Shown here: positions 1 to 64,000 of the stretch, piece by piece
Numbering within the stretch: the stretch's first letter is position 1
Layout: each line of letters begins with the position of its first letter
Assembly (NCBI GenBank): GCA_026986785.1
Contig: JALSNW010000015.1
Span: 1-64,000 of the forward strand
Direction: 5' to 3'
Length of the DNA stretch: 64,000 bases
Source of the DNA: Deltaproteobacteria bacterium
GTDB taxonomy: Bacteria; Desulfobacterota; Dissulfuribacteria; Dissulfuribacterales; QOAL01
The notes under the pieces: generated by a model
The model's input: only the letters and a program-made list of their open reading frames with translations
The model's database searches: none
What the model was told of the DNA's origin: nothing
Translations under genes and position numbers: made by a program

Positions 1-38
1 ATTTACTCCGAAAGTTGAGTTATAGACTTATCATTTAG

Positions 39-106
39 CCCAGATTAGGCAGTTCACATGCCTGGAGATTGATCACGAACCGGGCTTTCACCTCTTAGGT
101 GAAAAT
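39..106. repeat. Degenerate copy of a dispersed intergenic repeat, with hairpin
   Basis: The stretch starts with CCCAGATTAGGCAGTTCACA and closes with ACCGGG at about 79-84. A 6-bp stem follows (TTCACC 87-92, GGTGAA 98-103). The same kind of end (CCCGGATT.TGCAG.TCA) and the same TTCACC/GGTGAA stem recur at 30867-31105, and related ends occur near 11738-11921, 29330-29425 and 56141-56198. It lies just upstream of the GH13 gene and might also affect its leader. Copy boundaries were judged by eye. Confidence 0.45.
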
Positions 107-132
107 AGAGTCATTTCCATGGAGATGTACAG

Positions 133-1992
133 ATGAAGCTTCTTCCACTTGAAAACCTCGGCTTTAGACAGATGGGACACGATTTGGTCTTATTCAATGT
201 GTTACTGCCCTGGATAGATCCCAGGGATGGCAACAGACTGTACGTAAAGATTATCCATGAGAATGATCAATTCCTTCAGGACATACCACCCCTGGAGTTT
301 GAGCTCGAACACGATCTCGATCCCGAATATGGAGATTTGTGGAGAGGTGAAATCAGGATAGATCCATCTTTTGCCCCTGTTCCAGGGTCGTCGTGGGGCG
401 AGCCAGGACGGTATCTCTATAGATATTGCCTCGAGAATTCACGTCTATACCGGGAAATCGATTGGATCATAGATCCCTTTGCGAGAGAGTTCGGGACAGG
501 AAAGCTTTCCGCCTTCACTCTTGGCTACGTTCAGCATGAGTGGAGCAGCGAAGAGGCCAATTGGAAGACCCCGTCTCTCAGGGATCTCATAATCTACGAG
601 CTCATGATCAATGAGTTCGGCGGCGGCATAGATGGAGTGATCTCAAGACTTGCCTATCTTGCCGATCTTGGCATCAATTGTCTTGAGCTCATGCCCGTAT
701 TCAACGTATCAAATACCGTGGACTGGGGCTTTCTGCCCCTGGGATATTTTGGTGTTGATGAACGTTTTGGCAAGAGGCGGGATCTACAAAGATTGATCGA
801 TGCAGCCCACCAGATGGGAATTGCAGTAATACTCGACGTGGTATATGGCCATACGGACGAACATTTTCCATATCATTACCTCTACGCGCAGCTTGGCTTT
901 GTCGAGAATCCATTCATGGGACATTTTGCCAAGGACTATTTTGGCCAGAGTACGGACTTCAATAAGGCATTCACCAGGGACTTCTTTTTCACTGTGAATC
1001 ATCACTGGTTAGACTGTTACCATGTGGACGGCTTCAGATATGACTGTGTCCCAAACTACTGGGATGGCCCCCTTGGACAGGGTTTTGCCAATCTTGTCTA
1101 TAGTACCTTCAAGCAGACAGAGGCGAAAATGGGAGGCATTGGCTACTGGGCCAGGTTTTTTCAAGATAATGGGCAAATAAACCTTATCCAATGTGCAGAG
1201 CAGCTTGAGGCCCCCATAGATATCCTTGAACAAAGCTATGCCAATTGTACATGGCAGAACTTCACCCTTGATGCTGCAAGGGCTGTTGCAAGAGGTGATT
1301 TCAACGCATTGACAGCTCTGGGCCATATTTCCGGGCTCTTGGGTTTCCCCGAGGAAGGGCTCAGCAACAATGACATGATAGAAAAGACCGCCCTACAATA
1401 TATAGAAAATCATGATCACAGCCGGTTCATATGTAACTTCAAGACAGTATTCAGGGGGAATGAACTCTTGGGAGAAGGGGATAGGGGTTTGTGGTATAGA
1501 TTACAACCTTATCTGATTTTCTTGTTCACGAGCAAGGGAATACCCATGCTCTGGCAAGGTCAGGAGTTTGGGGAAAACTATTTTATCCCAGAGCAGGGCC
1601 TTGGTAGGATATTGATGTTCAGGCCAGTAAGGTGGGATTATTTTTATGATGATATTGGCCAGAGGATCTTGGGCCTTGTGAGAAAGTTGATCAGATTGAG
1701 AAAAAAGTCGGAGGAATTCAGGAGGGGAAGTCATTATTTCTACAATGACTTCATCTCATATCAGGCAAAGGGGATATTGATCTTTTCAAGGGCCACCAGG
1801 GACAATTTTTCTCTTGTAGCCCTGAATTTCAGCACTACAGAACAAGAGATAGATTTTGTATTTCCTCGATCAGGCAATTACAGGGAAGAGCTCCATGGGC
1901 AAGACAACCTGTCCGGGGTAATTGCAAACAGGCCTGTGCGTCTTTCAATCCCCAGCAATTATGGCAGGATCTGGGCCTTGGAAGGCCAATGA
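133..1992 (+). CDS. GH13 alpha-amylase / branching-enzyme-like glycoside hydrolase
   Basis: A 619-residue alpha-glucan-active enzyme of the GH13 clan, with no signal peptide, so probably cytoplasmic and acting on storage glycogen or maltodextrins. An N-terminal beta domain (about 1-145) is followed by the TIM barrel. The conserved GH13 regions are visible: DVVYGH at 235-240, GFRYD at 300-304 with nucleophile Asp304, general acid Glu356 in CAEQ, and NHD at 426-428 with Asp428. The N-terminal layout resembles branching enzymes and maltooligosyl trehalose trehalohydrolases more than secreted amylases. Whether it hydrolyses or transfers cannot be told from sequence. The ATG at 133 has GGAG eight bases upstream. 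No other glycogen gene is next to it: the pilus genes converge from the other side. Confidence 0.85.
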   Translation: MKLLPLENLGFRQMGHDLVLFNVLLPWIDPRDGNRLYVKIIHENDQFLQDIPPLEFELEHDLDPEYGDLWRGEIRIDPSFAPVPGSSWGEPGRYLYRYCLENSRLYREIDWIIDPFAREFGTGKLSAFTLGYVQHEWSSEEANWKTPSLRDLIIYELMINEFGGGIDGVISRLAYLADLGINCLELMPVFNVSNTVDWGFLPLGYFGVDERFGKRRDLQRLIDAAHQMGIAVILDVVYGHTDEHFPYHYLYAQLGFVENPFMGHFAKDYFGQSTDFNKAFTRDFFFTVNHHWLDCYHVDGFRYDCVPNYWDGPLGQGFANLVYSTFKQTEAKMGGIGYWARFFQDNGQINLIQCAEQLEAPIDILEQSYANCTWQNFTLDAARAVARGDFNALTALGHISGLLGFPEEGLSNNDMIEKTALQYIENHDHSRFICNFKTVFRGNELLGEGDRGLWYRLQPYLIFLFTSKGIPMLWQGQEFGENYFIPEQGLGRILMFRPVRWDYFYDDIGQRILGLVRKLIRLRKKSEEFRRGSHYFYNDFISYQAKGILIFSRATRDNFSLVALNFSTTEQEIDFVFPRSGNYREELHGQDNLSGVIANRPVRLSIPSNYGRIWALEGQ

Positions 1993-2056
1993 TCCTGCCA
2001 CATGTCTCTACAACAAACAATCCTGGAGAATCAGGCCGCTATCCCGGTTTTCACAA

Positions 2057-2473
2057 TTACCATACGCCCCTGGTATTCCCCTGGATTAGGGTATAAGTGC
2101 CATCCCCCTTGTTACAGGTTGGATTGGTCCTTTGGGAATTTACCACGAAGGGATTGGCCTGGGTCCCATTGCCGGAGTAGCTTACCTGCACGTTTGCAGG
2201 ATAGGTGAGGGTTTCACCACTTGGCAAGACGTGGGTATTGGCAAATCCAGCCGGAGGTGGTGCAGTACCTGAATCGGCCAACTCCCGGATTAGGGCAAGC
2301 ATTGTATCGTGGGCTGGCACCTCGGCCTCTGTGCACTTGGCAGAGTTTATGTTGCTTCTATATACCGTCATGGCCACAGCTGCCAATATACCCATGATTG
2401 CAATGACTATCATGAGCTCAACCAAGGTAAATCCCAACTCTGTCGATCTGATATGTCTATAGAGCTTGCTCAT
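2057..2473 (-). CDS. Type IV pilin-like protein at the end of the pilY1 operon
   Basis: A 138-residue prepilin with a short basic leader, cleavage after Gly14 (ELG|FTLVE), Glu at mature +5 and the hydrophobic helix [20 protein letters not shown]. Two cysteines in the mature part (in NSAKCTEAE and NPTCNKGDG) could form the pilin D-loop. I take ATG at 2473, behind GAGAGGG, rather than the GTG twelve bases upstream. It is the last gene of the minus-strand minor-pilin operon, 16 bases after the small secreted protein. It looks like a second structural pilin or large minor pilin; the strong upstream candidate for major pilin is the gene at 9312-9740. Confidence 0.85.
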   Translation of the reverse strand: MSKLYRHIRSTELGFTLVELMIVIAIMGILAAVAMTVYRSNINSAKCTEAEVPAHDTMLALIRELADSGTAPPPAGFANTHVLPSGETLTYPANVQVSYSGNGTQANPFVVNSQRTNPTCNKGDGTYTLIQGNTRGVW

Positions 2474-2489
2474 TTTCCCTCTCACTTTC

Positions 2490-2906
2490 TCAATAGTTTT
2501 TCCATTTTCCGCCTTCCTTTCTTATATGTCCTGGGTGGTGGTCCTTAGAGGTCTTTTCAGGCGGCTTTTCATGGGTTTTGGCCTTTGTGTCATGGCCAGC
2601 CTCTGGGGTCTGTGTTGTGCCTGTCTTTTTGATCTTCATTATCTTCCCAGAATTATCGAAGGTCATTTCTACGTGATCTCCTGGCGCTATGCCAGACGTG
2701 CCTGGAGGCAACTGAAAGGAAAAGTCGTCTACCACAATCCTTCCATGGTCGACAAGATCCACCTTGCCAGTGATGGTGTGCAGTTTTGGTTTGGTTGGTA
2801 CCACCTTGCTCCTTGCCCATGTTGTGGAAGGGGCAAAAAGAACAGCCAAGGACAAGGCAAGGATTGCCAGTAGCAGGATGTTATTTTTCACGTTGTTGGA
2901 TTCCAT
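2490..2906 (-). CDS. Small secreted protein in the pilus operon, unknown function
   Basis: A 138-residue protein with a signal peptide (hydrophobic residues about 9-25, likely cleavage after TWA). The mature N-terminal half reads as a small beta domain (pattern TITGKVDLV, GRIVVDDFSFQL, GDHVEMTFD, GKIMKIKKTG), compatible with an OB- or barrel-like fold. The C-terminal third is a Lys/His/Glu-rich, probably disordered tail. It sits between pilY1 and the terminal pilin with about 16-base gaps, so it should be co-expressed and exported to the periplasm. I do not recognise a named family. A role as a PilY1 or pilin accessory is suggested only by position. RBS GGGGGA precedes the ATG. Confidence 0.75.
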   Translation of the reverse strand: MESNNVKNNILLLAILALSLAVLFAPSTTWARSKVVPTKPKLHTITGKVDLVDHGRIVVDDFSFQLPPGTSGIAPGDHVEMTFDNSGKIMKIKKTGTTQTPEAGHDTKAKTHEKPPEKTSKDHHPGHIRKEGGKWKNY

Positions 2907-2922
2907 TGATATATGTCCCCCT

Positions 2923-5900
2923 TTACCATTCTATCCAATAGAATATACCAAGGTAATCGGCAGGTTCCCGGATTCTGATAATAGTTCCCTGAGCCGTGCT
3001 AAAGTATTTGAATTCCTGATCCTTGTCAGGGAGTCTCAGGAAGACTGGATCATGTACTATTGTCTCAAAGACACGTCCTGTAGGCGGTACAGGTTCCCCG
3101 TTACCATTTGAGCGTTCCACATAGTCTTCATCGTCCAGATGGGAGTCTCCATTTACATCGAATACAGGCCGATCCGGCATACTTCCATCACAGGCATCCA
3201 TCTCGTAGATTACTGACTTACCGCCACCAGAGCAGGGTGAATCATTGGGGATTATGGTTATGACAATGGCCTTGCCATTTCTTATGACAATGTCCCTGGC
3301 AGCCCTTTCTCCTTCAAAGCCAGGCCCTCCCAGATTCACATACCAGCCCACGGTGGCATTGCCGTCTTGGGTGCCTGGATTCGATAGATGATCCGGGAGG
3401 GAGTCTGGTATGGTAGCCCAGTTGGCACTGTTGTTTGAAAAGAGCCTGTATTCGATACCATCATTCGATACGGTCTCTGTGATGGTTTGCTTGAGTAACT
3501 GCACGTTATTCGATTGGAGCTCAGGAGACGGAGTAAAGGTCTCGGTAGAGGCATTGAACGAGCCAACGTATTCAGATTCCAGATCTGGATCTGCATAGTC
3601 CCAGATACCATAGATGGTCTGTACGGAGGTGTCCTGTATATCGGATGCAGCAAGGAACTTTCCTGTTGCAAATACGACCATGTAGCCATGCTCCATGCAG
3701 TGGCGCATCACGTCTGGACGCACTGTTATTGGCTGATTCACGGCCTGGAACAAGGGTTTGTCTCCAAAGGCTGCTTTCCACTGGCCTGGATCGCCCCTGA
3801 GATCAAATTTCCATAAGTTGCCCTTGAGATCCCCTGCATAGGCAAAATCCGCGACAAAGTCCCCATCGACGTCTACTACAACCGGTGTCGAAAGGCCATT
3901 GTCATCTCCGACCCCAGTGTCTATCTTCCTGACAACTGTACCTGTGAGCAGGTCAAGTGCATACAAGACCGCATGTCCGTTGTCACTATTGTATCCATTT
4001 CCAAAGATTGCTACATATGAACCATTGTGGGTCTTCACTATGGATATCTTGCTAAGGCTGACACCCAGGTCAGGATCGTTTCCAGAGGATGGATATTCCC
4101 AAAGCAGCATGTTGGCCACTTCGCTCTCAGAGGAATTCTGATCTATAGAATCTGCATTCGTGATATCCAAGGCAAAGTATCCTTTGCCTCCAGCCCCGAG
4201 TCCACCCACGAGGATTGTTTTTGTCTCGTCGTTGCCATCGGGTACGTTCAATTTCACCGTGGGGGTGAGATCGACAAAAAACTTGTGTGAATACCCTGGT
4301 TGTGTCAATTCTTTCAGTTGTGGTATGACATTACTTGGCACGAATGCAAATCTTTCGTAGCCAGAATTTGCGTCGAAGGCATGGAGCATCCCGTCATTGC
4401 CACCTACGAATATGGTGTGTCCCACCAAGGTAGGGGCAGAATGTACGAGATCTCCCAATTTATCAACCTTTCCATCTATGACCGGCCTCTGTCTGAAGCC
4501 GGCTATCTCCCTACCCCTTATGTATTCGACTATGTCTTCTTGGGTGTCTGTATCACTATCAAGGGCTGTTTTCTGGGTATTAGTGAGATTGTTAAGCCTG
4601 AAGGGGACCCCTGAGGAGCCATTGAATGTGATTATCCGTCTTCCCGTATCCCAGTCCTGGTCCAGCAGAAGGGTCTTGGCTTCCCAGACAGGGTCTGAAA
4701 TCTCTCCAGTGTTGGCATTTAGGTTGTATGCCTTGAGATCACCTGTCCAATTGGAAGAGTCATATGAAGATTGATAAAGTACACTGCCTTCTGTCAATTT
4801 TTCGCTGTTGATGGATACTGCAGCACCAGAGGCCATCCTGCCATTTATGTTGGAGATGATATCGCTTAGTGCCTCTATCAATTGTTCCGGATCGGCGGCA
4901 GAGATGAATGCCCCCCTTCCATTAACTGCTGCGTGCCAGAGATCGTCTATCTTTTTCCCGCAGGCTTCACATGAACTCGGATTTTCCCACTGTGGTGCCG
5001 GAGGGGCATTGGGATCGTTGTTTATCACTCCGAGCAGACAAGGGTGATAGCTGTCATAGTTGGGGTTTAGTTCTCCATGAACGCCGAAAGAAAGTCCATA
5101 GGTCACCAGGTGCTGTCTAGTGTTGTCGTCACAGGCGTTTTGTGGGACTATGTTTGATAGGCTGTCATTTAGGTCTGTATCATAGAAATACCTTGCTACA
5201 TCTGCCAAGGTGTTGCTGTAGGCATCTGCAAATGGGACACCATCGTTTCCATCCACATTTCCCACATAAGGAGACGAGCCATTCCAGTAACCATCTGTCA
5301 TGAGGATTGCAAATGCCTGCTGACAAGCCCCGCCGTCCTCCTCGGACGCCCAGGGTGCAGTGCCCAGGTTTCCTGTCTTGCCATCGTCGGCATCGAAATA
5401 GCGGCCTACGTCTTTCAGGGCTTGCCTTAGCGGGGTACCACCCGATGAATCTATGGAGAATAGAAGGGAATAAAGCTCATCCTGGTGAGTATTGAGATAA
5501 AGCACAGGTTGTCTGACTCCATCGTTGATGGTGTAAAATCCCACGTTTACGCCAGTCAACTCGGAAATGGCCGTGGATACCGCGGCCTTGGCTGTCAATT
5601 CCCGTCTACGGTAATACGAGAACCAGTTGGCAAAGTTTTGGAGTTCTTGCTCTGGAGAACGGGTAGTAAGAAAGAGCGGAGGGGGGTCGAGCCTTTCCAG
5701 TTCACCATAATCCACCTGAGAGTTCTGGTTTGCGTCAGTAAATTTGTAGATGTCCCTGGTAACAGGAGATGAAAGGCTCGAGAAATTTACGAGGTAAACG
5801 GTGCCATCTGGGCCGGTGGTGTAGTAGTGTGCATTGAGTATGTTTACTGGTTCGTTCGATGGAGGTGTCGTTGGTGTTTCACATATACCTGTTGAGTCCA

Positions 5901-6861
5901 CTATTATCTCATATGGCCCTGTAGTCCCCTGCCATCCTCTAACATCTATGTAATATGTCCCTGCTGGGACATCTGTCAGATGGATATAGAAATTCCTGTC
6001 ACTGTCAGTCCAGTCAGGGCAAGTAAATGTGCAAAATGGCTGATTTTGGCAGTCGTCGTCGTAATAGTGGTCATCTCCATGACTGTAATTACTACTAGAG
6101 TATGGATCTGTCCAAGTATCTGCATATTCATCTGCCCTGTATTCGTTTCCACTGCTGTCGAGTATCCTTCCCATCACATCTGTGCAGCCACTTGAGTGGA
6201 TGGTCAGGTTACCATCTGCCTGGAGATTTATCCTGAATACGTCGTGATCGTCACTGATTTCAAGTTGGCCTGCAACTGTTTGGTTACAGGGGATCAGTGT
6301 TGCCGTATGCCAGGAGTTGCCAAAATCATCATCTGGCTGGGCAGAGCCTACGTATAGGAAAGTCTTGCTGAGATCGAATACTGGTGAGGCGTTTGCAGGG
6401 TTTGATCGGGGTTTTATGAGATCCGCATCTCCATAGTCGGCGCCGGGCCAGGGTTGATAGTCAACTGTCGGGTTATAGAATATCCTGTTGTAACCGCTCC
6501 ACTGGGAACGCCAATATTTTTTCCCCGTCTCATCCAGGGCCCCTGGAGTATAGTGGTAATTATTGTCATCATATGGCTCATAATCGTCATATGAGAAGAC
6601 ATAAAGATAACTTTCCCACCATTTTCCTGTGTTGTTCGGGTCAAAGAGCCCATCATGGGTATCTTGGGTCATGAACTCCCAATCCATGCTCCCGGAATTG
6701 TCGAAAATGAACATGATATTCGATGGGGCCGCTGTAATGGTAGTCTCCATGGGCTTGTCGTTGATCTCTATTGCCCAAGAATTCGTGCCCATACTCGTCA
6801 GTAGCCAGATAGCACACAAGAAGAAAAGGGGTTTCACTCTTTTTGGCATATATGAAAACAT
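2923..6861 (-). CDS. pilY1: PilY1-type pilus tip adhesin/assembly protein
   Basis: A 1312-residue exported protein (signal peptide about 1-30) of the PilY1 family, which sits at the pilus tip and primes assembly with the minor pilins. A von Willebrand A-like region begins at FIFDNSGSMD (51-60, MIDAS Asp54/Ser56/Ser58) and continues with ILMTDG near residue 520. About residues 185-325 resemble a pre-peptidase C-terminal (PPC) domain, ending in AGTYYIDVRGW. The C-terminal part is the PilY1 beta-propeller (GGNDGMLHAFDA, LVGGLGAGGKGYFALD). Three EF-hand-like loops are visible: DANQNSQVDYGE near 375, DVDGDFVAD near 997 (the calcium site known from Pseudomonas PilY1) and DVNGDSHLDDED near 1233. RBS AGGAGG lies seven bases before ATG 6861. 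Confidence 0.93.
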   Translation of the reverse strand: MFSYMPKRVKPLFFLCAIWLLTSMGTNSWAIEINDKPMETTITAAPSNIMFIFDNSGSMDWEFMTQDTHDGLFDPNNTGKWWESYLYVFSYDDYEPYDDNNYHYTPGALDETGKKYWRSQWSGYNRIFYNPTVDYQPWPGADYGDADLIKPRSNPANASPVFDLSKTFLYVGSAQPDDDFGNSWHTATLIPCNQTVAGQLEISDDHDVFRINLQADGNLTIHSSGCTDVMGRILDSSGNEYRADEYADTWTDPYSSSNYSHGDDHYYDDDCQNQPFCTFTCPDWTDSDRNFYIHLTDVPAGTYYIDVRGWQGTTGPYEIIVDSTGICETPTTPPSNEPVNILNAHYYTTGPDGTVYLVNFSSLSSPVTRDIYKFTDANQNSQVDYGELERLDPPPLFLTTRSPEQELQNFANWFSYYRRRELTAKAAVSTAISELTGVNVGFYTINDGVRQPVLYLNTHQDELYSLLFSIDSSGGTPLRQALKDVGRYFDADDGKTGNLGTAPWASEEDGGACQQAFAILMTDGYWNGSSPYVGNVDGNDGVPFADAYSNTLADVARYFYDTDLNDSLSNIVPQNACDDNTRQHLVTYGLSFGVHGELNPNYDSYHPCLLGVINNDPNAPPAPQWENPSSCEACGKKIDDLWHAAVNGRGAFISAADPEQLIEALSDIISNINGRMASGAAVSINSEKLTEGSVLYQSSYDSSNWTGDLKAYNLNANTGEISDPVWEAKTLLLDQDWDTGRRIITFNGSSGVPFRLNNLTNTQKTALDSDTDTQEDIVEYIRGREIAGFRQRPVIDGKVDKLGDLVHSAPTLVGHTIFVGGNDGMLHAFDANSGYERFAFVPSNVIPQLKELTQPGYSHKFFVDLTPTVKLNVPDGNDETKTILVGGLGAGGKGYFALDITNADSIDQNSSESEVANMLLWEYPSSGNDPDLGVSLSKISIVKTHNGSYVAIFGNGYNSDNGHAVLYALDLLTGTVVRKIDTGVGDDNGLSTPVVVDVDGDFVADFAYAGDLKGNLWKFDLRGDPGQWKAAFGDKPLFQAVNQPITVRPDVMRHCMEHGYMVVFATGKFLAASDIQDTSVQTIYGIWDYADPDLESEYVGSFNASTETFTPSPELQSNNVQLLKQTITETVSNDGIEYRLFSNNSANWATIPDSLPDHLSNPGTQDGNATVGWYVNLGGPGFEGERAARDIVIRNGKAIVITIIPNDSPCSGGGKSVIYEMDACDGSMPDRPVFDVNGDSHLDDEDYVERSNGNGEPVPPTGRVFETIVHDPVFLRLPDKDQEFKYFSTAQGTIIRIREPADYLGIFYWIEW

Positions 6862-6879
6862 CTGGTTATCCTCCTGAGA

Positions 6880-7443
6880 TCAAAGTCGCAATTTTTTCAG
6901 ATATCCCACCTCGATCACTACGCCCCGGCCAAGGATGTAATTGGGCTTGGATCGGGCAAAGATAGAGAATCTATGTTTCGAGGCAGCGTGATGAGACGTA
7001 CCTATGCTGAGGGACTCGCCTGAGGCAGGACCTTCATGGATCACCTTTACCCTGCAGTTGAAGACTGGCTCGGGGATGTCTATGCGATTTTCAGCATTAT
7101 TGACTACATTGAGACGTATGTTTATCAGGGATGCCGGGTCAGTCACCCCGGTCACTCCTGTGAGTGCTGAGGTCAGTTCCTGGTTGTTGGGCAGCCTGAT
7201 CTTGGTGTCATTGACCAGAATAGAATCAGGCGTATAGTCTATCCCCTTTGCCAGTTCCCTCACGGCAGCCTCTGCCCTGTAGAAATTTTCCGCATAACTT
7301 CTCACATTCCCTGCAATCTGGGTCTCCAGGCTGGCCGTGTTCATTGCCATCATGCCTGCAAGGGAGAGGACGAATAATGCAAGCATACAGGTAATTAGTA
7401 CCATGCCCTGTTCATTGTGCCGAAAGATAGAGATCATGTTCAT
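6880..7443 (-). CDS. pilX: PilX-like minor pilin
   Basis: A 187-residue protein with the PilX N-terminal pattern: a short leader, Gly13|MVLIT, then a long hydrophobic helix (LALFVLSLAGMMAMN) and the ETQIAGN..R....F..AEAA signature. The residue at mature +5 is Thr, not Glu, as is usual for PilX/GspK-type pseudopilins that cap the fibre. It lies between pilV and pilY1, 18 bases upstream of pilY1, with AGGAGG before the ATG. The probable role is initiation of pilus assembly together with PilV, PilW, FimT and PilY1. Confidence 0.85.
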   Translation of the reverse strand: MNMISIFRHNEQGMVLITCMLALFVLSLAGMMAMNTASLETQIAGNVRSYAENFYRAEAAVRELAKGIDYTPDSILVNDTKIRLPNNQELTSALTGVTGVTDPASLINIRLNVVNNAENRIDIPEPVFNCRVKVIHEGPASGESLSIGTSHHAASKHRFSIFARSKPNYILGRGVVIEVGYLKKLRL

Positions 7444-7456
7444 CTGCTGTCCTCCT

Positions 7457-7855
7457 TTAGGGCAGATTTGTCACTACGACGCTATAGGAATAGGTCTTGT
7501 TCACCAGGTCTGTCCTGGAGATATTCAGGTTTATCCTCTTGACCATGTTTGGGGTTGTTTCATTTACCGAATACGAAATGATGTAACCGCCATCCTGGAC
7601 AGTATGATTCCCTGCTGAAAGGAGGGAACTGTCATATTTGGCTGCAAGTATGTTTTCCAGGCGGCTGGATGCTGCCAAGGTGGTGTCGGTTAGACTGTAT
7701 GCACTGGAGTTTCCCCTGATGGCTGATGTTTGAAGTGCTGAAAGGGCCAAGAGGCCGACAGAGAAGACCACTATTGCAATGAGAACCTCTATCAAGGTAA
7801 AGCCACTGCTATTGGTCTCCTGGTCTGGGAATAAAATAGTTTTGGAATGTGTCAT
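7457..7855 (-). CDS. pilV: PilV-like minor pilin
   Basis: A 132-residue prepilin: cleavage site SSG18|FTLIE with Glu at +5, hydrophobic segment VLIAIVVFSVGLLALSALQ, and the PilV pattern of Leu-rich helix followed by A...R..NS.AY.L...AA..R.E. Its position between pilW and pilX matches the conserved minor-pilin order fimT-pilV/W-pilX-pilY1. It starts at ATG 7855 after GGGAGAG. Assignment to PilV rather than another type II/IV minor pilin rests on gene order and the VGLLALSALQ motif. Confidence 0.82.
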   Translation of the reverse strand: MTHSKTILFPDQETNSSGFTLIEVLIAIVVFSVGLLALSALQTSAIRGNSSAYSLTDTTLAASSRLENILAAKYDSSLLSAGNHTVQDGGYIISYSVNETTPNMVKRINLNISRTDLVNKTYSYSVVVTNLP

Positions 7856-7873
7856 TATCTTGTCTCTCCCATA

Positions 7874-8527
7874 TCAAGTATTGTTTCTGCAAAAGACCCG
7901 GGCCCTGATCATCCTTCTTCTGAAGCTGTCGGCAGGGGCTGTGAAAATGGTCTCCCCCTGAAGATTTTGAAAGCTCCTGCCTGCAGCCGAATAATTTGGG
8001 TCCCCTACAGAGGAGTGGCCCACGAGGCATATCTCCACTACTTTGATATTTGCCAGGTCTGTAGTTGAAAGGGGAGGGAATAGCCTGTTGCCATCCTTGT
8101 CGAAAAAGACGAAGTTTATGGCATCGGTGTTCTCGACAACGGGTTGAGGGCCAGAGCCATTGATTGCCCTGCCGAGATCCATGTCTCCATCACCCCCAGA
8201 GTCGTATAAGAAATACGATATGGTCTCCTGATTATTGGTTGTGGGGTTGTTCCTGACAAAGGAAATGGCTGTATTTGAGGCAGATGTGAAGCCCGTGCAT
8301 GGTGGGCTGGTACAATTGGGATTATAGCCAGCGGACCTGAGGTCCTTGGACAATATATATATCCCAGCCCTCAGGTTTCCTTGTAGCTCAGAGACCCTGT
8401 CCTCTATGTGCATGCTCCGTTCCTGGGATACACTCGTCAGATATATCCCACCTATGACTATGGATGCGACCACCAGGGTGACCATCAACTCTATTAGGCT
8501 GAAGCCATGTCTGTTTTGGATTTCCAT
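7874..8527 (-). CDS. pilW: PilW-like minor pilin
   Basis: A 217-residue prepilin with a seven-residue basic leader, cleavage at HG8|FSLIE, Glu at +5 and helix LIELMVTLVVASIVIGGIY. The LQGNLRAGIYILSKDLRSAGYNP segment is typical of PilW, where a helical hinge is followed by D[LI]R.AG. The distal part is beta-rich and carries Cys pairs. Translationally close to pilV (18-base gap). RBS GGAGAG seven bases upstream of the ATG. Likely part of the pilus-tip complex. Confidence 0.86.
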   Translation of the reverse strand: MEIQNRHGFSLIELMVTLVVASIVIGGIYLTSVSQERSMHIEDRVSELQGNLRAGIYILSKDLRSAGYNPNCTSPPCTGFTSASNTAISFVRNNPTTNNQETISYFLYDSGGDGDMDLGRAINGSGPQPVVENTDAINFVFFDKDGNRLFPPLSTTDLANIKVVEICLVGHSSVGDPNYSAAGRSFQNLQGETIFTAPADSFRRRMIRARVFCRNNT

Positions 8528-8539
8528 GTTAGCTCTCTC

Positions 8540-9070
8540 CTAAGGGATGCGGACACTGCCTGTGCTGCTCAAGCTTATCTGGATCGTCATGCTTGGGTTT
8601 ACAGTACTGGCCAGATTCACAGTGCCAGCCCCGAATCCTCCACTGTTGTTGGCAGTAAGGCCGTTTGTCAGAAAGGCTACGGCAGGATTGCCATTGTCAT
8701 TGGCCTGGAAAGTGATTCCACCAGATGGATCCACCCGTACGTCTTCAAAGGCAGCCCATCTCACATTTTTGACAAGATATTGGTTACTGGTCTCATTGCC
8801 ATCCCGTTCCAGGTTTTGGTTTAGATCCAGAAATATCTGATAGCCCCCATTTACAAATTCTACTGTGCAAGGAGTTCCCTCCTTTATGGCAGTGGCCTTT
8901 GCCAACTGCAGATCGCCATAGAGGTTCCTGGCCGCCTCTTTCAAGTGGTATCTGGGCATGACCTTACCCAAATTGGGTATCCCAATGGCAGCAAGGATGA
9001 TGAGAAGTATCATTACAACTGCAAGCTCGGTTAGAGAAAAGCCTTTATTTTCAGTAAGTAAATGGCGCAT
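8540..9070 (-). CDS. fimT: FimT/GspH-like minor pilin, first gene of operon
   Basis: Prepilin of 176 residues: leader ending NKG10|FSLTE, Glu at +5, hydrophobic LAVVMILLIILAAIGIPN, then the GspH/FimT pattern with DLQLAKATAIKEGTPCTV. I place the start at ATG 9070, nine bases after GGGAG; the ATG at 9079 would have no room for a ribosome site. A near-consensus sigma-54 promoter lies about 40 bases upstream, so this gene probably opens the transcript that runs through pilW, pilV, pilX, pilY1, the small secreted protein and the second pilin. Confidence 0.85.
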   Translation of the reverse strand: MRHLLTENKGFSLTELAVVMILLIILAAIGIPNLGKVMPRYHLKEAARNLYGDLQLAKATAIKEGTPCTVEFVNGGYQIFLDLNQNLERDGNETSNQYLVKNVRWAAFEDVRVDPSGGITFQANDNGNPAVAFLTNGLTANNSGGFGAGTVNLASTVNPSMTIQISLSSTGSVRIP

Positions 9071-9106
9071 GCATATCATCTCCCATAAATATTCTGATAT
9101 TTGAGA

Positions 9107-9123
9107 CGCAAATCTGGTGCCAT
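9107..9123 (-). promoter_or_regulatory. Sigma-54 (-24/-12) promoter for the minor pilin operon
   Basis: On the minus strand the sequence reads TGGCACCAGATTTGC, matching the sigma-54 consensus TGGCAC-N5-TTGC, with exactly ten bases between the invariant GG and GC. It lies 37-53 bases upstream of the chosen fimT start. The predicted transcript start near 9096 gives a short leader of about 25 bases holding GGGAG. Pilus genes under RpoN/PilR control are well known; the regulator gene is not in this window. Confidence 0.75.
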
Positions 9124-9230
9124 CAGATAGAGGTTAGGGCAAATGCCCTGTCCATGACTGGCAGAATTTGTTGAGACTATGGGGTGGGGGAAGGAGAGAA
9201 GATGTTTTAGTAGGCGATCACGGCTGCGGT

Positions 9231-9285
9231 ACTAAGAAAAAAGACCACATCCCATGTCCATAGAGGTGAAATGGGATGTGGTCTT
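9231..9285 (-). terminator. Rho-independent terminator of the major pilin gene
   Basis: A perfect 15-bp inverted repeat (AAGACCACATCCCAT at 9241-9255 and its complement at 9271-9285) with a 15-base loop. On the minus strand it is followed by a T-rich run (TTTTCTTAG, on top of the stem's own final TTs). It begins 26 bases after the pilin stop codon and separates the pilin transcript from the minor-pilin operon, which would let the pilin be expressed at a higher level. Confidence 0.92.
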
Positions 9286-9311
9286 GCATATGTGCGGTTA
9301 TGCTGGCAATA

Positions 9312-9740
9312 TCATGGTGACAATTGACAGGTTATATTGGTATTGTAGTTGCCGGAGCAGGTTGCCGTATAGGTGGTTCCATCCTGGGTATTTCCAGTGA
9401 GAACTGCAGAGATATTTGTGCAAGAGCTTGGGGTCGAGGTAAAGTTTTCACCTGTGAGGTAGGGCAGGTCGGGTGCACTGGCACATGAAGCAAGTGTACT
9501 GCCAGCAGTAAAGGATGCATTTCCCTGGCAGATGGCAGCCATTTCCTGGGCACAGGCACGGGCACCGTCTATCAGTTTGGATGCCTGGGACCTTCTCCTG
9601 TAGGAGTTATACTGGGGCAGGGCTATGGCAGCCAGTATGCCGATGATGGCTATAACGATCATCAATTCAACGAGTGTAAAACCTTTTTCATTCCTTCTTG
9701 ATTCTTTCATTGCCTTTGGTAAAAAGTTTTCCATGGTCAT
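9312..9740 (-). CDS. pilA: Major type IV pilin (PilA/PilE type)
   Basis: A 142-residue prepilin: basic leader, cleavage EKG20|FTLVE, Glu at +5 and the classic helix [20 protein letters not shown]. The mature part continues [19 protein letters not shown] and carries several cysteines. Strong AGGAGG site nine bases before ATG 9740, a dedicated terminator downstream and a sigma-54-like promoter upstream all fit a highly expressed structural subunit. The mature chain is about 120 residues, a short pilin. Assignment as the major pilin is by context. Confidence 0.88.
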
Positions 9741-9873
9741 CTTATAATTCCTCCTTTGATTTTCTTGTCTTTTTTAGAGATGTCTCTTTACTTATCGTCT
9801 GTAATGCTCAGTACTTAAAATTTTTCACCTCCTTTGGTATCGTTACCTCTTTGTCAGATTTTTCTTTGGTTAT

Positions 9874-9892
9874 ATGCACAGAGGATGCCAAA
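9874..9892 (-). promoter_or_regulatory. Probable sigma-54 promoter for pilA
   Basis: The minus strand reads TTGGCATCCTCTGTGCATA. The invariant GG (9888-9889) and GC (9876-9877) are exactly ten bases apart, and TGGCA matches five of six bases of the -24 element. The -12 side (TGTGCA) is less ideal. Predicted start near 9864, leaving a leader of about 120 bases. It resembles RpoN-dependent pilA promoters and parallels the site upstream of fimT. Confidence 0.6.
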
Positions 9893-10022
9893 TGGAAAAG
9901 TCGAGGTATGACCTGGAATTTTAGGCATGGGGCGCCCAAAGGAGATTCGTTTGTGAACGACTGGAAAAGGAGATGACAAAATTTGTAACAAGAAGTGGCA
10001 ATCTACGGAAAAGGAGGGGATG

Positions 10023-10045
10023 TGGGCCTTTTCTGATAAGGCCCA
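10023..10045 (-). terminator. Stem-loop after hisHF
   Basis: An 8-bp perfect stem (TGGGCCTT/AAGGCCCA) with a 7-base loop, 14 bases beyond the hisHF stop codon on the minus strand. It is followed by ACATCCCCTCC rather than a U-run, so it is either a weak or factor-assisted terminator or a 3'-end stabilising hairpin. Confidence 0.4.
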
Positions 10046-10058
10046 GTTGTATCGATGG

Positions 10059-11636
10059 CTATGTCCTTCTGATCTCTATCCCATTTTGGGCCAGAATCCT
10101 TTTTACGTCCTTTATAGAGACCTCTCGTCTGTGGAAGATGCCAGCGGCCAAGGCGGCCTCTGCCCCTGTCTGCTTGAAGACCTCCACAAAATGCTCTGCA
10201 CTTCCAGCCCCACTGGATGCTATCACCGGGATTGATACAGCACTGCTGACACTCCTTATGAGTTCTATGTCAAAGCCAGAATTGGTGCCGTCTTTGTCTA
10301 TGCAGTTCAATAGGATCTCGCCGGCCCCCAGCTCTTCGCAGATCTTTGCAAGGGTGATGGCATCCACGTCTCTTCCCTCCCTGCCACCTTTTATGGTGCA
10401 CTGGTACCAACAGTATCTTTCACCTCTTGGTCCAGGAATCGATGTCTCGATAACTGGATGATGGGTGGCAGAAGGGGAATCCACGTATACCCTTCGAGGG
10501 TCGATGGAGATGACGACTGCCTGGTTGCCATAGATCTTGGATATGAGTTCGATGGAGCTTTCTCCAGTGGCCTGGCCTGTCTCCAGGTATTGTTCCACGA
10601 TGAGTACGGCGTCACTTCCAATGGATATCTTGTCTGCACCGGAGCGGAAATATTCTGCTGCTACCTGGAGGGAAGAGTAGTGTCTTCCTGTCCTGTCCGT
10701 ATAGTCCCTTATACCCCCTCCTATGGTAAGGGGGACGAAGACCTGCTTGGATGTCTGTCTCAATACCTCCAGCATTGGCATGTCCTTGAGGGGAAAATCC
10801 CTGAAGGCCGTGATATTGAGAAAGGTGATCTCATCTGCCCCTTCTCTGTAGTACCTGGCTGCAAGTTCCACTGGCTTACCAAGGTTTCTTACCTGTCCCT
10901 CTTCCCGTACATCGTACTGGTCGCCCTTTGTGACCACGAGGTCTCCCTGGTCGTTGGAACGCACGTCCAGGCATGCGATGATCCTTTTGGCAAGGAGGGT
11001 CTTTCTTGGCTGTCTATCTGGAATGACTCGAGGGAGTTTGTCTGCCAGGAAATTTTCCAGGACCTTGAGGCCGATCTGCCCACTTTTTTCAGGGTGAAAT
11101 TGGGTTGCTATGATCTCGCCTACTTGGATGCTGCTGGTAAACCTGGCACCATAGTCCGTGGATGTGAGAACTACGGAGGTATCTTCTGGTGCCACATAAT
11201 ATGAGTGGACGAAATAGAATTTTTCATCCCCCTCCAGGCCGTTGAAGACCTGGGATGGCTTTTCGAAGACTAAGCCGTTCCAGCCTATGTGTGGTACAGA
11301 AAGATTGCCTCTGAACCTCTTTACCCGCCCCTTCAGAAAACAGAGCCCTCTGACCCCTGGTGCCTCTTCGCTCTCCTCGAAAAGGGCCTGGAGCCCAAGA
11401 CAGATGCCAAAAAATGGACGATCCTCATGGAGGTATTGCTTCAGGGGTTCCACCAGGCACTTGCCGTGGAGTATCTTCATCATGCTCTCGAAATTTCCAA
11501 CCCCTGGAAATACCAATTTTTCAGCAGACAGGATATCTTCTGGCTCCTGTACCAACCTGACCGAGGCACCAAGGCCTTCAAGGGCATTTATTACACTTCT
11601 GACATTTCCTGCACCGTAATCCAATAGGGTGATCAT
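10059..11636 (-). CDS. hisHF: Fused imidazole glycerol phosphate synthase HisH-HisF (HIS7-like)
   Basis: A single 525-residue chain joining the glutaminase and cyclase of imidazole glycerol phosphate synthase, which make IGP and AICAR in histidine synthesis. The N-terminal class I amidotransferase begins MITLLDYGAGN and has nucleophile Cys in FFGICLGLQ and the His/Glu pair in ATQFHPEKSG. The HisF barrel follows with catalytic Asp in ACLDV and in CIDKDGTNSGFD. Long insertions in the cyclase (EYFRSGADKISIGSDAV, VSIDPRRVYV, GERYCWYQCTIKGGR) match my memory of yeast HIS7 far better than bacterial HisF. I choose ATG 11636: upstream in-frame codons run into an intergenic repeat, and AAAGGT lies upstream of this ATG. 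No other his gene is adjacent. Confidence 0.93.
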   Translation of the reverse strand: MITLLDYGAGNVRSVINALEGLGASVRLVQEPEDILSAEKLVFPGVGNFESMMKILHGKCLVEPLKQYLHEDRPFFGICLGLQALFEESEEAPGVRGLCFLKGRVKRFRGNLSVPHIGWNGLVFEKPSQVFNGLEGDEKFYFVHSYYVAPEDTSVVLTSTDYGARFTSSIQVGEIIATQFHPEKSGQIGLKVLENFLADKLPRVIPDRQPRKTLLAKRIIACLDVRSNDQGDLVVTKGDQYDVREEGQVRNLGKPVELAARYYREGADEITFLNITAFRDFPLKDMPMLEVLRQTSKQVFVPLTIGGGIRDYTDRTGRHYSSLQVAAEYFRSGADKISIGSDAVLIVEQYLETGQATGESSIELISKIYGNQAVVISIDPRRVYVDSPSATHHPVIETSIPGPRGERYCWYQCTIKGGREGRDVDAITLAKICEELGAGEILLNCIDKDGTNSGFDIELIRSVSSAVSIPVIASSGAGSAEHFVEVFKQTGAEAALAAGIFHRREVSIKDVKRILAQNGIEIRRT

Positions 11637-11737
11637 GTTTATTTGGTTACCTTTCTGAAAAAGATTTGTTGGCCCTACCTCTAAAATCGGTCTCTTGCCC
11701 AGTAAAGGCGTGGTTTTGTTGAATCCAAGGACAAACC

Positions 11738-11921
11738 TTGATCCCAGATTATGCCAAATGCCTTGGTGAAGATTTTTCTGCCCTAAAAACTCAGACATTT
11801 GAAGTCGCAAGGGGCAAGTTTACCGAATCTGTTTTGTTGTGGGGTAGTTGAAGTACCAAAGTACGTCTGTATGCCCTCTGCCTCTCATCTTCGGCAAACT
11901 TGCGAGCTGCACAATCCGGGT
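11738..11921 (-). repeat. Dispersed intergenic repeat, long form
   Basis: On the minus strand the element starts AACCCGGATTGTGCAGCTCG and ends GGCATAATCTGGGATCAAGG. These two ends are nearly the two ends of the short copy at 56141-56198. Its interior (11765-11876) matches 30967-31082 at roughly 85-90 percent by eye, with a 4-base length difference that shifts every reading frame, so it is not a conserved gene. It looks like a degenerate mobile or REP/MITE-like element. Confidence 0.65.
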
Positions 11922-12068
11922 TGAGATATCTACGGGGTATCCAGTTGATTTATCCTGTTTGTCTCTTGCGCCTTTCTGTCACACAAAATTACCAATATCT
12001 TAGAGATAGCCATTTTATATTTTTGACCAGCAGGGTATTTTTTAATCCATATCTTGCAATTGGCAAGT

Positions 12069-12105
12069 AAGGCTGGCTAATTTTATCAGCCTTTTGATCT
12101 TTTTA
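12069..12105 (+). terminator. Hairpin with T-run just upstream of mazG
   Basis: A 7-bp stem AAGGCTG (12069-12075) / CAGCCTT (12087-12093) with an 11-base loop, followed by TTGATCTTTTT. It looks like a weak intrinsic terminator on the plus strand but has no gene before it. It could be an attenuator in the mazG leader, 27 bases before the start codon. Confidence 0.4.
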
Positions 12106-12131
12106 TAGGAGAAAAATAGAAGGAGACAGGT

Positions 12132-12935
12132 TTGGACGAGCAGAACAAAGAAGAAAAGCCCCTGGTGAAAGAGTTTCTCTCCCTCATGGAGGTGCTTCGA
12201 AGGCTCAGGGCACCTGATGGTTGTCCATGGGACAGAGAGCAGACACCCGAGACGATAAAAAAATATATCCTAGAAGAGGCCCATGAACTGACAGAGGCTG
12301 TGGAGCAGGGTTCAGCCCAAGAGACATGTGAAGAACTCGGAGACCTCTTTTTTCTCCTACTCTTCTTGGCAGACCTCTATGAGGAGAAGGGTCAATTTAC
12401 CTTGAAAGACGCCCTGGTGAAGATCAGACAAAAGATGATAAGGAGGCATCCCCACATATTTGGTGACGTAGAGGTGAATGGCGCAGAGGATGTGATAGCC
12501 AACTGGCAGGCCATAAAGGCCAAGGAGGCAGAGAAAAAGGGGGGGCGGAAGAGCGCCCTGGGGAATCTGCCCCGTTCCTTGCCTGCGCTTCAAAGGGCGT
12601 TTCGGATAGGAGAGCGTGTGTCGAGGGTGGGTTTCGATTGGAAGGATGCCTCGGGTGTACTTGAAAAGATAGATGAGGAGATATCAGAACTGAAAGAGGC
12701 CCTCTATGCCAATCAAGAAAAAAATGTAGAGGAAGAGCTGGGGGATCTGTTATTCTCTGTTGCCAATCTGTCGAGAAAGTTGGGCATGAATCCTGAGGAC
12801 ATACTGAAAAAGGGCCTGGATAAGTTCAGCCAGCGTTTTTACGCCTTGGAGGAGCTGATCGAGCAGTCGGGCAGGAAAATGTCAGAGCTTTCTCCTGAAG
12901 AGCTCGATACTATCTGGGAGAAGGTAAAGGCCTGA
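12132..12935 (+). CDS. mazG: Nucleoside triphosphate pyrophosphohydrolase MazG
   Basis: A 267-residue house-cleaning enzyme that converts (d)NTPs to monophosphate and pyrophosphate; the length matches classical MazG (about 263). Two tandem MazG domains: the first with [14 protein letters not shown] and the metal-binding EEAHELTEA...EELGDLFF, the second with [13 protein letters not shown]...EEELGDLLF. It starts with TTG at 12132, directly after AAGGAGACAGG. The mnmG gene starts seven bases after its stop, so the two are probably co-transcribed. No divergence from the family is apparent. Confidence 0.95.
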
Positions 12936-12942
12936 AGAAAAG

Positions 12943-14811
12943 GTGTCTGTTTATCCAATAAGATATGATGTGATAGTCATTGGGGCAGGGCATGCTGGAT
13001 GCGAGGCAGCCCTGGCTGCTGCCCGCCTCGGGGTCAGGACGTGCGTTCTTACCATAAACCTCGATTGCATTGCGGCAATGAGCTGTAATCCTGCCATTGG
13101 AGGGCTTGCCAAGGGGCATCTCGTCTGCGAGATCGATGCCCTCGGCGGGGAAATGGCCCGAAATACCGATGCTACAGGTATCCAGTTCAGGCGTCTCAAC
13201 ATGTCGAAAGGGCCTGCTGTCCGGGCAAGGAGGGCTCAGTCCGACAGACTTTTGTACAGGCTTAGGATGAAGCAGGTCATGGAGGCCCAAAAGGGCCTGG
13301 ACATCATACAGGCGATGGCTGCAAGGCTTCTTGTCAGGGATGGCAGGATACAAGGGGTCGAGACCACCATAGGACAGGAGATCCATGGAGCGACACTAAT
13401 AGTTACTACCGGCACATTCCTTAGGGGTCTGATTCATATAGGCCTTAAACACTTCCCTGCAGGACGGCTTGGGGATCCCCCTTCGAATAGGTTGTCAGAA
13501 TCCATAAAAGGGCTTGGTTTCGAGATGGGGCGCCTAAAGACCGGTACCACGCCAAGGCTCCATGCCGGAAGCATAGATTTTTCAGGTCTTGAAAGGCAAG
13601 CAGGGGACGATCCACCGCCCTGGTTTTCTATTATGACAGACTCCATAGACTTACCCCAGATATCTTGCCATATAACCTATACCAACGAGAAGACCCACGC
13701 GATAATCCTAAAGGGCCTTGAGCGCTCTCCCCTATTCACAGGGGTTATAGAGGGGGTTGGGGCAAGGTATTGTCCATCCATAGAAGACAAGGTTTTCCGG
13801 TTCAGGGACAGGCCCAGGCACCAGATATTTCTTGAACCAGAGGGTTTGGAGACAGTGGAGATATATCCAAACGGTATCCCTACGAGCCTCCCTGTGGATG
13901 TACAGTTCGAGATGGTTAGAAGCATCAAGGGGCTTGAACACGCCAAGATATTGCGTCCTGGTTATGCTATAGAATATGACTATGCCGATCCTATTCAGTT
14001 GCGCCCCTCTCTTGAGACCAAGTTGGTCAGGGGATTATATTTCGCAGGGCAGATAAATGGTACCTCTGGCTATGAGGAGGCAGCCGCCCAGGGGCTCATG
14101 GCCGGGATCAATGCAGCCAGGGCCGTACAGGGAAAAGCCCCTATCATACTCGATAGGTCCCAGGGGTATATCGGAGTCTTGATCGATGATCTGGTGACAA
14201 AGGGGACGAAGGAGCCATACAGGATGTTTACATCACGGGCCGAATACAGGCTCATGCTCAGGGAGGACAATGCAGCCTTTAGGCTTACACCTCTTGGTAG
14301 GAAGATAGGTCTCGTTAGTGATGAGCAGTGGGATAGGTTTCAGGCAAAGAAAGATCAGCACGAGGCCTTTGTCGATGTATTGAGATCCTACAATGTGTCT
14401 CCTTCTGCAGAGATAAACTCATGGCTCGAGCGACAGGGTTCTTCTCCTCTGAGACAGGGGACAAGCTTGTTGGACCTATTGAAAAGGCCCGAGTTGGACC
14501 TGGGCTCAGTCTGTGACAGGTTTGGCCTGAAAAGGCCAGAGCGAGACGTCTTCGACCAGATAGAGATAGAGACGAAGTACCAGGGCTATATAAGGCGTCA
14601 GGAGGAAGAGGTGAAGAAGTTCAAAAAGTGGGAGAACATGCTTCTTCCTCCAGATTTGGACTATGCCCAGGTCCCTGGCCTATCCAAAGAGATAGTAGAA
14701 AAATTGACACGACTGCGCCCTGAGAGCCTTGGCAGGGCCTCGAGGGTCTCCGGTGTAACACCTGCTGCCTTGACTGCCATAAGGATATATCTGAAAAAGA
14801 TTGGGAGATAG
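12943..14811 (+). CDS. mnmG: tRNA uridine-34 5-carboxymethylaminomethyl synthesis enzyme MnmG
   Basis: A 622-residue FAD protein that with MnmE modifies wobble U34 of certain tRNAs. The Rossmann motif [12 protein letters not shown] is close to the N-terminus, followed by the family signatures [36 protein letters not shown] and the C-terminal [10 protein letters not shown]. Full length for the family. GTG start at 12943, seven bases after mazG, with GAAGAAAAGG upstream. The mnmE partner is not in the window. Confidence 0.97.
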
Positions 14812-15014
14812 GAGGAGATGGCGTCCAATGGAATAGTCTTTTTTCAATCATTCCAGATTGCATGGATTGAGCTACTTATGATAAATTTATAAAGATTTGC
14901 ATTTATTTTTTTCAGGGAGTTAGATAGAAAGCGATATGTTTTATCCATATAGAAGACCACAGGTTAATTTATATATACATCCAATGCGGATTAGACTGAT
15001 CCAGGAGTCGATAG

Positions 15015-16382
15015 ATGGCTGAAAACAACAGTGCCAAGGCCCTCAAGAAAGAGCTCGAGGAGATTTTACCCCTCAAGCTTGGGCAGATCTTCCAGACTTA
15101 TGGCCTTGATCTGGATGAACTCCTCGTGCCTCTCAAGTGGAAGCCCATGATACTCTTGATAGGTAATTATTCTTCAGGCAAGTCCACCTTTATCAACGAA
15201 TTTCTGGGCAAGGAGATCCAAAGGACAGGGCAGGCACCAACCGATGACAGCTTTACCATAATTACAGCCCCTGATGAGGGGGAGCCAGAGGGGGATCTCA
15301 CAGGGAGTACAGTGGTGAATGACGACAGGTTCCCCTTTGAGGCCCTCAGGGGGTTCGGCGAAAAACTCCTGGCACATCTATCCATGAAAAGGGTTCGCTC
15401 GGACGTATTGGAAGACATTGCCCTCATTGACACCCCTGGTATGCTCGATTCTGTGACAGAGAAGGACAGGGGATATGATTATCTTGGGGTCATAGGGGAA
15501 CTTGCCAAGCTTTCAGATCTCATAGTCTTGATGTTCGATCCCCACAAGGCAGGGACCATAAAGGAGACCTACAAGGTCTTGAGGGTTACGTTGCCTGGTG
15601 CTGCAGGGGAAGATAGGGTCAGATTCGTCCTAAACAGGATAGACGAGTGTGAAAGCCTCGAAGATCTCGTCAGGGCCTATGGCACCCTTTGTTGGAATCT
15701 GTCTCAAATGACAGGGAGAAAGGATATACCAAGGATCTATCTCACCTATGCCCAGATCGAGGGCAGGCACGTACCTGAGGAGTTCAAGGTGTGGTCAAAG
15801 GAGCGGGATGAACTAAAGAAGTCCCTTTTGGATGCACCAAGGATGCGCCTCTATCACATGCTTCAAGAGGTGGATAATGTGGTGAGGGAGCTTGCCTTGG
15901 AGATAGAGGCATTGGATGGATTCAAGCGCCGTTTCAAGAAAAGACTGTGGCGTTTTTTCAAGTCCCTGATGTTTACTGCTACAGCGGCCTTCTTCTTTGG
16001 GGATCTTGTCATGAATCTCCTCACCGGTTATCCGGACAGCCCATTTGTTATCGATCTGGTCACTGGGAAATTTGGGTTGGACAGCCTTCTGTGGCCTATC
16101 ATCTGGTTCCTACTTGTGATAGCAGGTGGATCCTGTCTCTTCCAGAAGATCACCTTCCCGAGATTTGTGAGGCGCTATGCCTTGAGTCCAGATGCACTGG
16201 TGGTTTTGAAATCCCCCTATGAAAGAGACCTTTGGCCCAGGATAAGGGCAAGGGTGGCTGAACTCATAGAGAGGCATGCCAGGAGATACGTATGGCTTCC
16301 TCATTCCAAGAACCTGGAGAAGGTAAGGGGATTTTTGAAAAAGGATCTTCAATCCTTTTATGAGAAGGTGAAGCAATATTAG
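15015..16382 (+). CDS. Dynamin/EHD-like membrane GTPase
   Basis: A 455-residue GTP-binding protein. P-loop GNYSSGKST at 50-58, DTPG at 139-142 and NRID at 207-210 are G1, G3 and G4 motifs in the arrangement of EHD/dynamin-type GTPases. A helical region (about 260-310) with a very basic stretch (FKRRFKKRLWRFFK) leads into two hydrophobic segments (about 316-337 and 355-376), so the protein is probably anchored in the inner membrane with the GTPase in the cytoplasm. Bacterial relatives are linked to membrane remodelling or stress, but no function is established for this one. ATG 15015 has AGGAG seven bases upstream. It stands alone between mnmG and yebC. Confidence 0.8.
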   Translation: MAENNSAKALKKELEEILPLKLGQIFQTYGLDLDELLVPLKWKPMILLIGNYSSGKSTFINEFLGKEIQRTGQAPTDDSFTIITAPDEGEPEGDLTGSTVVNDDRFPFEALRGFGEKLLAHLSMKRVRSDVLEDIALIDTPGMLDSVTEKDRGYDYLGVIGELAKLSDLIVLMFDPHKAGTIKETYKVLRVTLPGAAGEDRVRFVLNRIDECESLEDLVRAYGTLCWNLSQMTGRKDIPRIYLTYAQIEGRHVPEEFKVWSKERDELKKSLLDAPRMRLYHMLQEVDNVVRELALEIEALDGFKRRFKKRLWRFFKSLMFTATAAFFFGDLVMNLLTGYPDSPFVIDLVTGKFGLDSLLWPIIWFLLVIAGGSCLFQKITFPRFVRRYALSPDALVVLKSPYERDLWPRIRARVAELIERHARRYVWLPHSKNLEKVRGFLKKDLQSFYEKVKQY

Positions 16383-16568
16383 AAACAGTACCAATGCTCG
16401 TGAGCCCCCTTGGCATGTTTTTGAAAAGGGGCCTGTCTTCACTTTCACAGTTCCATTTACTATACTGACCATATTGAAATTTTTCCATATCACCGAGATA
16501 ACGACCATGCCCCATGGCTGTGTTTGGTGTCGTTTTAATCTGTAACCACGTGAGATTTGGAGGATATT

Positions 16569-17318
16569 ATGTCAGGACATTCAAAGTGGAGCACTATAAA
16601 ACATAAAAAGGCCGCACAGGATGCCAAACGTGGAAAGATATTCACGAAACTCATAAAGGAGATCACAGTAGCAGCAAGGCTTGGCGGTGGAGACCCGGCT
16701 GCCAATCCAAGGCTTCGCGCTGCAATAGATGCGGCAAAGGCCCAGAATATGCCCAAGAACAATATTGAAAGGGCCATAAAGAAGGGGACTGGTGAGCTGG
16801 AAGGGGTCTCATACGAAGAGGTGACCTATGAAGGTTATGGGCCAGGTGGAGTGGCAGTATTGGTGGAAACGATTACAGACAACCGTCAAAGGACAGTAGC
16901 CGAGGTAAGGCACATCTTTGCAAAACGCGGTGGAAATATGGGTGAGCCAGGTAGTGTGGCCTGGATATTCGAAAAAAAGGGCCTTGTCATAGTGGAAAAG
17001 GATAAGGTGGATGAGGATACTCTAATGGATGTCGCCCTTGAGGCAGGTGCAGAAGACATAGTTGATAGTGGCTCCGAGTGGGAAATAGAGACCAGGCCAG
17101 AAAACCTCGAGAAGATGAAAAAGGCCCTGACAGATGCAGGCATACATCCCCTCTCTGCACAGATTTCCATGATCCCATCGAATACCATTGAGATAAGGGA
17201 TGAGAAACAGGCAGAACAACTGATGAATCTTATGAATGCCTTGGAAGAAAACGACGATGTACAAAATGTCTATGCCAATTTTGACATCCCTGACGAACTC
17301 CTGGAAAAGGTTGCATAA
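16569..17318 (+). CDS. yebC: YebC/PmpR family protein
   Basis: A 249-residue YebC-family protein. It begins with the invariant [22 protein letters not shown] signature (shown in part) and contains [10 protein letters not shown] and the acidic C-terminal domain. Family members have been described as DNA-binding regulators and, more recently, as translation factors that relieve ribosome stalling. ATG 16569 sits after TTGGAGGATATT; an upstream TTG is less likely. Its stop codon overlaps the ruvC start (TAATG). The yebC-ruvC-ruvA-ruvB order is widely conserved. Confidence 0.96.
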
Positions 17319-17833
17319 TGGAGGGTGGACACCTGATACTGGGGATTGATCCTGGTTCAAGGGCCACTGGATACGGCCTCATCAGCAGCAGGAATGGGGG
17401 GGAGGTCATCTCTTTCATCGCCACCGGGGTGATCCGGACCAGCAGCCAAATGGGTTTTTTGTCCAGGCTCAAGGTGCTTTATGACGGAATTGCAGGGATA
17501 ATTACGCAATTCAAACCAGACGTGACGGCGGTGGAAGAGGTCTTTGTCTCCAGGAATGTCCAGTCGGCCCTGAAACTTGGTCATGCCAGGGCGGCAGTGC
17601 TCATGGCTGCACTGAATCAAGGCATCGTGGTATATGAGTATAGTCCCCTTGAGATAAAGAAGGCTGTGGTAGGATATGGTAGGGCTGAAAAGTCACAGTT
17701 ACAGAAGATGGTATCGGTGATCTTGAATCTGAGACAGATCCCTGCCAGAGATGCCTCCGATGCCTTGGCAGTTGCCATATGCCATGTCCATAGCCAACGC
17801 ATCAATAGATTGATGGAAGTGCAGCGTAGATGA
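17318..17833 (+). CDS. ruvC: Holliday junction endonuclease RuvC
   Basis: A 171-residue resolvase that nicks Holliday junctions symmetrically. RNase H-like fold with the first catalytic Asp in ILGIDPGSRATGYG, a Glu in AVEEVFVSRN and the C-terminal carboxylates in DASDALAVAICH. Length is standard. It overlaps yebC by one base at its start and ruvA by four bases at its end, so the operon is translationally coupled. Confidence 0.97.
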   Translation: MEGGHLILGIDPGSRATGYGLISSRNGGEVISFIATGVIRTSSQMGFLSRLKVLYDGIAGIITQFKPDVTAVEEVFVSRNVQSALKLGHARAAVLMAALNQGIVVYEYSPLEIKKAVVGYGRAEKSQLQKMVSVILNLRQIPARDASDALAVAICHVHSQRINRLMEVQRR

Positions 17834-18462
17834 TAGGATATCTCAGGGGTAGCCTTGTAGCAATCAGGACGGATGCAGTCCTTTTGGATGTCAATGGGGT
17901 GGGCTATCGGGTCCAGATGCCTATTTCCCAACTCGAAGGACTACCGAAGGCTGGGGAAGAGTTTGTTGTCTACACCCATCTCATCCAGAGGGATGATTCC
18001 ATATCTCTTTATGGGTTTATTGACGAAAGAGGCCTGGATATCTTCAGGATGCTTCTTGAGGTGTCTGGGGTAGGCCCGAGGCTGGCCTTGAACATCCTAT
18101 CAGTGGTTCCAGTGGATGAACTCATCCAGAGTATCTCCAGGGCAGATCCTGCCAGGCTTCAATCCGTTCATGGGGTTGGCAAGAAAACGGCAGCACGTAT
18201 CTGCGTGGACCTCAAGGAGAAGGCAGCTAAATACATCAGCGAAATTGGCTTGATGCCTGAGAGAGAGTCAGGGCAACAGGCTGGTACAGATATGGATACA
18301 AAAATGGTCGAAGATGCTGTCTCTGCCCTCTCGAATCTCGGTTACAAGCCGGCTGAGGCAAAAAGGGCAGTTATGCATGTGATGACAGGGCTGGGTAGAG
18401 GAGATATAAACCAAGTCATCAAATCAGCACTTCAGGTCCTGTCCAATATTGTCAAGAAATAG
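17830..18462 (+). CDS. ruvA: Holliday junction branch migration protein RuvA
   Basis: A 210-residue protein with the N-terminal OB fold starting [10 protein letters not shown], tandem helix-hairpin-helix motifs ([15 protein letters not shown] and [17 protein letters not shown]) that bind junction DNA, and the C-terminal three-helix domain ([20 protein letters not shown]) that contacts RuvB. It starts at ATG 17830 inside the ruvC stop (ATGA). Confidence 0.97.
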
Positions 18463-18464
18463 TC

Positions 18465-19502
18465 ATGGGTAGGCAAGGGGACAAAATGGAATTTTTGCCA
18501 GATGCGCCTTTCGAGAGTCTTGCCCCAGAGGCCTTGGAGGAGGAGATAACTTTAGAGCCTGGCCTCAGGCCCAGGAATTTTTCAGAATACATAGGGCAGG
18601 AAGATGTCAAAAGGGGCCTCTCTCTTTTTATCCAGGCTGCAAAGAAGAGGGGGGAAGCGTTGGATCACTGCCTTCTCCACGGCCATCCAGGCCTTGGCAA
18701 GACGACCCTTGCACACATCATAGCCAGTGAACTCGGCGTTGGCATAAGATGTACTTCTGGGCCAGTGATCGAGCGTCCTGGTGACCTGGCAGCTATTCTT
18801 ACAAATCTCCAGCCAGGTGAGGTGTTGTTCATCGACGAGATCCACAGGCTCAGCCCTGCGGTGGAGGAGATACTTTATCCTGCCATGGAGGATTATCAAT
18901 TGGATCTGGTAATAGGCCAGGGGCCAAGTGCCAGGACCATAAGGATAGATCTCCCCAGGTTCACAATGGTGGGGGCCACCACCAGGGCAGGCCTCCTCTC
19001 TCCACCATTGAGAGACAGGTTTGGTGTGATATTGAGGATGGACTTTTACAATGACGAAGATCTCGAGGCGATAGTGCTCCGTTCTGCTGCCATTCTTGGT
19101 GTGGAGATCGACCGGGATGGGGCAATGGAGATAGCCAGGCGTTCCAGGGGCACTCCCAGGATAGCAAATCGGCTTTTGAGACGCGTAAGGGATTTTGCCG
19201 AGATCAAGGCCCGGGGAAAGATAGACAAAGAGGTGGCTGACAAGGCACTATTGATGCTCGATGTCGATAGACAGGGGCTTGACAGGATGGATCGGCAGAT
19301 TCTCTCCCTGATCATAGACCGGTTTAACGGCGGCCCCGTTGGCCTTGACACCATTGCCGTATCTCTCGGGGAGGAGAGCCGGACCATCGAGGACGTGTAC
19401 GAACCATTTCTGGTCCAGCGGGGCTATATACACAGGACCCCAAGGGGGAGAATGGCCACTGAACTTGCATATAGGCATCTTGAGAGAAAACCGAGGGGGT
19501 AG
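18465..19502 (+). CDS. ruvB: Holliday junction helicase motor RuvB
   Basis: A 345-residue AAA+ ATPase. N-terminal [12 protein letters not shown], Walker A GHPGLGKT, Walker [10 protein letters not shown], sensor 1 GATTRAG and the arginine-finger region PLRDRFG, and the C-terminal winged helix ([14 protein letters not shown]). It forms the RuvAB motor with the gene just upstream. ATG at 18465, two bases after the ruvA stop; an internal ATG (MEFLPDAPF) seven residues in is an alternative. Confidence 0.97.
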
Positions 19503-19511
19503 GGTAGGCCA

Positions 19512-21917
19512 ATGAAATCACTTAAGCCAGAGGAACTTAGACCAGTCGTTGATCCAGATACATTGGGTTTTGAATATATTAGTGAGCTTGGAAAGGGAAT
19601 AGCCGCATTCTTTGGACAGGAGAGGGCAGAAAAGGCCCTGGATTTTGGCCTCGACATGGAAAGGCCTGGCTTTAATGTCTTTGTTGCCGGGCTTCAAGAG
19701 GCAGGTGCCCTGGAGTTGATAAGGGCAAAACTGGAAAGGATGTCCAGAAAGGAGGCCCAGCCCCCCAAGGATATATGCTATCTATACAACTTTAAGGATC
19801 CTGATGAACCTATTGCGGTAGAGCTGGAAAGAGGCATGGGGCAGGAGCTAAAGAAGCTCATGCTGGAGCTCGTGGACAATCTGAAGCTTCATATGCCGAA
19901 AAATTTTGAAGGTGAGACCTATCTTGTGAGGAAAGAAGAGGTAATCCGCGCCTTCAACAAAAAGAGAAGCGAGTTGTTTGAAGAGCTGGACAAAAAGGTG
20001 AAGGAAAAGCAATTCATCCTCCAGGCTGATCCAACCGGCATGATGGTAATACCTGCAAAGCCAGATGGAAGTCCAATGAGCCCTGAAGAGATTACAAAGA
20101 TGAGCCAGGAGGAGCAGGAAGAGCTAAAGAGAAAGAGCGAAGAGCTTCACCGGCTGATGGGTGCCACCATGAGAAAGATCCACCAGTTGGAACAAGAGGT
20201 GAGACAGCAGCTCAAGGAGCTTGACAGAGAGGTGGCAAGACAGACCGTCGAGGCACTTGTAAGACCACTCAAGGACAGATTTGCATCGGTGGAGAAACTG
20301 CAGGAATACTTCAGCCTTGTCGAAGAAGACGTGATATTGCATTTTGAGGATTTTCGTCCTCCAAAGGAGACCCCTCCTCCTGGATTACCCTTTCCTTTAC
20401 CCGGTATGGGGCCGAGTTTTACCCGTTACGAGGTGAATGTGCTGGTGGACAATTCAAGGGCAGAGGGTCGCCCCGTGGTGTTTGAGGCAAATCCAAGTTA
20501 TCCGAATCTCTTTGGGGCCATAGAGAGGCAGGCACAGTTTGGTGCCCTTTTTACGGATTTTACCATGATAAAGGCAGGGGCACTTCACAGGGCAAACGGC
20601 GGCTATCTGCTTCTCAAGATGACAGATCTTTTGAAAAAGCCTTTCTCCTATGAGGCCCTGAAGAGGGCACTTCGCATCCAGAAGATCGAGATAGAAGACC
20701 CAGGGGAGCAGCTTGGCCTTTTTACTACCAAGAGTCTCAAACCAGAGCCTATAGATCTGAAGGTGAAGATAGTATTGATGGGAGATCCCTTTATCTACCA
20801 ACTCCTCTTCAGCCTGGACGAGGACTTCCGGGAACTTTTCAAGGTAAAGGCCCATCTGGATGTCCAGACTGACAGAAACAGGTCGAGAACCGAAGAATTC
20901 CTCAAGACAGTGGCATCCATCGTGGCCAAGAATGGATTGAAGGACATGGACAAGACAGGGGCGGCAAGGCTCATAGAGTATTCATCGGAACTGGCCGACT
21001 GTGCCGAAAAACTCTCTCTCAAGGTTACCGACATAGAAGACCTGCTCCTCGAGGCGGATTTCTGGGCCTCCAAGGATGGCTCTTCTGCCATAGGGAGCAT
21101 CCATGTTCAAAGGGCCATTGACGAAAAGAGGTACCGCTCCAGTCTCTATCAGGAACACCTCCAGGAATTGTTGATCAAGGATATAATAAAAGTGGCCACT
21201 ACTGGAAGGGCCACTGGGCAGATAAATGGGCTGGCTGTTTACGATCTCGGTGATTACACCTTTGGCAAGCCCTCCAGGATTACGGTCAATATCTCCCTGG
21301 GAAAGGACGGGGTTGTCAATATAGAAAGAGAAGCTGAACTCAGTGGCAAGATCCATACGAAAGGGGTGATGATCCTTGCCGGCTATCTGAGGTCCAAATT
21401 CGTCAAGGACAGGCCCCTTACCCTGACTGCAACCATCTGTTTCGAACAGAGCTATGGGATGGTGGATGGGGATTCTGCCTCTGGTGCCGAGCTCTTTGCC
21501 CTGCTTTCTGCCATCTCTGGCATACCACTTAGCCAAGAAATAGCCTGTACTGGGGCAGTGAGCCAAAAGGGTGAGATATTGCCTGTAGGGGGCGTGACTT
21601 CGAAGATAGAGGGCTTTTTCGACCTGTGCAAAGAAAGGGGCTTTGCCAAGAATCAAGGGGTTATCATCCCCAAGGCCAACGTGAGGGATCTGACACTCAA
21701 GGAGCAGGTCGTTGAGGCTGTAAAGGATGGCAGCTTCCACATCTGGGCCATAGAGACAGTGGACGAAGGCATGGAGCTTCTCACCGGCATGGAGGCAGGA
21801 AAGCGCGATGAGCAGGGGCGTTTCCCTGAAGGCTCGATCTATTACCAGGTTGATGTGGAACTTGAAAGGCTGTCAAGGCTTGCCAGGAAACTTGCCCAGG
21901 AAAAGGATGAAAAATAG
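19512..21917 (+). CDS. Lon-family (YcbZ-type, AAA_32) protease with degenerate P-loop
   Basis: An 801-residue Lon-like protein of the AAA_32/YcbZ type. The C-terminal Lon protease domain carries the Ser-Lys dyad: Ser655 in GDSASGAEL and Lys698 in GGVTSKIEG. A long coiled-coil insertion (about 130-290) interrupts the ATPase part, then ALHRANGGYLLLKMTDLLKK and FRELFKVKA follow the family pattern. The usual Walker A is replaced by VAGLQEAGALELI, without GK[ST], and the Walker B Asp-Glu by LLLKM, so ATP hydrolysis in the canonical way looks unlikely. It lies nine bases after ruvB and may be co-transcribed with it. Confidence 0.87.
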   Translation: MKSLKPEELRPVVDPDTLGFEYISELGKGIAAFFGQERAEKALDFGLDMERPGFNVFVAGLQEAGALELIRAKLERMSRKEAQPPKDICYLYNFKDPDEPIAVELERGMGQELKKLMLELVDNLKLHMPKNFEGETYLVRKEEVIRAFNKKRSELFEELDKKVKEKQFILQADPTGMMVIPAKPDGSPMSPEEITKMSQEEQEELKRKSEELHRLMGATMRKIHQLEQEVRQQLKELDREVARQTVEALVRPLKDRFASVEKLQEYFSLVEEDVILHFEDFRPPKETPPPGLPFPLPGMGPSFTRYEVNVLVDNSRAEGRPVVFEANPSYPNLFGAIERQAQFGALFTDFTMIKAGALHRANGGYLLLKMTDLLKKPFSYEALKRALRIQKIEIEDPGEQLGLFTTKSLKPEPIDLKVKIVLMGDPFIYQLLFSLDEDFRELFKVKAHLDVQTDRNRSRTEEFLKTVASIVAKNGLKDMDKTGAARLIEYSSELADCAEKLSLKVTDIEDLLLEADFWASKDGSSAIGSIHVQRAIDEKRYRSSLYQEHLQELLIKDIIKVATTGRATGQINGLAVYDLGDYTFGKPSRITVNISLGKDGVVNIEREAELSGKIHTKGVMILAGYLRSKFVKDRPLTLTATICFEQSYGMVDGDSASGAELFALLSAISGIPLSQEIACTGAVSQKGEILPVGGVTSKIEGFFDLCKERGFAKNQGVIIPKANVRDLTLKEQVVEAVKDGSFHIWAIETVDEGMELLTGMEAGKRDEQGRFPEGSIYYQVDVELERLSRLARKLAQEKDEK

Positions 21918-21925
21918 CCTTCCAA

Positions 21926-21954
21926 GCAGGGATTGGGTGATGCCCTTTCCCTGC
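21926..21954. terminator. Stem-loop between convergent genes
   Basis: GCAGGGA (21926-21932) pairs with TCCCTGC (21948-21954), and an inner GGG/CCC pair extends the stem. It lies in the short gap between the Lon-like gene and the convergent DUF4139 gene. The following bases (CTTGATCTTGG) are only mildly T-rich, so it may be a bidirectional but weak terminator. Confidence 0.45.
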
Positions 21955-21970
21955 CTTGATCTTGGTCTGC

Positions 21971-23443
21971 CTAATAGCGAGTCCTCACGCGGAAGGTCAG
22001 CGTCCTTTCTTTCCCAGGAGGGACATTTAGGCTCCATGCTGCAGTAGCAGCACTTAGCTTAACGTGTGGTAGGTTTTCCTTGGTTATCTTCCAGTCACCT
22101 GACAAGCGTTCCTGATAAGTGACGGTGGCAGGTTCTTTCTTGGCGTTTTTGATTGTGATCTTGTAGGAGCTTTCGTAGATCGATTTGTACCTGTTTGTGC
22201 CTTCGAACTTTCTGAAGTCTGTCTGCGTCCTGGTGCACAATAGATCGAAGGCCTTTCCAAGATTGAGTCTCACAATTTCCCCTTTGGGGACATGGAAGAG
22301 ATAGTCCCTTCCAATGAATTGGAGTATTCCCTTAGAGTCCCTTTCATATACCCTGACATCTCCCTGGGGTAAAGGCATGCCAAGGCGAGAGGAATCATCG
22401 TTTTTGAAAGAGATCATAATTTGGACAGGCAATTTTTCTTTTCTTTCGCCAACCCTTCTTGAGAGGGGATAGTCGTTTGCCTTTACCAGAAAATGTTTCT
22501 CGTAAGGTACTTGTGAGGCAGAAAACAGGCACAGTTGTTTCATCTGTCCGTCTTTTAGGCAGAGACGATGTTTTACAGAATATAGATGGTACTCGAAAAG
22601 CCTCTCCTGTTCCATGCCTTTTCCCCCGGACATCCTTACTGCCTTGGCAAGAAAGTTACTCCTCGACTCGAAGTCGGCCCTTTCTTCATTTATATCACCA
22701 GCCACAAGCTGGATGGAAGCATCATTAAAGGATATGCCTGTATGGTTTCTGATGGTTACCCAGCTTGCCAATTCCATGTCCTTGGCAGATTCATCCAGTA
22801 CGGCTACATAATCGGCCTTCCAGCCAATACCCTTGGTCAGATATGCCAGTTCTACAGGGATTTCCTTGTCAGCCTTACCTTTCAATACGATCTTCAGCAT
22901 TGGACTGTTACTGAGGTCTTGGGGGATAAAGGGAAAGGCAATCCTTCCTGGAGGAGAGGTCTCTATCCTGTTTTCTACCTTTAGTACAACCCCATCCTTT
23001 GCTGCAATCAACGTGGCCGGTATGATCTCCTCTATACCTATTTTCTTGTTGGTGTTTATGAGTAGTACATCCTTGCCGACGAAGCTTTCAAGCAAGTTTT
23101 CAGGGGTTATGGGCCTGTAGGAATAGGATTGTTCCAGTATGTTCGCATCTTCGAGGGTGATAGTGACAGATTGGGGTATGATCTTGGTGCTTACTGGCTG
23201 TAGGATGGCAACGGTCTTGTCTTTGTTTATGTCCACCCTTGTCTGATCCCGTACAAGGGCCATATTCCTGTATAGTGTGAGAGAGAAATTTTTCCATGTA
23301 GGCCTCAACGGGGCAGATTGGGCACAAAGGCTATTGCCAGCTAACAGCCATATCCCCACTGTGAGGAAGATGGTTACAAAGATGGACGACTTGGCTGGGT
23401 TTTGATATGACCATGCTTGGGCCAGGGACTTAACATATTTCAT
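21971..23443 (-). CDS. Exported DUF4139-domain protein
   Basis: A 490-residue protein with an N-terminal hydrophobic segment (about 20-41, ending NSLCAQS), so exported or membrane-anchored. The body follows the DUF4139 pattern: ELAYLTKGIGWKADYVAVLDE, then LASWVTIRNHTGISFNDASIQLVAGDIN, and near the end the KITIKNAKKEPATVTYQERLSGDW region with a final beta sandwich. The family is common in Gram-negative bacteria with no settled function; mucoidy-related names exist for relatives. It is preceded by a terminator-like structure and converges on the Lon-like gene. Confidence 0.82.
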   Translation of the reverse strand: MKYVKSLAQAWSYQNPAKSSIFVTIFLTVGIWLLAGNSLCAQSAPLRPTWKNFSLTLYRNMALVRDQTRVDINKDKTVAILQPVSTKIIPQSVTITLEDANILEQSYSYRPITPENLLESFVGKDVLLINTNKKIGIEEIIPATLIAAKDGVVLKVENRIETSPPGRIAFPFIPQDLSNSPMLKIVLKGKADKEIPVELAYLTKGIGWKADYVAVLDESAKDMELASWVTIRNHTGISFNDASIQLVAGDINEERADFESRSNFLAKAVRMSGGKGMEQERLFEYHLYSVKHRLCLKDGQMKQLCLFSASQVPYEKHFLVKANDYPLSRRVGERKEKLPVQIMISFKNDDSSRLGMPLPQGDVRVYERDSKGILQFIGRDYLFHVPKGEIVRLNLGKAFDLLCTRTQTDFRKFEGTNRYKSIYESSYKITIKNAKKEPATVTYQERLSGDWKITKENLPHVKLSAATAAWSLNVPPGKERTLTFRVRTRY

Positions 23444-23524
23444 AATGTGATCTCCCGAGAAAGTATATGGTATATGGATATTTTAAAAGACCCTTAGAGG
23501 TATGAAAAGCTGCTGTTTTTTGAA

Positions 23525-23614
23525 AAATAAAAAAACCCCTGCCGGTTAAAGAAGGATGGAGGTGGGTATGTTGGTCGTCTTTGTTGGAGATGGTACAGAG
23601 GGACCAGCAGGGGT
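23525..23614 (-). terminator. Terminator-like structure with a very long loop
   Basis: On the minus strand ACCCCTGCTGGT pairs over 12 bases (one G-U) with ACCGGCAGGGGT and is followed at once by TTTTTTTATTTTT. The two arms (23603-23614 and 23535-23546) are separated by 56 bases. It lies 98 bases after the HDOD gene stop and about 80 bases before the DUF4139 start, so it either ends the HDOD transcript or acts as an attenuator in the DUF4139 leader. Confidence 0.65.
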
Positions 23615-23711
23615 AACTTGTTTTCGTATCAATGGATTATAATTAAACACGGATAATTCGAGCTGTCAAGATGAATGTCTATTTATTTGGATTAAATATT
23701 AAGGAATTAAT

Positions 23712-24590
23712 TCATAAAAAACCAGTAGTTATAGCCTCAGCCAGTTCTCCTATCTTCAAAAGGTGTTCTTCCAGCAGGGCAAGCCTCTCCGCTCCTATGC
23801 CAAGGGCGTTTGCAAGGGCATTTTTGTTACATTTGGGAGGTTTCATCATGCCCATGCCCATCTGGTGGCTGAGTTGGTCCGCGAGTTGGACCAACCCACC
23901 TTGAGAGTTGAATTTTGGGTGGTTGACAGGGAGATGATGGCTTGCTATGACCCTGGCATATATCTCTGGAATCCCCCAGTTTCGGACAAGCCATGCCCCT
24001 ATGACATTGTGCGGGAAGCCCAATCGTCTTTCTGCCTTTAACAATGGACTATCCTTTTCTGTGGCAAGCTCCAGGATCTGCTTCCATTCTTCAGGGAAAC
24101 AGCTGTCCATTACCACCCTTCCAAGGTCATGAAGGAGGCCACAGGTGAAATAGAGATCTGTCTCCTCGATCTCAAGTTCTCCTGCCAATACCCTTGAGAT
24201 CATGGCAGTAGCAATGGAGTGTTCCCAGAATTTCTGCCTGTCAAATCCAGAGGCAGACCTTTTCCCCTTGAAGACGCTGGATACACTCAGGCCAAGGGCA
24301 AGGCTTCTTACCTCGGCAAAACCGAGGAATACTATAGCCCTTTGGACTGTGTCTATCCTGGTGGCAGGATAATATGCGGCACAATTGGCCACTTTCAACA
24401 ACTGGGTAGAAAGGGATGGGTCATGGACGATTACCTGCTCGAGCCTCCTTATGTCTTTTGGGTTTCCAGCAACAATGCTCAGTACCTCCTGGGCTGCTGC
24501 AGGCAGAGGAGGAATGGATTTTATCTTGGATATGATGGCCCTTTTCCGTCTTTGGGCATCAAGATCTATTATAGGGATATTTTTTTTCAT
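23712..24590 (-). CDS. HDOD-domain signalling protein
   Basis: An HDOD protein of 292 residues from ATG 24590 (an in-frame start at 24722 would add 44 basic residues with no domain). The HDOD signature is clear: IPPLPAAAQEVLSIV, IVHDPSLSTQLLKVANCAAY, TVQRAIVFLGFAEVRSLAL, then WEHSIATAMISRVLA and LLHDLGRVVMDS. The HD residues look partly kept (H..D in LLHDLG). HDOD proteins are regulatory scaffolds in c-di-GMP and chemotaxis-like signalling. A second HDOD domain lies in the window at 29614-30867. The start is uncertain because no good ribosome site precedes either candidate. Confidence 0.85.
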   Translation of the reverse strand: MKKNIPIIDLDAQRRKRAIISKIKSIPPLPAAAQEVLSIVAGNPKDIRRLEQVIVHDPSLSTQLLKVANCAAYYPATRIDTVQRAIVFLGFAEVRSLALGLSVSSVFKGKRSASGFDRQKFWEHSIATAMISRVLAGELEIEETDLYFTCGLLHDLGRVVMDSCFPEEWKQILELATEKDSPLLKAERRLGFPHNVIGAWLVRNWGIPEIYARVIASHHLPVNHPKFNSQGGLVQLADQLSHQMGMGMMKPPKCNKNALANALGIGAERLALLEEHLLKIGELAEAITTGFL

Positions 24591-24759
24591 ATACTGATGA
24601 GAAAAATTGTTCCTTTTGGGGAAAAATTTTTTCCGTTCTCTGTTTTTATCGGCAGAAATAATGGGTTGTTTAAGGTCATTTAACCTGCTGAAAGGACATC
24701 TTAGATGGCAGACATTTTGCATGTTTTTTTGTCAAAGTAGAAAAAAGAGGTGAATGCAT

Positions 24760-25044
24760 ATGATTGCGGTTAAAAGTGAAAGGGAACTTCCAATCCACAA
24801 TCTTACAAAAAATCGGCGGATAAAGCTCCAGGTAGAAAAGGAATACTACGAAAGCAAGATAAACTGCCTGATAGATATGAATATGCCCATGAAGCTCGTA
24901 CTCCTTGCCTGTTGGGATGCACCAGTGGAGCGGGAAAACCTTACGAGCAAGTGGGGTCAGCAGAGGTTCATAAAGAGGTGTCTCAAATATTATAGGAAAA
25001 AACTCAAGGAGATAGAAAGAGAAGAAAAAAAATTGAGATGTTGA
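24760..25044 (+). CDS. Small basic protein, unknown
   Basis: A 94-residue, Lys/Arg/Glu-rich protein with no signal peptide. GAGGTG lies seven bases before ATG 24760; the ATG six bases upstream is too close to it. The C-terminal half (QQRFIKRCLKYYRKKLKEI) is a strongly basic amphipathic helix that could bind nucleic acid or a partner protein. I recognise no family. It stands alone, divergent from the HDOD gene, with no obvious partner. The good ribosome site and isolation argue that it is real. Confidence 0.55.
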   Translation: MIAVKSERELPIHNLTKNRRIKLQVEKEYYESKINCLIDMNMPMKLVLLACWDAPVERENLTSKWGQQRFIKRCLKYYRKKLKEIEREEKKLRC

Positions 25045-25211
25045 GTTCCCTTATTGCTCAAGGTTGCCTCTAAAAATTAGAAATCTTGTTCAAGAACAAG
25101 GCGTATGTAAAAAATAACCGGGGCTATGTATCGATATTTTGAGGATGTTTTGTTGAATGCAACACAGTTGTTGGATGAGGGCAACTTTTTAGATGTTGCT
25201 TAAATGATTTT

Positions 25212-25241
25212 AAGGGTATAAAAATTTTTTTATACCCTTCC
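25212..25241. terminator. Palindromic AT-rich stem at the end of the DUF99 gene
   Basis: AAGGGTATAAAAA and TTTTTTTATACCCTT form a near-perfect palindrome. The stop codon and last codons of the DUF99 gene lie in one arm (AGG GTA TAA). After the stem the minus strand reads AAAATCATTT, so U-rich support is poor in that direction. It may serve both strands as a bidirectional terminator. Confidence 0.5.
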
Positions 25242-25826
25242 CTTGCTTACTCCGCTTCCAATAGCACCTGCAATCAAATGGGCTGTCCTGAGAGGCTCAG
25301 GGATATTGCCATTTATGGAGAATCTCTCTACCACTGCCTGGGCCTCTTCAAAGTCTATTCCCACCCTTTGTATGTAACAATGATGGCACTTCTTCATGGG
25401 GCCAATTTTTTGTATCAATTGCCATTTTTTAGCACCTCCAGGCACCTTTGAAAGAAGTGCCTTTTTTATGGAATCCATGTCTGGGGCCTTTCTGGCAACG
25501 ATCAATACGGGCATGCCAAGCTCCCTGTACAATTTTTTTGCATCCACCACATTGAATCCGGCCAAGGCGATGCCTTGGATCATTATGAGATTGGCATGGT
25601 GAAAAAATTTTGAGCCTTTTACAAGCCGTGTTATCTGGCTGGTGGAATTGGCCCCGTCTTTTCTCACCTTTCCTATAATAAGGCCATCGAATCTGAGATC
25701 GGCATAGACTGTCCCAACTATCTTTACATCCCCTCGATGTCCCTTTGGAAACGGACAGTCGTCAAAGGCGATACAGTTTACGAGACGGGTCTTGTTCAAT
25801 GGCCCTGTCTTTATTCGACCACCCAT
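25230..25826 (-). CDS. DUF99 family protein (archaeal-type, endonuclease V-like fold)
   Basis: A 198-residue DUF99/UPF0215 protein (family also listed as endonuclease dU). Characteristic blocks: AFDDCPFPKGHRGDVKIVGTV at the N-terminus, MIQGIALAGFNVVDAKKLY in the middle, LGMPVLIVARKAPD, and the C-terminal IPEPLRTAHLIAGAIGSG. The family is mainly archaeal and relates to endonuclease V, so a role in DNA repair (deaminated bases) is plausible but not shown here. Two cysteines in KKCHHCYIQR are notable. It overlaps the upstream universal stress gene by 16 bases, hence one transcript. Confidence 0.85.
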   Translation of the reverse strand: MGGRIKTGPLNKTRLVNCIAFDDCPFPKGHRGDVKIVGTVYADLRFDGLIIGKVRKDGANSTSQITRLVKGSKFFHHANLIMIQGIALAGFNVVDAKKLYRELGMPVLIVARKAPDMDSIKKALLSKVPGGAKKWQLIQKIGPMKKCHHCYIQRVGIDFEEAQAVVERFSINGNIPEPLRTAHLIAGAIGSGVSKGRV

Positions 25827-26263
25827 ACTGCACAGTCTTTGGCATAGTGGACTATCTTGTTGGATACACTTCCGAACAGGAATTCTTCAGCCTTTGATAC
25901 TCCTCGTCTCCCCACTACTATCGTGCCAAAATCGTTTTTCTTCTGGTATTCCAAAATGGTTTGGGCAATGCTGAAGCCTGTAGCCCGCCTGGCTTCCGTA
26001 TCGATGGAGGAGGAAGGGATGCCCCTGCTCTTTAGTACCTCCTTCAGATCAGCGAGGACATTGTCAGCCCTTTGGTCTTCTTCGTCCCTTTTTATCTGCC
26101 ACGAGGCATCATCTGGGAAGAGATCCCTTTCTGGATATCTGATTACGTATAGGATGGTTACATTAAACCCCTGCCGTGGGCCAATGATCTCACCTACATA
26201 GGACGCAGCCCTCTTGGCATTTTCAGATGCGTCTGCAGCTATTAGTAGACGTTTGGGATTCAT
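25811..26263 (-). CDS. Universal stress protein (UspA family)
   Basis: A 150-residue single-domain UspA protein. It begins with the Rossmann-like strand KRLLIAADASENAKRA and carries an ATP-type motif near the C-terminus (VVGRRGVSKAEEFLFGS, the G-2X-G-9X-G-S pattern). Such ATP-binding USPs form dimers and are induced by starvation or stress. Its 3' end overlaps the DUF99 gene by 16 bases. RBS AGGAGG lies before the ATG at 26263. Confidence 0.93.
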   Translation of the reverse strand: MNPKRLLIAADASENAKRAASYVGEIIGPRQGFNVTILYVIRYPERDLFPDDASWQIKRDEEDQRADNVLADLKEVLKSRGIPSSSIDTEARRATGFSIAQTILEYQKKNDFGTIVVGRRGVSKAEEFLFGSVSNKIVHYAKDCAVWVVE

Positions 26264-26332
26264 GCTTCACCTCCTTTTTTCTATCTGTTTGTGGCTTCAC
26301 CTGCCTGAGGACTTATCTACCAACCCATGCAA

Positions 26333-27337
26333 TCATTCAAAGGAATTGTCCCCCCCAGGCGTTTGAAGGGCATAATTCGGGTTTATCTCATCAATACATG
26401 GCTCCAGGTCTTGGAGAAACTCGTCTACAGTTTCATAGAACACCTCCGCCTTGTTGGAAAAATGCATCAACACGAGATTCAGCCTCTTTGGGATATAGGG
26501 ATAGAGTTTCTTGAGATTGACGATCCTATTCTTATATAGCAGGGAGAAATCTTCTTCTGAAATGGATGCTGCGACCTCTTTGGAAAACCCCTGGGATTCC
26601 AGGTTGGACATGGTAAAGATCTGTTTCCCCACCAGATATATGAGTAGGCTCCCCAACCCAAATATGTCCAGGCCAAAGGGGTTTTCTTCAAATTCATAGG
26701 CATAGTCAAAATCGATCCACCTGTATCTACCAGTTCCATGTTCGATCCACAGGTGATCCCTTCGGATATCGCCGTGGATCTCGCCATGGTCATGGAGAAA
26801 TTTTATCGCCCTGCAAGAGTCCATGAACTTTTTTAGTATCCCAGGAAGATGATTGTAGAAATAATCCCTATGGTTTGTCTCTATCTCGAAGACGGCGTGA
26901 TCCAGCCTTTTGCCGCTTATGATCTCGATGATCCTTACCACGTTACCTTTTTTGTCAAATCTGGAATAGCCTTGCATGAATCTGAGGTCTCCACGGACCA
27001 GATCCAATATTCGGGCCTCTTTCTCAGGGCTTCTATAACAAGGAATCTCCAAGGCTCCGAGTTTGAGCATGAATTTTTCATGAAATACCAGCTTTAGTAT
27101 CCTGCGTTCCCCGGTCTCCAGAAGAATACATCTTTTGACCCAGTATTTTGGGTCCTCGATACCAAAGCTTCTTTCCACTTCATCCCTGAGGACGAGATAA
27201 TGATGATTGTCGATCTCGATTACATCTCCATACGATATTTCCATATAGGCAGTAGTATCTGTGAAGAGCCTACCATACTCGGCAAGAGAGAGGCTGGGCC
27301 TGAGCCTTCTGACCAATTCCTTGACTTGCTTCGACAT
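26333..27337 (-). CDS. Protein kinase-like protein
   Basis: A 334-residue protein whose C-terminal two thirds look like a eukaryotic-type/small-molecule kinase fold. The catalytic-loop equivalent is HGEIHGDIRRDHL (HGDxxxxH instead of HRDxxxxN), followed by the metal-binding strand RWIDFDYAYE, and then a helix LDIFGLGSLLIYLVGKQIF. A Lys in RRILKLVFHE could be the beta-3 lysine. The N-terminal about 90 residues are not recognised. It may phosphorylate a protein or a sugar; neither can be chosen. Divergent from the histidine kinase at 27481, and upstream of the universal stress gene on the same strand. Confidence 0.7.
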   Translation of the reverse strand: MSKQVKELVRRLRPSLSLAEYGRLFTDTTAYMEISYGDVIEIDNHHYLVLRDEVERSFGIEDPKYWVKRCILLETGERRILKLVFHEKFMLKLGALEIPCYRSPEKEARILDLVRGDLRFMQGYSRFDKKGNVVRIIEIISGKRLDHAVFEIETNHRDYFYNHLPGILKKFMDSCRAIKFLHDHGEIHGDIRRDHLWIEHGTGRYRWIDFDYAYEFEENPFGLDIFGLGSLLIYLVGKQIFTMSNLESQGFSKEVAASISEEDFSLLYKNRIVNLKKLYPYIPKRLNLVLMHFSNKAEVFYETVDEFLQDLEPCIDEINPNYALQTPGGDNSFE

Positions 27338-27480
27338 GTTTTTTCCCCATAGCTGTGTATGTATCTATATTAATTATATGCACTCATGGAGTCATGGAAA
27401 ATGGTAGAAAGAATTTTTTACATGCCGATAAAAGATCTAAAGGCCAAAGAAACCCTCGGCCCAGACAAGAGAAAGAGCCT

Positions 27481-28644
27481 ATGGAGCCCACCTGTTTTTT
27501 CGAAATATCCGTTCTTTTCCTCATATGGATCATGACCGTAGCCGCCTTTCTGATCTATATCAGAAGAGAAAAGAAGATGGCGGCAGAGGGTAAGAAGGTG
27601 GGAAACAGGGATCTCCTCTTGGGCCTTTTTTCCCAAAAGGCAAAGGAGGCCAAGATTGCTGTTGAAAGATTGAGTAGGGTGGCAGATGAACTTGGCATCG
27701 GCCTCATAGAGAGCGTCCCAGGCCGTATTGTACTGGCGAACAAGTGGGCCAAGAGGTTTTGTCCAGTCGAGGCAGAAGACCCGGATGAGCTGGGCAGTTT
27801 TTTGAGGCAAAGGTCTTTCCCCTGCACGATTAGGCGAGGAGAGAGGATAATTGAGCTTCGGAGGCTTGAGGCAGCCAATCGCCTTATTCTGGTATTACAG
27901 GATGTCACAGAAGGCTATAGGCTTGCCCGCCAGGTGAAAGAGAAGGAAAGGCTTGCGCTTTTGGGGCAGATGAGCGCCCAGATGGCCCACCAGATCAAGA
28001 CACCTCTGTCTGTCCTTGCTGGTAGGGCCCAGATGTTGGCAAGGCGCTTACCTGTTGGCTCCAGGGAAAGGGACCAGGCCGAGGCATTTTTTGAGGAGTC
28101 CAGGGGCCTGGCCAGACAGGTAAATCAGATAGTCGATTTCTACAAGGAGCCTGAACCTGAGTATTCGAACATCCCTGTGAAGGATATTCTCAGGGCAACA
28201 GCCGATAAACTTGGTTCTATGGATACAGGCTGTACGATACGAATAGATGCACCTGATGGATTGGAGATAACTACTGATACCCGTCTACTGTCCAATGCCC
28301 TTTTTCTGGTGGCCCAGAACTCCATGTCTCCAGAAGTAGGAGCCGACCTGGTGGAGATACGGGCACAGGAGATGCCAGATGGGCTCTCCATTACCATCCG
28401 TGACAATGGAACAGGGTTTGAAAGAGATCTTCTCCAACAGATGTTCGACCCATTTTTTACAACCAAGCAGGATGGATTGGGCCTGGGACTCTTCATAGCA
28501 AAGGATATCCTCTCAAGGATTGGTTGCAGGATAAAGCCGGTGTTCACCAATGGCGCTGGGGCAGAATTTGAGATAGTCGTACCAGTCAGGACACAGTATG
28601 GGATATCCATTGTCCGTGAAAAAGGTACTGATGAAGATGGCTGA
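27481..28644 (+). CDS. Sensor histidine kinase, single transmembrane segment
   Basis: A 387-residue kinase from ATG 27481 (start before one N-terminal membrane helix, FFEISVLFLIWIMTVAAFLIYI). A PAS-like region follows (about 60-150: LGIGLIESVPGRIVLANKWA). H-box MAHQIKTPLSVLAGR, N-box, G1 DNGTGFE, F-box DPFFTTK and G2 GLGLGLF are all present, so kinase activity is likely. No response regulator lies next to it. It diverges from the kinase-like gene. The region before 27481 also translates but lacks a domain, so I do not extend it. Confidence 0.9.
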   Translation: MEPTCFFEISVLFLIWIMTVAAFLIYIRREKKMAAEGKKVGNRDLLLGLFSQKAKEAKIAVERLSRVADELGIGLIESVPGRIVLANKWAKRFCPVEAEDPDELGSFLRQRSFPCTIRRGERIIELRRLEAANRLILVLQDVTEGYRLARQVKEKERLALLGQMSAQMAHQIKTPLSVLAGRAQMLARRLPVGSRERDQAEAFFEESRGLARQVNQIVDFYKEPEPEYSNIPVKDILRATADKLGSMDTGCTIRIDAPDGLEITTDTRLLSNALFLVAQNSMSPEVGADLVEIRAQEMPDGLSITIRDNGTGFERDLLQQMFDPFFTTKQDGLGLGLFIAKDILSRIGCRIKPVFTNGAGAEFEIVVPVRTQYGISIVREKGTDEDG

Positions 28645-28671
28645 TAATATCTCCTGTCGTCTTCTTTCTCT

Positions 28672-29283
28672 TTAAGGAATAGCAGAGCGGACCTCTACTT
28701 CGTAGCTTTCATCCTGGAGTCCCTTTAGTGTAGCTTTGGTAATGGAAGGAGGACGTGGTGAAGTCAGGCCAAAGAAATAGGTGCTGTCTCCCTTGCCAGC
28801 TTGACCTCCGACGCAGACAGGGGTCTCAAAGGTGAAGGTTATGGTATCACCCTTTTTTTCAGCGGAAGATATAGCAATGTTTCCCATACCCCCTTTGGTG
28901 ACGACAAATATCTGATCTGGAGATCCATCCTTGTCATAGTCCAAGCCCGCATGAATGGGGGTGAATGTGATCCTCATGGAGGTGATGCATGGGATATAGG
29001 TTATTCCAATGCCGTCTCTGAGATCTATTCTATATTCATAGGCATAGATGCCTTCAGCCTCGCTGCCTTTACTGCCTTGGTATGTCCTGGACTGGAGAAA
29101 CATGGTGCCAGAGGCAGGTAAGGGTATGGCAGAGGAGGTGTCGTGGACTGTAACCCTACAGCTCTTGTCGAATAGGCAACTTATATCCTGGGACTTTACT
29201 TTTGTGATCTTGAGATTACAGGCCGTACAGAACAAGGCCATCAGGGGCAGTATCAAGATATAAGTCCGATAAGGACATTTCAT
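28672..29283 (-). CDS. Putative lipoprotein
   Basis: A 203-residue protein starting at ATG 29283, behind GGAGGTAAAGAC. The N-terminus is a signal peptide with a possible lipobox (ALFCTAC), so it is probably lipidated and envelope-located. The mature chain is beta-rich, includes DYDKDGSPDQIFVV (a Ca-binding-like DxDxDGxxD loop), and has four further cysteines. I recognise no family. It converges on the histidine kinase with a 27-base gap. Confidence 0.65.
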   Translation of the reverse strand: MKCPYRTYILILPLMALFCTACNLKITKVKSQDISCLFDKSCRVTVHDTSSAIPLPASGTMFLQSRTYQGSKGSEAEGIYAYEYRIDLRDGIGITYIPCITSMRITFTPIHAGLDYDKDGSPDQIFVVTKGGMGNIAISSAEKKGDTITFTFETPVCVGGQAGKGDSTYFFGLTSPRPPSITKATLKGLQDESYEVEVRSAIP

Positions 29284-29634
29284 GTCTTTACCTCCATCAT
29301 TAAAATACGCATCAAATCTCATCCCAGATTATTCACTTCAAATGTCTGAACAGGTACGGCTAACATGCCCTCGCTCCTCATATATGCAATAGGCTTGTGA
29401 AGCTGCGTGATCTTATAGGAGATTAGACTTCATCATTTCTAATTTTTAGAACAACCATAATATAATCTAAAAAAAGTATAACAAAAAAGTTTCTTTTAAA
29501 AAAGTTTTTATTCGACTAAATAGCAGAGTGTTTTTTGGGTATCTGATGTGGATGATTCATCTCGTGCTAAGTTAATCCATGGAAAAAGACGATATGATAA
29601 GTAACAAATCACCGTGGGCTTCTTTTATGGAGAG
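29284..29634. other. Intergenic region between the lipoprotein and the EAL-HDOD gene
   Basis: No gene is supported. It contains a dispersed-repeat copy (29330-29425), then a very AT-rich stretch (29455-29540, with AAAAAAGTTT repeated) that probably contains the EAL-HDOD promoter. Confidence 0.45.
29330..29425. repeat. Dispersed intergenic repeat, inverted-end copy
   Basis: The left end, CCCAGATTATTCACTTCAAA, and the right end (reverse strand AGATCACGCAGCTTCACAAG) are imperfect inverted repeats of each other and resemble the ends of the copies at 11738-11921 and 56141-56198. About 45 bases of unrelated sequence lie between. It is located before the lipoprotein gene. Confidence 0.5.
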
Positions 29635-30867
29635 ATGGATTACTCGTCTAAGATATTCATAGGCCGTCAACCTATTCTCGATAGGGATAGGCGTACATTT
29701 GCATATGAGCTATTGTATAGGTCTGGAATGGAAAACATTTTTCCAGGGGGTTCCGCCTCTCAGGCCACCATAAAGCTCCTCGAGGGTAGTTTTTGTACCC
29801 TTGGGATAGATAGAATTACTGGTTCGAGGAGGGCTTTTATAAATTTTTCAAGGTCTCTGCTACTTTCTGACCTCAGCTTTCTGTCGCCGGAACGAGTGGT
29901 TATAGAGGTCTTGGAGACGGTCATGGTAGATCAGGACCTTGTCGAGGTGATAAGTGGCCTGAAGAAAAAGGGCTTTTACATAGCCTTGGATGATTTTACT
30001 TGGACCCCCGAATTCGAGCCCTTGATAGCCTTGGCAGATTTTATCAAGGTCGACTGGCTGGCCACTCCTCAAGGTGAGATAGAGAGGATAGCTCGGGCCT
30101 TTGCCGATTCGTCTATAAAGCTCGTTGCAGAAAAGATAGAAAACTATGATCAGTTCAAGGTAGCCCACGTTCTGGGTTTCGATTATTTTCAAGGATTCTT
30201 TTTTGCAAGGCCATCTATACTCAAGGGTAGGGATGTGAGGCCCGCAAGAAGGACGAGGTTGAGGCTTTTGGCCGCAGTAAATAGCTCTGAAATGCGGATA
30301 GAACAGATCTATTCCCTGCTTATGAAAGACCCTGCCCTTGCCATAAAGGTACTACGGCTTGTAAATTCTGCAAATTTTGGTCTTCCAGAAAAGATCTCTT
30401 CCATCAGGCAGGCAGTAACTCTACTGGGTGAGAGGAGGCTTAAGCAATGGCTATCTATTATCTTTTTATCAAGCATTTCAAGGGGTGCGCCAGAGGCACT
30501 GTTCAATGCAGCAGTAGTGAGGGCATGCTTTAGTGAAAGGGTAGCCATGGAGGTTGGACAGTCGGAAATCGGGGCATCCGCCTTCATGGCTGGGCTACTG
30601 TCTCTGACAGAGGCCCTTTTCAATATCCCTGCATGTGAGGTGCTGAGGGATTTACCCCTCCACGCCGACATAAAAAATGCCGTTATCTCCAAGAAAGGGC
30701 CTTTGTTTCCGTTCGTGGCCCTGTCACAAGCATGTGAGCTTGCAGATATGAGGAAGATAGCTGGGCTTTGTCGCGATCTTGGACTGAGCACTTCCAGGGT
30801 GGCAGAGTGTTGGATGGAGTCCGTAAGGTGGGTCAACGATAGCATGTCGGTGTTGCCAAATCCTTGA
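29635..30867 (+). CDS. EAL-HDOD signalling protein (YuxH type)
   Basis: A 410-residue fusion of a degenerate EAL domain (about 1-205) and an HDOD domain (about 215-405). The EAL part begins FIGRQPILDRDRRTFAYELLYR, and the catalytic DDFGTG is replaced by DDFTWTPEF, which suggests c-di-GMP binding or no activity rather than hydrolysis. The HDOD part has LMKDPALAIKVLRLVNSA and QAVTLLGERRLKQWL. This is the YuxH/CdgJ architecture linked to motility and biofilm switching. Either ATG 29635 or GTG 29614 could start it; neither has an ideal ribosome site. Confidence 0.88.
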   Translation: MDYSSKIFIGRQPILDRDRRTFAYELLYRSGMENIFPGGSASQATIKLLEGSFCTLGIDRITGSRRAFINFSRSLLLSDLSFLSPERVVIEVLETVMVDQDLVEVISGLKKKGFYIALDDFTWTPEFEPLIALADFIKVDWLATPQGEIERIARAFADSSIKLVAEKIENYDQFKVAHVLGFDYFQGFFFARPSILKGRDVRPARRTRLRLLAAVNSSEMRIEQIYSLLMKDPALAIKVLRLVNSANFGLPEKISSIRQAVTLLGERRLKQWLSIIFLSSISRGAPEALFNAAVVRACFSERVAMEVGQSEIGASAFMAGLLSLTEALFNIPACEVLRDLPLHADIKNAVISKKGPLFPFVALSQACELADMRKIAGLCRDLGLSTSRVAECWMESVRWVNDSMSVLPNP

Positions 30868-31105
30868 AACCGGATTATGCACCTCAAATGCCTGAGTAAA
30901 GATTTTTTATAAAAAATCAAATAGTTATCTGCGCTTTTTCGGATAGATAAATACTTTCACCCAAAAGGTGAAGATTTTTCTGTTCTAAAAACTCAGACAT
31001 TTGAAGCCGCAAGGGGTTCGTAAGTTTACCGAAGCTGCTTTGTTGTCGGGCAGTTGAAGTAGCAAAGTGCGTCTGCATGCCCCGGGTTGGGTTTGCCTTC
31101 CTCGT
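30867..31105. repeat. Dispersed intergenic repeat, long form with hairpin
   Basis: The segment starts AAACCGGATTATGCACCTCA right at the EAL-HDOD stop. It contains the TTCACC/GGTGAA stem (30956-30972) and then a 112-base interior (30967-31082) matching 11765-11876 with about a dozen substitutions and a 4-base indel. It ends CCCCGGGTTGGGTTTGCC. A short minus-strand reading frame inside it is not conserved in frame in the other copy. Confidence 0.62.
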
Positions 31106-31151
31106 CGTTTTTTCTCCACGATCTGTCAACGGCGTTTAATGGGGTTTTTCA

Positions 31152-31178
31152 TTGACAATCCGCTGGTTTCATTGTAAT
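31152..31178 (+). promoter_or_regulatory. Candidate sigma-70 promoter for the glutamate synthase leader
   Basis: TTGACA at 31152-31157 and TGTAAT at 31173-31178 are separated by 15 bases (a shifted TAATCA gives 17). Start would be near 31186, giving an untranslated leader of about 260 bases. The -35 is perfect; the -10 or its spacing is not. Confidence 0.4.
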
Positions 31179-31276
31179 CACCTTTTTTGGCGTTTTTGCC
31201 CAAAGTGAGGCGAAACTGGATACATCCATACTGATTGAAGCCTTCAGACAGAAGCGTGCAGTTAGCAGGAAAAGCC

Positions 31277-31310
31277 CATGTCTTTTAACGGCGTGGACAT
31301 GCTTTTTTTG
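31277..31310 (+). terminator. Hairpin with T-run within the glutamate synthase leader
   Basis: CATGTC (31277-31282) pairs with GACATG (31296-31301) across a 13-base loop and is followed by CTTTTTTTG. Only 6 bp, so weak as a terminator, but it lies within the presumed leader and could contribute to attenuation. Confidence 0.4.
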
Positions 31311-31360
31311 CACAATTCCATGAAAACATGGCCTGGTAAGACCAGTTGGATGGCCGGTTA

Positions 31361-31409
31361 AACCTGTTTTTCACAGGTTGTGTACAGATTTTTTTCATTA
31401 CACAACCTG
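31361..31409 (+). promoter_or_regulatory. Alternative hairpins in the glutamate synthase leader
   Basis: The block contains AACCTGT (31361-31367), ACAGGTT (31373-31379) and ACACAACCTG (31400-31409). The first two form a 7-bp hairpin with a 5-base loop. CAGGTTGTGT (31374-31383) instead pairs perfectly over 10 bp with ACACAACCTG. The middle strand can join only one partner, as in attenuators and riboswitch platforms. A T-run (ATTTTTTTC) lies in the loop of the second hairpin and so directly follows the first one. The ribosome site follows about 30 bases later. Confidence 0.5.
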
Positions 31410-31447
31410 CGTGGTATTCTTTTAAGATTCTTTTAAGGAGTATTGTT

Positions 31448-32590
31448 ATGTGCCGCTTAGCATTGAAAACCTCCAATGAGGCATTTTCCCCATATGGGGT
31501 ATTTGAGGCCATGGAGGCCATGCAGGAGGGTTATGATGGCAGCGGGTTGGGCCTTATCATGAGAGGCCTCGAGTTCACAGATTATAGTTACAACTCCAAT
31601 GACCCCATCCTTTCGGGCATAGCCCATACGGAAGAGGCATTGCATCGTTTGAACGCCTTCATGCAGGAGAGGGGTTTTGAGTTGAAGTATGACCATGAAT
31701 TCCATGTTGACCTTAGCCACATAGAAGCAAAGGATAGATACAAGTATCTGGTTAGGGTTTATAAGAGACCTCGTTCATGGAAAGGACTTAGCCAGGAAGA
31801 AGTGGAAAATGAGATGATGATGACCCGCCTCGCCCTCAGAAAAGATGGTGAGGAGCATGGTGGAGATCTGACGTCCTTTGCATTCTGGCCTGACGTTATC
31901 ATGATCAAAGAAGTAGGTTGGCCCCTTGAAGTAGGAAAGGCGCTGGGGCTGGACGAGGATCGGATCAAGGCAAGGGTCTGTATGGCTCAGGGGAGGCAGA
32001 ATACCAACTGGGGTATCAATCTCTATGCATGTCATCCATTTTTTATCCAGGGCATAGCCACTATGACCAATGGAGAAAATACGGCCTTCATCCCCATACG
32101 GGACTGGCTCACAGGCAAGGGTTTCCCTGGTTACATAGGCTATCAGTCAGATAGCGAGGTATTTACCCACATACTTCACTACGTGATAAAGCAGCTCAAG
32201 CTACCCTTACAGGCGTATAAGCATGTGATTACGCCACTCAAGACAGAAGAGTTGGAAAGGCATCCCCAGGGTGATTTCCTTCTCGGTCTCAGAAATGTGT
32301 GTCGGAGGCTCATCATAGATGGGCCCAATGCGGTTATGGGTACCCTGCCCGACGAGACGTGTTTGCTCGTCATGGATGCCAAGAAGCTTCGGCCTGCAAC
32401 CATAGGAGGCAAACCTGGCACATGGGCAATGGCGTCTGAGATGTGCGGCGTGGATGCGATGATACCTGATAGGGACAAGTCCCTGGATTTCCAGCCCATG
32501 CGTCCACATACAGTGATAGTTCCCCCAGATAGACAGGAGTATAAGATATGGTCTCAATTCGATCAGTTCCCTCTACCCCAAGCAGCTTAG
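31448..32590 (+). CDS. Glutamate synthase, glutamine amidotransferase (class II) subunit
   Basis: A 380-residue class II amidotransferase. It starts MCRLALKTS, where Cys2 becomes the N-terminal nucleophile after Met removal. GSGLGLIMRGL and the downstream NTNWGINLYACHPFF region match the glutaminase domain of glutamate synthase as a separate protein. ATG 31448 has AAGGAG nine bases upstream; an upstream in-frame extension would destroy the N-terminal Cys and is rejected. Its end overlaps the next gene by 43 bases. It should release ammonia from glutamine for the synthase subunit encoded next. Confidence 0.88.
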   Translation: MCRLALKTSNEAFSPYGVFEAMEAMQEGYDGSGLGLIMRGLEFTDYSYNSNDPILSGIAHTEEALHRLNAFMQERGFELKYDHEFHVDLSHIEAKDRYKYLVRVYKRPRSWKGLSQEEVENEMMMTRLALRKDGEEHGGDLTSFAFWPDVIMIKEVGWPLEVGKALGLDEDRIKARVCMAQGRQNTNWGINLYACHPFFIQGIATMTNGENTAFIPIRDWLTGKGFPGYIGYQSDSEVFTHILHYVIKQLKLPLQAYKHVITPLKTEELERHPQGDFLLGLRNVCRRLIIDGPNAVMGTLPDETCLLVMDAKKLRPATIGGKPGTWAMASEMCGVDAMIPDRDKSLDFQPMRPHTVIVPPDRQEYKIWSQFDQFPLPQAA

Positions 32591-34191
32591 CAGCAAACGA
32601 TTTTCCTTGGATAATAGAACACAGGGAGGATCGTTGTACGCTGTGTGGAAGGTGTACAGCTGTCTGCCCTGTAAATGCCATAAAGCTTTCCTACATGCGC
32701 CAACGCATGCCAAAGCTGGTGTTGAATGCCGCTGAGAGAAAGACATCCTTTCGTACCTTTGTGGGGATTAGACAGAAGACAGATGTCTCAAAGAGGTGTG
32801 TTGGCTGTGGTCTCTGTGCCATGGTTTGCCCCAACCAGGCAATCAAGCCTGTCCCGAATCCCACCAGGGATAGGGTACGTTTCCAGAATACCCAGCATGG
32901 AGAGGCATGGAAAAGGGGAGGCAGGAGAAATGAGCCAGGTGCCAATCTCCTTGACAAGATCCTTTTCACCAGGATCTCCATGCTTACCGATCCAGCCCTT
33001 GATGCTGGTCGGCATGAATTTTTCCTGAACACGCTTCTGGGCCGTGTTTTGTCCCCTGAGGAATATCTCAAGAGGAAGATGAATGGAGATTGGATACCGC
33101 CTGTCAGGGAGATCTTTCCCTTCATCATAGGTTCCATGTCTTTTGGCGCGCTATCGCCCAATATGTGGTTGGGGCTTTTGCAAGGTGTGGCCTATCTGAA
33201 CGAGGTCCACCATATGCCAGTGGTAATGGCCACTGGTGAGGGTGGTTGCCCGCCATGGGTATTAAAAAGCAAGTTTTTGAAATATATCATACTCCAGATA
33301 GCATCGGGTTATTTTGGATGGGACGAGATAATAAGGGCCATCCCAGAGATGCAGTGTGATCCTGCAGCTATCGAGATCAAATACGGCCAGGGGGCAAAAC
33401 CTGGAGATGGCGGCCTCTTGATGTGGTACAAGGTCAGTAAATTGATAGCACGCCTCAGGGGGGTGCCTGAAGGGGTTGATCTGCCATCGCCTCCAGTTCA
33501 TCAGACCCTCTATTCTATTGAAGAGTCTGTGATGAAGATGATCCAATCCCTGTCCATGGCATGGGATTTTCGTGTACCTGTATATCCCAAGATCTCTGGT
33601 TCAAATTCGGCAAAAGCGGTCTTGAACAATCTGGTGAGGAACCCCTATGCAGCAGGTCTTCTCATAGATGGTGTGGATGGGGGTACAGGTGCTGCATATA
33701 ACGTCAGCATGGACTTCATGGGCCATCCAATAGCCTCTAATCTAAGGGAATGCTATCTTGATCTCTGCGCCCAGGGAAAGCAGAACGAGATACCGCTTTT
33801 TGCAGCAGGGGGGGTTGGAAAGAATGGAAACGTTACCCAGAACGGCATGGCACTTATAATGTTGGGGGCAAGTGGCGTACACCTTGGAAAATACATAATG
33901 CAGGCAGCCGCTGGCTGTCTTGGAGCCGAAGACCACAACCGGTGCAATATCTGTAACATAGGTCTTTGTCCCAAGGGTATCACGAGCCAGAATCCAAAGA
34001 TATACAGACGGTTGGATCCTGACAAAGTGGCAGAGAGGGTGGTTGATACTTTCCTGGCCATAAGGACAGAGATGAAGAAGATCATGGCCCCCCTTGGAAG
34101 GTCCCAGAGCCTTCCCATAGGCATGTCTGATGCGCTTGGAATCGCTGATAAGGCAGCAGCCGAGAGACTCCAAATCAAGTATGTATGCTAA
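32548..34191 (+). CDS. Glutamate synthase FMN/Fe-S central subunit with N-terminal ferredoxin
   Basis: A 547-residue subunit. The N-terminus has two [4Fe-4S] motifs, CTLCGRCTAVCP and CVGCGLCAMVCP. The rest is the FMN-binding glutamate synthase barrel: GSMSFGALSPN, ATGEGG, EIKYGQGAKPGDGG, ISGSNSAKAVLNNL, VDGGTGAA, AAGGVGKNG and the cluster region CNICNIGLCPKG. It converts 2-oxoglutarate plus ammonia to glutamate. The start overlaps the amidotransferase gene by 43 bases, suggesting coupling. This ferredoxin-barrel form resembles archaeal-type synthases. An internal start near the ferredoxin motif cannot be excluded. Confidence 0.9.
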   Translation: MVSIRSVPSTPSSLAANDFPWIIEHREDRCTLCGRCTAVCPVNAIKLSYMRQRMPKLVLNAAERKTSFRTFVGIRQKTDVSKRCVGCGLCAMVCPNQAIKPVPNPTRDRVRFQNTQHGEAWKRGGRRNEPGANLLDKILFTRISMLTDPALDAGRHEFFLNTLLGRVLSPEEYLKRKMNGDWIPPVREIFPFIIGSMSFGALSPNMWLGLLQGVAYLNEVHHMPVVMATGEGGCPPWVLKSKFLKYIILQIASGYFGWDEIIRAIPEMQCDPAAIEIKYGQGAKPGDGGLLMWYKVSKLIARLRGVPEGVDLPSPPVHQTLYSIEESVMKMIQSLSMAWDFRVPVYPKISGSNSAKAVLNNLVRNPYAAGLLIDGVDGGTGAAYNVSMDFMGHPIASNLRECYLDLCAQGKQNEIPLFAAGGVGKNGNVTQNGMALIMLGASGVHLGKYIMQAAAGCLGAEDHNRCNICNIGLCPKGITSQNPKIYRRLDPDKVAERVVDTFLAIRTEMKKIMAPLGRSQSLPIGMSDALGIADKAAAERLQIKYVC

Positions 34192-34204
34192 AGAGGTCTG
34201 AAAA

Positions 34205-36544
34205 GTGAGTAAAGCAATCACCATAAAAGGTATTGATGAAAACGGCCGCAGGATCAGCTCCAAGGCCTTTGAAGAAATGGTCCAGAAAGCGGCTGAAGAA
34301 TATGATCACCTGATCCTTGAAACCTTTGGCCAGCACAATGTTGGCGGGCGTCTGAAGACAAATGGCAAGAGGATAGATATAGAGGTCAAGGGCCCTTGCG
34401 GCCAGAGGCTTGGATGTATGGCCATGCCAGGCACCCGAATATTATGTCATGGCCCTGCATCTGATGATGTCGGTTATTTGAATATAGGGGCGGAGATCAC
34501 CGTGTTGGGTGATGCGACAAATGGGGTCTGCAACGCCATGGCCGAGGGCAGGGTCTTCATAAATGGCTCAATCGGTGCACGTGGCCTGACAATGACCAAA
34601 TGGAACCCTGATTACAACAGACCAGAACTCTGGGTGCTTGGTTCTGTTGGAGATACCTTTGCTGAATTCAATTGTGGTGGCATAGGTGTGGTTTGTGGGT
34701 ACAAGCCAAATACGCCTGAAAATGTTTTGGGCTACAGGCCTTGTGTAGGCATGGTTGGTGGCTGGATATACTATAGGGGCCAGACTGACAAGACCTATGC
34801 CAGGACCAACGTAAAGGCGGTGCTGCCAGACGATGAGCAGTGGAAGTGGCTGGTTGAGCGCATGCCTGTCTTTTTGGAGAAAATTGGCAGAAGCGATCTC
34901 TTGGAGGAGCTTACCAAGAGGGAAGAGTGGAAGATGTTAGTGGCCCTTCCCCCTCAAGAGATCACCCTCATGTATTCTTCCGAGCGGATCCCCATGGTGG
35001 ATTTCAGGAGGAATGTCTGGGACAAGGAATTTGGAGGAGATCCCCTCAGGGATCTAGCACCTGGTCTCGATCGCTCCCCCATCGGGTTGATAGAGACAGG
35101 AGAGCTCAGACGGAGGAGGCCATTTTGGGCCAATAGGGAATCGGCAGCCCCGTGCTCCTATTATTGTCCCGTTCATATCCCCACAATAGATAGGTTGCGT
35201 CTTATCAGAGAGGGCAAGATACAAGAGGCCTATGAGTTGGTGCTTCAATATACGCCGTTTCCTGCCTCTGTTTGTGGCTCTATCTGTCCGAATCTATGTA
35301 TGCAGCAGTGTTCTCGCCAGATGGTGGATGAAAGTATCGATATTGCATATCTGGGACGTGCAGAAAAGGATGTGCCTCCTCCGCCAGTGGAGCCGTCCTT
35401 GGGCAAGAAGGTTGCCATCATCGGTGGCGGGCCAGGGGGGATGAATGCGGCTTGGCAACTGGCCTTGAGGGGGGTGGAAGCGCATATATTCGAAAAGGAT
35501 AGCAAGCTTGGTGGAAAACTTGCTCAGGTAATACCCTGGGATCGTCTGCCAAAGGCCATATGGGATACCGAAGTCTCCCGCTTTATGAATACCCCGAATA
35601 TCCATGTCCACTTCAACGAAAACATAACGAAAGAACGCTTCAAGGAGCTTTATGACGAATTCGACTATGTGATCGTTGCCGTGGGGACCCATGAGCCCAG
35701 GACAATCCCTTTCCCAGGCCATGAAAAGGTTATTCCAGCCCTTACCTTTCTGCGCCAGGTCAAGGAAGGAAACCCTCCTCCAGTTGGTAAACAGGTTGTA
35801 ATCATAGGTGCAGGAAATGTTGGATGCGATGTGGCAGTAGAATGTTTCAAGCTGGGGGCAGAAGAGGTGACCCTCGTGGATATACAAAAACCCCTGGCAT
35901 TTGGCAAAGAGAGGAAGGCCGCCGAGGCCCTGGGCGCCAAGTTCAAATGGCCGGTTTATACTAAGGAGGTCACCGATGAAGGCCTTGTGGATGCAGCGGA
36001 TGAACTTATCCCTGCCCAGACAGTAATCATATCCATTGGCGATGTCCCTGCCCTTAGTTTCCTGCCTGATACAGTGGAAGTGGTAAAGGCCGGTGGCGCT
36101 GCCTGGATCAGGACAGATGAGGCCAATCGGACCACTGATCCAAAGATCTTTGCTGTTGGCGATGTAGAACGGCCAGGGCTTGCCACCAATGCCTTGGGGG
36201 CAGCCAGGAATGCTGCCCTTGCCATCATCGCTGAAATAAAGGGTGAGACGTGGAAACCCTTCAAAAAACCTGTCATCCCAAAGGACAGATTAAATCCAGC
36301 TCTATATGAGCCTGAGACCTGTCCCAATGAGCACACCGAGATGTCTGAGGCCGACCGTTGCATGAGCTGTGGTACATGTAGGGATTGCCACATGTGCGAG
36401 ATGATGTGTCCAACTGGTGCTATCACCAGGGAAAAACTTGAAGACGGAGATTATAGATATGTCTCGGATGACGACAAGTGTATTGCCTGTGGTTTTTGTG
36501 CCGATACGTGTCCATGTGGTATTTGGATTATGAGACCTTATTAA
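34205..36544 (+). CDS. Glutamate synthase GXGXG domain fused to GltD-like FAD oxidoreductase and ferredoxin
   Basis: A 779-residue fusion. Residues 1-250 are the GltB C-terminal GXGXG beta-helix (GPCGQRLGCMAMPG, GDATNGVCNAMAEG). A Cys-rich GltD N-terminal domain follows (CSYYCPVHIPTIDRL, PNLCMQQCSR), then FAD-binding IIGGGPGGMNAAW and NAD(P)-binding IIGAGNVGCDVAVEC. The C-terminus carries two ferredoxin motifs, CRDCHMCEMMCP and CIACGFCADTCP. It should pass electrons from NAD(P)H and/or ferredoxin to the barrel subunit just upstream. GTG start at 34205, 13 bases after the previous stop. A terminator follows. Confidence 0.9.
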   Translation: MSKAITIKGIDENGRRISSKAFEEMVQKAAEEYDHLILETFGQHNVGGRLKTNGKRIDIEVKGPCGQRLGCMAMPGTRILCHGPASDDVGYLNIGAEITVLGDATNGVCNAMAEGRVFINGSIGARGLTMTKWNPDYNRPELWVLGSVGDTFAEFNCGGIGVVCGYKPNTPENVLGYRPCVGMVGGWIYYRGQTDKTYARTNVKAVLPDDEQWKWLVERMPVFLEKIGRSDLLEELTKREEWKMLVALPPQEITLMYSSERIPMVDFRRNVWDKEFGGDPLRDLAPGLDRSPIGLIETGELRRRRPFWANRESAAPCSYYCPVHIPTIDRLRLIREGKIQEAYELVLQYTPFPASVCGSICPNLCMQQCSRQMVDESIDIAYLGRAEKDVPPPPVEPSLGKKVAIIGGGPGGMNAAWQLALRGVEAHIFEKDSKLGGKLAQVIPWDRLPKAIWDTEVSRFMNTPNIHVHFNENITKERFKELYDEFDYVIVAVGTHEPRTIPFPGHEKVIPALTFLRQVKEGNPPPVGKQVVIIGAGNVGCDVAVECFKLGAEEVTLVDIQKPLAFGKERKAAEALGAKFKWPVYTKEVTDEGLVDAADELIPAQTVIISIGDVPALSFLPDTVEVVKAGGAAWIRTDEANRTTDPKIFAVGDVERPGLATNALGAARNAALAIIAEIKGETWKPFKKPVIPKDRLNPALYEPETCPNEHTEMSEADRCMSCGTCRDCHMCEMMCPTGAITREKLEDGDYRYVSDDDKCIACGFCADTCPCGIWIMRPY

Positions 36545-36569
36545 CCTATTAAAAAAACGAAGTAATTGA

Positions 36570-36598
36570 GGCTGCCATGTGCAGCCTTTTTTATTTTG
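36570..36598 (+). terminator. Rho-independent terminator of the glutamate synthase operon
   Basis: GGCTGC (36570-36575), loop CATGT, GCAGCC (36581-36586), then TTTTTTATTTT. It lies 26 bases after the last stop codon, in the sense direction. Confidence 0.9.
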
Positions 36599-36633
36599 GA
36601 AACAGAAAGATTATTCATTCAATACTGTTATTC

Positions 36634-36661
36634 TTGACATAATTTTCACTTATGATACTCT
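36634..36661 (+). promoter_or_regulatory. Candidate sigma-70 promoter for the periplasmic gene trio
   Basis: TTGACA at 36634-36639 is followed by GATACT or TACTCT 14-16 bases later, in a very AT-rich stretch. It would leave a leader of about 185 bases before the first gene. The -10 match is poor. Confidence 0.35.
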
Positions 36662-36851
36662 AATTATTATCATATAACCGTAAGATCTATATTTTTGCTT
36701 CTATTCGATTGTATTCTATTAGTTGCCCTAAGGCCTTTTGGGGCGGAATGTTATTGTCACTTGCTCAATTAAAGGATTTCTTCGGCATACAATATCTGGG
36801 CCCATTAAAGAATTTGTTTGTACCAAATCATTATGTAGAGGAGGAACATTT

Positions 36852-37319
36852 ATGATGAAGAGATTGCTGATTATTTGTCTGGCCGTATTTTTTTCTACAG
36901 TATCGCTAAGTTATGCGCAAAATACGCAGGACGATGGACTTGGTGTCTGTTTCAAGGGGGAATGTTGGCAGGAAGAGGGATTGACCCGCTTGGCAGGGAA
37001 GGGATGTCCTACTCCTACCTTGTTTGTCAAAACAAGTCTTTGGGAGCTCAAATCCTATGTTCAAGGGGCGAAGAAGTTTGGATTGACCCCTGATCAGGTC
37101 AAAAAGTTAACGGATATCTATGAGCACGCCAACATGGTGGTTGTCAAGGAGAGGGGAAATCTGGAAAGTACCACCATCTTGTTGATTGCAGAGATGACCA
37201 AGGAATTGCCTGATCAGAAGAAGATCGACAAGCTTATAGACGAGATCGAAAATTATTGCTGGGGAGCAGTTCAGGAACTTGCCAAAGATGTCCATGCTGC
37301 GCGTTCCATAGTAAAATAG
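36852..37319 (+). CDS. Periplasmic Cys-containing Spy/CpxP-like protein, copy 1
   Basis: A 155-residue exported protein: signal peptide MMKRLLIICLAVFFSTVSLS plus YAQ, then a short Cys motif (CFKGEC, C-x4-C, followed by W) and a helical domain with GCPTPTLFVKTSLWELKSYV and GLTPDQVKKLTDIY. The LTPDQ and the helical hairpin pattern resemble the CpxP/Spy/ZraP group of periplasmic metal- or stress-binding proteins, but the Cys pattern is not the usual one. The next two genes are its paralogs: all share the Cys-Trp start, GC[PS], a helix starting at FI/LI and a Cys near the last helix (NYCWGAVQEL here). ATG 36852 follows GAGGAGG. Function unknown. Confidence 0.75.
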   Translation: MMKRLLIICLAVFFSTVSLSYAQNTQDDGLGVCFKGECWQEEGLTRLAGKGCPTPTLFVKTSLWELKSYVQGAKKFGLTPDQVKKLTDIYEHANMVVVKERGNLESTTILLIAEMTKELPDQKKIDKLIDEIENYCWGAVQELAKDVHAARSIVK

Positions 37320-37338
37320 GTAATTTAAGGAGGTAAAA

Positions 37339-37863
37339 ATGACCAAAAAGACTGTAAAGGTATTCTTATATTGTTTCTGTTTCATCATATTGTCTGTTGG
37401 CCTGTTGGTACCCGAAACCTTTGCTGCTCCCGGGCAGGCTATTGTAAAGAGGACTTGCCTTATGGGGCACTGCTGGAAGAGAATAGACGTGAACAAGCTT
37501 GGAGAGATAGGTTGTCCAGCACCCATGTTGATAATCAACAATGTCTTGAGGGAGCTCAATGGCTATCTGGCAGCACGTCAGCGCCTCAAGTTAAGCGAAA
37601 GCCAGGTCAAGCAGCTTAGGATCATAAAATATCGCTGTCACAATACCTTGATGAAGAAGAGGGCGGAGCTGAATCTTCTCTCCATTGATCTTCTGGACAA
37701 TATGTCTTCCAACCAGTTTGAGCTGGCCCAGGTCGCCGATCTTACGGAGAAGCTGAAATCTACTTGTCATGGCCTCCTTTCCGGAGTAATTAAGGAAGTC
37801 ATCGCAGCGAGAAAGGTCTTGACGCCGGAACAGAGAAAGATCGCCAAGGAGTTGGCATATTAA
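37339..37863 (+). CDS. Periplasmic Cys-containing Spy/CpxP-like protein, copy 2
   Basis: A 174-residue paralog of the preceding gene, with an N-terminal signal segment (about 8-30, FAAPG). It contains the same C-x4-C-W block (CLMGHCW), GCPAPMLIINNVLRELNGYL, a helix with KLSESQVKQLRIIKYRC, a Cys in KSTCHGLLSG and the C-terminal LTPEQRKIAKEL typical of CpxP/Spy LTxxQ motifs. A GGAGG site precedes ATG 37339, 19 bases after copy 1. A hairpin follows its stop codon. A metal or redox role is inferred only from the conserved cysteines and the family resemblance. Confidence 0.75.
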   Translation: MTKKTVKVFLYCFCFIILSVGLLVPETFAAPGQAIVKRTCLMGHCWKRIDVNKLGEIGCPAPMLIINNVLRELNGYLAARQRLKLSESQVKQLRIIKYRCHNTLMKKRAELNLLSIDLLDNMSSNQFELAQVADLTEKLKSTCHGLLSGVIKEVIAARKVLTPEQRKIAKELAY

Positions 37864-37878
37864 GCATCCTTCGGATGC
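37864..37878 (+). promoter_or_regulatory. Intercistronic hairpin between copies 2 and 3
   Basis: GCATCC-TTC-GGATGC forms a 6-bp stem directly after the copy 2 stop codon and 13 bases before the copy 3 ATG. No T-run follows, so it is more likely an mRNA-stability or translation element than a terminator. Confidence 0.4.
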
Positions 37879-37891
37879 ATGGTGAGATAAA

Positions 37892-38479
37892 ATGATAAAA
37901 CAATACGGTTATAAAAAAGGGCATGTTGTTGCCCTGTTTCTCATAACTGTATTGTGGATGCTAACTGTATGTGCTCCAATACCAACCTGTGCAGATCAGT
38001 CGAAAGGTTCTATGCCGGACAAAATAAATGTCGACAGGCTCTGCTGGAGCCTTGAAGATGTCAAGGGAAAGATAGGCTGTTCTGCACAGGATTTCATCAT
38101 CAAAGGTGCTATGTGCGAAATAGAGGCCCTCTTGGATATGGAAGACGACCTGAACCTGGATACGGATCAGAGGCATGAGATCGCCAAGAGATATAGAAAG
38201 TTCAAGAGAAGTTCCAGGCTTTGTCAGGCCAAGCTGAATATGACCTCAGTCCAGTTGAGTGAAACCCTCCAGGAAAAAGATGTGGACCCCGTTACCATGA
38301 TGAAACATATCAATGCCACTAAAAATCTCTGTTCCAAGTTGACTGATAGGGCCGTGTCTGCCCTCATAGACATGAAGCGTATCTTGACCCCTGAACAAAG
38401 ACAAATGGAAAAAAAGATACTTTTTCCTGCCAGCAGAAAAAATGAGGGTCAGTATATAGTAAATCCATGCGGCCAATAG
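37892..38479 (+). CDS. Periplasmic Cys-containing Spy/CpxP-like protein, copy 3
   Basis: A 195-residue third paralog, with a hydrophobic signal (about 12-33, ending TCADQ) and a shortened Cys-Trp block (DRLCWSLED). GCSAQDFIIKGAMCEIEALL, LNLDTDQRHEIAKRY, a Cys in SRLCQAKLNM, NLCSKLTDRAV and RILTPEQRQMEKKIL line up with the other copies. It has more cysteines than its neighbours. It ends 15 bases from the convergent histidine kinase gene. The three copies are divergent enough to be old duplicates. Confidence 0.72.
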   Translation: MIKQYGYKKGHVVALFLITVLWMLTVCAPIPTCADQSKGSMPDKINVDRLCWSLEDVKGKIGCSAQDFIIKGAMCEIEALLDMEDDLNLDTDQRHEIAKRYRKFKRSSRLCQAKLNMTSVQLSETLQEKDVDPVTMMKHINATKNLCSKLTDRAVSALIDMKRILTPEQRQMEKKILFPASRKNEGQYIVNPCGQ

Positions 38480-38494
38480 TTTAAGGTCGTATCG

Positions 38495-40006
38495 CTATTG
38501 TCCTTGTTCGTTCTTCTCCTCTTTTTTGTCACTGCGATCCACATCAAGATCTCCTTCCTGGTCCACAAGGGGTAGGACAATCCGCATTGTGGTGCCCTTT
38601 CCCCTTTGGGTCTCTATGTCTATGTCTCCATTGTGATCCTTTATTATTCCATAGCTAACAGAAAGGCCCAAGCCAGTACCATCTTTTTTCGTGGTATAGA
38701 ACGGTTCGAGAACATGCTGTAGGACCTCCTTGGGCATGCCTGGGCCATTGTCTCTTATGGTCAGCACAGCCTGTTTGTTTTTGGGGTCGGTATCTAGCTT
38801 GATCTCCAGCTCTCCACCTCTACCCATTGCCTGCACTGCATTTAGTATGATGTTAACCAAAACCTGTTGAAGCTGGTTCCGATTGCCCAGGACGATGGCA
38901 CCCCCCCTTTCTATCCAGGTCTTGAGCTTGGTATTAGAGATCTTCAACTCATTTCTCAAAAAGTTCAGGGTGGTCTCTACTATCTCTGCAAGGTCCACTA
39001 CCTCCTTGAGGGTCGTCTTTTTTCTGGAAAAACTCAGCAGGTGGTGAACGATGTCCCTTGCCCTTTCTACCTGGACAAGGATATCCCTCAAGAGCTCCTC
39101 CTTTTCCTCCTGGCTCATTTCATTCATGTCTTCCAGGAGGACCTCTGCTGTCAGATTGATATTGTTCAAAGGATTGTTTATTTCATGGGCGATACCCGCA
39201 GTAACCTTTCCAATGGCCGCCAGTTTCTCAGATTGCACCAGTTGCTCTTTCTTGCATTCTATTGTGTCAAGCATGAGGTTGATAGAGCGGATCAACTTGT
39301 CACATTCAACACATTTGTTCGCAACAGGTTCGATGGGGATGGCCTTCAGCTTTCCGCTCATGATCTCTCCAGCCTTCTTCCTCACATAGCCAAGGGGTTC
39401 AAGTATCCAATCGGCCAGGAAGATACAAAATAGTAGGCCGATGGGCAGGGCTATCCATAATAACAATATGGATAGTTCTTTATATAGGGTAACCTTGGCA
39501 TCTACCTGATTCTTCAAAGAACGGCTATTTTGGAGCATTGCCTCCATGAGGTCGTGCCCCCGGTTTCTAAGCGTCATCTTCAGGCTTTGCTCAGTGCCTT
39601 TTTTGATCTTGTGTTGTATAAATTTGTCCATTACCGCCTGGTATCTCCTGATCCTACCAGGGATATGACGGAAAAATTCAGCAGCATTAGGGGCGAGCTT
39701 TGATATCTTTTTCCTTATCTCTAAGAGGTCTTCTTTGGCCTCTATCAGTTCTTTGATGTTGTTGTAAAGGAGAAAATTTTTTTCTTTTTGTCTGATAAGA
39801 AGGATTTTCATGGTGAGAGCATCGAGCTTTTCCACCAGCTCCATCTTTTCCTCTACCTCTGAAATGGAATAGATTGCAGTGATGGATGAGAAGGCCGTTA
39901 TGGCAAACAGTATCGCAAAGCTGTAGAGTAATTTGGCCTTGAGGGACCTGGTGGAAAAAATCATGGCCACTTTTTCTTTATAGGAGCTTATATTGTCGTT
40001 CAGCAT
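38495..40006 (-). CDS. Sensor histidine kinase with periplasmic helical domain
   Basis: A 503-residue kinase from ATG 40006 (GGAG about ten bases upstream). Two membrane segments (about 26-48 and 178-202) flank a helical periplasmic region of about 130 residues, followed by a HAMP-like region with a Cys pair (NKCVECDK). Catalytic core: IAHEINNPLNNI, N-box LVNIILNAVQAM, G1 DNGPGMP, F LEPFYTTK, G2 GTGLGLSV. It is complete and should autophosphorylate. No response regulator is nearby. It faces the three periplasmic proteins tail to tail, which suggests, without proving, that they might modulate it, as CpxP or ZraP do for their kinases. Confidence 0.9.
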   Translation of the reverse strand: MLNDNISSYKEKVAMIFSTRSLKAKLLYSFAILFAITAFSSITAIYSISEVEEKMELVEKLDALTMKILLIRQKEKNFLLYNNIKELIEAKEDLLEIRKKISKLAPNAAEFFRHIPGRIRRYQAVMDKFIQHKIKKGTEQSLKMTLRNRGHDLMEAMLQNSRSLKNQVDAKVTLYKELSILLLWIALPIGLLFCIFLADWILEPLGYVRKKAGEIMSGKLKAIPIEPVANKCVECDKLIRSINLMLDTIECKKEQLVQSEKLAAIGKVTAGIAHEINNPLNNINLTAEVLLEDMNEMSQEEKEELLRDILVQVERARDIVHHLLSFSRKKTTLKEVVDLAEIVETTLNFLRNELKISNTKLKTWIERGGAIVLGNRNQLQQVLVNIILNAVQAMGRGGELEIKLDTDPKNKQAVLTIRDNGPGMPKEVLQHVLEPFYTTKKDGTGLGLSVSYGIIKDHNGDIDIETQRGKGTTMRIVLPLVDQEGDLDVDRSDKKEEKNEQGQ

Positions 40007-40463
40007 AGAAAAAATTCTCCGGTGTTGGATGACATAGTCATGAGTTGGGCTCAAGCTTAATTATTGAATGAATATATATTAATATAGCAAATAATTGACA
40101 AAAAAGTAATTGCAGTATATATATTTGGGGGATGGTATTCCTTGAAGTATTACCGGCACGTACTATCTTGTCAGTCTTGGCAATGCCTTGGGGCCTTTTC
40201 ATAGAAGCAGTGATATTAATATTAATCCCATGGATTGCCACGCAGATTTTTTGATATCTCAAAAATATCTTGCATGGTATAGACAGGTCAGATCGTCCTT
40301 TTGTTTCTTTTCGCCTCTTACTTGTGGGGCAGCCTTGCCTCTACTTGTATAAAAAATTGTAACCTCTAAGATAAAGGGTTATAACTTGGTTCATACCCCT
40401 TTTGCGGCTTCAAGAGCACGAGGATGTCTGTCTAATGTTGAAGAAGAACCAGGTATAGGAATT
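40007..40463. other. Divergent intergenic region between the histidine kinase and queC
   Basis: About 450 AT-rich bases containing the promoters of both genes. I see no clear preQ1 riboswitch upstream of queC, although a short CTCT..AGATAAAGGG stretch is in the right place. A minus-strand 74-codon frame here starts with TTG without a ribosome site and is not credible. Confidence 0.45.
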
Positions 40464-41159
40464 ATGTCTGAAAGGAAAAAAGCCATATGCCTTGTAAGCG
40501 GCGGTTTGGATAGCTGTGTATGTGCTGCAATAGCAAGAACCGAGTGTGACGATATTGCCTTCCTCCACGTCAACTATGGACAGAGGACCCAGAAAAGAGA
40601 ACTAAAGGCCTTCTTGGATATCTCAGACTATTATGGGATAGAAGAGAGGCTTGTGGCAGATATTGGTTATCTGGCAGACATAGGTGGCTCTGCCCTTACC
40701 GACAAGAGAATCGAGGTGCCGGAAAACCAACTCTCTCAGCAAGGGGTGCCAGTGACCTATGTCCCCTTTAGAAATACCCATATAATAGCCATTGCAGTGT
40801 CGTGGGCCGAGGTGATAGGTGCTGAGAAGATCTATATAGGGGCTACAGAGGTGGACAGTTCTGGTTATCCCGATTGTAGAAGGACCTATTTTGAACAATA
40901 CAATCGTCTCATCCAGGAAGGTACCAGGCCTGAGACAAGGATTAGAATAGCGACACCGTTGATAGATATGGCCAAGAGGCAGGTGGTGGAGACAGGTATG
41001 CTACTTGGGGCACCATTTCATCTGACATGGTCCTGCTACCAGGATGAAGAAGAGGCATGCGGGATGTGCGATTCTTGCCTCCTTCGATTAAGAGGTTTCA
41101 GGGAGGCTGGCCAGAACGACCCCATCCCTTACAGGAAAGGAAAGAGAGCCAGAGGTTGA
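40464..41159 (+). CDS. queC: 7-cyano-7-deazaguanine synthase QueC
   Basis: A 231-residue ATP-dependent enzyme making preQ0 from 7-carboxy-7-deazaguanine for queuosine. PP-loop SGGLDS near the N-terminus (CLVSGGLDSCVC), the NYGQRTQKRE block, and the zinc site CYQDEEEACGMCDSC. Start at ATG 40464 (MSERKKAICLV), after AGGAATT. An upstream extension with no domain is rejected. No other queuosine gene is adjacent. It is followed within six bases by a YkgJ protein, so likely one transcript. Confidence 0.96.
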   Translation: MSERKKAICLVSGGLDSCVCAAIARTECDDIAFLHVNYGQRTQKRELKAFLDISDYYGIEERLVADIGYLADIGGSALTDKRIEVPENQLSQQGVPVTYVPFRNTHIIAIAVSWAEVIGAEKIYIGATEVDSSGYPDCRRTYFEQYNRLIQEGTRPETRIRIATPLIDMAKRQVVETGMLLGAPFHLTWSCYQDEEEACGMCDSCLLRLRGFREAGQNDPIPYRKGKRARG

Positions 41160-41165
41160 GATTTC

Positions 41166-41561
41166 ATGTCACAAGATGAACCAATATTCGAATGCAAGTG
41201 TTGTGGCCATTGTTGTCATGGTCAGGCCACCGTTTCTGTTACTCCAGAGGAACAAATGGCCATGGCCAAGTTTCTTGGGCTCAGTATGGATGAACTCGTA
41301 TCGAGATATCTCAATGTGAAGAAACACTGTACAGAGATGCGGATAAAGGACGGGCATTGCATATTTTATGGCCGCGATGGCCTTTGTGCTATCCATCCTG
41401 TCAAGCCTTTTCACTGCAAGAGATGGCCTCTTCATCCCAGTATCCTGAGTGATGAAGCAGCCTGGAAGGCCATAAAGGCGGATTGTCCTGGTTTTAGAAA
41501 AGATGCCACATATACCCAGGTCTGTGCCTTGGTGAAGGAAAAACTAAATGGATTTGAGTGA
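41166..41561 (+). CDS. YkgJ-family Cys-cluster protein
   Basis: A 131-residue protein with CKCCGHCCHG near the N-terminus and further cysteines in DGHCIFYGRDGLCAIHPVKP, FHCKRWPLHP, KADCPGF and QVCALV. This matches the YkgJ/PF03692 pattern, thought to hold an Fe-S or zinc centre; no biochemical role is established. It lies between queC and the TIM-barrel gene and overlaps the latter by 14 bases. Confidence 0.87.
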   Translation: MSQDEPIFECKCCGHCCHGQATVSVTPEEQMAMAKFLGLSMDELVSRYLNVKKHCTEMRIKDGHCIFYGRDGLCAIHPVKPFHCKRWPLHPSILSDEAAWKAIKADCPGFRKDATYTQVCALVKEKLNGFE

Positions 41562-42348
41562 GATCAAAGAGAGGGTCTTCATAAGCTGTCCTTTTGACCT
41601 CTTGAAAGAGAGATATCTGGCCAGGCTGTTAAAGGAGAGGATCAGCCCAGAGATTGGTTTGAATGGTACCATTTTGGACGACTATGTCCTCAGGGATTTC
41701 TTGGAGCTATCCCATGTCCTGGAAGACGAAGGTCTCAGTTGTACCCTTCACGCACCCTTTACTGATGTCTGCCTCGGGGCAGTGGATATTAAGGTCAGAC
41801 AGGTTGCCATAGACCGGATCAAGGCAGCCGTGGATCTGGCTGTACTCTTCCATGCCAAGGCACTGGTGTTTCATACAGGTTGGGAGAGAAAGATCTACGC
41901 AGATGCTGAAGAGGTCTGGATGGACAATTTTTCTTCTGCCCTGGAAAAATGCCTGCTCCATGCGAAACGTTCTGGTGTCTCAATAATGTTGGAAAACGTA
42001 TTTGAGCTCGATACCAAGCTACATATGGAGATCTTTAGTCGTTTCCCTCAAGATATCCTTGGTTTCTGTCTGGATGTAGGCCATGTTTATGCCTTTTCAA
42101 AGACCCCCTTGGAGAAATGGCTCCATGATCTGGGCAAGAGGATAAAACACATGCATCTTCACGATAATTATGGTGAGGAAGACGAGCATCTGGCTCCAGG
42201 GATGGGCATCGTGGATTTCGACAGGCTTTTTTCCTGGCTCGTGGAGCATGGCAAAAGACCACTTATGACCTTTGAGGCCCATGATGAGAACACGGTCATC
42301 CCTGGCCTTGTGGCACTGGGTAAGTTTCTGGACAGATATTCTGTCTAA
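41548..42348 (+). CDS. AP endonuclease family 2 / xylose-isomerase-like TIM barrel protein
   Basis: A 266-residue TIM-barrel protein. The metal-ligand pattern is visible: LHAPFTD, VFHTGWERK, MLENVFE, GFCLDVGHVYAF, HMHLHDNYG and LMTFEAHD, which correspond to the Zn sites of endonuclease IV-like enzymes. It could be an AP endonuclease or a sugar isomerase/epimerase. The neighbour that converges on it encodes exonuclease III, the other AP endonuclease family, and the two ends overlap by four bases. I leave the substrate open. Confidence 0.82.
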   Translation: MDLSEIKERVFISCPFDLLKERYLARLLKERISPEIGLNGTILDDYVLRDFLELSHVLEDEGLSCTLHAPFTDVCLGAVDIKVRQVAIDRIKAAVDLAVLFHAKALVFHTGWERKIYADAEEVWMDNFSSALEKCLLHAKRSGVSIMLENVFELDTKLHMEIFSRFPQDILGFCLDVGHVYAFSKTPLEKWLHDLGKRIKHMHLHDNYGEEDEHLAPGMGIVDFDRLFSWLVEHGKRPLMTFEAHDENTVIPGLVALGKFLDRYSV

Positions 42349-43142
42349 ATTTCAAAATCTGCAATAAGAAACGTGTGGTCAGAGGGTTTTTCCTTCCTTC
42401 TTGGTTCCAGGTCGATATGGCAGTCTTGGAGGTGGGCAGACAATTGCCCGGTGGCCAGGATATGGTCTATCCTCCAGCCAAGCCTTCGTTCCAATGCCTT
42501 GGGTATTCTGTAGTCATAAAAGGTGTACTGATCGGGTTCATCGGGGTGGATGAGTCGAAAACAATCGACCAATCCCCAATCGAGGCACTGCTTGAATGCC
42601 TGGCGTACTGATTCGTGGAAACAGACGTGGTTCAATTTTTTCTCAGGTGCATAGACGTCTATTGGCTCAGGTGCTACATTTATGTCTCCACACCATATTA
42701 ACCTTTCCGAGCCATCATAACTGTTTTGGAAGAGTGTCTTCAGTCTCTTGAACCACAGTAATTTTTTCTGAAAATCAGGATGATCCAAGGCCTTTCCCTG
42801 GGGTATATACGTATTGATTACGTCAACATCCAGTATCTTACAGCTAAGTAATCTGACCTCATCATCAGGCTCGCCCATTTCGTTCCGGAAACCAAATGTA
42901 ACAGCCTGTATGATATGTGGACTGACTACTGCCACACCATTATAGGCCTTTTGGCCTTTGTATGAGACATTTAATCCCAGCTCATGGAAGGGCTTGGCAG
43001 GGAAATCCCTGTCTTGCACCTTTGTCTCCTGGATACAGAGACAGTCCACATCGTTTTGTTGCAGCCATGGTAGAATGATGTGAAGCCTTGCCCTGATCCC
43101 ATTTGCATTAAATGTGGCCAGCCTGAATTGTCTTTTTCCCAT
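42345..43142 (-). CDS. xthA: Exodeoxyribonuclease III (AP endonuclease)
   Basis: A 265-residue base-excision repair enzyme. The EEP-family motifs are present: ATFNANGIRARL, CIQETKVQD, VINTYIPQGK, IWCGDINVAPEPIDV, RLGWRIDHILAT and the final SDHTFLIADF. The length and the catalytic Asn, Glu, Asp and His match ExoIII. It converges on the TIM-barrel gene, overlapping by four bases. Confidence 0.94.
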   Translation of the reverse strand: MGKRQFRLATFNANGIRARLHIILPWLQQNDVDCLCIQETKVQDRDFPAKPFHELGLNVSYKGQKAYNGVAVVSPHIIQAVTFGFRNEMGEPDDEVRLLSCKILDVDVINTYIPQGKALDHPDFQKKLLWFKRLKTLFQNSYDGSERLIWCGDINVAPEPIDVYAPEKKLNHVCFHESVRQAFKQCLDWGLVDCFRLIHPDEPDQYTFYDYRIPKALERRLGWRIDHILATGQLSAHLQDCHIDLEPRRKEKPSDHTFLIADFEI

Positions 43143-43274
43143 AATTATCCTTTCTGAAATAATAGCGATTGGTGTATAGATTCAGTTTTACAACTGCCAA
43201 AAAATGCCATATTGACATTTATTTTTCCACAGGTATTTTTACCGATTAATTTCATTTCTTAATGGGAGGTAAAA

Positions 43275-43526
43275 ATGGAGAAGAATCTAAAGGAATATTG
43301 GAGTAAGAATGTGACTTTTATGTCGGTTCTTTTAGTCATTTGGGCCGTGGTTTCATACGGCTGTGGTATCTTGTTCGTAGATTCACTAAATGCCATAAGA
43401 GTGGGAGGGTTTCCTTTGGGTTTCTGGTTTGCCCAACAAGGTGCTATCTATGTCTTCGTGTGTTTGATCTTCATATATTATATATATATGCAGAAATTGG
43501 ATAGAGAATATGATGTGCACGAATAG
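43275..43526 (+). CDS. DUF4212 small subunit of a sodium/solute symporter
   Basis: An 83-residue membrane protein with two helices (about 15-36 and 49-70), the LKEYWSKNVTFMSVLL start and the FWFAQQGAIYVFV block, which match the DUF4212 small symporter subunit. The large subunit is encoded next, 129 bases downstream. ATG 43275 follows GGAGG. It probably forms a two-component acetate- or carboxylate-type symporter. Confidence 0.9.
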   Translation: MEKNLKEYWSKNVTFMSVLLVIWAVVSYGCGILFVDSLNAIRVGGFPLGFWFAQQGAIYVFVCLIFIYYIYMQKLDREYDVHE

Positions 43527-43655
43527 ATAGCGCATAAAAGATTTGCTTTACAATTTTTGTGCCGTTCTTTTATCTCATATCAGCAAGATTTTTCCATTCT
43601 CATTGTTTGTTTTGATTTTGCATAAAAATGAATTTCCTGGAGAGGAGTTAATGCC

Positions 43656-45422
43656 ATGTCTATATTAACCTGGACCTATATAATGGTGGGTGCCACCTTT
43701 AGTTTGTATATATTTATTGCCTGGATTTCCAGGGTTAGGGATACCAAGGGTTTCTATGTTGCTGGAGGGGGAGTCCCTCCCCTGGCCAATGGAATGGCTA
43801 CGGCCGCAGACTGGATGAGTGCCGCATCCTTTATTTCAATGGCGGGTCTCATCTCGTTTCTGGGCTATACAGGCTCTATCTATCTGATGGGATGGACAGG
43901 GGGCTATGTGCTCTTAGCCTTGCTTCTCGCCCCGTATCTTAGAAAGTTTGGCAAGTACACGGTACCAGACTTTGTTGGTGACCGTTATTATTCGGATATC
44001 GCCAGGGTTGTAGCACTCATCTGTGCCATATTCGTATCTCTCACCTATGTGTGTGGCCAGATGAGGGGTGTTGGAATCGTGTTCAGCCGTTTTCTCGAGG
44101 TCCCTGTGAATACGGGGGTTCTCATTGGCATGGCCATAGTCTTCTTTTATGCAGGGCTTGGAGGCATGAAGGGGATTACATGGACCCAGGTTGCCCAGTA
44201 CACGGTGCTCATAATCGCCTATATTATCCCAGCGGTCTTCATCTCTATGAAGATTACCGGCACCCCTATTCCTCAGATTGGTTTCGGTAGCCATATCCAG
44301 CAAGGCCAATATGCTGGCCAGTTTCTCCTTGATACCCTGGACAAGCTAAACCACGATCTTGGTTTTACGGCCTATACACAACCTGGGGCAAAATCCATGC
44401 TCGACGTCTTTTGTATCACCTTTGCCCTCATGGTTGGTACTGCTGGCCTGCCCCATGTTATCATACGTTTCTATACGGTTCCCAGTGTCAGGGCAGCTAG
44501 GTTGAGTGCAGGCTATGCTCTTCTATTCATAGCAATCCTCTACACGACAGCTCCTGCTGTTGCAGCATTTGCGCGCTACAACATGATCGATACCATAAAC
44601 AACAAACCCTATGCCGAGGCACCATCCTGGTTCAAAAACTGGGAAAAGACCGGTCTAATCGCATGGGTGGACAAGAACAATGACGGCATAATCCAGTACA
44701 GGGCTGGTAAGGCCTTCAAGGGCAAGCCAAAATTCTCTGGCAAGACCGGGCCTCTTGGCCAGAAATTGGTTACAAATCCCCTTACTAAGAGCCCCAATGA
44801 ACTCTATGTGGACAGGGACATCATGGTCCTTGCAAACCCAGAGATTGCCAATTTGCCGGCATGGGTCATTGCACTCGTGGCAGCAGGAGGTCTTGCAGCA
44901 GCCCTTTCTACTGCCTCTGGCCTGCTCCTTGTCATTGCCTCTTCCATTGCCCACGATCTCTATTATAGGATGATAAACAGGAAGGCTACTGAAAAGCAGC
45001 GCCTCCTGGTTGGGCGTATAATGATAGGTTTGGCAGTGTGTATCGCTGGATACTTCGGTATCAATCCCCCAGGTTTCGTTGCCCAGGTGGTGGCCTTTGC
45101 ATTTGGGCTCGCTGCCTCGTCCTTCTTTCCTATCATCGTGTTGGGGATCTTTTCCGCCCGCACCAACAGGGAAGGGGCCATATGTGGTATGCTCGCAGGT
45201 ATAATCTTTACTGCTGCATACATCATCAATATAAAATTCCTGGGTGGCAAACCCTGGTTTCTTGGTATCAGTGCCGAGGGTATTGGTACAGTTGGTATGG
45301 TTCTAAACTTCATAGTGACGATCTTGGTATCCTCCTTTACCAAGGCTCCACCTAAGGAGATCCAGGAACTGGTACAGTCCATACGTACACCAAGAGGAGC
45401 TGGTGCAGCTGTAGACCATTAG
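43656..45422 (+). CDS. Sodium/solute (acetate-type) symporter, large subunit
   Basis: A 588-residue SSS-family symporter with about 13 membrane segments and the family signatures FYVAGGGVPPLANGMATAAD, GMKGITWTQVAQY and AFGLAASSFFP. Paired with the DUF4212 subunit, as in the VC2705-type acetate or pyruvate carriers. A hydrophilic insertion (about 325-410) carries DKNNDGIIQY, an EF-hand-like Ca loop, between two helices. GAGAGGAG precedes ATG 43656. A strong terminator follows. Confidence 0.93.
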   Translation: MSILTWTYIMVGATFSLYIFIAWISRVRDTKGFYVAGGGVPPLANGMATAADWMSAASFISMAGLISFLGYTGSIYLMGWTGGYVLLALLLAPYLRKFGKYTVPDFVGDRYYSDIARVVALICAIFVSLTYVCGQMRGVGIVFSRFLEVPVNTGVLIGMAIVFFYAGLGGMKGITWTQVAQYTVLIIAYIIPAVFISMKITGTPIPQIGFGSHIQQGQYAGQFLLDTLDKLNHDLGFTAYTQPGAKSMLDVFCITFALMVGTAGLPHVIIRFYTVPSVRAARLSAGYALLFIAILYTTAPAVAAFARYNMIDTINNKPYAEAPSWFKNWEKTGLIAWVDKNNDGIIQYRAGKAFKGKPKFSGKTGPLGQKLVTNPLTKSPNELYVDRDIMVLANPEIANLPAWVIALVAAGGLAAALSTASGLLLVIASSIAHDLYYRMINRKATEKQRLLVGRIMIGLAVCIAGYFGINPPGFVAQVVAFAFGLAASSFFPIIVLGIFSARTNREGAICGMLAGIIFTAAYIINIKFLGGKPWFLGISAEGIGTVGMVLNFIVTILVSSFTKAPPKEIQELVQSIRTPRGAGAAVDH

Positions 45423-45442
45423 ATTACGAGCTCAAAAGGGTC

Positions 45443-45484
45443 AAAAAAGGCGCCAGGCGTGAAATCCTCTGGCGCCTTTTTTTT
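45443..45484 (+). terminator. Rho-independent terminator after the symporter
   Basis: GGCGCCAG (45449-45456) and CTGGCGCC (45469-45476) with a 12-base loop, followed by TTTTTTTT, with AAAAAA before the stem. It ends the DUF4212-symporter operon; the A-run makes it potentially bidirectional. Confidence 0.92.
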
Positions 45485-45523
45485 AGGCACGATGCGTAAA
45501 AAAAAGATAAGGGGAATTTTGAA

Positions 45524-46081
45524 ATGGATCTCAATCTGATAGAGGCATCCAGGGCGTGTATATTGGTTATAGATCCTCAGCGAAGGCTCATGAAGGCAGT
45601 GGTCAAGCCAGAGCAAGTGATCAAAAATACATCCATACTTCTCCAATGTGCAAAGGCCTTGAACATGCCGGTTATTGCGAGTACTCAGTACGAAAAGGGG
45701 CTTGGTCCAATAGTAGATGATATCTCTCATCTCTTGAAAGGGGCCTTTTCCTTTGACAAGATGGAGTTCAACTGTTTTCTTAATCCCTTGTTTGGGACGA
45801 TTCTGGAACAACTTTCTGTGGCTGTGGATACCCTCATACTTTCAGGTGTGGAGGCACATATTTGTATTTTTCAGACAGCTGTAGCTGCCAAGGACCATGG
45901 CTATAAGGTGTGGGTTGCCTCTGATGCAATATCTTCCAGGCTGGAGCGAAACAAGTTAGAGGCCTTGTCATTGCTCCAGGCAACTGGTATTTGTTGTGCG
46001 GGGGTGGAAACAATAGTGTATCAGATGCTCAAAAGGGCCGATACTGCTCAGTTTAAGGCAATGTTGAAATACCTGAAGTGA
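45524..46081 (+). CDS. Isochorismatase-family cysteine hydrolase
   Basis: A 185-residue isochorismatase/nicotinamidase-fold enzyme. The catalytic Asp is in ILVIDPQRR, and the nucleophile Cys in LSGVEAHICIFQTA, with VPVIAST-like NMPVIASTQY before it. The expected Lys may be KG or KM around residues 60-80. Substrate unclear: nicotinamide is possible given the PnuC-like gene next to it. It is the first gene of a run reaching RtcB; the next gene starts in its stop codon (GTGA). Confidence 0.85.
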   Translation: MDLNLIEASRACILVIDPQRRLMKAVVKPEQVIKNTSILLQCAKALNMPVIASTQYEKGLGPIVDDISHLLKGAFSFDKMEFNCFLNPLFGTILEQLSVAVDTLILSGVEAHICIFQTAVAAKDHGYKVWVASDAISSRLERNKLEALSLLQATGICCAGVETIVYQMLKRADTAQFKAMLKYLK

Positions 46082-46332
46082 AAATCCTCTCCCCCGACTT
46101 TATGATGACCCATCTTATACCGTGGTTCCTTACTATCGTGAGTATAATTGGGGCCGTTTTGAATATTAAGAAAAAAAGATCGAGTTTTGCCATATATACA
46201 GTTGCCAACATAGGTTGGATTGCCGTAAATATCTATCATGGGATCTATGCTCAGGCAGCACTCTTTTTGGTCTTTACGGGCCTTTCCACATGGGGTTGGA
46301 TAGAATGGGGCAAAAGGGGATGGGAGAGCTGA
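46078..46332 (+). CDS. Small PnuC-like membrane protein
   Basis: An 84-residue protein with three hydrophobic segments (about 11-28, 37-53 and 57-74) and a WGWIEWGKR ending that resembles parts of PnuC, the nicotinamide-riboside channel family, though it is far shorter (PnuC is about 230). It may be a partial-length homolog or an unrelated small membrane protein. Starts at GTG 46078 overlapping the isochorismatase stop, and overlaps archease by 13 bases. Confidence 0.65.
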   Translation: MKILSPDFMMTHLIPWFLTIVSIIGAVLNIKKKRSSFAIYTVANIGWIAVNIYHGIYAQAALFLVFTGLSTWGWIEWGKRGWES

Positions 46333-46748
46333 GGGCCCGTTGGGAAACATTTGATCATGGTGCGGATATTGGGATCAGGGGCTTTGGTCATAGCATGGAG
46401 GAGGCCTTTGAAAATGCTGCCCTGGCCCTCTTTTCCATAATGGTAGAAGACCTATCCAAGGTCAAACCTGAGAAAGAGACAAAAATTTATTGTAGTTCCT
46501 TCGACCTTGTTGGTCTATTTGTTGCTTGGATCAATGAATTGTTGGCCCAGGCAGACATTAAGGAGATGGTTTTCTGTAAATTTACTGCCTTGATAGAAGG
46601 AGTTCACCTCCATGGCACTGCTGCAGGACAGGGCTGGAGGGACTGCATGGTCGAAAGAGGCATAGAAATAAAGGGTGCTACCTTCACAGAGGCAAGGGTG
46701 GGGCAGAAGAATGGGCTTTGGATAGCCCAATGCGTAGTTGATGTCTGA
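46320..46748 (+). CDS. Archease
   Basis: A 142-residue archease, the activator of RtcB RNA ligase. It begins MGELRARWETFDHGADIGIRG (in part) and shows the conserved acidic metal-binding residues in DHGADIG and an aromatic-rich C-terminus. ATG 46320, with GGGG upstream, overlaps the membrane-protein gene. An upstream in-frame extension has no domain. rtcB starts five bases after its stop, the expected partner. Confidence 0.92.
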   Translation: MGELRARWETFDHGADIGIRGFGHSMEEAFENAALALFSIMVEDLSKVKPEKETKIYCSSFDLVGLFVAWINELLAQADIKEMVFCKFTALIEGVHLHGTAAGQGWRDCMVERGIEIKGATFTEARVGQKNGLWIAQCVVDV

Positions 46749-46753
46749 GAATC

Positions 46754-48184
46754 ATGGACATGAAAAGACTTAAGAAAAAAGGTGATTGCCTTTATGAAAT
46801 CCCCCAAAGTGGCCCCATGCATGTGCCTGCCTATATATTTGCAGATGACGAGCTTCTGCATCAAATGGATGACAAGGTTTATGAGCAGCTCAGCAATGTG
46901 GCCTCACTGCCTGGGATAGTCAAGGCTGCCATGGCTATGCCTGATGCCCACTGGGGATATGGTTTCCCCATTGGAGGGGTTGCTGCATTCGATCCTGAAC
47001 AAGGTGGCATAATCTCAGTGGGCGGGGTAGGTTACGATATTTCCTGTGGCGTCAGGAACTTACGACTTGGCATTGAAAAAAGAGAGATCCTTCCCTACCT
47101 CGATGTCTTACTCGAAGGGCTTTTCAGAGAGATCCCTGCTGGTGTCGGATCCACTGGCAGGCTCAAGCTTTCCCAAAAGGAACTGGACGAGGTGCTTCGA
47201 AAAGGGGCGGTTTGGGCAGTGGAGAAGGGTTATGGCCATAGCCAAGATCTTGCCTTCATCGAGGAATATGGCAGACTGGAGGGGGCCGATCCTTCAAAAG
47301 TGTCTTCAAAGGCAAAGGAGAGACAATTAAAACAGGTAGGTACCCTAGGCTCTGGCAATCACTATCTTGAGATACAATATGTTCAAGAGGTCTTCGATCC
47401 AGAAGCAGCAAAAAGTTTTGGCCTCAAGGAGGACGATGTACTTATTTCCATACATTGTGGTTCTCGGGCCCTTGGCCACCAGATAGGTACCGACTATATC
47501 CAGATCCTCGGGAGAGCAGCACAGAAATACAAGATCCCAATCAGGGAACGTGAATTGGTCTGCGCACCAATATCTTCTCCTGAAGGCCAGGACTATTACA
47601 AGGCCATGGCCTGTGGCGTAAACTGTGCCTTGGCCAACAGGCAGGTCCTGACCCACTTGGTCCGAAAGGTAGTCAGAAGCATAATTCCCGCTTCGGAATG
47701 TAGTCTCATATATGACGTGAGCCATAATACATGTAAGAGGGAGATCCATATCGTAAATGGCAAACCCAAAGAGCTCTTCGTACACAGAAAAGGGGCTACG
47801 AGGGCCTTTGGGCCTGGTCACAAAGAGTTGCCGGCGATCTATACCCATGTGGGCCAGCCTATTTTCATAGGCGGAACAATGGGTACTTGTTCCTATATAT
47901 TGGCAGGGACCAAGAGTGGCGAAGAACTTGCCTGGTGTAGTGCCTGTCATGGTGCTGGCAGGACCATGAGTAGGAGGGCAGCACTGAAAAAATGGAAGGG
48001 AAAGAGTGTGATAAACTCCCTTAGATCCAAGGGAATAATAGTAAAGGCAGCCAGTTTGAGAGGGGCGGCGGAGGAGGCACCCGAGGCCTATAAAGACGTG
48101 ATGAGGGTTGTGGAGGTTACACACAGGGCAGGCCTGGCAAGAAAAGTCGCTTTGGTCAGACCTATGGCGGTAATAAAGGGGTAG
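46754..48184 (+). CDS. rtcB: RNA ligase RtcB
   Basis: A 476-residue GTP-dependent RNA ligase joining 2',3'-cyclic phosphate or 3'-phosphate to 5'-OH ends. Metal-site residues are in GYDISCGV (Cys98), GNHYLE, HCGSRALGHQ and SHNTCK; His399 in SACHGAGR is the expected guanylylated residue. Coupled to archease just upstream. There is no RtcA or RtcR in the window. Roles in bacteria are in repair of cleaved tRNA or rRNA. Confidence 0.96.
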   Translation: MDMKRLKKKGDCLYEIPQSGPMHVPAYIFADDELLHQMDDKVYEQLSNVASLPGIVKAAMAMPDAHWGYGFPIGGVAAFDPEQGGIISVGGVGYDISCGVRNLRLGIEKREILPYLDVLLEGLFREIPAGVGSTGRLKLSQKELDEVLRKGAVWAVEKGYGHSQDLAFIEEYGRLEGADPSKVSSKAKERQLKQVGTLGSGNHYLEIQYVQEVFDPEAAKSFGLKEDDVLISIHCGSRALGHQIGTDYIQILGRAAQKYKIPIRERELVCAPISSPEGQDYYKAMACGVNCALANRQVLTHLVRKVVRSIIPASECSLIYDVSHNTCKREIHIVNGKPKELFVHRKGATRAFGPGHKELPAIYTHVGQPIFIGGTMGTCSYILAGTKSGEELAWCSACHGAGRTMSRRAALKKWKGKSVINSLRSKGIIVKAASLRGAAEEAPEAYKDVMRVVEVTHRAGLARKVALVRPMAVIKG

Positions 48185-48188
48185 GAAT

Positions 48189-49286
48189 GTGAAGCTCAAA
48201 AATGCCTTAGAGGAGATGGGCAGTATATTTTTCTCTTTTTTGCTGATCTGGTGTCTTTTGGTCGGTTGTTCTTTGGCGGATCTGTCTGGGAATGTCACAT
48301 TGCCAGGTATTGCCGGGGTGGACGCCAATGAGACAGTGATTATCAAGAGGCCTGACAGGGATTTTCATTGGTATCAACACAGGGATATCCTGCCCAAGGA
48401 TTATGCAGAGGTTGTCCAGCAGCCTGCCTATGTCTATTCTGCTCCCCTTGGTGATCTTCTGGGCAAGAAACCAGTGCGCATAATTGGGGGGGGATTCATT
48501 TGGGTATCGCTCGAGTCTCCAGCTATTTTGTCCATGGGAAACTATAGATGGTACTATATCAATCCTGGTGAATACGTCCTTGCCGACAACCTTGTCAAGA
48601 GACCTGTGTCAACCTTTCAAGGGATTGACCTGGGAAAAAACCCCATTACAGGGACCTGTGGATGGCTAGTGCTGGATACTGTCACATCCAAGGTGCCTGG
48701 AAAGCAGGAATACATTGACGGAGAGTATCTTGATAAGCATGTGTTGGTAAGGATCCTTGATATCAGGATGGTAAATGGCAAGAAATGGCTCAAGCTTGCA
48801 GAACACAAATGGGTTGATGGGAGCAGGGTGGCCTTGATAACAAGGCCTGCAAGGCCTGAAGGTATCCCACCAGGGGTAAAATGGATAGATATAAATCTCT
48901 TTGAGCAGGTCCTCGAGGCATTCGACGGCGACCGTTTGGTCTATGCCACCCTGGTATCTTCTGGCTTGCCTCAGTTTGAAACCCCTACAGGGCTCTTCCG
49001 GATATGGGGCAAGGTGAAGATGGCAAAGATGTCAGGCGGAGTTAAGGGGGAAGACTATTACTTCTTGGAAGACGTGCCCTATCACATGTATTTCACCCAG
49101 GGCGTTGCCATACATGGGGCCTATTGGCATGATAATTTTGGTATTAAGCAATCACACGGCTGTGTAAATATAGCACCCAGGGATGCCTACTGGCTTTTTA
49201 ACTGGACAACTCCCAAGGTCCAAGGGACCAAGTGGGTGAAATCGAAACGCTCTAATCCAGGGACCTATGTCTATGTCCATAACTAA
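48189..49286 (+). CDS. L,D-transpeptidase lipoprotein
   Basis: A 365-residue YkuD-type enzyme with a lipoprotein signal (LLIWCLLVGC, lipobox LVGC). After an SH3-like N-terminal region (about 80-200), the catalytic motif HGAYWHDNFG...SHGCVN is near residues 305-325. It should form 3-3 peptidoglycan crosslinks or attach envelope proteins. GTG start at 48189, four bases after rtcB. Its 3' end overlaps the convergent, second L,D-transpeptidase gene by 35 bases. Confidence 0.88.
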   Translation: MKLKNALEEMGSIFFSFLLIWCLLVGCSLADLSGNVTLPGIAGVDANETVIIKRPDRDFHWYQHRDILPKDYAEVVQQPAYVYSAPLGDLLGKKPVRIIGGGFIWVSLESPAILSMGNYRWYYINPGEYVLADNLVKRPVSTFQGIDLGKNPITGTCGWLVLDTVTSKVPGKQEYIDGEYLDKHVLVRILDIRMVNGKKWLKLAEHKWVDGSRVALITRPARPEGIPPGVKWIDINLFEQVLEAFDGDRLVYATLVSSGLPQFETPTGLFRIWGKVKMAKMSGGVKGEDYYFLEDVPYHMYFTQGVAIHGAYWHDNFGIKQSHGCVNIAPRDAYWLFNWTTPKVQGTKWVKSKRSNPGTYVYVHN

Positions 49287-49998
49287 TGCTGGTCAACATG
49301 GATCTGTCCCTGACTTTTTCCTTCCCGGGCAACCCACTTATGATGACCACTGGTGTGCCCACGGAGACCACCTGGAATAGTTCATTGACGTCTTCATTCC
49401 TAAGTGCTATGCATCCCCTGGTCCAATCCCATCCTATGCCACCTCCATGGATGCACACAGCGCCACCCAAGCGGGTAAACCACGGGGGTTTCTGACCTCT
49501 GTCGATGGCAGAGACAATGGCCTGATACTGGGCCTTGGTGATAAGGCCCTGTCGCAGGCCCCTCAAGGCATCCTCCCTGGAAGGGTAGCTTATACCAAGG
49601 GCCTTGTAGTATTTGCTCCTGGGATTTTTATTGCACACGAAAAATCTACCTTCTGGTGTCCGTCCATCTCCCTGTTTTATTTTGTCCCTGAGGGGATCTG
49701 GCCCCAGATTGACAGGATAGATGCGCATGAGGGTATCACCAGAAAAGAGATAGAGTATATGTTTTTTCTTGTTTATGACTATCCTTGCATCCTTGAGAGG
49801 TCTTGGAAGGGGTTGATACAGATATTTAAGGTCGTTTTCCCATTCGAAATTGGAATAAGACCTGGATAGGTCGAACAACGGTATGTCTTTCAGACTATAA
49901 TGGGGAAGCCTTCTCTCCTTGTCACAGCAGCCTGGAATTAGAAGAAATAGAACAGCCAAACCCAGTGCTGCCCATCTACTCCCTGTTGTATTGTTCAT
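49252..49998 (-). CDS. Second L,D-transpeptidase lipoprotein
   Basis: A 248-residue YkuD-family protein from ATG 49998 (GGAGGGAGAAGCG just upstream). The signal ends LLIPGCCD, so it is probably a lipoprotein. YkuD fold starts at DARIVINKKKHILYLF and carries the catalytic motif IHGGGIGWDWTRGCIALRNED. Similar to the small ErfK-type enzymes. It converges on the larger L,D-transpeptidase with overlapping ends, and the two share little beyond the motif. Confidence 0.88.
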   Translation of the reverse strand: MNNTTGSRWAALGLAVLFLLIPGCCDKERRLPHYSLKDIPLFDLSRSYSNFEWENDLKYLYQPLPRPLKDARIVINKKKHILYLFSGDTLMRIYPVNLGPDPLRDKIKQGDGRTPEGRFFVCNKNPRSKYYKALGISYPSREDALRGLRQGLITKAQYQAIVSAIDRGQKPPWFTRLGGAVCIHGGGIGWDWTRGCIALRNEDVNELFQVVSVGTPVVIISGLPGKEKVRDRSMLTSISYGHRHRSLD

Positions 49999-50082
49999 CG
50001 CTTCTCCCTCCAAGCTTGAACCCATTAAACGAAACTATAGCAAAGATTTCTTAGAAAAACAAGGAGTTGGAAAAAATATTTA

Positions 50083-51192
50083 TCAAGTTATCTCAAGTCT
50101 TACAATATGGCCTTCAAATGTTTGAAAGGTTGAAAAGCCATCTTCAATCCCCTTGAGATGAGCGGGCATCAGTCTGGCCTTACCAAGTCCTTCTGGTAGA
50201 TCTATCACATAGTTAGGGATGCACATACCTCCCACGTGCCCCCACATTTTTTCAATGATATCGACACCTTTTTTGATAGTGGTCCTGAAGTGATCCGTGC
50301 CAGCTACAAAGTCGCAGTGAAAGAGATAATAGGGCCTGACCATGATGGCCTGTAGGTTACAGCATAGATCCTTCATGGTATCGAAGTCGTCGTTTACGCC
50401 TTTTAGAAGCACGCATTGATTCGATACAGGAATGCCAGCAAGTTGCAGGCGTTCACAGGCCTGTCGGGCCTCTGCCGTGATTTCACGGGGATGATTGAAC
50501 TGGGTGTTGAGCCAAATGGGCCTATATCTTTTTAGCAAAGAGCATATCCCCTCTGTAATAGCCATTGGTAAGACCACTGGTAGCCTCGTGCCTATCCTGA
50601 GCACCTTGATGTTTGGCAGACTACTCAACCGTTTCAATATCTGCTCAAGCACGTGTAGGGGCAGTAACAGGGGATCGCCACCGGAGACGAGGACCTCCCT
50701 CACCTCGGGATGGCTTCTCAAGTATGAACATACCCTTCCCCAAGCAGAGTCCGTTGCAGGGATGGATTCAGGTCTTTTCCAGGTCCTTTTCCTGTTACAG
50801 TGCCTGCAATAGGAAGAACATATACTGGATGCCAAGACGACCACCCTGTCTCTATATCTGTGTATGAGTCCAGGGAGAGGGCTATGGACGTGTTCTGAAA
50901 GGGGATCTGGGCTTGACAGGGGGCTTTTGAACTCTATTTCCTTATGGCTGGGTATTATCTGAAGGGCAATGGGATCTGTGGAATAATCTTCCTCTATTAG
51001 GGAGATATAATAAGGGGTAGATGCCCACTTGTAGTGCCCAAGGCAGTCAAGACATGGTTCAATGGCATTGCCCTTGATACCCAGGAGCTGCTCCAGATCC
51101 TTGGCACTGGTTAGTCTGTTTGCCAACTGCCATTTGTAGTCAGACCACTGCTCGCTGGTTACATGTGGCCAGAGCCTTTTTTTAAGGTCCAC
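50083..51192 (-). CDS. KamA-family radical SAM enzyme (lysine 2,3-aminomutase type)
   Basis: A 369-residue radical SAM/PLP protein. The cluster motif is CSSYCRHC, with GGDPLLL following, and a PLP lysine likely in NYVIDLPEGLGKARLMP. Members are lysine 2,3-aminomutase or the EF-P lysine aminomutase EpmB; at 369 residues it is intermediate and I cannot choose. No efp or epmA gene is nearby. It starts 17 bases after purA on the same strand, so the two may be one transcript. Confidence 0.85.
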   Translation of the reverse strand: MDLKKRLWPHVTSEQWSDYKWQLANRLTSAKDLEQLLGIKGNAIEPCLDCLGHYKWASTPYYISLIEEDYSTDPIALQIIPSHKEIEFKSPLSSPDPLSEHVHSPLPGLIHRYRDRVVVLASSICSSYCRHCNRKRTWKRPESIPATDSAWGRVCSYLRSHPEVREVLVSGGDPLLLPLHVLEQILKRLSSLPNIKVLRIGTRLPVVLPMAITEGICSLLKRYRPIWLNTQFNHPREITAEARQACERLQLAGIPVSNQCVLLKGVNDDFDTMKDLCCNLQAIMVRPYYLFHCDFVAGTDHFRTTIKKGVDIIEKMWGHVGGMCIPNYVIDLPEGLGKARLMPAHLKGIEDGFSTFQTFEGHIVRLEIT

Positions 51193-51209
51193 AGCCTCAG
51201 AGATCAGGG

Positions 51210-52550
<1,341 letters not shown>

Positions 52551-52637
52551 TTAAACTGTTGTAAAAAGTCAAACAGCTCTTGGGCCGTTTAAGATATCCA
52601 GCCACAGTCTCGTTTCAAAGATAAGAGGAAAATCCAC

Positions 52638-55322
52638 ATGGACCGCAAAGACGATTCTCCAGTATACCTGATAGATGGAAGTTCATATCTATACAGGGCC
52701 TTTTTTTCCACCCCAAGGGAATTTACCAGCTCCAAGGGTGTACCAACTAGGGCAGTCTACGTGATAACCAACATGCTTCTGAAGATCCTCAAGGAGAAGT
52801 CTCCAGAGTTTGTAGCTGTGGCCTGGGATGCCAAGGGCCCTACGTTCAGGCACGAACTCTACGAGGAATATAAGGCCAATAGGCCACCAATGCCCGAGGA
52901 TCTGTCCATCCAGGTTCCATATGTGAGAAGACTTGTTGATGCCTTGGGATTGAGACAGTTGGAGCTGCAGGGCTATGAGGCAGACGACATAATAGCCACA
53001 TTGGCAAAACACTTTGGCCACAAGTTGGGTAAGAAGGTAGTGATCGTCTCGGGAGACAAGGACCTCTTGCAGTTGATATCGGAAAATGTGGTCCTTTGGG
53101 ACCCAATGAAGGACGAGGTCATCGACCTTAAACTTTTTCAGGAGCGCTATGGAATAAGGCCTGAGCAATTCAACGACGTATTGAGCCTTGCTGGAGATTC
53201 GTCCGACAACATACCTGGGGTATCTGGAGTAGGTCCAAAGACTGCCATAAAATTGATATCGCAATACAATTCACTTGAGAATCTCCTAAAGGACCTGGAC
53301 AACCTGAAGAAGGGCAGGCTCAAGGAGATGCTCAAGAATGCTAGTCAGGAGCTTCCTCTATGGAAGAGGCTCACAAGCCTTGATCCAAGGGTGCCAGTGG
53401 AATTGGAATTAGATCTATACAAGAGGAAAAAACCTGATGAAAAAAGACTTCTCGAACTCTTCAGGGAACTCGATTTCGAAAGCCTCATTCCCTTGGTCTC
53501 TTCCCAGAAGGTCTTGTCCTATGATAGCTATCGGCTCTTGCGAACCAGAGAAGAGCTGGCAAGATGGCTGTCAGAGAACAAGGCAGCCACCCAGATAGTA
53601 ATAGATACCGAGACTACCAGTCAGAGGCCTATGGAGGCCAGACTTGTAGGGGTGAGCCTGTGTATAAGGCCCCCTGAGGCCATTTATCTACCTGTTGGTC
53701 ATGAGGGTCAAGGCCCCCAATTGAGCATTGAGGATCTCCAGAGCCACCTCTTGCCCATCCTGAAAGAAAAGGTCGTGGAAAAGATAGGGCAGAATATCAA
53801 GTATGACCTGATAGTCCTTGGTCGGCATGGTCTGCAGATGGAAAACATTGCCGGAGATACCATGGTGGCCTCTTATCTCCTCGATCCCACCAGGAGACGT
53901 CACAATCTGGATGAGATAGCAAGGGACACCCTGGGGCACAAGATGATTTCGTACAAGGAGGTTACGAAAGGGCTTACCAGAGATCAGAATTTTTCCCATG
54001 TCCCCATAGAAAGGGCCATGGAATATGCCTGTGAGGACGTACATGTAACCTGTGTGGTGAAAGACAAATTCCACAAAGAGCTTGAGGAAAAGGGGCTCTG
54101 GAGACTCTATTCAGAGGTGGAGGTCCCCCTCATACCGGTTCTTGCCGAGATGGAGATAAACGGGATACTGGTGGATAAACAGGGTTTGCTCAAGCTAAAA
54201 GAGGAGTTTTCAGACAGACTCAAGGCACTGAAGACAAAGATATTCGAGCTTGCAGGCCATGAATTCAACATAAATTCCACCAAGCAACTGGCTGAGGTGC
54301 TTTTTGAGGAACTCAATCTGCCCCAGCTAAAGAAGACCAAGAAGAAGACGGCCTATTCCACAGACGTGGAGGTCTTGAAGAGCCTTTCCAAGATCCATCC
54401 TCTGCCAGAGCTGCTTCTCCAATATAGAAACCTTTCAAAATTGAAGTCAACCTATGTGGACGGTCTTGAGAAAGAGATAAATCCAGAGACCGGCAGGATC
54501 CACACCTCCTTCAATCAGACGGTCACGGCAACCGGCAGGCTTTCCTCCAGCGAACCCAATCTCCAGAACATACCTGTCAGGACTGACGAGGGGCGAAGGA
54601 TCAGGGCCCTTTTCATAGCCTCTCCAGGCAATATCCTGGTTGCAGCAGACTATTCTCAGATTGATCTCAGGGTCCTTGCTCATTATTCGGGGGATGAAAA
54701 CCTTGTCAGGGCATTCAGGCAAGGGGAGGACATACACAGGAGGACTGCAGCCCAGATCTTTGACGTGGAGCCAGAATTTGTAACCTTGGAGATGAGGCGA
54801 GTGGCAAAGACAGTAAATTTTGGCATAATTTATGGCATGAGTGCATATGGTCTGGCAAAGGAGTTGGGGATAGGGCGGAAAGAGGCCAAAAAGTTCATAG
54901 ATACCTATTTTGACAGGTACCCGGGGGTCAAGAGATTCATGACCCAGATAGTCGAAAAGGCCAGGCATGATGGGTTTGTGGAGACGATTCTTGGCAGGAG
55001 GCGTTATATTAAAGAGATAAATAGCCGAAATAGAATATTAAGGCAGTTTGCCGAGAGAACTGCCATAAATACACCCATCCAGGGCAGTGCTGCTGACATA
55101 ATAAAACTCGCAATGCTCAAGGTGGTTGAAAGGTTTCAGGAACAGGAGCCAGAGGCCAGGCTTTTGCTCCAGGTTCATGACGAGTTGGTGGTGGAGTGTC
55201 CAGAGGCAAGATGTAGAAGCGTTGCCTCATTGTTGAAACAGACCATGGAAGAGATAGTCGATCTATTGGTGCCCCTCAAGGTGGCAGTAGGATGGGGGAA
55301 AAACTGGGATGAGATAAAATGA
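52638..55322 (+). CDS. polA: DNA polymerase I
   Basis: An 894-residue polymerase with a 5'-nuclease domain (YLIDGSSYLYRAFF, YEADDIIATLA, GDSSDNIPGVSGVG), a proofreading domain that appears intact (DTE in VIDTETTSQR, NIKYD, YACED) and the polymerase core (TGRLSSSEPNLQNIP, ADYSQIDLRVLAHYSGD, RRVAKTVNFGIIYGMS, VHDELVVE). An intact exonuclease triad is worth noting since several Pol I proteins have lost it. The PilZ gene starts within its last codons. Confidence 0.97.
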   Translation: MDRKDDSPVYLIDGSSYLYRAFFSTPREFTSSKGVPTRAVYVITNMLLKILKEKSPEFVAVAWDAKGPTFRHELYEEYKANRPPMPEDLSIQVPYVRRLVDALGLRQLELQGYEADDIIATLAKHFGHKLGKKVVIVSGDKDLLQLISENVVLWDPMKDEVIDLKLFQERYGIRPEQFNDVLSLAGDSSDNIPGVSGVGPKTAIKLISQYNSLENLLKDLDNLKKGRLKEMLKNASQELPLWKRLTSLDPRVPVELELDLYKRKKPDEKRLLELFRELDFESLIPLVSSQKVLSYDSYRLLRTREELARWLSENKAATQIVIDTETTSQRPMEARLVGVSLCIRPPEAIYLPVGHEGQGPQLSIEDLQSHLLPILKEKVVEKIGQNIKYDLIVLGRHGLQMENIAGDTMVASYLLDPTRRRHNLDEIARDTLGHKMISYKEVTKGLTRDQNFSHVPIERAMEYACEDVHVTCVVKDKFHKELEEKGLWRLYSEVEVPLIPVLAEMEINGILVDKQGLLKLKEEFSDRLKALKTKIFELAGHEFNINSTKQLAEVLFEELNLPQLKKTKKKTAYSTDVEVLKSLSKIHPLPELLLQYRNLSKLKSTYVDGLEKEINPETGRIHTSFNQTVTATGRLSSSEPNLQNIPVRTDEGRRIRALFIASPGNILVAADYSQIDLRVLAHYSGDENLVRAFRQGEDIHRRTAAQIFDVEPEFVTLEMRRVAKTVNFGIIYGMSAYGLAKELGIGRKEAKKFIDTYFDRYPGVKRFMTQIVEKARHDGFVETILGRRRYIKEINSRNRILRQFAERTAINTPIQGSAADIIKLAMLKVVERFQEQEPEARLLLQVHDELVVECPEARCRSVASLLKQTMEEIVDLLVPLKVAVGWGKNWDEIK

Positions 55323-56110
55323 GATTGATGGAGCTACTTGAACTCAGGCCAAACGATGCAACCGAAAGGTCCTGGGTATTCAAGGGAGATGAGTACAAAT
55401 ATACCTCTAATCCAGAGATAATCAGCCAGGAATTGGAGGAGATGAAGAAAAACAGGACGATAGTGGAGATCCTTGCCCAGGGCTATAATTCCACTCCTTC
55501 TATTATAATAGGCCACAATGGGCACCAGATAGAGATAGACAGGCCTGTCAACTGGCCCGATCTTGACGGGCAGCTCGTCCTTCAATATAGGTTTCCTGGT
55601 TATCCCTATTCATATTTTATCACCAGCTTTTTGAGAGATGACGGCTCGAGCCTGTTTGTATCGAGTCCCGAGCTCCTGGTAGTCAACGAAAGGAGACAGT
55701 TTTTTAGGATCCCCGTGCCATCAGGCTGTTTGCTCTTGGTACCCAAAAGGGTGCAGTCTCAATCCCGGAAGGCCAAAAAGGGCAGGGTGCCGGTGAGGTA
55801 TGCAGGAGTCATAAAGGACCTGAGTCTGGGAGGGGTCTGCTTTTATATGGAACCAAAACGCTTTCCCTCCCCACCGCAACTCAGGGCCAGGATAGGCCCA
55901 TTGAGATTGGTGCTGAAGGTGAATAGTCAGAAGTTATGGGATGAATTCGAGATATCAGAAGGTGAGGTGGTGCGTTCAAAAGAGACCTCTATCGACAACA
56001 AGCGTTGGTATGAAGTAGCCCTCAAATTTATCCTGAGGGGAACCGAAGAGAAAAAACTCTATGAATATGTAAGACTGAGGGAACTGGAGCTGTCCAAAGT
56101 GGCAGACTGA
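55319..56110 (+). CDS. PilZ-domain c-di-GMP receptor (YcgR-like)
   Basis: A 263-residue protein with a YcgR-like N-terminal domain (about 1-115) and a PilZ domain bearing RRQFFRIPVP (RxxxR) and DLSLGGVCF (D/NxSxxG). It should bind c-di-GMP; targets include motility or pili. Its ATG overlaps the polA stop by four bases, so it is translationally coupled to polA, an unusual partner. It converges on dnaE with a repeat copy in between. Confidence 0.88.
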   Translation: MRLMELLELRPNDATERSWVFKGDEYKYTSNPEIISQELEEMKKNRTIVEILAQGYNSTPSIIIGHNGHQIEIDRPVNWPDLDGQLVLQYRFPGYPYSYFITSFLRDDGSSLFVSSPELLVVNERRQFFRIPVPSGCLLLVPKRVQSQSRKAKKGRVPVRYAGVIKDLSLGGVCFYMEPKRFPSPPQLRARIGPLRLVLKVNSQKLWDEFEISEGEVVRSKETSIDNKRWYEVALKFILRGTEEKKLYEYVRLRELELSKVAD

Positions 56111-56140
56111 GGCTATCCTTCCACGACTTCAACAGATTTC

Positions 56141-56198
56141 AACCCGGATCATGGAGCTCACAAGTTTGCCAGAGATGTGGCGCACAATCCGGGATCAA
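56141..56198. repeat. Dispersed intergenic repeat, short palindromic copy
   Basis: AACCCGGATCATGGAGCTCA starts the element and GCGCACAATCCGGGATCAA ends it. CCCGGATCATG and CACAATCCGGG are imperfect inverted repeats at the ends (56143-56193). It shares both ends with the long copy at 11738-11921 but lacks most of the interior. It forms the spacer between convergent polA-PilZ and dnaE genes and runs into the dnaE stop codon. Confidence 0.6.
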
Positions 56199-59100
56199 TT
56201 CATGTTGTTTTCAAATTCTGGCCTGAAAGCTGGGTAACCCAAGATGTTGTTGACCATATCAGCTGTCTCAGGCCGATCATTGGTTGAATAATCTTCAGGT
56301 AGGCTCAACTCCACCACGCCTTTGCCCTGGACGATCACCTTCAGGGAGACAGGATAGCGTCCCCTGTTTCTTTTGAGTGCCTTTTTCAATTCTGGTAGTG
56401 CGGAAACGCCAACCATATCGTCTTTGATCTCTATGCTTATGGCAACGGTACGCCTCTTTCTGACCTCTTCCAGTAGCTCTATCTTTTCTGCCACCAACTT
56501 GCAGCTGATATTGTCTGACTGCGGCTCTCCCTCTTTCTTCAGGAGGCCTTCCACCCAGATGGGCTTGTCGTTTTCCAAAAGAGCTACTGCCTTGGCATAT
56601 ATTTCAGAAAAACACAGGATCTCGATGGAGCCATAAAGGTCTTCCAGGATCAGGAAGGCCATCTTGTCTCCCCTCCTGGTTATTTTTTCCTTCTTGCTCC
56701 TCACGACTCCAGCAAGGCCGATCCTGGAGCCCTCTGGTACTCCAGAGACGTTATCCGTGTTTACTGTTGAAAGGCGTTGTATGTCTTCTCTGAACTGATC
56801 CAATGGATGGCCACTTATATAGAAACCAAGGGCTGCTTTCTCCATAGCGAGTTTTTCCATGTCCGGCCATTCCTCTATTTCTGGAATCTCAAAGGATATC
56901 GAAGACTCCTTTTGGGGCATTATGTCAAAGAGGCTTTTTTGGCCCATGCTCTTGTCCTTTTGTCTTGAATGACCAAAATCTATGGCATGGTCCAAGACGG
57001 CCATCATCTGTGCCCGATTCAGATCAAAGCAGTCCATTGCCCCGCATTTTATGAGGCTTTCCATGACCCTTCTGTTGACCTTTCTGAGATCCACCCTGGT
57101 GACAAAATCTTCGAGGTCCTTGAATGGCCCGTTTTTCTCCCGTTCCGATGTGATCACCTCGATGGCACTGGTGCCTACGTTTTTTACTGCGGCAAGGCCA
57201 AAACGGATGGCCTCACCTTCAATGGTAAAATCGATGTGGCTGGCATTTATATCGGGTGGAAGCACCTTGATCCCACTTGAACGGCATTCTGAAAGAAATT
57301 TTACTACACCGTCCGTGCTACCCAGTTCATTTGACAGGAGAGAGGCCATGAAGGGTATGCGATAGTGGGTCTTGAGCCAGGCCGTCTGGTATGAGATCAT
57401 GGCATAGGCAGCCGAGTGGCTCTTGTTGAAACCATATCCAGCAAACTTCGCCATGAGATCGAAGATGGTTTCGGCCTTGTCTTGGGGGATGTTTTTTTCA
57501 AGTGCCCCCTTCATGAACCTCTCCTTTTGGGCGTTCATTACCTCGGGGATCTTTTTGCCCATGGCCCTTCTCAGCAAGTCGCCTTCCCCCAGGCTGTATC
57601 CTGCCAGCACCTGGGCTATCTTCATGACCTGCTCCTGATAGACTATTACGCCATAGGTCTCTTTCAGGATGGGCTCAAGCTCTGGAAGCAGGTATTCGAC
57701 CTCTACCTCGCCATGTTTTCTCTTGACGAAATCGTCCACCATGCCACTTTCCAGGGGGCCTGGCCTGTACAGGGCCACCAGGGCCACCAAGTCAGTGAAG
57801 CTTGAGGGTCTCATCCGCCTGATCAAGTCTTTCATGCCAGAACTCTCAAGCTGAAAGACCCCCGTGGTGTCCCCATCGGACAGAAGTTTGAATGTGGCTG
57901 GATCGTCAAGGCTGATCTTTGACAGATCTATGCGTTTGCCATGGTGTTTTTCTATGAGCTTGAGGGCGGTGTCTATGACTGTCAGCGTCTTGAGGCCTAG
58001 AAAATCAAATTTTATCAGCCCTACCTTTTCCACATCCTTCATATCGAACTGTGTGACAGTCTCATCCTCTTGGCCCTTGGTGAGGGGGAGATATTCAACC
58101 ATGGGCTTGTCTGAGATGACCACACCGGCAGCATGGGTGGATGAATGGCGTGGAAGCCCTTCCAGTGCCTTGGCAATTGTGAGAAGCCTTGCCACCTGCT
58201 GATCCTTCTTTTCCAGCTCTCGAAGCTTTGGTTCCATCTTCAAGGCTGATTCCAGGCTGATATTCAGTCTGTCCGGGACCAGCTTGGCTATCTTATCCAC
58301 CTCTTGATAGACCATCCCAAGGCCCCTGCCAACATCCCGGATGACAGCCTTTGCCTTCATCTGTCCAAAGGTTATGATCTGGGCCACATGGTCCTCACCT
58401 CCGTAGCGTTTGGTGACATATCTGATCACCTCGTCCCGCCGAGACATACAGAAATCCACGTCGATATCAGGCAAGGACACCCTTTCGGCATTGAGGAATC
58501 TTTCGAAGAACAGGCCATATCTTACAGGGTCTATATCGGTGATCCTCATGGAATATGCCACAAGGGAGCCAGCTGCCGAGCCCCTACCTGGGCCCACCGG
58601 GATCCCATGCTTCTTGGCCCAGTTGATGAAGTCGGCAACGATGAGAAAATAGGAGGCAAACCCCTTCTCCTTTATGATATCTATTTCTTCTTGGAATCTT
58701 TCCCTGTAGACTGCTTGTTTGTCTTGGTCGATTGCATCGTCTATGAGCCTTTTCTCAAGCCCTTCCTTGGCCCTCTTTTCAAATTCTTCCTCATAACTCA
58801 GGTTGGAGTCCATCTTGAAAACAGGGAAATGGTGAACGCCGGTTTCTATTTCCACATGGCACTTTTGGGCTATCTCCAAGGTGTTTGCAATCGCTTCTGG
58901 ACACCAAGAAAAACGCTCCTTCATCTCGTCCTGATCGGCGAAAAAGAGCTTGTCCGTAGAGAATTTCATACGCCCTGGGTCATCGACGCTCCTGCCTGTC
59001 TGGATGCAGAGAAGCACGTCATGTGCATCTGCATCTTCACGGTTTAGGTAGTGGCAATCATTGGTGGCAACAAGGGGCAGGCCCAATGCCTCGGCCAGAG

Positions 59101-59674
59101 AGACAAGGACCTGGTTCACGTCCCGTTGTTCAGGGATGCCGTTTTCCTGTAGTTCCAGATAGAATCTGTCCTTGAATATACTGGCATAGGTCTCAGCCAA
59201 TGCCCTGGCCCCTTTTTCATCCCCCCTCAGGCAGGCATGAGCCACCTCTCCGTGAAGACATGCAGAAAGGGCAATGAGTCCTTGATTGAATTCCGCAAGG
59301 AGTTCTTTGTCTACCCTGGGTTTGTAGTAGAAGCCCTCGAAATTGGCCAAGGTTACCAGCTTGAGAAGGTTCTTGTAACCGGTATTGTCCATTGCCAGGA
59401 GTACCAGGTGGAATGCCGCCTCGCTTTGGTTTCTTGCGCTCCTGTCCTTTCTGTGTTTTGGGGCTACGTAGAGTTCACAGCCAATGATGGGTTTTATACC
59501 TTCTTTTTGGGCCTGCTGATAGAATTTGAGGGTCCCAAACATGTTTCCATGGTCTGTGATGGCCAAGGAATCAAAGCCATACTCTCTTGCCTTGGGAAAG
59601 AGGTCTTTAAGTCTTATGGCACCGTCCAGGAGACTATATTCCGTATGAAGATGAAGGTGTGTGAATCCTGCCAT
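56195..59674 (-). CDS. dnaE: DNA polymerase III alpha subunit
   Basis: A 1159-residue replicative polymerase. It begins with the PHP domain (FTHLHLHTEYSLLDGA), and carries catalytic carboxylates in SLPDIDVDFCMSRRDEV and the palm region GRGSAAGSLVAYS, then the tudor/OB region with RIGLAGVVRSKKEKITRRGD. It follows guaA by six bases on the same strand. Length and motifs are typical of DnaE1. Confidence 0.97.
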   Translation of the reverse strand: MAGFTHLHLHTEYSLLDGAIRLKDLFPKAREYGFDSLAITDHGNMFGTLKFYQQAQKEGIKPIIGCELYVAPKHRKDRSARNQSEAAFHLVLLAMDNTGYKNLLKLVTLANFEGFYYKPRVDKELLAEFNQGLIALSACLHGEVAHACLRGDEKGARALAETYASIFKDRFYLELQENGIPEQRDVNQVLVSLAEALGLPLVATNDCHYLNREDADAHDVLLCIQTGRSVDDPGRMKFSTDKLFFADQDEMKERFSWCPEAIANTLEIAQKCHVEIETGVHHFPVFKMDSNLSYEEEFEKRAKEGLEKRLIDDAIDQDKQAVYRERFQEEIDIIKEKGFASYFLIVADFINWAKKHGIPVGPGRGSAAGSLVAYSMRITDIDPVRYGLFFERFLNAERVSLPDIDVDFCMSRRDEVIRYVTKRYGGEDHVAQIITFGQMKAKAVIRDVGRGLGMVYQEVDKIAKLVPDRLNISLESALKMEPKLRELEKKDQQVARLLTIAKALEGLPRHSSTHAAGVVISDKPMVEYLPLTKGQEDETVTQFDMKDVEKVGLIKFDFLGLKTLTVIDTALKLIEKHHGKRIDLSKISLDDPATFKLLSDGDTTGVFQLESSGMKDLIRRMRPSSFTDLVALVALYRPGPLESGMVDDFVKRKHGEVEVEYLLPELEPILKETYGVIVYQEQVMKIAQVLAGYSLGEGDLLRRAMGKKIPEVMNAQKERFMKGALEKNIPQDKAETIFDLMAKFAGYGFNKSHSAAYAMISYQTAWLKTHYRIPFMASLLSNELGSTDGVVKFLSECRSSGIKVLPPDINASHIDFTIEGEAIRFGLAAVKNVGTSAIEVITSEREKNGPFKDLEDFVTRVDLRKVNRRVMESLIKCGAMDCFDLNRAQMMAVLDHAIDFGHSRQKDKSMGQKSLFDIMPQKESSISFEIPEIEEWPDMEKLAMEKAALGFYISGHPLDQFREDIQRLSTVNTDNVSGVPEGSRIGLAGVVRSKKEKITRRGDKMAFLILEDLYGSIEILCFSEIYAKAVALLENDKPIWVEGLLKKEGEPQSDNISCKLVAEKIELLEEVRKRRTVAISIEIKDDMVGVSALPELKKALKRNRGRYPVSLKVIVQGKGVVELSLPEDYSTNDRPETADMVNNILGYPAFRPEFENNMN

Positions 59675-59680
59675 GGTTTT

Positions 59681-61237
59681 TCACTCCCATTCGATGGTTG
59701 CCGGGGGCTTTGAGCTTATGTCGTAACAGACACGGTTTACCCCTTTGACCTCGTTTATGATCCGGTTAGACATACGGCCAAGCAGATCATAGGGGAGCCT
59801 GGACCAATCGGCAGTCATCGCATCCAGGCTGTCCACCACCCTGATGGCCACTACGTGATCGTATGTGCGCTCGTCACCCATGACACCTACTGTCCTAATT
59901 GGAAGGAGCACTGCAAATGCCTGCCAGACCTTCCAATACCAATTTGAGGTCTTCATCTCCTCGAGCACGATGGCGTCTGCCTCTCTGAGGATGGCAAGAC
60001 GGAGCTTGGTCACCTCACCAAGTACCCTTATGGCCAGGCCTGGACCAGGAAATGGATGTCTGTTTACCAGCTCATATGGCATCCCAAGCTCTTCCGCCAC
60101 CTTTCTCACTTCGTCCTTGAACAGTTCCCTCAGGGGCTCTATCAGCTCCAGCCTCATTACCTCGGGCAGCCCACCCACATTGTGATGGCTTTTTATGGTG
60201 GCTGAAGGCCCTTTGAATGATACACTTTCAATCACATCTGGATAGAGGGTGCCCTGGGCCAGGAAGTCCACGTGTCCAATCTTCGATGCCTCCTCCTCAA
60301 AGACCTTTATGAACTCCCTGCCTATGATCTTCCTCTTCTTTTCCGGGTCCTCCACCCCCTTCAGTTTTGAAAGAAATCTTTCTTCAGCGTCGACGAAGTG
60401 CACATTCAGGTCGAACTGTTTCAAGAAGGCCAGGACTACTTGGGCCTCGTTTTTTCTGAGCAGCCCGTTGTTTACGAAGATACAGGTCAGGTTGTGGCCA
60501 ATGGCCCTGTTTATCAAAAGGGCCGTGACAGTGGAGTCTACACCGCCGGAGAGGGCACATATCACCTTCCTGTCCCCTGCCTTGGCCTTGATTTCTTGGA
60601 CCGTAGATGCCACAAAAGAGTGCATATTCCACTCCGGTGAGCAGTGGCATACCCGAAAGAGGAAATTGGCGATCACATCTCGTCCTATTTCAGTGTGTAC
60701 GACCTCTGGATGGAATTGGACACCGTAGATGGGCTTTGTCTCATGGGCCATGGCGGCTACAGGGCATGATTCGCTGTGTGCAATCACCTTGAATCCAGGT
60801 GGAAGCTCTTCGACCCTGTCGCCGTGGCTCATCCAGACCTGGTGTCGTATCGCTCTTTCGGCCAGTCCAAAAAAGAGCTCGTCTGGCTCGTCAATTATTA
60901 GCTTGGCATGTCCATATTCCCTCTGTTCACTCTTCTGTACCCGGCCTCCCAGGAGAAAGGTGGTAAGCTGCATGCCATAGCAGATGCCCAGTATGGGAAT
61001 ATCCAAGTCGAAAAGCTCTCGAGGGACATGGGGTGCATCAGGGTCATAGACACTCGATGGCCCGCCTGAGAGTATGATGCCCTTTGGGGAGATTGCTTCT
61101 ATGTCTTCAATACTTATATTATATGGATGGATTATACAGTATACTTGGGCCTCCCGGACCCTTCTGGCTATGAGTTGTGTTGTCTGGGAGCCAAAATCCA
61201 GTACTAATATTGTTTGCATTCTGGATGTGGTGCTCAT
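59681..61237 (-). CDS. guaA: GMP synthase (glutamine-hydrolysing)
   Basis: A 518-residue enzyme converting XMP to GMP. N-terminal class I amidotransferase with nucleophile Cys in LGICYGMQ and His/Glu in [14 protein letters not shown] pyrophosphatase PP-loop in [11 protein letters not shown]-terminal dimerisation domain ending KPPATIEWE. It precedes dnaE by six bases. Confidence 0.97.
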
Positions 61238-61407
61238 TTGTTCCCCTTACATATATATTTTTGGCCAAAAGGGCATGATGGAGCTATATTCCACTGCCAT
61301 GCCTCCAGTGGCAGAAATCAAGATCTTGAAATATGGTAATGGAAAACATGTAAAATAAAAAGTCCATAAAGTTGAGAAGAAATTAGGGCTGTGTTAAATT
61401 TAGAACT

Positions 61408-63297
61408 ATGGATAAAAAAGGAGAAATTCCTCGCGAGCTGGATTCTCAGGGCAAGAAAGGAGAAGACAGGCAAGGCGATTTAAAGACAGAAGGCACAGTT
61501 ATACCCTCTGACAATGTAGTTCCAAAGGAGAGCGGTGAGGATGATTCTGAAAAGCATCCTTTTCCGTCTCAGAAAACCTTGGAAAAAGAGATAAGGGATT
61601 ATCTGACCAAGAAATATGGCGGCAAGGTGAAGGTCATTTCCCAGATGGTTTTTCCAAAACAGGTCCGCCCAGAAGACACAGATCATACCGAGGAGAGGGT
61701 AGAAAGAGACAAGAACCCCCTCTTCTTTGACATAATGCCAGAAGAGTTGGAGGCATATCTCAACGAGTATGTGGTAAAGCAGGACGCAGCCAAGGCAGTT
61801 CTCGCCACGAAGATCTGTACCCACTTCAAAAAGATAGCCTATCTGGAAAAAGTTGGTAAAAAACGTTTGCCAGTAGGCAATATCAAAAATAATATCATCC
61901 TGATTGGCCCCACGGGTGTGGGAAAGACCTATCTCATAAAACTCATTGCTGCAAAGCTTGGTGTACCTTTTGTGAAAGGAGATGCGACCAAGTTCAGTGA
62001 GACCGGCTATGTAGGTGGGGACGTGGAGGATCTTGTCAGGGATCTCGTCAAGGAGGCAGATGGGGACATAAAAAGGGCCCAATATGGTATCATCTATATC
62101 GATGAAATCGACAAGATAGCCTCTACCCAGGGGCTGAGGGGGCCTGATGTCTCCAGGGCCGGGGTGCAAAGGGCGCTTTTGAAGCCCTTGGAAGAGACAG
62201 AAGTCGACCTCAAGACCCCCCATGATCCCATCTCTCAGCTTGAGGCCATAGAACATTTCAGAAAGACTGGAAAGAGGATGCAAAAGACAATAAACACCAA
62301 GAACATCCTGTTTATTGTCAGTGGCGCCTTCTCTGGCCTGGCTGATATAGTCAAAAAGAGACTCTCGAGGCAGGGTATTGGCTTTGGCGCAGATCTGGAT
62401 GTGGAAGAGGATAAATATTGGCTTCGAAAGGTCAAGCCCCAGGACATGGTGGAGTTCGGTTTCGAAAACGAATTCATAGGTAGATTGCCTGTTATTGCCG
62501 TCCTGGAAGAGTTGACCGAAGAAGACCTCTTTGACATATTGAAAAATCCCAAGAGCCCGGTGATCGTTAGTAAGAAGCAGGACTTCAAGGCCTATGGAAT
62601 CGATCTCAAATTCGAATCTGATGCCTTGAGGTTGTTGGCTCACAAGGCCTTTCAGGAGAAAACCGGGGCTCGTGCCCTGGTTAGCGTCCTGGAAAGGGCA
62701 CTTCTGCCTTTTGAGAAAAAGCTTCCCTCAACAGGTATAGATTATCTCGTGGTGACACGACAGATTATCGAAGACCCTGAAGGAGAGCTCGAAAAGCTCT
62801 TGGAAGATCCTGATACCCCTGGGAGAAAAAGGTATTATGAGGCATTTCTCCAGCAGGAGAAACAGCAGATAATCGCTGGTCTCAACCCTGGAATGCTCCC
62901 AGAGTGGGAGGAACAGGGCATGGTGCTGAATGATCTCAGAAAAGAGCTCATTGCCCACCTATGCCTAAAGGACGATCTAAGCGTGGAGGAAGCAGCAGCA
63001 AACGTGCTGTTCTGGATACAGCAGATCAAGAGCTATGAGGCCTCTTTCTACAATCGGTGTGAAATAGAGATAACCTTTGATGATACTGCGATAGACCGGA
63101 TCCTGGAAGCTTGCCGATTTGATCCATCGAGTCTTTACGTCCACTGTGAACGCCTTTCAAGTATTCTCGAATATGGCCTGACTCTCATTAGGGAAAAGAC
63201 AGGTCAGGAACAGTTCAATGTGCCCTCAGAAGCAGTGGATAACCCGGAACTGTTCATAAACCGCCTTATCCGTATCTGCTACGAGTCGGAAAATTAG
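61408..63297 (+). CDS. ClpX-like AAA+ ATPase with long C-terminal extension
   Basis: A 629-residue ClpX-related ATPase. The zinc-binding N-terminal domain is absent; residues 1-100 are highly charged and low complexity. The AAA+ core matches ClpX: Walker A GPTGVGKT (167-174), pore loop GYVG (200-203), Walker B IIYIDEID (228-235), an IGF tripeptide in GIGFGAD (324-326, the ClpP-docking motif) and sensor 2 GAR (420-422). After about 455 comes a helical extension of about 170 residues that I do not recognise. The IGF motif suggests it still docks ClpP. It starts a + strand run followed by a receiver-like gene and hemB. Confidence 0.83.
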   Translation: MDKKGEIPRELDSQGKKGEDRQGDLKTEGTVIPSDNVVPKESGEDDSEKHPFPSQKTLEKEIRDYLTKKYGGKVKVISQMVFPKQVRPEDTDHTEERVERDKNPLFFDIMPEELEAYLNEYVVKQDAAKAVLATKICTHFKKIAYLEKVGKKRLPVGNIKNNIILIGPTGVGKTYLIKLIAAKLGVPFVKGDATKFSETGYVGGDVEDLVRDLVKEADGDIKRAQYGIIYIDEIDKIASTQGLRGPDVSRAGVQRALLKPLEETEVDLKTPHDPISQLEAIEHFRKTGKRMQKTINTKNILFIVSGAFSGLADIVKKRLSRQGIGFGADLDVEEDKYWLRKVKPQDMVEFGFENEFIGRLPVIAVLEELTEEDLFDILKNPKSPVIVSKKQDFKAYGIDLKFESDALRLLAHKAFQEKTGARALVSVLERALLPFEKKLPSTGIDYLVVTRQIIEDPEGELEKLLEDPDTPGRKRYYEAFLQQEKQQIIAGLNPGMLPEWEEQGMVLNDLRKELIAHLCLKDDLSVEEAAANVLFWIQQIKSYEASFYNRCEIEITFDDTAIDRILEACRFDPSSLYVHCERLSSILEYGLTLIREKTGQEQFNVPSEAVDNPELFINRLIRICYESEN

Positions 63298-63308
63298 GAG
63301 AAAAGCCC

Positions 63309-63683
63309 ATGAGTTCAAGACCCGTGGTATTGCTGGTTGACCACAGACCGGAGAGTAGACCAATATTTCAGCAGGTCGCTGAGAAAATTCCCTTTGAGCT
63401 TCTGGTGGCAGAAGATGGCCAGGCGGGCTTTGATATAGCCATGGAGACTGTGCCAGATCTGATAGTCATACGTCAGAATATTCCTATACTCAATGCCCAG
63501 TCTGTCAGCGTACTTTTGAAACAATCTCCCGATACAGACAAGATCCCCATAATGGTCATCTGTTCCCAGTTGTCAGAAGAGGAGAGGGAGAAATTCCAGG
63601 ATGCCGGGTGCAACGATTGCATCAAGGAGCCAATGGATGTGGATGCTGTTATCTCAAAAATAAAGGAGTGGCTGCCATTATGA
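63309..63683 (+). CDS. Receiver-like protein lacking the phospho-acceptor Asp
   Basis: A 124-residue single-domain protein with the CheY fold. The position of the phosphorylated Asp is Arg55 (PDLIVIRQNIP instead of D), and the second acidic residue of the active-site pair is His12 (LLVDHRPE). The Lys region reads IKEPMD. So it is likely a pseudo-receiver. It lies 11 bases after the ClpX-like gene and overlaps hemB by four bases, so all three are one transcript. Confidence 0.82.
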   Translation: MSSRPVVLLVDHRPESRPIFQQVAEKIPFELLVAEDGQAGFDIAMETVPDLIVIRQNIPILNAQSVSVLLKQSPDTDKIPIMVICSQLSEEEREKFQDAGCNDCIKEPMDVDAVISKIKEWLPL

Positions 63684-64000
63684 TGTTTCCAGAATATAGG
63701 CCAAGGAGATTGAGGAGGACAGAGGCGTTACGTTCAATGGTGCGTGAGACCAGTATCTCCAAGGAGCACCTCATCTATCCCCTATTCGTGGCACCTGGGA
63801 AAAAGGTACGACAGCCCATAGAATCTATGCCTGGTGTGTTCCAGATGTCTGTCGACGTGGCTGTCGAGGAGGCAAGACAGGCCTATGATCTCGGGCTGCC
63901 AGCCGTTTTGATTTTTGGCCTGCCGGAAAAGAAGGATTCCAAGGGCAGCCATGCCTGGATAAAGTCCGGGATAGTCCAAAAGGCCGTCTCTGCCATAAAG
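63680..64000 (+). CDS. hemB: Delta-aminolevulinic acid dehydratase, partial (right edge)
   Basis: The first 107 codons of a porphobilinogen synthase. The visible part reads MMFPEYRPRRLRRTEALR..MV.ET...HLIYPLFVAPG, then GVFQMSVD and LPAVLIFGLPEKKDSKGS, all typical of HemB. The start ATG at 63680 overlaps the stop of the receiver-like gene. The gene continues beyond the window. Confidence 0.93.
   Translation, partial: MMFPEYRPRRLRRTEALRSMVRETSISKEHLIYPLFVAPGKKVRQPIESMPGVFQMSVDVAVEEARQAYDLGLPAVLIFGLPEKKDSKGSHAWIKSGIVQKAVSAIK

Follow-up and report, generated by a model that had tools for sequence, protein, structure and literature searches.

What kind of locus joins three small cysteine-bearing secreted proteins to a histidine kinase that has no response regulator beside it? 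Such a locus occurs in a 64,000-nucleotide contig stretch (hereafter the window) of a Deltaproteobacteria bacterium of the order Dissulfuribacterales. A sequence-only reading had described the three proteins as Spy/CpxP-like and suggested that, with the kinase, they might form an undescribed metal- or thiol-sensing system. We examined the fold, residues, promoters, neighbours and distribution of both components.

The three genes, termed A, B and C and together the trio, are tandem open reading frames on the forward strand spanning 36852-38479, and a Sec-type signal sequence can be read at the N-terminus of each product. Gene A (36852..37319; 155 aa, predicted secreted) contains Cys33-x4-Cys38-Trp39, Gly51-Cys52-Pro and Cys136-Trp137. 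Gene B (37339..37863; 174 aa, predicted secreted) contains Cys40-x4-Cys45-Trp46, Gly58-Cys59-Pro, Cys143 and a C-terminal LTPEQR, and gene C (37892..38479; 195 aa) contains Cys51-Trp52, Cys63, Cys75-Glu-Ile, Cys147, LTPEQR and a C-terminal PCG. The motifs described earlier were recovered: C-x4-C-W is restricted to A and B, with CW in C, and GC[PS] and a late Cys occur in all three. LTPEQ stands near the end of B and C, not A, where the only such motif is an LTPDQ in the second helix. A, B and C are mutual paralogs, and a profile of the three retrieved them alone from the window's genome with no fourth copy, in agreement with the initial account of three tandem paralogs with signal peptides.

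An intrinsic terminator (36568..36588, forward strand; 8-pair stem and T tract) follows the upstream glutamate-synthase-like gene, setting the trio apart from the upstream operon. Beyond it lies a sigma70-type promoter element (36634..36661, forward strand), read either as TTGACA-N16-TACTCT with an extended -10 (TG at 36653-36654) or as TTGACA-N19-TCTAAT; the exact -10 is uncertain, and the weak -10 was not listed by a consensus scan. In all six genomes found to carry it, the trio is preceded by TTGACA or TTGACT, followed 16-19 nt later by a -10-like element. Transcription from the predicted promoter would give the trio mRNA a leader of about 190 nt (36662-36851), longer in a congener (G001) and about 40 nt in a second genus. 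The leader matched no Rfam family, and the window as a whole contained no RNA element by Rfam and no tRNA by ARAGORN. Regulation of the trio by sigma54 was tested for and not supported: the region upstream of the window trio showed no sigma54 site, a scan of four other trio loci gave one weak match (the sixth, in G305, was checked for the sigma70 type only), the sigma70-type element recurs throughout, and strong sigma54 sites were found at singleton ZraP-like loci.

Searches against the two candidate Pfam families gave matches, all of them under the curated gathering cut-offs. For PF13801 (Metal_resist), a weak match (E 7.6e-6), the best score was 26.5 bits, for C, against a cut-off of 29.2, with A at only 13.3; for PF07813 (LTXXQ) it was 20.8 bits, for B, against 24.3. 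NCBIfam held no family for the trio beyond one sub-threshold chance match. A profile of the 18 trio proteins from the six genomes matched Spy (E 0.001) and NccX (0.0013), and CnrX and ZraP weakly. An AlphaFold model of B showed a helical hairpin (pLDDT 88), for which Foldseek ranked CnrX and NccX best (probability 0.99-1.00, target TM-scores 0.55-0.73), then CpxP and ZraP; over the matches to CnrX, NccX, ZraP (3lay) and CpxP, probabilities were 0.82-1.00 and E-values were weak, about 0.15 or more. Because profiles, model and Foldseek agree, we assign the trio by sequence and predicted structure to the CnrX/ZraP/CpxP/Spy helical-hairpin fold class, with long helices 2 and 3, which bears out the original Spy/CpxP-like designation.

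Each known member of this class differs from the trio in its own way. CnrX and NccX, sensors of Ni/Co, were the best fold matches and a weak profile match, but the trio carries Cys and lacks H119 and M123. These columns, the metal-ligand positions of CnrX, are Glu/Asp and Ala in the trio when read off the NccX alignment; any metal would therefore be bound via other residues, or not at all. No CnrY/CnrH-type genes were seen in the trio neighbourhood. CpxP and Spy share with the trio a hairpin with LTxxQ-type repeats (a fold match for CpxP, a profile match for Spy), whereas the trio has three co-conserved subtypes, its own Cys/Trp set and no CpxA-type kinase partner. The predicted likeness to the Spy chaperone is one of fold only, and the likeness to the CpxP kinase regulators one of genomic linkage to a kinase at only two of the six loci.

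ZraP of the ZraPSR system (PF13801/PF07813) falls in the same predicted fold class (3lay match). Two genomes from the same family of organisms (G004, G008) show the canonical arrangement, in which a ZraP-like singleton and the genes for a ZraS-like kinase and a ZraR-like regulator are divergently oriented and the sigma54-type sites are strong, and the Met-rich ZraP-like proteins of such loci are among the closest relatives of the trio outside it. The trio differs from ZraP in its three copies, a Cys/Trp rather than Met-rich head, the sigma70-type in place of the sigma54-dependent promoter of ZraPSR, and the lack of an adjacent ZraSR: no response regulator was found beside the window trio, and no ZraSR pair at the other trio sites read. 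The kinase beside the trio, present in one genus, belongs to a different type, whose sensor is a helical bundle. In two sister-genus genomes (L043:274-4746, L044:2482-7184) we observed a Met-rich ZraP-like singleton and a divergent ZraS/ZraR-like pair with strong sigma54-type sites between them, apparently a canonical zra locus.

The residues that distinguish the trio are highly constrained. Identity between subtypes A, B and C is roughly 20-31%, and across all 18 aligned proteins the invariant columns are, in B numbering, Met1, Cys45, Trp46, Cys59, Glu72, Gln89 and Cys143. None of 5000 within-sequence shuffles produced an all-Cys column, as compared with three in the alignment, a pattern well outside chance expectation. 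The earlier Cys observation is a strong one and withstood the check for conserved Cys set for it at the outset. The C-x4-C-W and GCP motifs are placed at the start of helix 1, and the long third helix bears the further Cys. A and B have in common the first Cys of C-x4-C-W; C lacks it and has its own Cys75 and C-terminal PCG instead. In A, B, C and the kinase pN was well below pS, with pS near saturation in the three trio genes. Roughly 25 non-trio relatives read in the phylum were typically Met-rich and none had the whole Cys/Trp set; the initial impression that the Cys pattern is unlike that of known families stood. A search of a limited literature set found no cysteine-bearing member of the CnrX/ZraP/CpxP/Spy fold, which is weak evidence. 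One singleton Met-rich ZraP-like protein (L099, in G021) contains CMGGNCWKGGGCGCG, a C-x4-C-W head as in A and B, and is possibly an intermediate form.

The distance between the third and fourth Cys (Cys59 and Cys143 in B) is exactly 84 residues in 18 of 18 proteins, indicating that no net insertion or deletion between them is tolerated. This constancy suggests a fixed contact, and the Cys could be structural disulfides only: the proteins would then be Spy-like holdases stabilised against heat by Cys3-Cys4 and, in A and B, Cys1-Cys2 bonds, with no sensing of metal or redox state. The four conserved Cys of A and B, an even number, fit such bonding, and the named relatives of the host bacteria are thermophiles. 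However, of the two N-terminal Cys C retains only one, and it has two further Cys of its own; its disulfide pairing cannot be the same as in A and B, and neither the invariant Trp beside Cys2 nor the helix-1 Glu is needed for disulfides. We regard a purely structural role as unlikely.

We favour reading the trio as a ZraP/CnrX-type system in a new, Cys-based variant, and its distribution bears on how far it stands alone. The A-B-C order is kept in six genomes of three genera: the window's genome and its congener (G000, G001), three genomes of a second genus in the same family (G014, G016, G017), and one from another class of the phylum (G305). Six is a lower bound, since the collection-wide scan used copy-A-specific patterns, to which the G305 trio was invisible, and the search of the phylum covered a sample. 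The hosts are few, and probably hot-vent bacteria. In a tree of the trio proteins the A and C clades were each supported and each contained the copy from the distant G305, which makes the triplication older than the present spread; the grouping of B was not clear.

The trio occupies unrelated chromosomal sites in the window genus, the second genus and G305. In the second genus its flanking genes encode a macro-domain protein and an FKBP isomerase; the two genes adjoin each other without it in five other species of that genus and in G000, G001 and G002. In the window genus, trio and kinase together lie between the glutamate-synthase-like gene upstream and queC downstream, past the kinase; the whole block (36546..40385) is missing between these two genes in a sister species (G002, locus L164). 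No integrase or flanking repeat that would account for movement was found at the trio sites, and the empty sites are thus compatible with gain or with lineage loss. Beside queC, downstream of the kinase, the window also encodes a CxxCxxCC protein (PF03692; 41166-41561), putatively zinc- or iron-chelating.

The kinase itself (40006-38495, reverse strand) is a membrane histidine kinase of 503 aa, intact by domain content (HisKA and HATPase), without a response regulator of its own. Both features previously noted are present, a helical periplasmic domain and a Cys pair after the membrane (C232-x2-C235, in the linker after TM2; 39302..39313, reverse strand). Among the Foldseek matches listed for the full-length kinase, all were to kinase cores. 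No response regulator was found among the neighbours of trio and kinase scanned, as the first reading had stated. A paralog on contig C6 of the same genome (G000:C6:2774-4216), 63% identical, is followed by an NtrC-type sigma54 response regulator. Among 28 related kinase loci, a response regulator match lay within the flanks in 26 (in three via a weak receiver-domain match only), and the two loci without one were the trio-adjacent copies (L001, L050), whose kinases form a fully supported clade. Duplication explains why the window kinase is an orphan: the sigma54 regulator stands next to its paralogs.

Against the C6 paralog the window kinase retains 79% identity in DHp but 47% in the periplasmic domain, and more than 30 residues of the helix surrounding the phospho-accepting His show no difference. 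Given this conservation, the window kinase probably still signals to the unlinked sigma54 regulator on C6. The regulator-linked form, found at a TauE/PPDK-like locus in Dissulfuribacterales, has the same C-x2-C linker and differs from the window kinase in having its own sigma54 regulator. At several loci (L154, L155, L156, L159) the regulator-linked relatives of the window kinase belong to a recurring gene block that also encodes a TauE/SafE transporter, an Alph_Pro_TM protein, PEP-synthase-like (PPDK_N/PEP-utiliser) proteins and a stand-alone receiver domain. The C-x2-C pair is invariant in 16 aligned kinases, including those at loci away from any trio, and so is not the mark of a trio-specific device. 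By this comparison it is ancestral to the kinase family and predates the trio, contrary to its earlier inclusion in the trio system.

Could trio and kinase nevertheless form a dedicated sensing unit? CpxP restrains CpxA and ZraP restrains ZraS; in the same way the trio would keep the adjacent kinase inactive until its Cys bind metal or oxidant, with output to a distant response regulator. The fold relatives of the trio are known as kinase or anti-sigma regulators, the periplasmic domain is the part of the kinase most diverged from the paralog, and at one site two species have both trio and kinase and a third has neither. However, a neighbourhood survey found the kinase next to the trio at two of six loci, both in one genus. 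At the second-genus site the nearest kinase read was about 5 kb off, and at the G305 site a GGDEF protein, not a kinase, lay about 1.3 kb off. Even in the window the two converge, their stop codons about 15 bp apart, and so are not co-transcribed. The only element found upstream of the trio is of the sigma70 type, while the response regulator that might take the output belongs to the sigma54 activators, and the Cys pair of the kinase is the older feature. We consider a dedicated unit doubtful.

Fixed trio-kinase pairing, as first envisaged, was largely refuted by this survey. What survives of the proposed undescribed sensing system is the unusual Cys variant and the lack of a local regulator, not a fixed sensing unit. 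With most trio loci free of an adjacent kinase, we describe the trio as a cassette in its own right and the kinase as optional; their joint presence or absence at one site leaves a genus-specific link between the two possible.

Taken as a whole, our preferred reading, towards which we lean only slightly, is of a mobile ZraP/CnrX-fold cassette acting as a Cys-based periplasmic binder or chaperone, plus an optional duplicated kinase signalling to an unlinked sigma54 regulator. It builds on the established fold class, Cys conservation and co-conservation of A, B and C, on the different and empty sites, and on the kinase duplication. The trio would be a self-contained, mobile three-gene operon for three secreted hairpin-fold proteins in which a fixed Cys/Trp site replaces the usual Met- or His-rich metal-binding head. 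A, B and C would work together, probably as a hetero-oligomer, in the periplasm, where their thiols would bind a soft metal or other thiol-reactive stressor or equip them as a chaperone against it. In one genus a duplicated kinase appears to have been gained or lost together with the trio; with its periplasmic sensor diverged and phospho-acceptor domain kept, it would most likely feed the regulator of its paralog, and the trio proteins may modulate it there in the manner of CpxP and ZraP.

Analogy with the fold relatives, together with the conserved residues, makes binding of metal or thiol the likeliest role of the trio. Against the preferred reading as a whole, no metal-transport or redox-enzyme gene is fixed beside the trio across its sites, the CnrX ligands are not kept, all Foldseek E-values exceed 0.1, and the kinase neighbourhood is confined to two genomes. 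A more specific version, in which sulfur-metabolising vent bacteria use a hetero-oligomeric periplasmic Cys device to bind either a soft metal or reactive sulfur species such as polysulfide or sulfite, and the device gates, in one genus, a duplicated kinase of the family otherwise tied to loci for TauE/SafE (sulfite-exporter-type) transporters, strikes us as very unlikely.

To our knowledge, the ZraP/CnrX/CpxP/Spy fold has so far been known with His/Met metal sites or with none. The orphan kinase is a clear example, from nature, of duplication followed by loss of the regulator with the phospho-acceptor interface retained. For the fold itself, a fixed three-subunit cassette with invariant Cys would bring novel ligand chemistry and perhaps hetero-oligomeric assembly.
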